Positions 1-32,807 of a stretch of DNA of 32,807 bases are shown here, in pieces. Source of the stretch: a virus; the IMG/VR virus record IMGVR_UViG_3300050821_011183, positions 1 through 32,807 of that record; one strand, given 5' to 3'. How positions within the stretch are numbered: position 1 is the stretch's first letter; each line of letters begins with the position of its first letter. A program made the position numbers and the translations under genes. The notes under the pieces are model-generated. The model was given only the letters and a program-made list of their open reading frames with translations. It did not search any database and had not been told where the DNA came from.

Positions 1-1
1 G

Positions 2-193
2 ATGGCCAATCACGGCGGGCCCGAGAGCGTCGTCTACGACCCGTTCTGCGGATCCGGCACCGCGTTGATCGCCGCCGAGCAAATGAGCCGGCGCTGCCGG
101 GCGATCGAAATCAATCCCACCTACGTGCAGATGGCGATCGATCGCTGGGAAGCGTTCACCGGACGGAAGGTCCGGAAGGTGGGCCGCACATGA
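2..193 (+). CDS. DNA N-6-adenine/N-4-cytosine methyltransferase, C-terminal fragment
   Basis: Only the last 63 codons are inside the window; the 5' part lies upstream. The peptide carries DPFCGSGT near residues 13-20, the AdoMet-binding motif I, followed by AAEQMSRRCRAIEINPTYV, the usual run after it. Motif I near the C-terminus means the catalytic DPPY-type motif came first, as in the N4/N6 methylase family (PF01555, beta-type order). Such phage enzymes methylate phage DNA against host restriction. Its stop overlaps the terminase small subunit start (ATGA). The target base and site cannot be read from this fragment. Confidence 0.88.
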   Translation: MANHGGPESVVYDPFCGSGTALIAAEQMSRRCRAIEINPTYVQMAIDRWEAFTGRKVRKVGRT

Positions 194-672
194 GAGGCCG
201 CAAACCCACGCCGTCGGCGCTGCGCGTGCTGCGCGGCAACCCGGGCCGGCGCCCGTTGCCGAAGGACGAACCGATCGCGCCGAAAGCCGATCCGAACAGC
301 CCACCCCCGCGCCTGAAGGGCATCGCGCTCGAGCAGTGGCAGCAGGTGGCGCCGATGCTCCACACCGCCGGCCTGCTGACCACGCTCGATCCGACCGCGT
401 TGCAGCTCTATTGCGAGGCGTACGCGGAGTGGGATGACGCGAAGACCCAGATCGAAAAGTTCGGCACCGTCATCAAGGGCCCGCGCGGGTTTCCCGTGGT
501 GTCGCCGTATGTCAGCCTCGCGGCCAAGGCCTGGGAGCGGATGCGGAAAATGCTGATCGAGTTCGGGATGACGCCGAGCGCCCGCACCCGGGTGAAGACG
601 GAGGAGCAGCCGCAAGCCGACGATCCGTTCGCCGAGTTTGCCCGTGCCGACCTCGAACGCTGGAAGGCGTAA
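190..672 (+). CDS. terS: Phage terminase small subunit, P27 family
   Basis: 160 aa. The N-terminus MRGRKPTPSALRVLRGNPGR is the signature of the P27-like small terminase family (PF05119), which recognises the packaging site and hands DNA to the large subunit. The central helical region (LDPTALQLYCEAYAEWDDA, then FPVVSPYVSLAAKAWERM, then EFGMTPSAR) follows the family pattern and the length is typical. The ATG overlaps the stop of the upstream methyltransferase by 4 bp. The large terminase starts 35 bp before this gene ends, so the two are translationally coupled. Confidence 0.95.
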   Translation: MRGRKPTPSALRVLRGNPGRRPLPKDEPIAPKADPNSPPPRLKGIALEQWQQVAPMLHTAGLLTTLDPTALQLYCEAYAEWDDAKTQIEKFGTVIKGPRGFPVVSPYVSLAAKAWERMRKMLIEFGMTPSARTRVKTEEQPQADDPFAEFARADLERWKA

Positions 673-2344
673 GCATGCCGTCGACCGCTATGCCGAGGCG
701 GTCGTCGCCGGCCAGGTGCCGGCCGGCAAGTACCACCGGCTCGCGTGCGCCCGTCACTTGCGCGATCGCCGGCGCGAAGGCACCCGCGGGTTCCCGTACC
801 GCTTCGACCCGGACCGCGCCGACCGCTTCTTTCGGTTCGCCCAATGCCTGAGGCACTACAAGGGCAAATGGGCCGGCCGCCTGATCGTCCTGACGCCCGT
901 CCAGAAGTTTCGGCTCGGATCGATCTTCGGCTGGCGGCACCAGACGACCGGCCTGCGGCGGTTCCGGACCGCGTACAACGAGCTGCCGCGCAAACAGGGC
1001 AAAAGCCTCGAGGCGGCGATCGTCGCGGTCTACGTCGCGTTCTTCGATGGCGAGGCGGGCGCCGAGGGGTACTGCGTCGCGACGAAGCGCGACCAGGCCA
1101 AGATCGTGTTCGCCGATGCGACCCACCTGGTGGAGTTCAGTGGCCTCAAGCGGTACATCCGGGTCCTGACCAACAACCTCTCGCGCACGGCCACGGCGTC
1201 GAAGCTCGAGCCGCTCGGCGCCGACCACGACTCGACCGACGGGTTGAACCCGAATCTGATCATCACCGACGAGCTCCACGCGATGAAGGATCGCGGCCTG
1301 CTCGACGTGATGGAAACCGCGACCGGCTCGCGCGATCAGCCGCTGCACTTTCAGATCACCACCGCCGGCAACAACCCGGTCAGCGTCTGCGGCGATCAAC
1401 ACGACTACGCGACGAAGATTCTCGACGAGGTCCTGGAGGACGAGACGTTCTTCGCGTTCATCGCGCATGCCGAGGAGGGCGACGATCCGTTTGCGGTGGC
1501 TACGTGGAAAAAGGCGAACCCGCATTACGGCGTGTCGGTCAACCCGGCCGACCTGCGGGCGCTCGCGACCAAGGCGCGGCACATGCCCACCGCGCTCGCG
1601 GCCTTCAAGCAGAAACGGCTGAACATCTGGGTCAACGCCGCGTCGCCGGCGCTGTCGATGGAGGCGTACGCGAAGGGGCAGAGCGCCTGGGATCCCGACG
1701 AACTCCTCCACGAACCGTGCTGGGCCGGCGTCGACCTCTCGAGCAAGTTGGACTTGACGGCGCTGGTGCTCGTGTTCCCGCCGACGATCGGCCGCGCGTC
1801 CTGGCGGTTGCTGCGCTGGGTGTGGACGCCCGAGGCCACGCTCCTCGACCGGGCCCGCCGCGACCGGGCGCCGTACGACATCTGGGTCAAACAGGGCTAC
1901 TTGCTGACGACGCCCGGGCCGACCATCGACCACGACGTGATTCGCGAGGTCCTCGTCGTGCAGCGCGATCGGTACGACATCCAGCGGATCGGCTACGACC
2001 CCTGGCACGCGCACGACACGATCCGCGCGCTCGTCAGCGAGGACGGCTTCGACGAGCAGCACGTGGTCGAGGTGCCGCAAACGTTTCCGCATCTGAGTGG
2101 CGCCTCGAAGACGCTCGAAGCGGCCGTCGCCGAAAGCCACGTCGACGTGCGCGGCTGCCCGCTGATGCGATGGTGCGCGAGCAACCTGGTGTGGCAGACC
2201 GATAACAAGGAAAACAAGCTGCCCACGAAAAAGCGGAGCCGCGGCCGCATCGACCCGTGGGTCGCGGCGATCATCGGGATCTCACTGGCCGAGCGGCTCG
2301 GGCTCGATGCGGGCGCCGAGGACCCCGATTTGGTCGTGGCATAA
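638..2344 (+). CDS. terL: Phage terminase large subunit
   Basis: 568 aa DNA-packaging motor. The ATPase domain has Walker A PRKQGKS (about residues 118-123), Walker B LIITDE (about 208-212) and the coupling motif TTAGNN (about 241-246). The nuclease domain has acidic residues at GVDLSS (D366), YDPW (D454) and IDPWVA (D539), matching the PF03354-type terminase family. No ATG lies at the right place: the frame opens with TTG at 638 or GTG at 644, both inside terS. An ATG at 675 is in another frame. The stop overlaps the next ATG (TAATG). Confidence 0.95.
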   Translation: MPVPTSNAGRRKHAVDRYAEAVVAGQVPAGKYHRLACARHLRDRRREGTRGFPYRFDPDRADRFFRFAQCLRHYKGKWAGRLIVLTPVQKFRLGSIFGWRHQTTGLRRFRTAYNELPRKQGKSLEAAIVAVYVAFFDGEAGAEGYCVATKRDQAKIVFADATHLVEFSGLKRYIRVLTNNLSRTATASKLEPLGADHDSTDGLNPNLIITDELHAMKDRGLLDVMETATGSRDQPLHFQITTAGNNPVSVCGDQHDYATKILDEVLEDETFFAFIAHAEEGDDPFAVATWKKANPHYGVSVNPADLRALATKARHMPTALAAFKQKRLNIWVNAASPALSMEAYAKGQSAWDPDELLHEPCWAGVDLSSKLDLTALVLVFPPTIGRASWRLLRWVWTPEATLLDRARRDRAPYDIWVKQGYLLTTPGPTIDHDVIREVLVVQRDRYDIQRIGYDPWHAHDTIRALVSEDGFDEQHVVEVPQTFPHLSGASKTLEAAVAESHVDVRGCPLMRWCASNLVWQTDNKENKLPTKKRSRGRIDPWVAAIIGISLAERLGLDAGAEDPDLVVA

Positions 2345-2559
2345 TGACCAGCCAGAAATCCATGCAACGGCGCATCGGCCGCCCGCCGCTCGACGCCGCC
2401 TCGAAATCCGTGCCGGTCACCGTTCGGGTGCCCGGGCCCCGCTACGATCAGCTCTACGCCCGCGCCCAGCGCGCCGGCGTCACCGTGCCCGAAATCATCC
2501 GCCGCGACTCCGGCCTTGTGACACCAAAAGTAGACGACGACGACGACGGCGACGCATAG
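2344..2559 (+). CDS. Small ribbon-helix-helix-like protein, unknown role
   Basis: 71 aa, starting at the ATG that overlaps the terL stop. The middle part (KSVPVTVRVPGPRYDQLYARA then GVTVPEIIRRD) has the beta strand-helix-helix pattern of an Arc/CopG-type DNA-binding protein, and the C-terminus is an acidic tail with five aspartates. Small proteins of this kind are common between terminase and portal. DNA binding is inferred from the pattern only. Confidence 0.75.
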   Translation: MTSQKSMQRRIGRPPLDAASKSVPVTVRVPGPRYDQLYARAQRAGVTVPEIIRRDSGLVTPKVDDDDDGDA

Positions 2560-2565
2560 TCGCCG

Positions 2566-2814
2566 GTGTCCTGGTCCGGGTTGTTCTGGTGGCGGCCGCC
2601 GTGTCTGCTGCGGGTGGTCCTCGTCTCGCTCGTCTCCGATCCCGATCTCGCGTTGCGGGGCGTGCTGTGGCGCAGCCGCGGCGCCTGGTTGGTGTTGAAG
2701 GACGGCGAACTGGTCAAACCGCACGGTGAGCCGACCAAAGTCGACGGCGAGCTGGTGATTCACCGGTCGAACGTCGCCTTCCTGCAGGTGCTCGCGTATG
2801 GCGATCGTCAGTAG
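2566..2814 (+). CDS. Conserved-looking phage hypothetical protein
   Basis: 82 aa, GTG start at 2566, 6 bp after the previous stop. The C-terminal half (DPDLALRGVLWRSRGAWLVL, then VDGELVIHRSNVAFLQVL) looks like a compact beta-rich domain that I recall from other phages just before the portal gene; no function is known to me. The N-terminal 22 residues are hydrophobic with tryptophans, so a later start cannot be excluded. The 3' end overlaps the portal start by 17 bp. Confidence 0.72.
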   Translation: MSWSGLFWWRPPCLLRVVLVSLVSDPDLALRGVLWRSRGAWLVLKDGELVKPHGEPTKVDGELVIHRSNVAFLQVLAYGDRQ

Positions 2815-4384
2815 TTTCGGCACGCTCGAACACTACTCGTCGAAAACGCCGCCGATTGCGCGCAGCGCGGCGCCGCCCGCGATCGACACCAGCGGATCCG
2901 GCTATCAGTTCTATCGACATCAGGAGGCGTACGGGGAGCTGTATCGCACGCAGCCGGCCGTCCGGACCTGCGTCGATTTCCTCGGCCGCAACCTCGCGCA
3001 GATGGCCTTGAAGGTCTATCGGCGCGTCAGTGACACCGACCGCGTGTCGCTGCCCGATCATGAGCTCACCACCTGGTTGACCCACCCGAATCCGGGCACG
3101 ACCCGGTACCGGTTGTTCGAGTCGCTGATGTGCGACATGGGCGTGTACTTCAACGCCTATTGGTGGAAGGTCAAGCGGGCGAGCGGCGCGATGATCGGCC
3201 TCGTGCGCTTGCAGCCCGAGTTCGTGGCGGTGGACGGCTGGCTGTTGCCGCGCGGGTTTCTCTGGACGATGCCCGACGGGCAGTGGGTCGAGATCCCGCC
3301 GGACGACGTCGTGTATTTCGGCGGCTACGACCCGACCGCGCCCGAAGGGTTGTCGCTGCTCGAGACGCTCCGCAGCTCGATCGGCGAGAACGACGCGGCG
3401 TGCGCGTACCGCGAAGCCTTCTGGCGGAATGCCGCGCGCCTCGAGGGCGTCATCGAGCGGCCGCTGGCGGCGCCGCGGTGGACGCCGGAGCAGAAGCGCG
3501 CGTTCCGCGAGCAGTGGCAGGACCGCTTCGCCGGCCAACCCGGGCAGACCGCCATCCTCGACGAAGGCATGCAGTTCAAGCCGACGTCGTACTCGGCGCG
3601 CGAATCCGAGTACACCGCGGCGAAGAAATTCACCCGCGAAGAGGTGGCGGCGCTCTATCAGATTCCGCAGCCGATGGTCGGCATCCTCGACCACGCGACC
3701 TTCTCGAACGTGCGCGAGCAACACAAGCAGCTGTATCAGGACACGCTGCCGCCGTGGACGGTGATGATCGAGGACGAAGTCGAACGCCAGCTGTTGCCGG
3801 AGGCGAAGGACACCGATCACGTCTACGTCGAATTCAACATCGCGGAAAAAATGAAGGGCAGCTTCGAAGAGCAGGCCGACTCGATCCAGCGGCTGGTAGG
3901 GCGCCCGATCATGACGGCCAACGAAGGCCGGGCCCGCCTGAACCTGCCGCGCGACCCGCACCCGTCCTCCGACGAGCTCGCGCAGCCGCTGAACATGACC
4001 ACACCCGGCGACGGCGGCGCGACGTCGAGCCAGGACGCGGCCACCGGCATGGTCCCGACCACCCAGCCGGCCGGCGAGCCGTCGCGTCCTGGGGCCGCTG
4101 GGGCGGTCGAGGTGGACGCCGCGATCCGGGCGGCCTGGGCCCGCCAGGCGCGTACCTTGGCGAAGGTGCCGGCGGACGACCGGGCCGCCGTGTTTGACGA
4201 AGGCCGGTGGGATCGGGAGCTCACCGCGGACCTGCTGCCGCACTTCCGCGCGGCGCGCGTCCCGAACGCGCTGCAGCGCGCCACGCAGCTCGCCGAGCAG
4301 GTGAACACCGACACATTGCAACGCTTGGTGGCCGGGCGTGACCCGTTCCCGGCCTCGCGTGAGGTGAGCTATGGCCGCTCCTGA
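2798..4384 (+). CDS. Portal protein, HK97 family
   Basis: 528 aa. Forms the dodecameric ring at the capsid vertex through which DNA is packaged. Features typical of PF04860 include YRTQPAVRTCVDFLGRNLAQ near residue 50, the long central beta/alpha domain (VRLQPEFVAVDG, VYFGGYDPTAPEGLSLLETL), the ARESEYTAAKKFTREEVAALYQIP helix region, and MTANEGRARLNLP late in the protein. The tail after about residue 400 is low-complexity followed by a basic helical segment. It overlaps the protease gene by 14 bp. Confidence 0.95.
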   Translation: MAIVSSFGTLEHYSSKTPPIARSAAPPAIDTSGSGYQFYRHQEAYGELYRTQPAVRTCVDFLGRNLAQMALKVYRRVSDTDRVSLPDHELTTWLTHPNPGTTRYRLFESLMCDMGVYFNAYWWKVKRASGAMIGLVRLQPEFVAVDGWLLPRGFLWTMPDGQWVEIPPDDVVYFGGYDPTAPEGLSLLETLRSSIGENDAACAYREAFWRNAARLEGVIERPLAAPRWTPEQKRAFREQWQDRFAGQPGQTAILDEGMQFKPTSYSARESEYTAAKKFTREEVAALYQIPQPMVGILDHATFSNVREQHKQLYQDTLPPWTVMIEDEVERQLLPEAKDTDHVYVEFNIAEKMKGSFEEQADSIQRLVGRPIMTANEGRARLNLPRDPHPSSDELAQPLNMTTPGDGGATSSQDAATGMVPTTQPAGEPSRPGAAGAVEVDAAIRAAWARQARTLAKVPADDRAAVFDEGRWDRELTADLLPHFRAARVPNALQRATQLAEQVNTDTLQRLVAGRDPFPASREVSYGRS

Positions 4385-5360
4385 CGGATCCCGCATCGTC
4401 GGCGCCCGCTGGCTCGGGGCGCTGCTGCAACCCTGGGCGATTCATCCCGACATGCTCGGCCCGATCGCGGGTGTGGCCGCGCGCAAGCTCGCCGATCGCG
4501 AGGCGACCTGGGCGGGTGGGCCGTACCAACCGCGGCCGGTCGCCATGAAGGGCCAGAAGGTCGCGATCCTCCCGATCGACGGCGTCCTCGCCCCGCGGGC
4601 GAACATGATGACGGAGTTTAGCGGCGGGACCTCGCTCGATCAGGCGAGCCAATCGCTCGCGCGCCTGGTCGCCGATCCGGCGATCGGCACCATCGTGCTC
4701 GACATCAACTCGCCGGGCGGCAGCGTGTCAGGCGTCACCACGTTCGCGCGCCAGGTCCTGGCGGCGCGGGTCGACAAGCGGATCGTCGCGCAGGTCGACG
4801 ACATCGCGACATCGGCCGCGTACTGGATCGCCGCGTGCGCGCACGAGATCGTGGCCGTCATCGACGGGACGCTCGGCTCGATCGGCGTGTACTCGATCCA
4901 CGAGAACCTCGCCAAGGCGCTCGAGCAGGAAGGGATCGCGGTCACCTACATCAGCGCCGGCAAATACAAAGTCGAGGGCAACAAGACCGGCCCGCTCAGC
5001 GAGGAGGCGTACGCGCACCGCCAGGCGCTGGTGGACGAAGCGTACGGCCGCTTCGTCACCGACGTCGCTCGCGGCCGCGGCGTCACGGAAGCCGCCGTGC
5101 GGAACGGGTACGGCGAAGGCCGCGTGGTGTCCGCCGAGATGGGGAAATCGCTCGGCATGATCGACGGGATCGCCACGCTCGACGAGACGTTGGACCGACT
5201 CACGGCAGGCGGGACGCAGCCCGTGGAGCTCGCCGCAGAGGCGCGCGTGGACACGCCGCAGGATCCCGCATCGGCGCGGGACACCGGCCAGGATCCGCGC
5301 GCGGACGACCGGCGATTTCTGCGGGAGCTGGAGGTCGCGCTGCGCAAACAGGCGTGCTGA
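4371..5360 (+). CDS. S49-family head maturation protease
   Basis: 329 aa SppA-like serine peptidase that processes the capsid during assembly (lambda gpC-like role). The signature DINSPGGSVSGV is at about 111-122, the nucleophile Ser148 lies in ATSAAYW, GTLGSIGVYSIHENL follows, and the likely catalytic lysine is Lys200 in SAGKYKVEGN. The C-terminal 50 residues are charged and probably disordered, as expected for a linker to scaffold. It sits between portal and capsid, the standard place. Confidence 0.93.
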   Translation: MAAPDGSRIVGARWLGALLQPWAIHPDMLGPIAGVAARKLADREATWAGGPYQPRPVAMKGQKVAILPIDGVLAPRANMMTEFSGGTSLDQASQSLARLVADPAIGTIVLDINSPGGSVSGVTTFARQVLAARVDKRIVAQVDDIATSAAYWIAACAHEIVAVIDGTLGSIGVYSIHENLAKALEQEGIAVTYISAGKYKVEGNKTGPLSEEAYAHRQALVDEAYGRFVTDVARGRGVTEAAVRNGYGEGRVVSAEMGKSLGMIDGIATLDETLDRLTAGGTQPVELAAEARVDTPQDPASARDTGQDPRADDRRFLRELEVALRKQAC

Positions 5361-5381
5361 CCGCACGCTGAGGATCGACCC

Positions 5382-6686
5382 ATGAATATCGCCCAATTGG
5401 AACGCGAGTGGAAAAGCAAGCATGACGCGGCGATGGCGCTGCTCGATAAGACCCGCCTCCTCGCGGAGGCCGAAAGCCGGGAGTTCACCCCCGAGGAGCG
5501 GGCGGCGATGACGGCGGCAGGTGCGGAAGCCAAGGCCGCCAAGGACCGGCACGCGCAAGCGGTCGAAGATGCCGCCTTGTTCACCAATATTGCGGCGCTC
5601 GCGCCGGGGCCGCGACCGGTCGGGCAGGGCGGCACCACCGCGGCCCTCGTGGCTCGCGGGGCCAGTGCCCTCGCGCCGCATGTCACGCGGCTCTCGCTCG
5701 GCGCACAGTTCACGCAATCGGATGCGTACGAGTTCATCCGCCAGCGGCAGCACCGCAACGGCGCGATGTGGCGCACGCCCTCCGCGGAACTGCTGATCCC
5801 GGCCGGGATGATGGCGGCGACGTTGACGGAAGATCCGGCCTCCGGGGGCGCCTTGGTGCAGCCGCAGTACCTCCCCGGGATCCGGCCGCTCCCGACGCGC
5901 CGGTTGGTGGTGGCGGATCTGATGCCCAACAGCACCACCGACAGCAACATGGTGTCGTACATGGAAGAACTCGTGTTCACGAACGCGGCGGCCGCCGTCC
6001 TCGAAGGAGCCGCCAAGCCCGAGTCCACGTTGACGTTTGCGGCCAGAACCGATCCGGTCCGGAAGCTCGCCCACTGGTTGCCCGTCACCGAGGAAATGCT
6101 CGAGGACGTGCCGCAGTTGCAGGGGTACATCAATGCGCGGTTGACCATCGGGCTGCAGCTTGAAGAGGAAGATCAGATCCTGAATGGCGACGGGGTCGCG
6201 CCGAATCTGTACGGCATCATGCGGCGGGCGGTGGCCCCGCCGGTCGCCCGCGCCGATCCGGCCACGAACGCCGACGCCCTGGCCGCGCAGTTCTTTCAGA
6301 TCTTCGCGACGTCGTACCTCGTGCCGGATGGGTTCGTGTTGAACCCGATGGACTGGGCGGCGACCCTGTTGTCGAAATCGACGACCGGGGAATACCTGGT
6401 GGGCGGGCCGTTTACCACGAACCTCCTGCAATCGACGTTGTGGGGCGTGCCCGTCGCCGCCACCCCGGAGATGGTGCTCGGCACCGCCCTGGTGGGCGCG
6501 TTCCAATCGGGCGCGCAAGTCTTCCGCCACGGCGGGATCCGCGTCGAGGCCTCGAACTCCCACCAGGACTTCTTCGTGAAGAACCTCGTGGCCATCCGGG
6601 CCGAGGAGCGGTTGGCGTTGGCGGTGTATCGACCGTCCGCCTTCGGCACGGTGACCGGGTTGGTCAGCGGGCCCACCGTCCCGTAA
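5382..6686 (+). CDS. Major capsid protein, HK97 fold
   Basis: 434 aa. The first 75 or so residues (LEREWKSKHDAAMALLDKTR through EDAALF) are helical and charged, as in the scaffolding delta domain that the protease removes. The remainder matches the PF05065 pattern: LVQPQYLPGI, an MEELVFTNAAAAVLEGAAKPES segment, LAHWLPVTEEMLEDVPQLQGYI, ILNGDG, FVLNPMDWAATLLSKS, and a C-terminal AIRAEERLALAVYRPSAF. The upstream S49 protease and delta-like N-terminus suggest capsid maturation by cleavage. Confidence 0.96.
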   Translation: MNIAQLEREWKSKHDAAMALLDKTRLLAEAESREFTPEERAAMTAAGAEAKAAKDRHAQAVEDAALFTNIAALAPGPRPVGQGGTTAALVARGASALAPHVTRLSLGAQFTQSDAYEFIRQRQHRNGAMWRTPSAELLIPAGMMAATLTEDPASGGALVQPQYLPGIRPLPTRRLVVADLMPNSTTDSNMVSYMEELVFTNAAAAVLEGAAKPESTLTFAARTDPVRKLAHWLPVTEEMLEDVPQLQGYINARLTIGLQLEEEDQILNGDGVAPNLYGIMRRAVAPPVARADPATNADALAAQFFQIFATSYLVPDGFVLNPMDWAATLLSKSTTGEYLVGGPFTTNLLQSTLWGVPVAATPEMVLGTALVGAFQSGAQVFRHGGIRVEASNSHQDFFVKNLVAIRAEERLALAVYRPSAFGTVTGLVSGPTVP

Positions 6687-6701
6687 GCGAGAGGCTGAAC
6701 G

Positions 6702-6941
6702 ATGCGCGGGTTTCTGACGTGGAAGTACGACCCCGGCCCGTGCCCGGTCGACGACGCGCCGCACACGACGTGCACGTCGCCTGACTATCGGGGGTCCGGG
6801 GTCACCGTCTCGATCCGGCGGCCGTGGTCGCTGCCATTGCCGCCGGTGAAGCCGGCGCCGCCGCTCGAGTCGACCAGCGTGGCGGTCTCGACGAAGACGT
6901 ACCGCGGGATGCCGAAACCGCGCACGAAAAAGGGGGCGTAG
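6702..6941 (+). CDS. Small hypothetical protein in the head gene cluster
   Basis: 79 aa, with a GAGAGG ribosome-binding site in front of the ATG. Contains two cysteines near the N-terminus (GPCPVDDAPHTTC) and a proline-rich centre (PPVKPAPP). No family recognised. Position between capsid and connector suggests a head-associated or head-decoration role, but the sequence does not show it. Its stop overlaps the next GTG start. Confidence 0.65.
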   Translation: MRGFLTWKYDPGPCPVDDAPHTTCTSPDYRGSGVTVSIRRPWSLPLPPVKPAPPLESTSVAVSTKTYRGMPKPRTKKGA

Positions 6942-7555
6942 TGGCGGCGGTGCTGCCGGTCTACATGATTCCGTCGTATTCACCGGACCCGGTGGTCGAA
7001 CCGATCACGGTCGATCAGCTGGTGAAGTTCGGACGGATCGATCGGCCCGACGAGGTCGACCTGTACGGGCCGATGATTGCGGCCGCGCGGCAGCAGATCG
7101 AACTCCGCACCGGCATCTCGCTGACCACGCAGCCGTGGGAGATCTACTACGACGAGACGCCCACCGGCGATCAAGGGCTCGGCATTCCGAAGACGCCGCT
7201 GATGGGCGTGACGAGCGTCGCGTCGTTCATCGGCAACGCCCCGTCCGTGGTGATTCCGGATGACCAGTGGACGATGGCGTACAACGCCGCGGGCTACAGC
7301 GAGGTGCGGATGGTGCCGGGCTTCCAGTGGCCCATCCCCGCACCCGGGCAGCGGTTCCTGGTGCTGTGCACGGTCGGGTACGACCCGGGCCCGCCGCCCA
7401 CGCTGCCGCCGCCGCTCTTGATCCAGGCGCTGTACATCCTCGCGGCACACTTCGCGACGCACGGGCGCGACCTGGTGGTCGCCGAGGCGATGCTGAGCGT
7501 GCCCTATACGTTCGAGGATGCGATCCAGCCGTTCGTGAAGGTGGCGGTGATCTAG
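6941..7555 (+). CDS. Head-tail connector protein, gp6-like
   Basis: 204 aa, GTG start at 6941 overlapping the previous stop (TAGTG). EPITVDQLVKFGRIDRPDE followed by MIAAARQQIELRTGISLTTQ is the characteristic start of the phage gp6-like connector family (PF05135), which forms the adaptor ring below the portal. A later region (LPPPLLIQALYILAAHFATHG) forms the family's C-terminal helices. The frame stays open upstream to 6824, but those codons overlap the preceding gene and look unlike protein. Confidence 0.87.
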   Translation: MAAVLPVYMIPSYSPDPVVEPITVDQLVKFGRIDRPDEVDLYGPMIAAARQQIELRTGISLTTQPWEIYYDETPTGDQGLGIPKTPLMGVTSVASFIGNAPSVVIPDDQWTMAYNAAGYSEVRMVPGFQWPIPAPGQRFLVLCTVGYDPGPPPTLPPPLLIQALYILAAHFATHGRDLVVAEAMLSVPYTFEDAIQPFVKVAVI

Positions 7556-7948
7556 ATGGCGAGTCCCAGCATTGCGCGGAAGCGGCACCTGGTGACGCTC
7601 GCCAACGCCGGCCCGCGCGTCTCGGACGGCGAAGGCGGGTACACCGAAACGTGGCTGCCGTTGACGCCGCCGACATGGAACGTGGCGATCGAGACCCCGT
7701 CGCCGAGCGGGGAGCGGGTCACCGGGCAAGGCGTGCAGGCCTCGGTGCGCCACGTCGTGCGCGGCGACTATCGGCCGGATGTCTCGACGGCGACGGTGAT
7801 CACGCGGCCCGGCACGCAAGGCCGGCCGGATCGTCGGTTCTATGTGCGGGGCGTGGAGAATCCCGACGAGGCCAATGGCGAGCTCCTGCTCGATTGCGAG
7901 GAAGCCGTGGGCAAACCGGCCGTGATGCCGGCGGGAGCGCGATCGTGA
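7556..7948 (+). CDS. Head closure / head-tail joining protein
   Basis: 130 aa, starting directly after the connector stop. The pattern KRHLVTLANAG near the N-terminus, GGYTETWLPLTPPTWNVAIE, HVVRGDYRPDV and a C-terminal RRFYVRGVENPDEANGELLLDCEE matches the SPP1 gp16-like / Phage_H_T_join group (PF05521), a small beta-barrel ring that seals the head after packaging. It overlaps the next gene by 4 bp (GTGA). Confidence 0.88.
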   Translation: MASPSIARKRHLVTLANAGPRVSDGEGGYTETWLPLTPPTWNVAIETPSPSGERVTGQGVQASVRHVVRGDYRPDVSTATVITRPGTQGRPDRRFYVRGVENPDEANGELLLDCEEAVGKPAVMPAGARS

Positions 7949-8424
7949 TCAACCAGCTGCGCTGGGAGGGGTTCAACGACGCGCTGTTCTACTTCAAAGG
8001 GATGCCGCTGTCGGTGCGCACCGGCGCGAACGCCATTGCGTCGAAGCACGCGCACCAGGCCGCGGCCCTGGTGGTCGCGGCGTATCCGCTCGGGTCCGCG
8101 GGTCGGCACAATCGCCGGGGGCAGACGCTCGAGCCCGGCAACTTGAAGCGCGGCGTGCGCGTCGTCGAACGCCCCGAGGTGCATCCGCTCGGCGGCATGG
8201 TCGTCGTGCAGAGCGGCGCCCCGCACGCGTACATCTTCGAGCGGGGCACGAAGGTGCGCACGACGAAGGGCCACGGCTACTACCGCCGACCCGCCAACCG
8301 CGGCCAGATGCCGAAGGGCAACGTGTTCATTCCGATCATGATCCGGGAGCGCGCGGCGATGGAGACCGAGATCGCCAGCTACATCCGCGACCAGGGGCTG
8401 ACGGTGACCGAACATGCCGCCTGA
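7945..8424 (+). CDS. HK97 gp10-like neck/tail completion protein
   Basis: 159 aa. The GTG at 7945 overlaps the stop of the head closure gene and is the natural start; earlier codons in the frame lie inside two other genes. LRVGANAIASKHAHQAAALV-type helix, then RRGQTLEPGNLKRGVRV, PHAYIFERGT and a C-terminal helix RERAAMETEIASYIRDQG resemble the HK97-gp10_like family (PF04883), which works at the head-tail junction. The gene overlaps the next by 11 bp. Confidence 0.83.
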   Translation: MINQLRWEGFNDALFYFKGMPLSVRTGANAIASKHAHQAAALVVAAYPLGSAGRHNRRGQTLEPGNLKRGVRVVERPEVHPLGGMVVVQSGAPHAYIFERGTKVRTTKGHGYYRRPANRGQMPKGNVFIPIMIRERAAMETEIASYIRDQGLTVTEHAA

Positions 8425-8875
8425 CCCGAGCGCGATGGACGCGGCGATCGCGGCGCTGCTCGAGGGCGACCCGGAGCTCACCGCGATGTGCCCGGGCGGC
8501 GTGTTCTACGGCGTCGCGCCCCAGGACGTCGAGGACCGGGTGATCGTGTTCGTGCTCGAGGAGCATCGCGGCACGCCGATGTTTGGCGGGAACGCCTTCG
8601 AGGATTTTCTCTATTCGATTCAGGCGATCGCGCCCGGCACCGCGGGTGAGCCCGTGCGCGAGGCCAACGCGCGCATCGGCTGGTTGCTCGCGCCGGATCA
8701 GATCTTCACGACGCTGCAACCCGCCGGCTATGCGGTCGTGCACGTCCAGGCGCAGTACGACCATCCGGTGCCCGAGCTCGACGTGATGAACCTCGATGCC
8801 CGCTGGCAGCTGCGCGGCGGGCACTATCAGATCACCGTCCAACCGGCCGTGGTGCCGGCCATCAAAGGAGCCTGA
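8414..8875 (+). CDS. Tail terminator / tail completion protein, gp17-like
   Basis: 153 aa. MDAAIAALLEGDPELTAMCPGGVFYGVAP, VIVFVLEEHRG, and the helix PVREANARIGWLLA fit the DUF3168/gp17-like tail completion group (PF11367), a small ring protein that caps the tail tube. Its place, after the gp10-like gene and before the tail tube gene, is where a tail terminator is expected. Family assignment rests on pattern and position. Confidence 0.75.
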   Translation: MPPDPSAMDAAIAALLEGDPELTAMCPGGVFYGVAPQDVEDRVIVFVLEEHRGTPMFGGNAFEDFLYSIQAIAPGTAGEPVREANARIGWLLAPDQIFTTLQPAGYAVVHVQAQYDHPVPELDVMNLDARWQLRGGHYQITVQPAVVPAIKGA

Positions 8876-8876
8876 G

Positions 8877-9350
8877 ATGCGGTATCACGGCCAGTACGGA
8901 CAAGTGAAGTTGGACCCGAGCGGCGCCGGCGGCGCCACGGCGCTCGTCGTCGCGTCGCTCAATAGCTGGACGCTCGACCTGTCGCGCGACAAGGTCGATG
9001 TGACGAGCTTTGGCGATACCAACAAAATGTCGGTGGTCGGCCTCCCTGGCTACAAGGGCTCGCTCGGCGGGTTCTACGACGACGAGGAACTGACCATTTT
9101 CAACGTGGCGCTCGGCGACGCGCCCGCGTTCCTGGAACTGATCCCGGCGAAACTGAACGCCACGATCTTCTTCTCGGGCAAGGCGTTCATTGACGCGAAC
9201 ATCAGCGTCACCGCGAGCGGCTCGGTGAACCTGACCGGCGCCTTTGAAGCGGCCGGCAGCTGGGCGATGGCCGGCGGCACCGGCGTCGCGCGCAATCCTG
9301 GCAGTGGTCCGGGTGTCGGCCTCGACGAAGGGTTGCCGCGGGCGGCGTGA
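8877..9350 (+). CDS. Major tail (tube) protein
   Basis: 157 aa, ATG at 8877 just after the previous stop with GGAGCC upstream as ribosome-binding site. WTLDLSRDKVDVTSFGDTNK followed by GLPGYKGSLGGFYDD is the typical core of a siphovirus tail tube protein, and the C-terminal SVNLTGAFEAAGSWAMAGG supplies the closing strands. Many copies would stack to form the tube around the tape measure. A glycine-rich tail ends the protein. Confidence 0.85.
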   Translation: MRYHGQYGQVKLDPSGAGGATALVVASLNSWTLDLSRDKVDVTSFGDTNKMSVVGLPGYKGSLGGFYDDEELTIFNVALGDAPAFLELIPAKLNATIFFSGKAFIDANISVTASGSVNLTGAFEAAGSWAMAGGTGVARNPGSGPGVGLDEGLPRAA

Positions 9351-9682
9351 GTTCGGTTCCGGGCGCCCCCCAGGTCAAGCCGCAGCGCTACATCCGCGGC
9401 GTGGCCGGCTTGATCCGGTGGGGCCACTATCGCGCCGGCGCCATCAACGGTTACACCATCTGGCGCACGCGCACGAACGGGTGGCAGCTGCAGGCCACCC
9501 TCGTCGCGGCGGACCGGTACAACCTGAAACAGCAGCCGCTGACTTTCAGCGCGCTGCTGAAGAAGGGCCAGTGGATCTGGCCGATCGACCGCCTCGTGAT
9601 TGCCGACGGACGCGAGGCCGCGGTCCCCTCCGGGCCGTGTCCGGTGCGCGCGGCGCTCGGTGAACCCTACAGGGAGAAGTGA
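9347..9682 (+). CDS. Tail-region hypothetical protein
   Basis: 111 aa with a GTG start overlapping the tail tube stop by 4 bp (GTGA). The middle (INGYTIWRTRTNGWQLQATLVAADRYNLKQQPLTFSALLKKGQWIW) looks like a compact mixed fold; I recall similar proteins between tail tube and chaperone genes but know no function. The close spacing to the tail tube gene suggests a tail assembly or minor tail role. Confidence 0.72.
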   Translation: MSSVPGAPQVKPQRYIRGVAGLIRWGHYRAGAINGYTIWRTRTNGWQLQATLVAADRYNLKQQPLTFSALLKKGQWIWPIDRLVIADGREAAVPSGPCPVRAALGEPYREK

Positions 9683-9685
9683 CCT

Positions 9686-10165
9686 ATGGCTCGTGTGGCG
9701 CGACCCGATACGGCGACCGTGACGCTCACGAATGGCGACCGCCTGGTGCTCGCGAAGCGGCTCAACGCGGGCCAGGAGCTCGACGCCTTCGTGCGGACGG
9801 TGAAGTCGATCACCTCCGCGGGCGTCAGGGAATTTCACCCGGATCAGCTGACGACCTCGAAGATGGTCGCGTATCTCGTGAACTGGTTCCTGACGGACGA
9901 CGACACCGGCGAGCCGCTCGATCTCCCGATCTACGACAGTGCGCCCAGCGACGTCGAAGCGGCGCTGCGCAAGCTCGATGGCGCGACGTTCCGCGAGATC
10001 CGCGATGCGATCGATGTGCATGCCGCGAAGATGGACGCCGAGGTCGCCGCGCAAAAAAAAATCCTGAGTGGGTCGCCCGCGTCCTCGCCGTCTACCGCGT
10101 CTGCCGCGTCACCGGATGGACCTGGGACGAAGTCCGAGCCCTCCCTCGCGATGTCTATGACGTGA
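9686..10165 (+). CDS. Tail assembly chaperone, short (G-like) product
   Basis: 159 aa if read without a frame change. VTLTNGDRLVLAKRLNAGQELDAFVRTV and FLTDDDTGEPLDLPIYDSAPSDVEAALRKLDG resemble the N-terminal domain of siphovirus tail assembly chaperones, which bind the tape measure and tail tube protein. After the run of nine A at 10053-10061 the zero frame turns to a serine/proline-rich tail (SGSPASSPSTASAASPDGP) that looks like readthrough of the other frame. Most ribosomes should make this form. Confidence 0.85.
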   Translation: MARVARPDTATVTLTNGDRLVLAKRLNAGQELDAFVRTVKSITSAGVREFHPDQLTTSKMVAYLVNWFLTDDDTGEPLDLPIYDSAPSDVEAALRKLDGATFREIRDAIDVHAAKMDAEVAAQKKILSGSPASSPSTASAASPDGPGTKSEPSLAMSMT

Positions 10166-10245
10166 TCGTCGGGGATCTGAATCGTGAGTTCGCGACACCC
10201 GTGAACCCCGAGGAGATCGATTTTGCCGCTGTCGGGGACGTTTGA
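9686..10245 (+). CDS. Tail assembly chaperone, -1 frameshift (GT-like) fusion product
   Basis: A -1 slip on A-AAA-AAA at 10054-10060 joins the first 125 codons to the overlapping frame that ends at 10245, giving about 186 aa. The added part reads NPEWVARVLAVYRVCRVTGW, then TWDEVRALPRDVYDVIVGDL, the well-formed helical T domain seen in such fusions. A GAGGT at 10040-10044, 10 bp upstream of the slip site, could stimulate slippage by pairing with 16S rRNA. The two-product arrangement is the rule for long-tailed phages. Confidence 0.85.
10053..10061 (+). promoter_or_regulatory. Ribosomal -1 frameshift (slippery) site
   Basis: Nine consecutive A, read in the zero frame as caa-aaa-aaa-atc. The heptamer A-AAA-AAA permits tandem slippage of both tRNALys by one base back. 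The frame entered carries the conserved second domain of the chaperone. An SD-like GAGGT lies 10 bp upstream. Confidence 0.85.
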
Positions 10246-12394
10246 GACCAACTTCCAGTCGCTGTTCGATCAGTCTGCCCAGGCGATCAAGTGGATCAGC
10301 GACCTGAGTGGGGCGGCCGGCAAATCGACGGCCACCTTCGACGATTTCTTCAAGCTGATTGAAAAGGGCGGGCTCACCAAGAACCCCTTCGACACGATCA
10401 CCACGGGCCTCTCGGCGCTCGAGGGGGCGGCCGGGCCGGCAGCGCTCGTGGTCGGCGGCCTGGTGACCTCGATCGTCGGCGCCGGCGCGGCAATGTTGGC
10501 GTTCGCCGGCTACGCCGCGCAGGCCGACAACGTGATCGGGGATGTCGCCGACAGTACCGGCCTGGCGACGACGTCGGTCTCGCAATATGCGCGGGCGTTC
10601 GAGGTCGCGGGCGGCACGGTCGACCAATTCGGGCACGCGATGCAGACGCTCGAGAAGGGCGTCGCTGAAAATTCCAAGACGCTCGAAGCCGGGCTCGAGC
10701 GCATCGGCCTCTCGATCCAGGACCTGAAAAACACCGATCCCGAGAACTGGCTGACGCTCGTGGCGCGGGGCTTCAAAGACACCGAAGACCCGGTGCAGCG
10801 CGCCGCGGCCGCGATGGAGATTTTCAAGGGCCAGGGCCGCGAGCTCCTGCCCGTGATGCTGAACCTGAACGAGGCACTGCAGCGCACCGCCGACCTCGAC
10901 CCGATCACGAAAGAGCAGGTCGACGCCGCCCAACAGTGGGCGATGAACTGGCGCGATCTGAAGGTCCACGTCGAAGCGGCCGGCATCTCGATCGGCAATG
11001 TGCTGCTCCCCAACATCGTGAAGCTGGGCCAGGCGGTCCACGACTATTTCACCAGCCCGCGCGAGCTCGATCAGTACGTGATGGCCCTCGGCGCCATCAA
11101 GCTGCCGGAGATTGCCGAGGACAGCCCGGCGCTGGTCGGCCTGAAACGCTACGGCTTCGCGATGCAGGCCGCCGGCGATCAGACCAAGACCGCGAAGGAG
11201 GAAACGAAGGAGCTCAACGACCTGTTCAAACTGCAAAGCGCCGCGTGGAAGCAGCTCGACGCCGATTCGAAGGCGGCCGCGAAATCCGAGGCCGAGTGGG
11301 CCAAGGTGATGGCCGAACTCGACTCGGCCGGGAAGAGCTCGTGGGCCACCGTCGCTGGGATGAACGGTGACGTCGTCGAAGCGATCAAGTACTACCTCGA
11401 GGCCGGCGTCAGCCAATCGACGCTCGCGAAGGCCTACGACGTCACGGCGACCCAGGTGCGGGCGGTCGCCGACACGATGAAGGAATACACCGCGTCGCTC
11501 AAAGAGGCGCAGAAGATCGAGGCGGGCGGATTCAAACCGGCCGATCTGTTCAACGAGCTCGGGAAGCAATCCCAGGACACCTTCGGCAGCATCGTCAAAG
11601 GGTTCGAGACCGTCGAAAAGGCGGAGGCCGACTATCACGACTACACGATGAAAGCGACGATGGACGCGGAGAGCTACAAGCTCACGAAAATCTGGGAGAC
11701 CGTCGACCAGAAAGAAAAGGCGTTCGCCAAGAGCGTCAACAACGACCTGGTGCTGACGACGCAGTTCAACGCGGCGGTCGAAGCGCTCGCCACCGATGAA
11801 ACGAACAGCATCCTGGCGACGATGAAGGGCGGCACGGATGCGGCGGTCGGCTACGTCAAGAGCGCGTTCGACCTGATGGTCGGCGAGTCGGTCAAAGCCT
11901 TGGACGTGGTCACCACGAACGCCAGCAAGATGGCGGCGATCACCTCGGGCTCGATGTCGTCGAAGTACTCGCTCACCGGGCCGAATGATCCGAAGCTGTC
12001 GACGTTCGGGCCGACGGCGCAGGCGGCGAAGGACGACTACGGCAACTGGTACGCGTACGTGCCGGGCGTCAACGCCGCCCCGAACAAGTCGACCGAGGGG
12101 AGCTTCGGATCGTCGCTCGCCCTGTCGCGATCGCCAGGCACGATCAGCGGCACCCGCGCGGCCGGCGGTCCCACGACGCCCGGCCAGTCGTACTGGGTCG
12201 GCGAGACCGGGCCCGAACTGTTCACGCCGCAGCAGGCGGGCTACGTCCACTCGGGGAACTCGGTCAACGTGAACGCCGGCGCCGTGCAGATGAACTACCC
12301 GATCATGAACGACCCGGGCGCCATGAACCACCTCGCCGACGTCGTCGGTGAGGCGCTGCTCTCGAAGCTGCGCCGCTCCGGGGTGACCGTCTGA
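10223..12394 (+). CDS. Tail tape measure protein
   Basis: 723 aa; sets tail length and leads DNA ejection. The TTG start at 10223 is supported by GAGGAG at 10210-10215, 7 bp upstream; it overlaps the frameshift product by 23 bp. A hydrophobic glycine/alanine segment is at about 70-96 (PAALVVGGLVTSIVGAGAAM), followed by long helical stretches rich in Ala, Lys and Glu. The C-terminal GGPTTPGQSYWVGETGPELFTP motif is typical for tape measures. By length a tail of around 100 nm would be expected. Confidence 0.93.
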   Translation: MPLSGTFETNFQSLFDQSAQAIKWISDLSGAAGKSTATFDDFFKLIEKGGLTKNPFDTITTGLSALEGAAGPAALVVGGLVTSIVGAGAAMLAFAGYAAQADNVIGDVADSTGLATTSVSQYARAFEVAGGTVDQFGHAMQTLEKGVAENSKTLEAGLERIGLSIQDLKNTDPENWLTLVARGFKDTEDPVQRAAAAMEIFKGQGRELLPVMLNLNEALQRTADLDPITKEQVDAAQQWAMNWRDLKVHVEAAGISIGNVLLPNIVKLGQAVHDYFTSPRELDQYVMALGAIKLPEIAEDSPALVGLKRYGFAMQAAGDQTKTAKEETKELNDLFKLQSAAWKQLDADSKAAAKSEAEWAKVMAELDSAGKSSWATVAGMNGDVVEAIKYYLEAGVSQSTLAKAYDVTATQVRAVADTMKEYTASLKEAQKIEAGGFKPADLFNELGKQSQDTFGSIVKGFETVEKAEADYHDYTMKATMDAESYKLTKIWETVDQKEKAFAKSVNNDLVLTTQFNAAVEALATDETNSILATMKGGTDAAVGYVKSAFDLMVGESVKALDVVTTNASKMAAITSGSMSSKYSLTGPNDPKLSTFGPTAQAAKDDYGNWYAYVPGVNAAPNKSTEGSFGSSLALSRSPGTISGTRAAGGPTTPGQSYWVGETGPELFTPQQAGYVHSGNSVNVNAGAVQMNYPIMNDPGAMNHLADVVGEALLSKLRRSGVTV

Positions 12395-14724
12395 TGGCGC
12401 TGCAGTACGCGCTGCTCAAAGCATTCCGACTGAAAAACTCGCGGCTCGGGTACTACTCGGGTCGCACGTTCATCTCGATCGGCGGCACCCCGTCAGGCGC
12501 GGGCCAGACGCGGCATGTGCTGATCGCCTCGCTCTCGATCGCCGACCGGTTGAACGAAGCGCCGAACACCCTCACCTGCTCGGTGATCGGGTCCGCGGCG
12601 CCGGTCGAGGGGCAGGCGATCCGCGTGACGCTCGGATCGGTCAACAACGGGCGCGCGCTGTTCGCGGGGACGCTGCTCAAGGTGACGCAGGTCTACCTCG
12701 CGGACAATCCGAAAAACGTCGCGTGGAACCTCGAGGCGACCGACTGGACGTGGGGTCTGCAGGGGGTGCTCGTGACCTACCGGTATCGCGGGCTGTCGGC
12801 GTCGAATGTCGCCTGGGACCTCGTGACGCGGTTCGCGCCGGCCGGCTATTCGACGGCAGGCATTGCCGATGGCCTGCCGCTGATCGATGAAATCACGTTC
12901 ACGAACACGCCGCTGATGGACGCGCTCGCGCAGACCGCGAATCGGATCGGCGGCTACACCTACTGCGACTACGACCAGGTGATTCAGTTTTTCACGACCT
13001 ATCCCGGGCAAAATCCTGCCGACCTCACGATCACCAACCGATCCTTTCGCGATGTCACGTTCGCGCGAGACCTCACGGATGTCGTGACCCGAGTTTTCAG
13101 CGAGGGCGGCGGCGTCAACACGCTGATGCCGGTGGCGCCGGGCGAGTCGGTGATCCCAGTCGAGTCGACGGCCTGGTACAACTCGGCGGGCGGCGTGGTC
13201 ACCTCGGGCCCGCAACGCATCAACTACACCGGCACGATCGCCGGCGGCAACGGGAGCATCGTGGGCACGGGCATCACGCCATCGTCGGCGCCAGGGCTCG
13301 CGCTCGCGCCCGGCGCCGGCGTTGAAAACGGCAATCACAGTTACGCCTACACGTTCGTCACCGCAACCGGGGAGACCAAGCCGAGTCCGGTCGGTGCGGT
13401 CACCGTCGCGGCCGTCGCCGACCCGACCGTCGGCGGATTCATCGCCCAAGTGCCGCCGAACGGTCTGCCGGGCCAGGGATCGTTCATTCAGATCGGCGAC
13501 ACGATCAGTGTGTGTTACGCCTGGAGCACCGCCGCGGTCGGGTCGGGCGACTACACGAAAACGACGCTCCCGTCGCTGCCGAGTCCGTCGCTGGTGACGG
13601 TCTCGAACAACGACCCGCTCAACCCGAATCAATCGGCGCCGGTGAGCTTTTCCGCCCAGCACAGCGCCGACCCCCGCGTGACGCAAATCTTCGTGTACCT
13701 GCAATCGAGTAAGACCGGCGCGGGGATGCGCCTCCTGCGGCAGACCGCGAACGATCCGAAGTACGCGGGGCAGTGGGTCACCTTCTCGACGCAAGGGGCC
13801 TCGGCGCCTGGCTCGTCCTCAGCGGCGCCGAACGCCACGAACGCGACGGGTGGCCAGAACCAGGTCACCGTGAGCGGCATTGCGGCCGGCCCGACCGGCA
13901 CGACGGGCCGCCGCGTCTACCGCACGGCCGCGAATCAATCGCAGCTGAAGCTGTTGACGCTGGTCGCCGACAACGTGACGACCACCTATCTGGACGCGAA
14001 GGCCGACGCGACCCTCGGCGCGAACGTGCCGACGACCGACACGTCGGCCCTCGTCTCGAGCGGTGGCCAGGCGAACGCCGGCGATATTCAAATCATCGTG
14101 TCGTCGACCGCCGCGTTTCCCGCGAGCGGCTGGGTCCTGATTGGGAATCAGGTCGTGCGCTACGCGGGAAAAACGGCCTCGAGCCTGACCGGCATTCCGG
14201 CGAGCGGCGACGGGTCGATCACGGCCTCGGTGCCCTACGGCACGGTGATCACGGTCGCGCCGCAGCTAATCGGCGTGACCGGCATCGTCTGGCCGATCCT
14301 GACCGGTGACCCGATCAACGTGCTGGCGATTGTCGACGACACGAACGCGCAATCGGTGCTCGCGGCCAAGACCGGGCGCAGCGGCATCCGCGAAGGCAGC
14401 CTGCAGGACAATCGCCTCTCCGAGACCGAGGCCCGCGCCAGGGCGCAAGCCTGGCTGCGGCAACGCGCATATGTGTTCGAGACCTTCGGGCACCGGTCGC
14501 GCGACCCGCTCACGAAATCCGGCGGGATGGTGACGATCAGCATCGGCCCCCCCACGAACCTGTTCGGCAGCTGGCGCATTCAGGACGTGACGATCTCGAC
14601 GTTCTTCGGCAACCAGCCGGCGCCGACGCACGGCCATCCCACCTACAACGCGAACTCGAGCAGCGCGCGGTTCACGTTCGAAGACCTGGTGCGCCAGATC
14701 AAACAGAACGCGGAGACGCCATGA
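12394..14724 (+). CDS. Large tail tip / baseplate protein
   Basis: 776 aa, starting at the ATG that overlaps the tape measure stop (TGATG). The N-terminal 250 residues (ASLSIADRLNEAPNTLTCSV, GRALFAGTLLKVTQVYL, TPLMDALAQTANRIGGYTYCDY) have the look of a baseplate hub domain related to gpD/gp27-type folds. The centre has fibronectin-like repeats: HSYAYTFVTATGETKPSP at about 315 and TGTTGRRVYRTAANQSQLK at about 505. The end (RLSETEARARAQAWLRQR, GSWRIQDVTI) returns to hub-like sequence. So it is probably a hub with inserted adhesive modules; exact role inferred. Confidence 0.8.
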   Translation: MALQYALLKAFRLKNSRLGYYSGRTFISIGGTPSGAGQTRHVLIASLSIADRLNEAPNTLTCSVIGSAAPVEGQAIRVTLGSVNNGRALFAGTLLKVTQVYLADNPKNVAWNLEATDWTWGLQGVLVTYRYRGLSASNVAWDLVTRFAPAGYSTAGIADGLPLIDEITFTNTPLMDALAQTANRIGGYTYCDYDQVIQFFTTYPGQNPADLTITNRSFRDVTFARDLTDVVTRVFSEGGGVNTLMPVAPGESVIPVESTAWYNSAGGVVTSGPQRINYTGTIAGGNGSIVGTGITPSSAPGLALAPGAGVENGNHSYAYTFVTATGETKPSPVGAVTVAAVADPTVGGFIAQVPPNGLPGQGSFIQIGDTISVCYAWSTAAVGSGDYTKTTLPSLPSPSLVTVSNNDPLNPNQSAPVSFSAQHSADPRVTQIFVYLQSSKTGAGMRLLRQTANDPKYAGQWVTFSTQGASAPGSSSAAPNATNATGGQNQVTVSGIAAGPTGTTGRRVYRTAANQSQLKLLTLVADNVTTTYLDAKADATLGANVPTTDTSALVSSGGQANAGDIQIIVSSTAAFPASGWVLIGNQVVRYAGKTASSLTGIPASGDGSITASVPYGTVITVAPQLIGVTGIVWPILTGDPINVLAIVDDTNAQSVLAAKTGRSGIREGSLQDNRLSETEARARAQAWLRQRAYVFETFGHRSRDPLTKSGGMVTISIGPPTNLFGSWRIQDVTISTFFGNQPAPTHGHPTYNANSSSARFTFEDLVRQIKQNAETP

Positions 14725-15236
14725 ACGTGATCGACCGCACGAACTTCAACAAGCTCGTCGACGACGACGGGACCGGCACCGTCGGCACGATTTGGGACAA
14801 GGGCCAGGTGAAGACGGTCATTCTCGATCCGGTCGACGCGGCCCTCGCGACGGTCGGGAAGTGGATCGACCAGGCGTACGTCGCGGCGAGTTACGGGTCG
14901 GGTGGCGGCGGGACGTGGCAGATGGGCACCGGCTCGATGCCGGTCAACCACTACATCGTCGACAACAAGCGGCTGTCGTGGAACATGGTGACGGTGGGGT
15001 TCGCGCTGACGGGGGCGATCACCGAGCTCCGGGTCGCGCTCCCCGGCGGTCTGTCGGCGCCCAAAACCTACGATGGCATGACGGTGCCGGTGTGCATCGA
15101 TGGCGCGGGGCCGCAGCAATGCGCGGTGTATGTCGGCGGGGCCACCTGGGTTTCGATCACGAAAGCGAACAACACGGCGTTCACCGGGCCGACGCTCACG
15201 CTGCACTTCTCGATCCCGTCGATCCAGGTGAACTGA
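14721..15236 (+). CDS. Putative tail fibre or virion surface protein
   Basis: 171 aa; ATGA overlap with the tail hub gene. The N-terminus NVIDRTNFNKLVDDDGTGTVGTIWDKGQVKTVILDPVDA resembles the start of short fibre or appendage proteins in other phage tail clusters. The rest is beta-rich (NHYIVDNKRLSWNMVTVGFAL, TELRVALPGG, AVYVGGATWVSIT) as in receptor-binding or decoration domains. It is the last gene of the tail operon. Specific function is not shown by the sequence. Confidence 0.7.
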   Translation: MNVIDRTNFNKLVDDDGTGTVGTIWDKGQVKTVILDPVDAALATVGKWIDQAYVAASYGSGGGGTWQMGTGSMPVNHYIVDNKRLSWNMVTVGFALTGAITELRVALPGGLSAPKTYDGMTVPVCIDGAGPQQCAVYVGGATWVSITKANNTAFTGPTLTLHFSIPSIQVN

Positions 15237-15238
15237 GG

Positions 15239-15331
15239 TCACCAGTGTCGGAGCAACCAGGCGCCCACCGCGCCGGCGACCGTCGCTATCATCAGGAACC
15301 CGACCCATCGCAGCCAATCGCGCATCGACAT
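15239..15331 (-). CDS. Possible 30-residue membrane peptide on the opposite strand
   Basis: Reads MSMRDWLRW, then a hydrophobic stretch GFLMIATVAGAVGAWLL of about 17 residues, then RHW and stop. An AGGGGG sequence lies 5 bases before the ATG. It fills a gap between the tail operon and the lipoprotein gene and faces against both. A single-span peptide with tryptophans and basic ends could be a holin-like or toxin-like peptide. It is short enough to be chance, and no promoter is evident. Confidence 0.42.
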   Translation of the reverse strand: MSMRDWLRWVGFLMIATVAGAVGAWLLRHW

Positions 15332-15367
15332 CCGCACCCCCTAATTTTTTGGGGAAGGGTACCCGAA

Positions 15368-15586
15368 ATGCGCCGGCGTGGCCTCGCGGGGCTGGTCGCC
15401 CTGGCGGTCCTCGGCTCGGGCTGCACGGCGCTGCGGCATGTCGAAGCGCTCGCCACGCACCCGGTGATCTTCACCTGCCCGGACGGCGCGCCGTCCAAGG
15501 TTCTGCAACATCCGTCGTGCCCCCGCGGGTGCGGCTATTCCTGCCTGCCCGATCGGTGGTCGACGCTTCCGGAGGTGCCCGAATGA
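15368..15586 (+). CDS. Small lipoprotein, possible spanin-like
   Basis: 72 aa. MRRRGLAGLVALAVLGSGC is a clear lipoprotein signal with the lipobox ending at Cys19, so the mature protein has about 54 residues anchored to a membrane. The mature part has four more cysteines (TCPDG, PSCPRGCGYSC). AAGG lies about 8 bases upstream of the ATG. The frame is open further upstream, but the signal peptide fixes this start. Being directly before a two-span membrane protein, it may belong to the lysis cassette as an outer-membrane spanin; it could also be a surface-exclusion lipoprotein. Confidence 0.75.
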   Translation: MRRRGLAGLVALAVLGSGCTALRHVEALATHPVIFTCPDGAPSKVLQHPSCPRGCGYSCLPDRWSTLPEVPE

Positions 15587-15723
15587 TCCTCAGCGTGTCG
15601 GTCGTCCTCGTGCTCGCGGCGTTCGTGGTCACGCTGGCGGCCGCGCTCGGCAAGGCGCCGATCTGGGTGGCCGTGCTCCTGCTCGTCGTGCTCCATCTCG
15701 TCGCCCTCGTGCCGATCCGTTGA
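15583..15723 (+). CDS. Small two-span membrane protein, holin candidate
   Basis: 46 aa, starting at the ATG that overlaps the lipoprotein stop by 4 bp (ATGA). Two hydrophobic segments, about residues 4-20 (SVVLVLAAFVVTLAAAL) and 26-44 (WVAVLLLVVLHLVALVP), are separated by a short GKAP turn. Size, topology and place after the tail genes fit a class II-like holin, but other small phage membrane proteins look the same. No endolysin gene is next to it, which weakens the call. Confidence 0.68.
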   Translation: MILSVSVVLVLAAFVVTLAAALGKAPIWVAVLLLVVLHLVALVPIR

Positions 15724-15748
15724 CCCCATTGCGAAGGAGAGAACCGCC

Positions 15749-15898
15749 ATGCCGCTGCCTGACAGCCAGCCCACGCCGCCGCCCGACCGTCCCGACCGGG
15801 ATCGCCCGGACCACCCTGACCATCCCGAGCGGGAGCGGCCGGCCCGCCCGGAACCGCAGCCCAAGCCCGAGCCGCAGCGCGACCCGCCGCCGGCGTAG
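15749..15898 (+). CDS. Proline-rich, charged small protein
   Basis: 49 aa, with a strong AAGGAG ribosome-binding site upstream of the ATG at 15749. Nearly every second or third residue is proline, alternating with Asp, Arg, His, Glu and Lys (DRPDRDRPDHPDHPERERP, then PEPQPKPEPQ). No hydrophobic core, so it is expected to be extended or disordered. Possible roles are a periplasm-spanning linker or a binding peptide; nothing in the sequence decides. Last gene of the rightward late block. Confidence 0.6.
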   Translation: MPLPDSQPTPPPDRPDRDRPDHPDHPERERPARPEPQPKPEPQRDPPPA

Positions 15899-16046
15899 GC
15901 ACCCGGGCCCGGGGGGGCGTCAGGATCCGCCTGGCGTCCTGGGCGCCTGCCCGGCGCGCCACGTTGACGCCTGGGGCGCGAACGCCCGGCGCCGCCACGG
16001 GTGGCTCGGCCCGGCCCACGGCGCGTTCTGGCGGCCTCCTGGAGCC

Positions 16047-16071
16047 CGTGGCGGTATGGTGGGCGGTATGG
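16047..16071. repeat. Left 25-bp direct repeat of attP (putative integrase arm site)
   Basis: Starts CGTGGCGGTATGGTGGGCGG; the copy at 16261-16285 differs at two positions. Each contains two tandem GGCGGTAT units about 12 bp apart, as expected for paired arm-binding sites. Confidence 0.75.
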
Positions 16072-16124
16072 ACGGCCGCCAGCGTCCCTGGCGGCCTCGA
16101 CTCACGCGATTTTGTTAAGGTTTT

Positions 16125-16170
16125 TGGAGCCGGCGACCCGATTTGAACGGGTGGCCTGCTGATTACGAAT
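16125..16170 (-). other. attP core: 3' half of tRNA-Thr(CGU)
   Basis: Read on the minus strand from 16170, the sequence starts ATTCGTAATCAGC and equals tRNA positions 31 to 76. It has U33, anticodon CGU at 34-36, a 5-base variable loop, a perfect T-arm (ACCCG, TTCAAAT, CGGGT), a 7-base acceptor strand CGCCGGC, discriminator T and encoded CCA. The 5' half of a tRNA is absent: bases beyond 16170 do not pair. Integration would therefore restore the 3' end of a host tRNA-Thr gene, with crossover in the anticodon loop or stem. Confidence 0.92.
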
Positions 16171-16260
16171 TTGCGGCAGGTGGATGCTGTGGACGCGAGC
16201 GGACGAAATCCTTAACGATTCCGTCCGTCCTGTCCGCCCGCGTCGCCAGAATGCGTTGCC

Positions 16261-16285
16261 CGTGGCGGTATCGTTGGCGGTATGG
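16261..16285. repeat. Right 25-bp direct repeat of attP (putative integrase arm site)
   Basis: Starts CGTGGCGGTATCGTTGGCGG; direct copy of 16047-16071 in the same orientation, lying between the core and the integrase 3' end. A partial third unit (GGTGGTATGCC) follows at once. Confidence 0.75.
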
Positions 16286-16302
16286 GTGGTATGCCCGGGC
16301 CA

Positions 16303-17541
16303 TCACTGACCCGGCCGGCCGGGCCGCAGCAGGTCGCCCATGATCCCGGCCGCCCTGACCGCCGTTTGCTTCACCAGGTGGTTGTAGAGATCGGCCGTGA
16401 CCCTGAGCTCAGAATGGCCCAGGAGCGCGCTGACGTCGGCGAGCTGCACGCCTGACGCGATCAGCAACGTCGCGGCGCTGTGCCGCAGCTCGTGGAACCG
16501 CCGCCGCGGGGTGATCGGCACCGCTTCGAGGAGCGCGTGCAGGACGCGCGTCACGTTGCGCGGTGAGAGCGGCCCGCCGACCTTCCGTTTGCCGCCGAAG
16601 GGCCGACCCGGTCGTCGGTTCGGGCGGGCTAGTTGCCCATACGTGGTGAAAACTAGTCCACCGCCATCGACCCACGCGGCGCCTGCCTTCAGGCGCTCTT
16701 CCCGTTGCCGCGTCCGGTGCGTCCGCAGCGCCTCGAGGCAATTGGGCGGCAACACCAGCGTGCGCCGACTCTTCGCCGTCTTGACGTCGACGATCACGAA
16801 GATCCCGCGTTGGCCTTTGAGCTTGACCCACTGCAACTGCTGGCGAATTTCGACCTCACCGGTCGTCAGGTTCACCGCATCCCAGGGCAGGCCGAGCGCT
16901 TCGCCGAGGCGCAGCCCGCACGCGAGCGCCACCGTGAAGAGCGCGCCCAACCGATGCTGGCCGGCGACCTCGAGGAAGGCCTTGCCCTCCTCGATCGTCA
17001 GCGGGTGAATCGGCCGGCGCTTCGGTTGCGGCACGTCGACGAGCATCGCGGCGTTGTCCGTCACCAGGCGCATCTTGCGCGCCTTGGTCAGCGCCGACCG
17101 TAGGACCGCATGCGCGACCGCGACATGGCGCCGCGCGCCGTGCTCGGCCTCCTGATCGTTCAGCCACTTCTGGATCCGCAGCGACGTGAGCTGATCGAGC
17201 CGCAACGATCCGAACGCCGGGATCAGGAGCGTATCGATGCAGGTGCGGTAGCTGCGTTGACTCGTGAGGCGCAGCGGTTTCTTCGCGCTCGGTCGCGACC
17301 GCGTGGTCAGCCAGTTGTCGAGAAACGCCGCCACCGTGGGCGTCGTGGTGGTGACCAGGTCGCCGGCGGCCAGGCGGCCGCGCAGCACGTTGGCTTTCTT
17401 GACCACCTCCGCTTCGCTGGCCGCGTACACCGATTTGCGTTTGCGTTTGCCATCCGGCCCGCGCCCGAGATCGAGGCAGGCTTCCCAGAGGCCATTGGCG
17501 CGTTGTCGAATGAGGCCTTCGCCCCGGCCACGGCGTTTCAT
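16303..17541 (-). CDS. int: Tyrosine-family site-specific integrase
   Basis: 412 aa. The N-terminal 60 residues (RGEGLIRQRANGLWEACLDL, KRKSVYAASEAEVVKKA) form an AP2-like arm-type DNA-binding domain. A core-binding SAM-like domain follows at about 68-165 (FLDNWLTT, TLLIPAFGSLRLDQLTSLRI). The catalytic domain has Arg211 (CGLRLGEALGL), a lysine near 254-257, His350-x-x-Arg353 (HELRHSA), His376 (LLGHSEL) and nucleophile Tyr386 (DLYNH), so all key residues are present. AGGAGG lies just before the ATG, inside the upstream gene, which it overlaps by 4 bp. It recombines attP with a host tRNA-Thr gene. Confidence 0.96.
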   Translation of the reverse strand: MKRRGRGEGLIRQRANGLWEACLDLGRGPDGKRKRKSVYAASEAEVVKKANVLRGRLAAGDLVTTTTPTVAAFLDNWLTTRSRPSAKKPLRLTSQRSYRTCIDTLLIPAFGSLRLDQLTSLRIQKWLNDQEAEHGARRHVAVAHAVLRSALTKARKMRLVTDNAAMLVDVPQPKRRPIHPLTIEEGKAFLEVAGQHRLGALFTVALACGLRLGEALGLPWDAVNLTTGEVEIRQQLQWVKLKGQRGIFVIVDVKTAKSRRTLVLPPNCLEALRTHRTRQREERLKAGAAWVDGGGLVFTTYGQLARPNRRPGRPFGGKRKVGGPLSPRNVTRVLHALLEAVPITPRRRFHELRHSAATLLIASGVQLADVSALLGHSELRVTADLYNHLVKQTAVRAAGIMGDLLRPGRPGQ

Positions 17542-17867
17542 GCCTGACCTCCTGTCATGGCGGTGCGCAGCGCCGACACCTCGGTGACGAGATGGCCCAC
17601 CGTCGCTTCGAGCCGACGGACCACTTCGCGGAGCTCGCGAATCGCCACGTTCCGGGATGCGGTGCCGCGGTCGTCGGCGAGCAATTCACCGCTGGCCAGC
17701 TGCTCGCGCAAGGCGTGGGCTTTCCTGACGACGTCGGCCTGCGTCCACGCGTACACCGACCTGGTCATGCGCTTGCCGTCGAGATCGCGGCCCAGATCGA
17801 GCCGGGCTTCCCATCGGCCATCGGATCGTTGCCGAATGAGGCCTTCGCCTTTGCCCCGTCGTTTCAT
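17538..17867 (-). CDS. Stand-alone integrase arm-binding domain with coiled coil
   Basis: 109 aa. The first 62 residues (starting MKRRGKGEGLIRQR) match the integrase N-terminus at about 41 of 62 positions by eye, including GKR, SVYA and the LA-G-L end of the domain. The remainder is unrelated to integrase: VAIRELREVVRRLEATVGHL then VTEVSALRTAM has hydrophobic residues in heptads, a likely dimer or trimer coiled coil. No core-binding or catalytic domain is present. It should bind the same arm sites without recombining. It overlaps int (ATGA) and the upstream gene by 4 bp each and carries the ribosome-binding site of int. Confidence 0.88.
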   Translation of the reverse strand: MKRRGKGEGLIRQRSDGRWEARLDLGRDLDGKRMTRSVYAWTQADVVRKAHALREQLASGELLADDRGTASRNVAIRELREVVRRLEATVGHLVTEVSALRTAMTGGQA

Positions 17868-18190
17868 GACGCCACCTCACTGCGGCCGCGTGGAAACCCG
17901 AACACGCGCAGCGTGACGCTATCGGGTCGATCCCAGGTCAGGCCGCCGCGCTCGGGAATCGTCAGCCCGCGACCGCGGGCGATCGCTTCGAGGTCCTGCG
18001 CCACGGCGATCGTGCTGACGGTGATCGCCAGGCCGCGATCGGCGCGTCGGACCTCGGCGCCCGGAATGGTCGCGGTGACGAAGGCCTCAAACTCGGCGAT
18101 CGTCGGCTTCCGTCGGCTTCCGTCGGCCTCCGTGGTGCGCGAATGGCGCAGGCCGAGGTGTTCAAAGTGGTTGAAAGTGCCGTCGTTCAC
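17864..18190 (-). CDS. Hypothetical protein in the integrase operon
   Basis: 108 aa, GTG start overlapping the brnA stop (GTGA). KPTIAEFEAFVTATIPGAEV, AITVSTIAVAQDLEAIARGRG looks like a folded alpha/beta domain; no family recognised. Codons 21-30 are encoded by three tandem 10-bp units at 18101-18130. The stop overlaps the next start by 4 bp, so it is translated with its neighbours. Its place between antitoxin and integrase genes suggests a regulatory or recombination accessory role, but nothing shows it. Confidence 0.72.
   Translation of the reverse strand: MNDGTFNHFEHLGLRHSRTTEADGSRRKPTIAEFEAFVTATIPGAEVRRADRGLAITVSTIAVAQDLEAIARGRGLTIPERGGLTWDRPDSVTLRVFGFPRGRSEVAS
18101..18130. repeat. Three tandem 10-bp repeats inside a coding region
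   Basis: Units CGTCGGCTTC, CGTCGGCTTC and CGTCGGCCTC follow without gaps (one mismatch in 30). The unit length is not a multiple of three, so gain or loss of one unit would shift the reading frame of the 108-aa gene near its start. Confidence 0.85.
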
Positions 18191-18510
18191 TTGCTCACCC
18201 CCGATCGGCGGCGGCGGGCCTTCGACGTGGGCTTCCGACGCGCCTGGCGGCGCCGGGCCAAGGCCGCGATGTCATCGCTCAAGCGGGTCTGCCACCCGCG
18301 GCCGCTGGCGCGATACGCGGTCACGGCGTCTCGTTCGAGGCGGATCGTGACCATGACTTTCGTCGCGGCCTTCTGGGCGCCGCGGTACCGGCGCTCGGAC
18401 TCCAGCATCGCGGCGCGCAGGTCGCCGCGACCGTCGGCGTCGTTCGCCACGACCACGGCGTGTTTGAATTCCTCGTCGGTGTAGCTGTCAGGAGCGGGTC
18501 GGGTAGACAC
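18187..18510 (-). CDS. brnA: BrnA-like antitoxin
   Basis: 107 aa with a GTG start. The region TKVMVTIRLERDAVTAYRAS followed by GRGWQTRLSDDIAALARRR is the ribbon-helix-helix domain of the DUF4415/BrnA family, including the typical G-x-G-[WY]-Q-T-R turn. The N-terminal helical part (TDEEFKHAVVVANDADGRG) would contact the toxin. The C-terminus is very basic. BrnA proteins dimerise, neutralise BrnT and repress their own promoter. The gene overlaps brnT by 23 bp; toxin first, antitoxin second is the normal brnTA order. Confidence 0.88.
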   Translation of the reverse strand: MSTRPAPDSYTDEEFKHAVVVANDADGRGDLRAAMLESERRYRGAQKAATKVMVTIRLERDAVTAYRASGRGWQTRLSDDIAALARRRQARRKPTSKARRRRSGVSK

Positions 18511-18757
18511 GGGCGTAATCCTTTTTCTCGCGGCGATTGGCTCGCCGCAGGCTAATGGGACGAAAGTCCCCGTCGCGCCGCGTCACGACTGCGGAATGCA
18601 GCCGATCGTCGATATACCCGAGGATGACCCAGCGATCCTCACCATCCCGCGGCGAGTAGATCGCGACGGGCTGCGTGAGGTCGTCGAACCGGGCCAGGCC
18701 GATGTGATGCTCGGCGCGGTTGCGGCGGTCTTTGTTCGGATCGAAAGGCGCGACCAT
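18488..18757 (-). CDS. brnT: BrnT-like ribonuclease toxin
   Basis: 89 aa. FDPNKDRRNRAEHHIGLARF matches the start of the DUF497/BrnT family (PF04365; consensus F-x-D-x-x-K-x-x-x-N-x-x-K-H), and RWVILGYIDDRLHSAVVTRR then FRPISLRRANRREKKDY match its end. BrnT is a RelE-fold endoribonuclease that stops growth when its antitoxin is lost. First gene of the int operon, directly behind a consensus promoter whose predicted transcript starts only a few bases before this ATG. Confidence 0.9.
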   Translation of the reverse strand: MVAPFDPNKDRRNRAEHHIGLARFDDLTQPVAIYSPRDGEDRWVILGYIDDRLHSAVVTRRDGDFRPISLRRANRREKKDYARVYPTRS

Positions 18758-18766
18758 GTGACGCCT

Positions 18767-18808
18767 CTGATTGTAATGACATGCGCCCGGACTCTCAAGC
18801 TGATTGTA
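18767..18808. promoter_or_regulatory. Direct repeats over the brnT promoter, possible BrnA operator
   Basis: The 9-mer CTGATTGTA occurs at 18767-18775, over the -10 box, and again at 18800-18808, upstream of the -35 box, 33 bp apart (about three helical turns). Direct repeats around a promoter suit a ribbon-helix-helix repressor. Binding is inferred. Confidence 0.5.
18770..18798 (-). promoter_or_regulatory. Strong leftward promoter of the brnT-brnA-...-int operon
   Basis: On the minus strand: TTGAGA (18798-18793), 17-bp spacer, TACAAT (18775-18770), then the brnT ATG at 18757. The start of transcription would lie near 18763, leaving a 5' leader of only about six bases. This is a near-consensus sigma-70 promoter in an otherwise GC-rich region. 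Confidence 0.75.
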
Positions 18809-18809
18809 T

Positions 18810-19388
18810 TTACGTCAGAAGTGCGCCACAAATCGCGCAGGTCTGACGCGCGGTGGGCCAGTCCGCGCACTCGTGGCCGGCGCCGGCGCTGAACCCGAGA
18901 CGCGCCTCGGCGACGAGGTCATGTGGCAGGTGGCAGGCGCCGCAGTACCGATTCGCGATGTCGTCGCGGTGATAGCTGACCGCGCCGCAGAGGAGGCAGC
19001 GGATCGCCGGGGGCCGGCCGGGCGCGCCCGCCAGGTGCAGCACATACGTCGGCGTTAGCAGGTCGACCGCGCGCTGCGCGGCCTGGCCGCGCGCCACGAA
19101 GTCCCGCAGCCGCTCGAGCGGCGATCGCACGGAGTCGTCGAGGCGCCATCCATCGGGCGTGCGGCGCAGCGTGAAAGTCCAGTGGTCGTGCCAGGTCTGC
19201 CGAGCCGCGTCCTCAAGATCCCACCGCGCGCCGAGCGTCCACCCATCATGGCGGATGAACACGACGTCGATCAGTGTGCCGGCGACCGGGCGGCCCGCCT
19301 TGAACTCGTCGACCATCACGCGATCGGGCAACCAGGTCCCGCGGTTCAAGCGGTCCAGCAGCTGACGGGCGAAGGCTTCGTCGATCAC
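18810..19388 (-). CDS. Early phage protein with C-terminal zinc ribbon
   Basis: 192 aa. The N-terminal 100 residues (DAARQTWHDHWTFTLRRTPDGWRL) form an unrecognised mixed domain. The C-terminal part has IRCLLCGAVSYHRDDIANRY then CGACH, a Cys4 zinc ribbon I recall from many phage proteins, and a further CAICG near the end. No enzyme motif is visible. It ends 12 bp before the -35 box of the brnT promoter. It overlaps the upstream gene by 4 bp. Confidence 0.8.
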   Translation of the reverse strand: MIDEAFARQLLDRLNRGTWLPDRVMVDEFKAGRPVAGTLIDVVFIRHDGWTLGARWDLEDAARQTWHDHWTFTLRRTPDGWRLDDSVRSPLERLRDFVARGQAAQRAVDLLTPTYVLHLAGAPGRPPAIRCLLCGAVSYHRDDIANRYCGACHLPHDLVAEARLGFSAGAGHECADWPTARQTCAICGALLT

Positions 19389-19585
19389 GACACGCCATCC
19401 GGGAAGGTGATGCCCAGCTCCCGGCCGACGGCCTCGCCGAGTCGGATCGCCGCTTCGGCATCCGGCACCACGACGCGAAAGGCGCCGTCGCCCTCGTCGA
19501 CGACCTCGAACCCGAGACGTTCCGCCGAGGTCTCGACGGCGCGGCGCTGGCGCTCGCTCAGATCGCCGAAGGTCACATCGACCAT
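19385..19585 (-). CDS. Small hypothetical early protein
   Basis: 66 aa from the ATG at 19585, chosen because GAAGGAGGGGG lies just upstream; a GTG eight codons earlier at 19609 is possible but would include that site. LSERQRRAVETSAERLGFEV, DGAFRVVVPDAEAAIRLGEA looks like a small alpha/beta fold. Function unknown. It overlaps the 192-aa gene by 4 bp. Confidence 0.7.
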   Translation of the reverse strand: MVDVTFGDLSERQRRAVETSAERLGFEVVDEGDGAFRVVVPDAEAAIRLGEAVGRELGITFPDGVS

Positions 19586-19595
19586 GCCCCCTCCT

Positions 19596-19832
19596 TCACC
19601 GACGCCCAAGCTGCAGGATGCCGCGCACCAGGAGGCCGTTGGCGCAGGGCTCCCAGTGCAGACGGGTCTGCCACGTCGCCGTGCCGACGGTCTTGAACAG
19701 AATCAACGGCACTTCCTCTTCGGGGATGAGCTCACGGCACACGCAGCAGCGATCCTCGGCGGGATCGAACCGCTCGGTGTACCACCAGAGATGCCCGTCG
19801 TAGTGCATCGGCGGCGGCGTGCGTCGCGTCAT
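19596..19832 (-). CDS. Small early protein with cysteine pair
   Basis: 78 aa. HYDGHLWWYTERFDPAEDRCCVCRELIPEEEVPLILF has a CCxxC pair in a short knuckle, followed by TWQTRLHWEPCANGLL, a possible third and fourth zinc ligand (His, Cys). Likely a small zinc-binding protein. The start ATG overlaps the stop of the upstream gene (ATGA). The frame is open further upstream, but only as out-of-frame sequence of the neighbour. Confidence 0.75.
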   Translation of the reverse strand: MTRRTPPPMHYDGHLWWYTERFDPAEDRCCVCRELIPEEEVPLILFKTVGTATWQTRLHWEPCANGLLVRGILQLGRR

Positions 19833-20125
19833 GACCGCGCCTCCTGGAGGTGCGCGAGGATCTCCGCGTGCCCGGCTTCGGCGTCCGCCCACGTCCCGTA
19901 CGAGCGGTGCGCGCCGTCGAGACGACCGCCGGTGATCGCGGTTTCGAACAGACGGCTGCGATCGCCGTGCAGGTCCATCCCGATGAACACGGTCGAGACT
20001 TCGACGTCGCCGACCACCGTGATCGCGACGGTGCGATCGGCCGTGGCCCACCACGCCGCATAGGCGTCGAAGCTCGGGACCGCGACCGGCTCGCGGCCCT
20101 CGAGGCGATAGAACACATCGGTCAT
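19829..20125 (-). CDS. Conserved-looking phage hypothetical protein
   Basis: 98 aa. MTDVFYRLEGREPVAVPSFD, then TVFIGMDLHG, LFETAITGG, and YGTWADAEAGHAEILAHLQ. I recall this pattern (flat beta sheet with the ending tW-eAeaGH) in many phage genomes, without known function. It overlaps both neighbours by 4 bp. The start was placed at the ATG at 20125 because upstream codons are shadow sequence. Confidence 0.8.
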   Translation of the reverse strand: MTDVFYRLEGREPVAVPSFDAYAAWWATADRTVAITVVGDVEVSTVFIGMDLHGDRSRLFETAITGGRLDGAHRSYGTWADAEAGHAEILAHLQEARS

Positions 20126-20373
20126 GGTCGCCTCAGAAGGTTGCGCCTCAGATAGTTCCCGCTCGTGACGACCCGAAAGCCGTCGGCGAATTCGACGAGC
20201 CGAGAATTCATCGAGCCGCGGACCACGACACGGCACGGTTGGCCGAACCGCTCCGGCAATCGGGTCCGGACCCGCCAGACGTACGGCAACAGCCACGCGA
20301 CGTCGACGTCGAAGAGCCGCGCGACGTCGGCGGCGGTCATTGGTGTGAACGTCGGATCCGACATGTCGGTCAT
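20122..20373 (-). CDS. Small putative DNA-binding protein
   Basis: 83 aa. TPMTAADVARLFDVDVAWLLPYVWRVRTRLP resembles a helix-turn-helix at the N-terminus, followed by a beta hairpin (CRVVVRGSMNSRLVEFADGF, RVVTSG) and a basic end (YLRRNLLRRP). A winged-helix DNA-binding role is plausible but no specific family is recognised. 4-bp overlaps with both neighbours. Confidence 0.68.
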   Translation of the reverse strand: MTDMSDPTFTPMTAADVARLFDVDVAWLLPYVWRVRTRLPERFGQPCRVVVRGSMNSRLVEFADGFRVVTSGNYLRRNLLRRP

Positions 20374-20711
20374 GACCGCTCGACCTCGGCGCCGAGCACG
20401 AGGCGCACCAGCTCGCCCGGGGTGGTCTCGACGTTGCTCGTGACGTCGACGTAGACCTCCATCTGCAGCGGCGGCACCATCACCGCGGTGATCACGTCGA
20501 GCAGCGCCATCCGTTGCGAGGGCGTCAACCGGACCACGAACGTCGCCGTACGGCCGGCCGGCGTGACGGGCCCATGCACGCTGGTCACATGGGCCACCAG
20601 GGCGTCGCTCAGAGAACGCGCGAGCGTGCGGACCTCAGCGAGGCCTTCGACCTGCTGCCGGGCGGTCCACTCGCAATACGGGCACTCGAAGACCAGGGGT
20701 TTGACGATCAT
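20370..20711 (-). CDS. Early protein with N-terminal zinc finger
   Basis: 113 aa from the ATG at 20711. FECPYCEW at residues 8-15 gives a Cys pair and HVTSVHG supplies histidines, a C2H2-like finger. The rest (FVVRLTPSQRMALLDVITAV, MEVYVDVTSNVETTPGELVRLVL) looks like a small alpha/beta domain. No known function. Overlaps both neighbours by 4 bp. Confidence 0.75.
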   Translation of the reverse strand: MIVKPLVFECPYCEWTARQQVEGLAEVRTLARSLSDALVAHVTSVHGPVTPAGRTATFVVRLTPSQRMALLDVITAVMVPPLQMEVYVDVTSNVETTPGELVRLVLGAEVERS

Positions 20712-21004
20712 CGGTCCTCGATCGGCAGCGGCGTGATCCGCGCGCACTGCAGGCACACCTTCGGCGTCTGGATCGGGAGCCGCCGCGCGGGGTTGAACAC
20801 GATCCGCGCGGCGCATCGCGAGCACGTACTGACCTCGCCGCCGGTCGGGACGCGGCCGCCGGGGTAATCCACGACGCGTCTGCAGATCCACAAATCGGGC
20901 ACGCCCTGAAACCCGCTGACGGGCACGAGGTCCCCGTCGAACGTCCGTCCATAGAACTGCCCGCCGTGCACGATCGTCGCGTCGTCGTCGTCACGCTTCG
21001 TCAT
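20708..21004 (-). CDS. Small zinc-ribbon protein
   Basis: 98 aa. C-terminal half holds CSRCAARIVFNP and, 17 residues later, CLQC, a Cys4 zinc ribbon; a further cysteine sits in LWICRR. The N-terminus (DDDDATIVHGGQFYGRTFDG) is acidic. Function unknown; possibly a protein- or nucleic acid-binding adaptor, as often found in phage early operons. 4-bp overlaps at both ends. Confidence 0.75.
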   Translation of the reverse strand: MTKRDDDDATIVHGGQFYGRTFDGDLVPVSGFQGVPDLWICRRVVDYPGGRVPTGGEVSTCSRCAARIVFNPARRLPIQTPKVCLQCARITPLPIEDR

Positions 21005-21582
21005 GGGTCCAACCTCCCGAAGTCCGCGATCACCACGCGGCCGCCGTGCAAGGCGCGCTGGCTGCGCGTGTGCTCAGCGATCGCATCGATGTCGGCGAGC
21101 GTCCGCGTCACCGGGCCGAAGCGGTCGAAGCTGTCGTGCGGCGAGTGGGTCAGCCCGTCGGGCCCGGTGCGGAGCAGGCGGCCGCCCCCGACGTGTTCGA
21201 CCTCGCGCGCCAGGGCCAGGAATTCGGTCTCGTGCAGCCAGCGCGTGGGCGCACAGCCGTGCATACACGACAGCAGCTTGACGGCCCCCCAGACCCGGCA
21301 GATCAACGGCCGCACGGCGTAGGCGCCACACCGATCGGTCGGCGTCAGATAGACGCACCGCTCGCGGCGGGTGTTGCTGTGGACGTCGACGCCCGTCATC
21401 GGGATCGTCTTCGGCGACTGATGGGTCGTCGCCAGCAGCCGGCGCGCCTCGACCTCGGTCAGGAGGATCGGCCCGCACGCGACGCTGCAGCGACCGAGGC
21501 AGGTGAGCGGCGGCAGCTGCGCATACAGCGTATCGAGCCGCGCGTACAGCGCCGCGAGCTTCCGCTGCGCCTTGCGGTTCAT
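21001..21582 (-). CDS. YkgJ-like cysteine cluster protein
   Basis: 193 aa from the ATG at 21582. Cysteines at 28, 32, 36, 76, 85, 95, 106 and 110 in the pattern CLGRCSVAC ... CVYL ... DRCGAYAVRPLICRVWG ... CMHGC match the YkgJ/CxxCxxCC family (PF03692), thought to bind zinc or an iron-sulfur cluster. The family is usually a demethylase- or chelation-associated protein of unknown activity. The C-terminal 70 residues are extra. 4-bp overlaps with both neighbours. Confidence 0.82.
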   Translation of the reverse strand: MNRKAQRKLAALYARLDTLYAQLPPLTCLGRCSVACGPILLTEVEARRLLATTHQSPKTIPMTGVDVHSNTRRERCVYLTPTDRCGAYAVRPLICRVWGAVKLLSCMHGCAPTRWLHETEFLALAREVEHVGGGRLLRTGPDGLTHSPHDSFDRFGPVTRTLADIDAIAEHTRSQRALHGGRVVIADFGRLDP

Positions 21583-21785
21583 CGGGTCACCCGCACGTAG
21601 GCTTTCCGCGACAGGTCGTACTGCACCGCCTTCGGGTGCGCGCGCAGGAAGCGCTGCAGGTCGAGCGAGGCCTGCGGCGTCGAGATGCCGAACTTCCGCT
21701 CGAGGTGCTCGCGGTTGATGAATCCGTAGACCGTCAGCATCTCGCCGATCCACAGCTGCCGCTGCTGCTCGAACCAACGCGCCAT
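21579..21785 (-). CDS. Small winged-helix-like DNA-binding protein
   Basis: 68 aa. WIGEMLTVYGFINREHLERKFGISTPQASLDLQRFL reads as a helix-turn-helix (REHLERKFGIS turn TPQASLDLQRFL) followed by a short wing (AVQYDLSRKAYVRV). This resembles DeoR/HTH-type small phage regulators. It could control the leftward operon. It overlaps the YkgJ-like gene by 4 bp. Confidence 0.75.
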   Translation of the reverse strand: MARWFEQQRQLWIGEMLTVYGFINREHLERKFGISTPQASLDLQRFLRAHPKAVQYDLSRKAYVRVTR

Positions 21786-21812
21786 CAGGATGTCTTTCGG
21801 GCCGCGTGCTGG

Positions 21813-22016
21813 TCAGCGTCGCCGAACCCGCGCGGCCGCGGGTGGCCGCAGGCCGGCCTTGGCGAGGTGGTGACGGCGCGCGTCGCGGGCGAACGCTTCG
21901 GTCGCGATGACCAGCGTTCGGTACATCTCCGGCCGGTACGTGGCCAGACATTGGAGGTCACGGAGAAATCGAGGCGGCAACAGCTGAGACGACTTCGGAA
22001 ACGGCAGGAGGCGCAT
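21813..22016 (-). CDS. Small basic early protein, first gene of the leftward operon
   Basis: 67 aa. ATG at 22016 with AGGAGC upstream. PKSSQLLPPRFLRDLQCLAT, YRPEMYRTLVIATEAFARDA then a basic end (AAARVRRR). Helical and positively charged; no family recognised. A competing frame on the same strand (21785-22087) is rich in Arg, Ser and Cys and looks like a shadow. A gap of 27 bp separates it from the next gene. Confidence 0.65.
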   Translation of the reverse strand: MRLLPFPKSSQLLPPRFLRDLQCLATYRPEMYRTLVIATEAFARDARRHHLAKAGLRPPAAARVRRR

Positions 22017-22228
22017 GCAGGGTGCTCCTGGTCACGCTGATCGGAGGTTTCCGGTAGTGGAAACCACCAGCGCCGATTTTTTAGCACCGGACTCTCCGTC
22101 TGTAAATGACTCGATGGACAGCCAACAAATATTTTTCTGGCATGGCAGAGTCACCGAGCGTCCCAGCAAACCCTCGGCAGCCGACTTGATGGGACAAGCG
22201 GTATGGCATCCATGCCATATCGGCCCTG
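22017..22228. promoter_or_regulatory. Intergenic control region upstream of the leftward early operon
   Basis: No gene in this 212-bp stretch. It contains AT-rich runs (near 22075 and 22125), a 7-bp stem hairpin GGTTTCC/GGAAACC at 22046-22065, a perfect 8-bp inverted repeat at 22202-22219 and a weaker related site CTGGCATGGCAG at 22137-22148. It must hold the leftward early promoter, but no consensus -35/-10 pair stands out. Confidence 0.6.
22202..22219. promoter_or_regulatory. Perfect palindrome, probable operator
   Basis: TATGGCAT-CC-ATGCCATA: two 8-bp arms with a 2-bp centre, too tight for an RNA hairpin but ideal for a dimeric DNA-binding protein. It lies 10 bp beyond the repressor stop codon, upstream of the leftward early genes. 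Candidate binders are the CI-like repressor or the Cro-like protein. Confidence 0.65.
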
Positions 22229-22771
22229 TCACTTTTGCCGGCGTCGACGGAACCGGGATCGCTTGCGTGGGGGCCGCGGCACCGCGACGTCCTGCGGCGG
22301 CGTCTCCCTCGCGCGCACCGCGAGATCGAGGTTTTTGATCGCGTCGCTGACGCTCTGGGCCGGCGCGAGCCCATCGCTCCGCTCGTCGAGCGCGCGCAGC
22401 ACGAGCTCGGTCACCTCGGCGGCGAGTGCGCGGCGCCGCTCCGTCCGCATCAGGTCTTCGGGGGACACGAGGATCGCTTCGATCGGGACGCCGAGCACGG
22501 CGGCGATCTCCGCGATCAGGCGAGTCTGCGTGTGGAAGCCGCGCACGATGCTGCTGATCGTCTTCGGCTGAATGAGTTTGACCGGGCGACCGTGGGCGAG
22601 GGCGTCCGCACGGCGGCGCGCATTGAGCGCGTCGCAGAGGTCCGCCTGGTTCTTGTTCAGGCGGGCCATCCAGTAGCGGAGTCCTGGCCCCCATGGGCCG
22701 TCGGCCCGCCGTGGCTGTGGCATGCGACTGGTAGCGTAGTCGTGGCCCATTTGCCGCGTAAACACCGCCAT
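22229..22771 (-). CDS. CI-like lysogeny repressor, XRE-type HTH
   Basis: 180 aa. A helix-turn-helix of XRE type covers about residues 38-105: LNKNQADLCDALNARRR, then IQPKTISSIVRGFHTQTRLIAEIAAVLGVPIEAIL. After it comes a helical part (RRRALAAEVTELVLRALDER) and a very basic end (PPRKRSRFRRRRQ). No LexA-type self-cleavage domain is visible, so induction may not be by RecA-driven cleavage. Diverges from the Cro-like gene over a shared control region. The true start could also be the internal ATG before ARLNKNQ. Confidence 0.8.
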   Translation of the reverse strand: MAVFTRQMGHDYATSRMPQPRRADGPWGPGLRYWMARLNKNQADLCDALNARRRADALAHGRPVKLIQPKTISSIVRGFHTQTRLIAEIAAVLGVPIEAILVSPEDLMRTERRRALAAEVTELVLRALDERSDGLAPAQSVSDAIKNLDLAVRARETPPQDVAVPRPPRKRSRFRRRRQK

Positions 22772-22816
22772 AAGCGCAACAACTTACCAGAAAACGCAAA
22801 AATTAAAAATTAAGTA

Positions 22817-22844
22817 TTGACACCAGGCAGCTAGAAACTACAAT
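22817..22844 (+). promoter_or_regulatory. Rightward early promoter (PR-like) with flanking operator halves
   Basis: TTGACA (22817-22822), 16-bp spacer, TACAAT (22839-22844): near-perfect sigma-70 promoter driving the Cro-like gene. CACCAG at 22821-22826 and CTGGTG at 22852-22857 form an inverted pair centred on the -10 box, and CTAG follows or precedes each. The region 22795-22815 is AT-rich. Repressor binding here is inferred. Confidence 0.78.
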
Positions 22845-22864
22845 CGGCCGTCTGGTGACTAGCG

Positions 22865-23095
22865 ATGCCGCAAAAAAAGAAAATGAACCTGGCCCTGAAG
22901 GTCGCGCTGCTGAGCACGGGCCACACGCAGCGTCGGATCGCCGCCCGTGGCCGCATCAGCGAAATTCGCCTCAGCGAAATCATCCATAGCCGGGGCGTCG
23001 CCGTGACCGAGGCCGAGAAAGAGCGGCTGGCGCGCGTCCTCGGCGTGCGGGTCGAAGAAATCTTTCCGACGGTCGTCCAGCTCGCCGGCAAATAA
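22865..23095 (+). CDS. Cro-like XRE-family regulator
   Basis: 76 aa. LALKVALLSTGHTQRRIAARGRISEIRLSEIIHSRG is a helix-turn-helix with recognition helix EIRLSEIIHSR, followed by VTEAEKERLARVLGVRVEEIFP, the end typical of short XRE proteins. First gene of the rightward early operon, 20 bp after the promoter and divergent from the CI-like repressor, exactly the Cro position. Confidence 0.85.
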   Translation: MPQKKKMNLALKVALLSTGHTQRRIAARGRISEIRLSEIIHSRGVAVTEAEKERLARVLGVRVEEIFPTVVQLAGK

Positions 23096-23123
23096 ACGGT
23101 CGCTTCCGGGAAGGAACCTCGCC

Positions 23124-24086
23124 ATGCCGCTGCCCGACGAACTCGACCGCGCTGATGACGTCGACGACCCCACCGCGGAGGACAGCCTCGCGCTGCGCCG
23201 GCCTGACGTGCCGGTCACGCTCGCCGAACTCGCCGCCCGCAAGGGTGAGGCGATCGAGATCATCGAGGCCCGCGTCCAGGTCCTGGCCACCGTGCGGAAG
23301 GCCGCGATCCGATCGACCAGCCCGGAAGACTGGGTGCTCTTCAAATCGAAGGACGGCCGCATCGTCGCGTACCTACAGGACGCCGGCTGCGATCGCATCC
23401 GGGACCTGTTCGGCATCGAGGTCTATAACGTCGGCAAGCCCGATAAAGTGCTCGGCCAGGCGCCGGGCGAATTCTTCTATCTGATCAGCGGCGACGGACG
23501 CTGCAGCCTGACGCGCCAGGTGGTCGAGCAGATCGAGGGCGGCCGCAGCTCGCTCGACGACGTGTGCCGCGGGAAGAGCGGCGCCGACCTGGAACTCACC
23601 GTGCGGAAAAACGCGCGGGCCAATCTCGACGGCAACGTCACCCGCGAACTCGCCGGGCTGAAGAGCGTCGCGGTCGACGAGCTCGCCGCCGGGTGGGTGG
23701 GCACGTCGAAGAAGGTCGAGCACTGTCGGCAAGGCCGCGGGTTCGGGACGCAGGCCGAGCGGCTGGGCGCCGAGGTGCGCACGAAGGATCAGCCGACCGG
23801 TGAGGCGCCGAAGTGCAGCGCGTGCGGGGCGGCGATGGAATTCCGTGCCGCCGGCGTGTCTGACGCAGGCAAGGCGTACGACGCGTTCTGGTCCTGCCCG
23901 AAGCGCCGGGACCACCCCGGCGCCAACACCACCGTCAAGGACGCCGACTGGCAGCAGCAGCGCGGGACGGCGGCCAAGCCCGCGCCGACGACGGCCCCCG
24001 CGGCCGCCAGCGCGCCCACGGGCGACGAAATCTTCGGCGCCAAGGGCAAGCCCGCCGGCGCCCGCGAACCCGGCCAGGAAGGCTAA
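23124..24086 (+). CDS. Putative recombination (ssDNA-annealing) protein with zinc ribbon
   Basis: 320 aa. The core RKAAIRSTSPEDWVLFKSKDGRIVAYLQDAGCDRIRDLFGIEV, then FFYLISGDGRCS, and ARANLDGNVTRELAGLKSVAVDELA...CRQGRGFG is a pattern I recall from phage proteins encoded beside exonucleases; it is likely a Rad52-like or other single-strand annealing protein. A zinc ribbon follows: Cys231, Cys234, Cys258 and His264 or nearby. The C-terminal 50 residues are Ala/Pro-rich. Directly upstream of a Cas4-like nuclease, as in Red-type pairs. Function inferred from pairing. Confidence 0.68.
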   Translation: MPLPDELDRADDVDDPTAEDSLALRRPDVPVTLAELAARKGEAIEIIEARVQVLATVRKAAIRSTSPEDWVLFKSKDGRIVAYLQDAGCDRIRDLFGIEVYNVGKPDKVLGQAPGEFFYLISGDGRCSLTRQVVEQIEGGRSSLDDVCRGKSGADLELTVRKNARANLDGNVTRELAGLKSVAVDELAAGWVGTSKKVEHCRQGRGFGTQAERLGAEVRTKDQPTGEAPKCSACGAAMEFRAAGVSDAGKAYDAFWSCPKRRDHPGANTTVKDADWQQQRGTAAKPAPTTAPAAASAPTGDEIFGAKGKPAGAREPGQEG

Positions 24087-24103
24087 GGGGGCGGTCGTTG
24101 GCG

Positions 24104-25114
24104 ATGGACACCCACACCACCACTCCGGCCGATCTCGCGGCCGCCATCACCACCGCGTGGGGCGCCCACCTGGCCCGCGGCGCGCGGCAGGCGTCGCCGC
24201 ACCCCTACGTCTACGCGTCGGCCTGGCGGCCGTGCGTCCGCCGCATGGTGCTCGAGATGACGCAGCCCGACGCGCTGCCGGTGTGGCCGCCTGACGTCCT
24301 GGCGCGCTTCCGCCGTGGGGACGACCGGGAACGCGACCTGCTCGCGGACCTCGCGCGCATCGGCCGCGACGCGACGCCGCCCTTCAGCGTCATCGGCCAA
24401 CAGCAACGCTTCGAGCTGCGCGATCACAAGAGCCGCGTCGCGATCACCGGCAAGGTGGACGCGCAGCTGAAGCTCGATCACGACCGCGCCGCGGTGCCGA
24501 TCGAGGTGAAAGCCTGGAGTCCGTTCCTCGTCGATCGCATCGAGCGGTTCGAGGATCTCTTCGACAACCCGTGGACGCGGCCCGGGGCGTACCAGCTGCT
24601 GACGTACCTGTTCGGCGCCGCCGTGCCGTTCGGGTTTCTGCTGCTCGATCGATCGGGCCTGCCGCTCGTGGTGCCCGTCGAACTCCACGAGCACTTCGAC
24701 AAGCTCGAGGACTTCCTCGCCCGGGCCGAGCAGGCGCTCGACCACCAGGCCGCCGGCACGCTGCCGGCCTTTCTCGAGAACGACGCCGCCGAATGTCAGC
24801 GCTGCCCCTTCTACGGATCGACGTGCAACCCGCCGATCGGCGGCGCCGGCGTGCGCGTGCTGACCGATCCCGAACTCGAAGCGTTGCTGACCCGCCGTGA
24901 AGCGCTCGACGCGGCCGCGACCGAGTTCGATCGGATCGACAAAGACATCAAAGGCCGGCTGCGCGGCATCGAATCGGCGGTGGCCGGGCCGTTTCTGATC
25001 GAAGGCCGGTGGGGCAAGCAATCGAAGGTGGACCTGCCCGCGGCGTTGAAAGCGCAGTACACCCGCACCGATCCGAAGGGCCGCTTCACGCTCACGGTGA
25101 CGAGGCTGTCATGA
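24104..25114 (+). CDS. Cas4/AddB-like PD-(D/E)XK exonuclease with Fe-S cluster
   Basis: 336 aa from the ATG at 24104 (a TTG two codons earlier is in frame). The nuclease core is GKVDAQL (D119), then IEVKAWSP (E134, K136) and GAYQLLTYLF as the QhxxY helix. Cys44 (WRPCVRRM) together with Cys231, Cys234 and Cys241 (CQRCPFYGSTC) form the split four-cysteine Fe-S cluster of Cas4/AddB nucleases. With the upstream protein it probably forms a phage recombination pair that resects DNA ends. It overlaps the next gene by 4 bp (ATGA). Confidence 0.88.
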   Translation: MDTHTTTPADLAAAITTAWGAHLARGARQASPHPYVYASAWRPCVRRMVLEMTQPDALPVWPPDVLARFRRGDDRERDLLADLARIGRDATPPFSVIGQQQRFELRDHKSRVAITGKVDAQLKLDHDRAAVPIEVKAWSPFLVDRIERFEDLFDNPWTRPGAYQLLTYLFGAAVPFGFLLLDRSGLPLVVPVELHEHFDKLEDFLARAEQALDHQAAGTLPAFLENDAAECQRCPFYGSTCNPPIGGAGVRVLTDPELEALLTRREALDAAATEFDRIDKDIKGRLRGIESAVAGPFLIEGRWGKQSKVDLPAALKAQYTRTDPKGRFTLTVTRLS

Positions 25115-25344
25115 CCAAACGCGCGGTCGACGTCCCGCCCGTGTCGCTCGAGGATCGCTCGCGCCTGCTGCTCCGGCCGACCGAGGTCGCCGACGCCCTG
25201 GGGTTCTCGCGCTCGAAGACCTACGAGTTGATCGCCTCCGGCGTCATCCCATCGATCCGCGTCGCCAACATGGTCCGCGTGCCCGTCGAGGCGCTGCGCG
25301 CCTGGATCGATCAGCAGCTCGCCGATCAGCGGAGGGCGTCGTGA
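25111..25344 (+). CDS. Excisionase-family HTH protein
   Basis: 77 aa. LLLRPTEVADALGFSRSKTY then ELIASGVIPSIRVANMVRVPVEALRAWIDQQ is a MerR/Xis-like winged helix-turn-helix (HTH_17, PF12728). Proteins of this family act as recombination directionality factors or as transcription regulators. It sits in the rightward operon, not next to int, so excision would be under lytic control. The ATG overlaps the nuclease stop. Confidence 0.85.
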   Translation: MTKRAVDVPPVSLEDRSRLLLRPTEVADALGFSRSKTYELIASGVIPSIRVANMVRVPVEALRAWIDQQLADQRRAS

Positions 25345-25595
25345 GCCGCGTCAGCATCTTCGACAGTGGCCCCGATCGCTGGGAGCTGATGCACCGCGTG
25401 CGGGTGTTCCTCGATGACGTCGAGGTGACCCGCCAGTGCCAGATCGCCGACGAGGAGCTCGGCGAGGTCCAACTCCTGAAGCGCGACGCTGATGGGCACT
25501 CGTACCTGGATCGCGTCACCCGCGAACCCGCGATCGAGATCAAGCGGGGCCGCGTGCGAATTGAGCTCACACCGAAGGGAGAAGCAGGCGCATGA
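25341..25595 (+). CDS. Small hypothetical protein
   Basis: 84 aa, GTG start overlapping the upstream stop (GTGA). HRVRVFLDDVEVTRQCQIAD then EELGEVQLLKRDADGHSYLD, ending RGRVRIELTPKG; reads as a compact beta-rich domain. I recall similar small proteins in phage early regions, function unknown. Overlaps the next gene by 4 bp. Confidence 0.75.
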   Translation: MSRVSIFDSGPDRWELMHRVRVFLDDVEVTRQCQIADEELGEVQLLKRDADGHSYLDRVTREPAIEIKRGRVRIELTPKGEAGA

Positions 25596-25798
25596 GTAAA
25601 CGCGTGAACCCGGCTAGCCGCGTGGTCACCTGGTTTCAAACGGCTCACATCGAATCCGCGAAGACGATCTTGGACATCTGCAAGGCAGTCGTCGATCACC
25701 GCGCGGAGTCGGAGACGCCCGAGCCGTCGCCCAAGGCTCGAGCGTCGCGCCGGCAGACGCCCGTCCTGGCCGACGCGCCGAAGGCGGTCAATTCGTGA
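25592..25798 (+). CDS. Small hypothetical protein
   Basis: 68 aa. WFQTAHIESAKTILDICKAVVDHRA is amphipathic helix; the C-terminal half (SPKARASRRQTPVLADAPK) is basic and probably disordered. No family recognised. 4-bp overlaps on both sides. Confidence 0.66.
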   Translation: MSKRVNPASRVVTWFQTAHIESAKTILDICKAVVDHRAESETPEPSPKARASRRQTPVLADAPKAVNS

Positions 25799-26052
25799 CG
25801 CACGAGCCCGCGTGCGACGGTCGCCACATGACGATCGGCGACGCCTGGGAGTGCTTCGAACGGCGGGTGACCGCCGGTATCGGGGAAGTGGCCCCTGTCA
25901 GCCTGCTCGCCTGGCGGATCGCGTACTACACCGGCGCCAAGGCCACGCTGCAGGTCTTCCTGCACTATCCGAATGAGACGGACGACGGCGTGTCGCGGCT
26001 CGAAATCCTCGACGCCGAAATCACGCGGTTCCTGCTGGGTGCGCGCCCATGA
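25795..26052 (+). CDS. Small phage hypothetical protein
   Basis: 85 aa, GTG start. WECFERRVTAGIGEVAPVSLLAWRIAYYTGAKATLQVFLH follows a pattern I recall in many phages (W-x-x-F-x-x-x-V ... R-x-A-[FY]Y-x-G-A), then EILDAEITRFLLGA. Unknown function; often next to recombination genes. 4-bp overlaps on both sides. Confidence 0.75.
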   Translation: MTHEPACDGRHMTIGDAWECFERRVTAGIGEVAPVSLLAWRIAYYTGAKATLQVFLHYPNETDDGVSRLEILDAEITRFLLGARP

Positions 26053-26345
26053 GTAACGACGTGACCTTCGGCCGCCGCATCAGGGGGTCGCTGCCGGCGA
26101 AGCAGCGCCGCGAGGACCAAGCACGCGAGGACGCCATTCAGGAGGCCGCGATCAACGAGCGCCCGAACGAAGCGGCGCCGCGCGACCAGGCCGCGCACCC
26201 CCACGACGCAACGCCCGACTATCCCTGCGTGTCGGGCCGGTCCCGCCACGACTTCAGCAACCGCGGCCGCGACGGGCTGTATCGCTGCTGGCACTGTGGC
26301 CGGCTCAGTCCGCGCAGCCGGGCCCGCGTGCGGGAGGCGATCTGA
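26049..26345 (+). CDS. Small hypothetical protein with C-terminal zinc knuckle
   Basis: 98 aa. N-terminal half is charged and helical (AKQRREDQAREDAIQEAAIN). The end has PCVSGRSRHDFSNRGRDGLYRCWHCGRLS, i.e. Cys, His and a CxxC pair, a likely zinc site. No known function. The next gene begins 35 bp later with its own strong ribosome-binding site. Confidence 0.72.
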   Translation: MSNDVTFGRRIRGSLPAKQRREDQAREDAIQEAAINERPNEAAPRDQAAHPHDATPDYPCVSGRSRHDFSNRGRDGLYRCWHCGRLSPRSRARVREAI

Positions 26346-26380
26346 ATAGCCCACGCAAAACCAACCAGGAGGAGCATGCG

Positions 26381-27187
26381 ATGCCGAGAGCCAAACGACC
26401 CGATTCGACGCCGCCCGAACAACGTCCGGAGATCGGCCCGCTGTGGACGTACTACCGGGTGACCTTCCGCTTTCTCACCAAGCTATGCGGATCGGTCCCG
26501 GCGAACCCTGAGATTGTGAAGAAGTGGCTGGAAGCACGCGAGCCGGAGGTGAGGCCTGCCGGCTCGCTGTCGATCGAAGAAATCAACGAAGAAGTGCTGG
26601 CCAGTATACAACGCGGGGAAGGTGAGCCCTCGCAGGAGTACGCGCTGCTCACGTTTCAGCGCAACGCCGGCGTCATCGTGATGCGGGCGGCGACGGTCCG
26701 TGCGCACACGAAGGATTGTGCCCGGGTGTTGTCCGCGCAGTTCATCGGCTACTTCCGTGGCGAGCGGTCCTTCGCGACCCGGGTGGTCAACGGCGTCTAC
26801 CACGACGAGCAGCAGTACTGGCTGCCCGTGCGTCGCCCGGACGGGTCGTTGATCACGATGGTCGACGGCGCCTATGACAAGGCCATCCACACGCGCGGGC
26901 CTGACGGCCGCCCGATCAACGCGCTGAAGCGCATCGAGTTCATCGCACCCCCGGCCGAACTCTCGTTCACGCTGAAGGTGCTCGGGCGGTCGGTGTCTGA
27001 GACCGACCTGGCGCACATCTACACCTATGGAGGCACGCATGGCTACGGCGGCGAACGCAGCGACGGCGAAGGCCGGTACCTCTTCGACCTCGAACGGCTC
27101 GACGGACCACCCGCCTACGAGGCTGTCCATGCTGAACCCCAACGCTCCCCAGCTGCGAACGGCCGGGGCGATCATCGAGAAGTATGA
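26381..27187 (+). CDS. Phage protein with RAMP-like glycine-rich loop
   Basis: 268 aa; AGGAGG lies 8 bases before the ATG. The core (YALLTFQRNAGVIVMRAATV, then FATRVVNGVYHDEQQYWLPV, LKRIEFIAPPAELSFTLKVL) alternates strands and helices, and near the end GYGGERSDGEG (221-231) fits the GxG-x5-GxG glycine-rich loop of RAMP-superfamily proteins such as Cas6 and Cas7. No catalytic His is obvious. The tail after about 242 is low-complexity and is also coding sequence of the next gene. RNA- or nucleic acid-binding role is inferred; no CRISPR array is present. Confidence 0.75.
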   Translation: MPRAKRPDSTPPEQRPEIGPLWTYYRVTFRFLTKLCGSVPANPEIVKKWLEAREPEVRPAGSLSIEEINEEVLASIQRGEGEPSQEYALLTFQRNAGVIVMRAATVRAHTKDCARVLSAQFIGYFRGERSFATRVVNGVYHDEQQYWLPVRRPDGSLITMVDGAYDKAIHTRGPDGRPINALKRIEFIAPPAELSFTLKVLGRSVSETDLAHIYTYGGTHGYGGERSDGEGRYLFDLERLDGPPAYEAVHAEPQRSPAANGRGDHREV

Positions 27188-27440
27188 GCAGATCCAGGAC
27201 GCGCTCGAACACAACCGCATCACCGGCAAAGTGGCCGAGCAGATGAATCAGACGCTCAAGGGCGTCGTGGGCATCGAGAAGCTCGGGCTGCAGTACCTGA
27301 GTCTCGCCTTGAAGTTCGGGAAGAAGGCGCCGGTGCCGCGGTCACCGATCCTACGCGACATGATCGGCCTGCCGCAGGCGGTGTCGGCTGCCGACGGTGA
27401 GTTCGTCCGCCGTCTCCTGCCCGACGGCGACGTGAAGTGA
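27039..27440 (+). CDS. Phage hypothetical protein overlapping the RAMP-like gene
   Basis: 133 aa from the ATG at 27039, which has GGAGG 6 bases upstream; the first 30 residues are low-complexity (Ala, Thr, Ser). From LNPNAPQLRTAGAIIEKYEQ on, helices typical of a folded protein appear (QIQDALEHNRITGKVAEQMN, LKGVVGIEKLGLQYLSLALK). The start overlaps the upstream gene by 149 bp; ATG at 27129 would cut the overlap to 59 bp but lacks an equally good ribosome-binding site. No function recognised. Confidence 0.7.
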   Translation: MATAANAATAKAGTSSTSNGSTDHPPTRLSMLNPNAPQLRTAGAIIEKYEQIQDALEHNRITGKVAEQMNQTLKGVVGIEKLGLQYLSLALKFGKKAPVPRSPILRDMIGLPQAVSAADGEFVRRLLPDGDVK

Positions 27441-27795
27441 CACGAGGCGCGATTCGCGTCGGGGAGTAGTGCTGTGGCTGGTCGTGGCGTGGCGCCGAGT
27501 CGCGTACGGGAGGCGTTGAGGTTCGGCGCGTCCGACCGAGTCGAGATGCGTAGTGAGATGGCGAACGTGCCGAGGTGACGTGGCGCCGAGCACTGTTGGG
27601 TCGTGGCGGGAAGCGTTTTGTCGTGTCGTCGAGGGGTGACGCGAATCGCGGCGCCGCGCCGGTGTCGTGCGGCGAGCTGGGGACGAAGCCGAGTTGTGCG
27701 GTGATCCCGAACGGTGGAGACCTTCAGTGATCTGGAGTCGAGATGCGTGGTGCCGTGGTGAGCAGTGTCGTGCCCTGGCGTCGGGCGGATAGCGC
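27441..27795. other. 355-bp stretch without a supported gene, with direct repeats
   Basis: Plus-strand frames are broken by stops, and the open frames on the minus strand give Arg/His/Thr/Ser-rich sequence unlike protein. The strand is rich in G and T with words such as GTCGTG and GTGGCG. Direct repeats: GAGTCGAGATGCGTRGTG at 27538-27555 and 27735-27752 (17 of 18 identical), and GTGGCGCCGAG at 27489-27499 and 27580-27590. It may be a non-coding RNA, a control region or a decayed gene. Confidence 0.6.
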
Positions 27796-27990
27796 GTGAC
27801 GTACGTAGCCGGCAAGCCGAAGAGGTGTACACGGTGCGATGGAATGGTGACGAGCGTCGGCCGGGAGACCTGGGACAGCCACGACAAGCTGTTCGTGGGC
27901 GAGGTCGTGTGCACCACCTGCGGGGCGCATTTCCTGTATTCACGCGCCGCGACGGCGCCTGAACCGAAACGACCACGGGGTAAGCGGTGA
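27796..27990 (+). CDS. Small zinc-ribbon protein
   Basis: 64 aa, GTG start. KRCTRCDGMVTSVG and VVCTTCGAHFLYS give two CxxC pairs 24 residues apart, a zinc ribbon. The C-terminus is basic (PEPKRPRGKR). Possibly a nucleic acid-binding accessory of replication, as it overlaps the replication protein gene by 4 bp. Confidence 0.75.
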   Translation: MTYVAGKPKRCTRCDGMVTSVGRETWDSHDKLFVGEVVCTTCGAHFLYSRAATAPEPKRPRGKR

Positions 27991-28508
27991 GCTACTACGG
28001 TGTGGTGTTCCCTGAATTCTGGACCGGCAAAACCGGCCGTGAGCTGCGCACCGCCGGCAAGGATGCGCAGCTGCTCGGCCTCTATCTGGCGACGAATCGA
28101 TTTGCGAACATGATCGGCCTCTACAAACTCCTGCCGGAGGACATCCATCACGAGACCCGGCTCTCGTTGAAGGGGATTGCGGGCGCCTTCGACGCCACGG
28201 CCGCGGCACATTTCGCCACCTATGACGCAGCCACCGGCTACGTCTGGGTGCGAACGATGGCCCGCATTCGGCTGAACCTGACGCCGGGCTCCTCACTGTC
28301 GACGGAGGACAAGCGGGTGCCCGCGGTCAATCGGCTCTACCAGGCGCTCGACCCGAACCCCTTCCTCGGCGAGTTCTTTGACCTGAACCATCGGACGCTG
28401 CGGCTCAAGCGACGGCGTGAGCCGTCGGCGACGCTTGTGGTGCCCCTGAACGGACGCCACCACATATCGCCCTTGCAAGGGGCTAGGAAGGGGCATGCAA
28501 GCCAGTAA
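27987..28508 (+). CDS. Phage replication-type protein, winged-helix N-terminal domain
   Basis: 173 aa, GTG start overlapping the zinc-ribbon gene. The pattern FWTGKTGRELRTAGKDAQLLGLYLATNRFANMIGLYKLL, then LKGIAGAFDATAAAHFATYD and GYVWVRTMARIRL is the start of a family of phage replication-initiator-like proteins. Homologs I recall are longer, so the short C-terminus (PLNGRHHISPLQGARK) may be a shortened version. It lies directly upstream of the iteron-like region and the helicase-loader-like gene. Confidence 0.75.
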   Translation: MSYYGVVFPEFWTGKTGRELRTAGKDAQLLGLYLATNRFANMIGLYKLLPEDIHHETRLSLKGIAGAFDATAAAHFATYDAATGYVWVRTMARIRLNLTPGSSLSTEDKRVPAVNRLYQALDPNPFLGEFFDLNHRTLRLKRRREPSATLVVPLNGRHHISPLQGARKGHASQ

Positions 28509-28664
28509 TCAGAGATCAGGTACCAGGTACGTACTTGGAATTCGTACCGACAGGGTGATTTGAAAGGCTGTACCGGGGGGGCCGTACGTACGTCGTACCG
28601 ACTGATCGCTGACAGCGACGACGGTGGCTCGGCCCCCCGTAGACGTAGACGAAGGCAGGACCCG
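28509..28664. other. Putative replication origin / iteron region
   Basis: 156 bp without a supported gene between two replication genes. TCGTACCGAC occurs at 28542-28551 and 28593-28602, GTACGTAC at 28527-28534 and 28584-28591, and more GTAC words lie around them. CGGGGGGGCCG (28574-28584) and CGGCCCCCCG (28630-28639) are inverted copies enclosing about 45 bp. Repeats plus a dyad beside an initiator-like gene suggest an origin; a control region is the alternative. Confidence 0.55.
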
Positions 28665-29072
28665 ATGAAGGTGACGACCACGGCGATCCCTGAGGCGTTC
28701 CGCACGATGTTCCGGGACCTGGCGATCGCGCTCCAGCCTCGGACGCCGATGACGCCGGCGATGGTGGCCGTCTACTTCGAGGCGCTGCGCGATCTGCCGA
28801 TCGAGGCGCTTGAGCGGGCGGCCGCGGCGCTGCGGCAAACGGCGACGTTCTTCCCGTCGACGGGCGAGTGGTATCAGCTCGCGAATGACCTGTGGGACCG
28901 ACCACGGGTGACGCCGGAGTCAGGCACCCGAAGCCTGGAGGAGCTCGACGAGCTCGCGCCGAACGATCCGGAGCGCGACGAGATCGGCAAGCGACTGTCG
29001 CCCGACGACCAACGGCGGCTGATGGCGCGGTACGGCCTGGCGTGGGCGGCACCTGAAGGCGGATTGACATGA
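28665..29072 (+). CDS. Helicase loader-like protein
   Basis: 135 aa from the ATG at 28665; the frame is open upstream to 28560, but those codons run through the repeat region. AIPEAFRTMFRDLAIALQPR, then MVAVYFEALRDLPIEALERAAAALRQTATFFPSTGEWYQLA matches the helical N-terminal domain of G39P-like phage helicase loader/inhibitor proteins, in which aromatic and proline residues follow the A-A-x-x-x-L-R helix. The C-terminal part is acidic. It would recruit the host replicative helicase; no phage helicase is seen. Confidence 0.75.
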   Translation: MKVTTTAIPEAFRTMFRDLAIALQPRTPMTPAMVAVYFEALRDLPIEALERAAAALRQTATFFPSTGEWYQLANDLWDRPRVTPESGTRSLEELDELAPNDPERDEIGKRLSPDDQRRLMARYGLAWAAPEGGLT

Positions 29073-29308
29073 CCACTGGGCAATTCGAGAACGTCGGCGG
29101 GCCGTGCACCTGCCTCGAATGTCAGGCCGCCGGCGCGACGCACCTGCCGAGCGTGAAGGTGCCCGGCGACGAGTTCGTGTCGACGCCGCACTGGTTGCAC
29201 GGCGAGCAGCTGAAGGCGTGGTGGGCGGCGCGGGAGGCCTTTCGGAAAGCGGCGATGGCGGCCGGGCACCCGGAACTGGCCCGCGAGCCAGGGGAGGACG
29301 ACGCATGA
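29069..29308 (+). CDS. Small hypothetical protein with cysteine cluster
   Basis: 79 aa, ATGA overlap with the loader gene. GGPCTCLECQAAGATHLP near the N-terminus has three cysteines in CxCxxC and a histidine, a likely metal site; the rest (GEQLKAWWAAREAFRKAAMA) is helical. Function unknown. Overlaps the next gene by 4 bp. Confidence 0.72.
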   Translation: MTTGQFENVGGPCTCLECQAAGATHLPSVKVPGDEFVSTPHWLHGEQLKAWWAAREAFRKAAMAAGHPELAREPGEDDA

Positions 29309-29457
29309 ACGACGTGGATATCGACCGCGCGGCGATGTACCGGGCCATCGCGGACTTGTGCACGGTCCTGATCGCGCTCGCGTTGCAGCTGCGGCCGCTG
29401 CTCGATGAAGCCACGCGATCGAGTGCGCGCGAGCCGGATGCGAGGGGCCCACGATGA
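29305..29457 (+). CDS. Short hypothetical helical protein
   Basis: 50 aa, starting at an ATG that overlaps the previous stop. DIDRAAMYRAIADLCTVLIALALQ is a helix with a hydrophobic side, then a charged end (EATRSSAREPDARGPR). No signal for a membrane anchor is definite. Overlaps the next gene by 4 bp. Confidence 0.62.
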   Translation: MNDVDIDRAAMYRAIADLCTVLIALALQLRPLLDEATRSSAREPDARGPR

Positions 29458-29594
29458 CGCGCGAGCATGAGCGGATCGTGACGCACTGGCGGTCGACGAT
29501 CGGCCGCGCGATCGAACTGGGCCTCGACGATGCGGCGTATCGACTGACCCGCGCGCTCGTCGAGCGCTGTCGCGCGCTCGGGGTGTGGCGATGA
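29454..29594 (+). CDS. Short hypothetical helical protein
   Basis: 46 aa in the chain of 4-bp overlaps. TREHERIVTHWRSTIGRAIE, DDAAYRLTRALVERCRALG: two amphipathic helices, basic. No family recognised. Confidence 0.6.
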   Translation: MTREHERIVTHWRSTIGRAIELGLDDAAYRLTRALVERCRALGVWR

Positions 29595-29842
29595 CGCTGC
29601 ACCCGTCGGCGCATGTCGCGAACGTGCACTGCTCGCGGTGCGGGCGGTCCTGCTCGGGCGTCGATCCGGAGCTCGGCCTGGTGGTGCGCGCCTGGGTGCA
29701 ATGCCCCGAGTGCCTCGAAGCCGACCTCGGCCTCGTGATGTCGCTGTTGATGCTGCTCGACATGTGGAAGGCGGTCGGGCGGGACGGGACGTGCGTCGCG
29801 GAGCTGCAGGCCGAGCTCGCGCGCTTCGGAGGAGGAAGTTAG
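29591..29842 (+). CDS. Small zinc-ribbon protein
   Basis: 83 aa from ATG 29591, overlapping the previous stop (a GTG two codons earlier is also in frame). VHCSRCGRSCSGVDPELG and VQCPECLEADLG supply CxxC pairs about 24 residues apart, followed by a long hydrophobic helix (GLVMSLLMLLDMWKAVG). Unknown role; one more of the many small zinc proteins in this phage. Confidence 0.73.
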   Translation: MTLHPSAHVANVHCSRCGRSCSGVDPELGLVVRAWVQCPECLEADLGLVMSLLMLLDMWKAVGRDGTCVAELQAELARFGGGS

Positions 29843-29846
29843 GGCG

Positions 29847-30416
29847 ATGCCGAAAACATCTTTGTCGATCCAGCAACGTTTGCCGGTGATTGGTGATCTG
29901 GTGCCGCTGCCGCCAACCGATGACGAAGAAGACCTCGTGTACTACATGCTGATCGACGACGACAAGATCAAGATCGGTCACGGCAACGTCGAGCAACGTC
30001 GACGCGTCTATCAAACGACCGCACGGTCGCCCATCCTGGTACTGGCCACCGAGCCTGGTGGTGCCGCTGTGGAACGTGAACGGCACACGACGTTCGAGTG
30101 TTTTCACATCCCAAATGCCCCGAAAGAGCTTTTTCGACCAGACGCCGCGCTGCTATTCGCAATCGAACGGATCAATGAAACCCAACGGGCGCATCAGACG
30201 GTCGATGAAACGTTCACCACAGTTGAACGGCTGATCGACGCCTTCGACCAAGAGCAGGAGTCTCGACGTCGTTGGGAAGAACATGCGCGACGTGCACATG
30301 CAGCGCTCGAGGGCTCGATGGCGATCGTCGACCGGCTGGTCAAGCTATACGAGCGTGAGAAATCCGCGTGCGCGCATCTGGCCTATCGGTTGTGTTCGGT
30401 CGTTGGCCTCGTCTAG
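29847..30416 (+). CDS. GIY-YIG-like (T5orf172/MUG113) protein
   Basis: 189 aa. DLVYYMLIDDDKIKIGHGNVEQRRRVYQTT resembles the GIY-YIG fold: YYM for the first motif, IKIG for the second, RRR following; GGAAVERERHTTFECFHI carries the Glu of the family and ELFRPD ends the domain at about 95. The C-terminal half is a long charged coiled coil (DEQESRRRWEEHARRAHAAL). Base composition is clearly lower in GC than the neighbours, a sign of separate acquisition. It might be a homing-type or anti-competitor endonuclease; nuclease activity is not proven. Confidence 0.72.
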   Translation: MPKTSLSIQQRLPVIGDLVPLPPTDDEEDLVYYMLIDDDKIKIGHGNVEQRRRVYQTTARSPILVLATEPGGAAVERERHTTFECFHIPNAPKELFRPDAALLFAIERINETQRAHQTVDETFTTVERLIDAFDQEQESRRRWEEHARRAHAALEGSMAIVDRLVKLYEREKSACAHLAYRLCSVVGLV

Positions 30417-30420
30417 TCGA

Positions 30421-30915
30421 ATGAGTCTGCACTTCACGGTCTACGGGGCGGCGACGCCGAAAGGCTCGATGAAGGCCTTCATTCCGAAGGGCTGGAAGCG
30501 CGCGATCCTCACCGACTCGAACGAGAAGCTGAAGTCGTGGCAGCAGCTCGTGGCCGAAGGCGCGAACCATGCGCGCCAGCAGCAGCCGCCCAGCGAACGC
30601 GGCCTGATGATGGGCGCCGTCCGGTTGACGCTCGCGTTCTATCTCCCGCGCCCGAAGAAGTACCAACGCGGCGGCGTCAACCCGGCGCACGTGTCCGCGC
30701 CGGACGTGGACAAACTGGTCCGCGGCGTCACCGATGCGCTCAAGCGCGTGGCCTGGGTCGATGACAGCCAGGTCGTCGATCTGATCGCGATGAAACGCTA
30801 CGCGGCCGTCGAGCAGCCGCCCTACGTCGAAGTCTGGGTCGAACCGTCCGCCGGCGTCGTGCCGCTCGAGCGCGACCAGCCGTTGTTCACATCCGCAGTG
30901 ATGGAGGCGAAATGA
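30421..30915 (+). CDS. rusA: RusA-family Holliday junction resolvase
   Basis: 164 aa from the ATG at 30421. GAATPKGSMKAF near the N-terminus, FYLPRPKKY, and SAPDVDKLVRGVTDALKRVAWVDDSQV give the RusA (PF05866) signature with acidic residues D95, D97 and D114/D115 as catalytic metal ligands. It cuts recombination junctions and branched DNA before packaging. The 4-bp overlap with the next gene (ATGA) shows coupling. Confidence 0.93.
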   Translation: MSLHFTVYGAATPKGSMKAFIPKGWKRAILTDSNEKLKSWQQLVAEGANHARQQQPPSERGLMMGAVRLTLAFYLPRPKKYQRGGVNPAHVSAPDVDKLVRGVTDALKRVAWVDDSQVVDLIAMKRYAAVEQPPYVEVWVEPSAGVVPLERDQPLFTSAVMEAK

Positions 30916-31514
30916 GACGGCTTACCCTGATCGGGTTGGTGACGATGCTGCTCTTCCTGGCCGCGTGTTCGCTGCTCTTCCTGGTGGCGTGCTCCCAGAT
31001 CACGATCGACAACACGAGCGGCGGCGGCACGGGCGGGTCAGGGGGCTCCGGCGGATCGGGCGGCACGGGCGGGAGTCCCACGAGCCCGACACCGACACCG
31101 AGCACCGGCGGGAATCGAGCGCCCGATCCCCCGTCGGGCGCCATCCTCGCGCTGCCGTCGAATGCGCAAGGCATCGCGGCGACGTACGCCAGCAACAACG
31201 CGACGCTCCTCTCGACGTCGTCATGCCCGACGACGAATCCGACCGGCGGGTGGGCGTACCTCGATGGCCTGGTGCGGGCCCTGCGCGCCAGTGACACCCG
31301 TTGGGGTTATCTCCAAAAGCCGGGCGGATCGGTCGCGCTCGACATCGTCGCGTACCACGCGACGGCCGGGCCCGACGTCACCGGCGCGACCGGCGTGTAC
31401 ATCGTCGACGTGATCAACAGCGTGTGTGCCGTGCTGCCGGCGACGCCGGGCGCGCAATGGTTCGTGAGCGCGTACGACCCGGCCGGCATCTGGTCGACCC
31501 GTGGGCAATTCTGA
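30912..31514 (+). CDS. Secreted lipoprotein with duplicated lipobox
   Basis: 200 aa. The N-terminus MRRLTLIGLVTMLLFLAACS is a lipoprotein signal; a second copy LLFLVACS follows at once, giving Cys19 and Cys27 as possible lipid sites. A Gly/Ser/Thr/Pro linker runs to about residue 70 (GGTGGSGGSGGSGGTGG), then a folded domain: WAYLDGLVRALRASDTRWGYLQKPGGS, DIVAYHATAGPD, GVYIVDVINSVCA. Domain pattern recalled from phage and metagenome proteins of unknown role. As an early-region lipoprotein it may alter the lysogen surface, for example in superinfection exclusion. Confidence 0.78.
   Translation: MRRLTLIGLVTMLLFLAACSLLFLVACSQITIDNTSGGGTGGSGGSGGSGGTGGSPTSPTPTPSTGGNRAPDPPSGAILALPSNAQGIAATYASNNATLLSTSSCPTTNPTGGWAYLDGLVRALRASDTRWGYLQKPGGSVALDIVAYHATAGPDVTGATGVYIVDVINSVCAVLPATPGAQWFVSAYDPAGIWSTRGQF
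30947..30994. repeat. Tandem 24-bp duplication encoding the two lipoboxes
   Basis: GCTGCTCTTCCTGG begins both units (30947-30970 and 30971-30994); 21 of 24 bases agree. It encodes the repeated LLFL-AC residues of the lipoprotein. Unit length is a multiple of three, so the frame is kept. Confidence 0.85.
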
Positions 31515-31670
31515 ATGACTGAGGACCTCGACATCATCGACGACGAAACGCGGACATGCGAGGAGTGCGGAGACCGGTATCCCGATCACGCTGGTGCAAC
31601 GTGCGAAACGTGCGACATCTGGATTTGCGTGAACTGCCAACCTGATCACGTTCACGAAACGCGATCGTGA
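31515..31670 (+). CDS. Small multi-zinc-finger protein
   Basis: 51 aa, ATG at 31515 immediately after the lipoprotein stop. CEECGDRYPDHAGATCETC then CVNCQPDHVHE gives three CxxC pairs and several histidines, a RING- or B-box-like cross-braced pattern. No other domain fits in this length. An adaptor or host-protein-binding role is possible but unproven. Confidence 0.65.
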   Translation: MTEDLDIIDDETRTCEECGDRYPDHAGATCETCDIWICVNCQPDHVHETRS

Positions 31671-31688
31671 AACTCGAGGAGGTGACCC

Positions 31689-31826
31689 GTGTTCGACCTC
31701 GCGCTCGTCGGCGCGCTCGTCGTGTTCGGCCTCGTGGTGCTCGGCGGCGCCTGGTGGGAAGTCCGCCGCGCTCGAGACGTCGTGACGCCGCTCGAGGCGC
31801 GCCGGCGCCTGATGCGGAAATCCTGA
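31689..31826 (+). CDS. Small single-span membrane protein
   Basis: 45 aa, GTG start at 31689 with the strong ribosome-binding site GAGGAGG upstream. FDLALVGALVVFGLVVLGGAWW spans about residues 2-23, then a basic cytoplasmic-type tail (EVRRARD, EARRRLMRKS). Probable N-out/C-in membrane protein. It could be a second holin-like or an exclusion factor; function unknown. The 91 bp to the next start hold no clear gene. Confidence 0.65.
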   Translation: MFDLALVGALVVFGLVVLGGAWWEVRRARDVVTPLEARRRLMRKS

Positions 31827-31917
31827 GAGGGCTGATCGGGCTGACCGGGCCCTGGACCGGTGACACCCTCTGGCGCACCGACGGGCCGACCTGGGTCTGC
31901 TGGGTGCGGTGCGACTT

Positions 31918-32807
31918 GTGACCCGGACGTACTACAACGAAATCGACGAGTATTGCGTAGCCTGGCTGCGCGCGTTGATGCAGGCGAAGCAGATCCCCGA
32001 TGGCGAAATCGATACCCGGTCAATTGTCGATGTTCAGCCCGACGACCTCCGAGGCTTCCGGCACTGTCATTGGTTCGCCGGCATTGGGGGATGGCCGTAC
32101 GCCCTCCGACTCGCCGCCTGGCCCGACGACCGCGAGGTCTGGACTGGAAGCTGTCCCTGTCAACCGTTCTCGGCTGCGGGGCACGGTGTTGGGGGCGACG
32201 ATCCGCGCCACCTTTGGCCGGCGTGGGTTCGCCTCATCGGCGAGTGCCGCCCTCACGTCGTCTTTGGTGAACAGGTTGAAAGCGCGATTACCCACGGGTG
32301 GCTCGACCTTGTTTGCGATGACTTGGAGCGAGAAGGCTACGCCGTCGGGGCGTGTGGTTTGCCGGCTGCAAGTGTCGGCGCGCCGCATATCCGTCAACGC
32401 ATCTGGATTGTGGGCGACGCCGGCGGCGCGAGATTGGAAAAGCGAATCGGCGAGCGAGGCGTTCGACCAGAAACGGTGGAATCACCACAGAGGAAAACCG
32501 CTGAGCGTGCAGACTACGTTAGCCGCTTGGCCGACAACAACGGCGCAGGACAACGCGTCGTCGGGTGCGAGGAATTACCCGTCGACAGCTACCCATCATG
32601 TCGGAACAACGTTGACGGATGCGGCGAGGCTGGCTGGGACCGGATCGAGTGGATCCCCTGCCGCGACGGGAAATACCGGCCCACTCAACCCGGCCTTCAG
32701 CCGTTGGCTCATGGGATATCCGGCCGAGTGGGACGACTGCGCGGTTACGGCAATGCGATCGTGCCGCACGTCGCGGCGGCGTTCATCGACGCGTACCTGA
32801 CACGGCA
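31918..32807 (+). CDS. dcm: C5-cytosine DNA methyltransferase, 3' end outside window
   Basis: About 296 codons in the window from GTG 31918. The usual N-terminal part [18 protein letters not shown] leads into motif I (HWFAGIGGW, 51-59), motif IV (PCQPFS, catalytic Cys81), motif VI (GEQVES, Glu118), motif VIII (QRIWIVG, 160-166) and motif X ([15 protein letters not shown], 276-290); the part between VIII and X is the target-recognition region and is poor in conserved residues. All catalytic motifs are present. It modifies phage DNA, probably against restriction. The open frame continues to the window edge, where it should stop within a few codons. A 266-codon frame lies inside it. Confidence 0.92.
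32000..32800 (+). CDS. Putative overlapping protein inside the C5-methyltransferase gene
   Basis: 266 aa in the +1 frame relative to the methyltransferase, entirely contained in it. N-terminus [18 protein letters not shown]; then [41 protein letters not shown], and [20 protein letters not shown] near the end. I recall proteins with these phrases ([33 protein letters not shown]) in many phage genomes, listed as hypothetical. Their recurrence would mean the frame is conserved as protein, though it may also be a by-product of the methyltransferase sequence. No known function. Confidence 0.55.

Follow-up and report, generated by a model that had tools for sequence, protein, structure and literature searches.

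The integrase of phage lambda depends on the occupancy of arm sites by its N-terminal domain (NTD), and bridges these arm sites and the core sites, the arm sites that are filled deciding the direction of the reaction (PMC4880445). For lambda-type integrases, arm-site occupancy thus decides between integration and excision, and an arm domain that occurs naturally as a separately encoded protein would offer a direct means of testing the effect of such occupancy. Lone arm domains encoded directly upstream of int are found in mycobacteriophages, where they form the C-terminal part of the GIY-YIG endonucleases of PHROG 16880 (ThetaBob gp46, Demsculpinboyz and Yoshi gp55). Mycobacteriophage genes of this GIY-YIG-arm type (L007:1999-2508; L030, L032 and L048) overlap or abut int and lie close to a tRNA-like stretch. 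In this study, a gene in the same position, ORF109, was analyzed in a window consisting of a single 32.8-kb virus record, that of a tailed phage with its terminase, portal, protease, capsid and tail genes at the left. ORF109 differs from the PHROG 16880 proteins in that these have an N-terminal nuclease domain and no coiled coil, and belong to an unrelated phage and integrase.

ORF109 (17538-17867, minus strand) starts with ATG and encodes a free-standing arm-binding domain and a coiled coil in a protein of 109 amino acids with a pI of 11. Codons 1-62 (17682-17867, minus strand) are a copy of an integrase arm-binding domain of the Tn916/AP2-like beta-beta-beta-alpha type, as judged from sequence identities, a profile score and a fold match to 1bb8 and 1b69; codons 74-106 (17550-17648, minus strand) encode a predicted coiled coil whose core comprises nine a/d positions, as judged from a shuffle test and an AlphaFold helix. 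The neighboring gene (16303-17541, minus strand) encodes a tyrosine integrase of 412 amino acids with SAM-like core-binding and catalytic domains (PF00589, 4.7e-19; PF14659, 8.2e-7; phrog_1), the N-terminal arm domain of which lies below Pfam detection. The original prediction had put the identity between ORF109 and this integrase at about 41 of the first 62 residues, and this count proved exact. It had also described the core-binding and catalytic domains as missing and replaced by a heptad-patterned tail, which agrees with the reading frame and the Pfam results: the RKHRH-Y residues are absent together with both domains, the protein ends after the arm and the coil, and no Pfam integrase match was obtained, so that ORF109 does not classify as a tyrosine recombinase. 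The predicted 4 bp overlap with int is likewise present, as an ATGA (17538-17541, minus strand) in which the TGA of ORF109 and the ATG of int share 4 bp, and the ribosome-binding site of int, AGGAGGT (17547-17553, minus strand), lies within the last codons of ORF109. The start of the integrase is fixed, since its frame contains no ATG, GTG or TTG upstream of 17541. ORF109 is a real and unusual gene, of which one example was found.

The gene order on the minus strand between 18757 and 16303 is brnT, brnA, a 108-amino-acid gene, ORF109 and int, with a 23 bp overlap between brnT and brnA and 4 bp at every later junction, and these overlapping genes appear to form an operon that begins with a BrnT–BrnA toxin–antitoxin pair and ends with int. 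The apparent first gene encodes the BrnT toxin homologue (18488-18757, minus strand; PF04365, 1.8e-15), followed by the BrnA antitoxin homologue (18187-18510, minus strand; PF14384, 2.9e-12), which shares 4 bp with the next gene. This gene (17864-18190, minus strand; 108 amino acids) has no assigned function, overlaps ORF109 by 4 bp and yielded no relatives by sequence among the viral contigs; single-sequence AlphaFold2 gave a fairly confident alpha/beta core similar to de novo designed alpha/beta proteins, and not a winged helix. The sole sigma-70-like promoter found in 15900-19000 (one found versus 0.2 expected), TTGAGA-17-TACAAT, lies ahead of brnT (18770-18798, minus strand), and no terminator-like sites were found in the same interval. 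Two near-copies of TACAATCAG (18767-18776 and 18800-18809) overlap and flank this promoter. They may be BrnA operators, and the integrase is therefore possibly under toxin–antitoxin autoregulation. Elsewhere in the record, an HTH_17/excisionase-family gene (25009-25344, plus strand) is a more conventional candidate for the Xis of this phage.

The relationship between the two arm copies is visible in the DNA, with 73% identity over 193 nt at an offset of 326 nt. A Pfam-A search reported no arm model for either ORF109 or the integrase, and PF14657 was absent from the whole record; a profile was built from 39 other arm domains, both window copies being left out, and scored ORF109 at 80.9 bits versus 71.0 bits for the integrase's own arm. 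Residues D16, R18, R22 and T42 of the family consensus are kept by ORF109 and are N, L, C and S, respectively, in the integrase, whereas E45 and K36 are kept by the integrase and not by ORF109. The loss of the conserved D16, R18 and R22 from the window integrase (17541-16303, residues 16-22) is unusual among the 39 other arm domains. The two arms form a sister pair in the tree (ultrafast bootstrap 98, SH-aLRT 56), on branches of 0.15 for ORF109 and 0.60 for the integrase, a weak comparison drawn from 65 columns. Third codon positions account for 26 of the 53 differences between the copies, and dN/dS is ∼0.33 (NG86), an average over both lineages from one 64-codon pair. A neutral frame of 109 codons would be stop-free at this divergence with a probability of ∼0.15, counting substitutions only, so that the openness of ORF109 by itself is weak evidence. 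The better arm score together with the dN/dS ratio argues against a decaying integrase fragment; the original prediction had reached this view from the intact frame, the overlaps and the new C-terminus, and the heptad chain described below adds to its support.

AlphaFold2, run as a monomer with 36 arm sequences, predicted a beta-beta-beta-alpha unit at residues 11-59 (strands 11-13, 19-27 and 33-40, helix 43-59) and a single helix of 41 residues at 66-106, with a mean pLDDT of 80 and blocks at residues 81-100 reaching 96-98. The model thus contains the three-stranded sheet and C-terminal helix of an arm domain. The top PDB match in Foldseek was the Tn916 INT-DBD (1bb8, E 0.11), and alignments to this domain gave 2.3-2.5 Å over 51-53 residues with 21-22% identity. 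VIA-align returned 1bb8 (Z 5.2, 2.5 Å over 53 residues) and 1b69 (Z 4.9), modest scores that are level with those of plant AP2 domains and of unrelated entries, and the lambda Int N-domain and the HAI7 arm domain were also among its matches. Owing to these modest Z-scores, the fold assignment uses sequence and fold together; the sequence profile and the predicted fold jointly support a genuine Tn916/AP2-type arm domain in ORF109. In the viral library, the best match was the GIY-YIG protein of mycobacteriophage Yoshi. ORF109 aligns with PHROG 16880 over profile positions 90-150 of 162 only, which is the arm part, and has no GIY-YIG nuclease domain.

The tail has the sequence features of a leucine zipper, with unbroken heptads, beta-branched residues at a and leucine at d. 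The core is formed by I76, V83, V90, V97 and M104 at a and by L79, L86, L93 and L100 at d; beta-branched residues (I, V, V and V, then M) at a alternate with leucine at every d, and nine consecutive a/d positions are filled by I, L, V or M. A continuous chain of nine such positions was found in none of 20,000 shuffles and in none of 947 pieces of 47 amino acids from the six-frame ORFs of the window, which, with the predicted helix, supports a strong predicted coiled coil. The possibility that a deletion within int gave rise to the tail was also considered and is unsupported, as the tail has no detectable similarity to the rest of the integrase (shuffle p of 0.52 for protein and 0.31 for DNA).

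The candidate targets lie in attP. Five copies of the decamer GGYGGTATSS are present in the 32.8-kb record versus 0.4 expected by chance, all of them in attP and on the same strand (16050, 16062, 16264, 16276 and 16285), on either side of a tRNA 3' half (16125-16169, minus strand). By reading of the sequence, this half corresponds to tRNA-Thr with the anticodon CGT and is the probable attP core; ARAGORN found no complete tRNA there. One arm of attP contains two GGCGGTATGG putative arm sites 12 bp apart (16050-16071, plus strand), and the other contains three in the same orientation, at 16264, 16276 and 16285 (16264-16294, plus strand). The decamers make up a direct repeat of 28 bp, 93% identical, at 16044 and 16258; the attP repeat had been anticipated, but at a length of 25 bp. 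From their sequence and location, we infer that the decamers are integrase arm sites. As candidate sites are confined to attP, the target of ORF109 would be the attachment site if integrase-like specificity has been kept, and ORF109 is most likely a putative arm-site binder that acts there, modulating integrase assembly on attP as a predicted dimer. Autoregulation through arm sites at the operon promoter was rejected, as no GGYGGTATSS is present at that promoter.

Relatives of ORF109 were sought by exact-peptide scans of viral_contigs and genome_contigs and by arm-pair alignment in genome_contigs; at the sensitivities applied, viral_contigs, genome_contigs, phages and plasmids yielded none, except for arms that form part of integrases or of nuclease fusions. 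A search of viral_contigs with a degenerate DNA pattern representing two arm motifs, limited to upstream genes of similar size, was negative. Among 182 sequences compared, arms outside full-length integrases were limited to ORF109, the GIY-YIG fusions, integrases that were truncated or located at a contig end, and a weak match in L113 (E 0.003). Apart from ORF109, free arm domains next to an intact integrase were seen in this set only in the mycobacteriophages ThetaBob, Demsculpinboyz and Yoshi. The 23 records of phages of the same terminase family contained no close integrase and three weak matches. The tandem integrases of human-faecal phage contigs (L005:4145-5593 and L006:2857-4401) were rejected as instances of the same layout, being two full-length genes, both of the Tn916 type; in the second integrase, an additional arm-like domain lies at the C-terminus and precedes a helix-like tail. 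Orf12 of Lactococcus phage Q33 (L182:5874-6224, minus strand), a remnant-like 'putative integrase' of 116 amino acids, is found in a genome with no other annotated integrase. Full-text searches of open-access papers found no account of an int neighbor in which a free-standing arm domain is joined to a coiled coil. The original statement that no described system has this arrangement therefore holds, as far as these searches reach, for the coiled-coil version, but not for the slot itself, which is occupied by the nuclease-arm fusions of the three mycobacteriophages.

The explanation that we favor, at somewhat less than an even chance, is that ORF109 is a maintained dimeric arm-site protein that arose when the 5' end of int was duplicated in tandem and became fused to a leucine-zipper-like coiled coil, and that changes the site usage of the integrase. 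ORF109 would be translated just before int and coupled to it through the ATGA, and would bind paired arm sites in attP, and those of attL and attR in the prophage; its occupancy would alter the number of sites that the integrase can use, and with it the threshold or direction of recombination. The likeliest single action would be competition, in which a dimer with avidity for a tandem pair of sites displaces the integrase N-domains, and recombination would be restrained by ORF109 until the integrase is in excess. Counting against this explanation, a parallel coiled-coil dimer is symmetric whereas the sites are direct repeats, and pair binding would therefore need a flexible linker. Since the arm of ORF109 fits the family better than that of the integrase, a division of labor also deserves consideration beside competition: ORF109 would be an architectural partner that holds the high-affinity arm contacts and bridges or bends attP, the arm of the integrase having been weakened or respecified. 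We consider this unlikely, at perhaps half the weight of the favored reading. The integrase arm appears to have drifted more (branch 0.60 versus 0.15; 71.0 versus 80.9 bits) and has lost the highly conserved D16 and R18 as well as R22, and a dimer could bridge both arms of attP; however, the integrase still has 41 of the 62 residues and a clear arm-domain match, and the branch lengths come from only 65 columns.

It is less probable still that ORF109 is a recombination directionality factor (RDF) that switches the integrase to excision, as the original prediction had also envisaged. ORF109 is small and basic, has a predicted DNA-binding fold and overlaps int from upstream, in the slot of an xis gene, and the xis gene of lambda likewise sits upstream of int and overlaps it. 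Lambda Xis favors one set of Int-arm contacts (PMC4880445), which would be compatible with such a role, whereas a winged-helix fold is typical of the known RDFs of tyrosine integrases (PMC11963761). The winged-helix/HTH fold expected of an Xis was not obtained for ORF109, the model of which has an arm-type fold; this and the separate HTH_17/excisionase-type gene at 25009-25344 weaken the option, and co-translation with int leaves no obvious means of expressing the integrase alone. Equally improbable is a non-functional leftover of a partial tandem duplication of int, with a tail that is coiled-coil-like by chance and a frame kept open by chance or for the ribosome-binding site of int. The lack of relatives is in its favor, as is the 15% probability that a frame stays open at this divergence, and the existence of truncated integrases elsewhere (L027, L063, L025 and Q33 Orf12) keeps it alive, but the arm of ORF109 matches the family more closely than that of the integrase, dN/dS is ∼0.33, the nine-position heptad chain is unmatched in shuffles and the tail has no detectable similarity to the rest of the integrase.

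Returning to the favored dimeric arm-site protein, these results suggest that the phage itself produces a protein that would act with the integrase, or compete with it, at the phage's own attachment site. More broadly, and a little more tentatively than for the protein itself, ORF109 may represent a class of integrase modulators drawn from the arm domain of the integrase, in which a separate, co-translated dimer controls recombination through the attP arm sites. In the tree, the arm of the ThetaBob nuclease groups with the integrase arms of ThetaBob and Yoshi (99/91), and the capture of a neighboring integrase's arm therefore appears to be recurrent, having occurred at least twice; taken with ORF109, the mycobacteriophage nuclease fusions suggest repeated copying of the arm into an adjacent gene, perhaps as a way of targeting the attachment site. 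The predicted fold and a glycine/arginine motif are common to ORF109, the Tn916 INT-DBD (1bb8/1b69) and other arms of the IntTn916 subgroup (PMC8138268); however, the INT-DBD is the first domain of a full recombinase, whereas ORF109 has no recombinase part. With lambda Xis and other RDFs, ORF109 shares the form of a small basic protein encoded just upstream of int and overlapping it, but its predicted fold differs from theirs. CapR and the plant AP2 factors, which are DNA-binding domains separated from mobile-element nucleases, resemble ORF109 in that a mobile-element DNA-binding domain is reused without the catalytic domain (PMC10448857); these proteins act on gene expression, whereas the candidate sites of ORF109 are at attP and not at the operon promoter.
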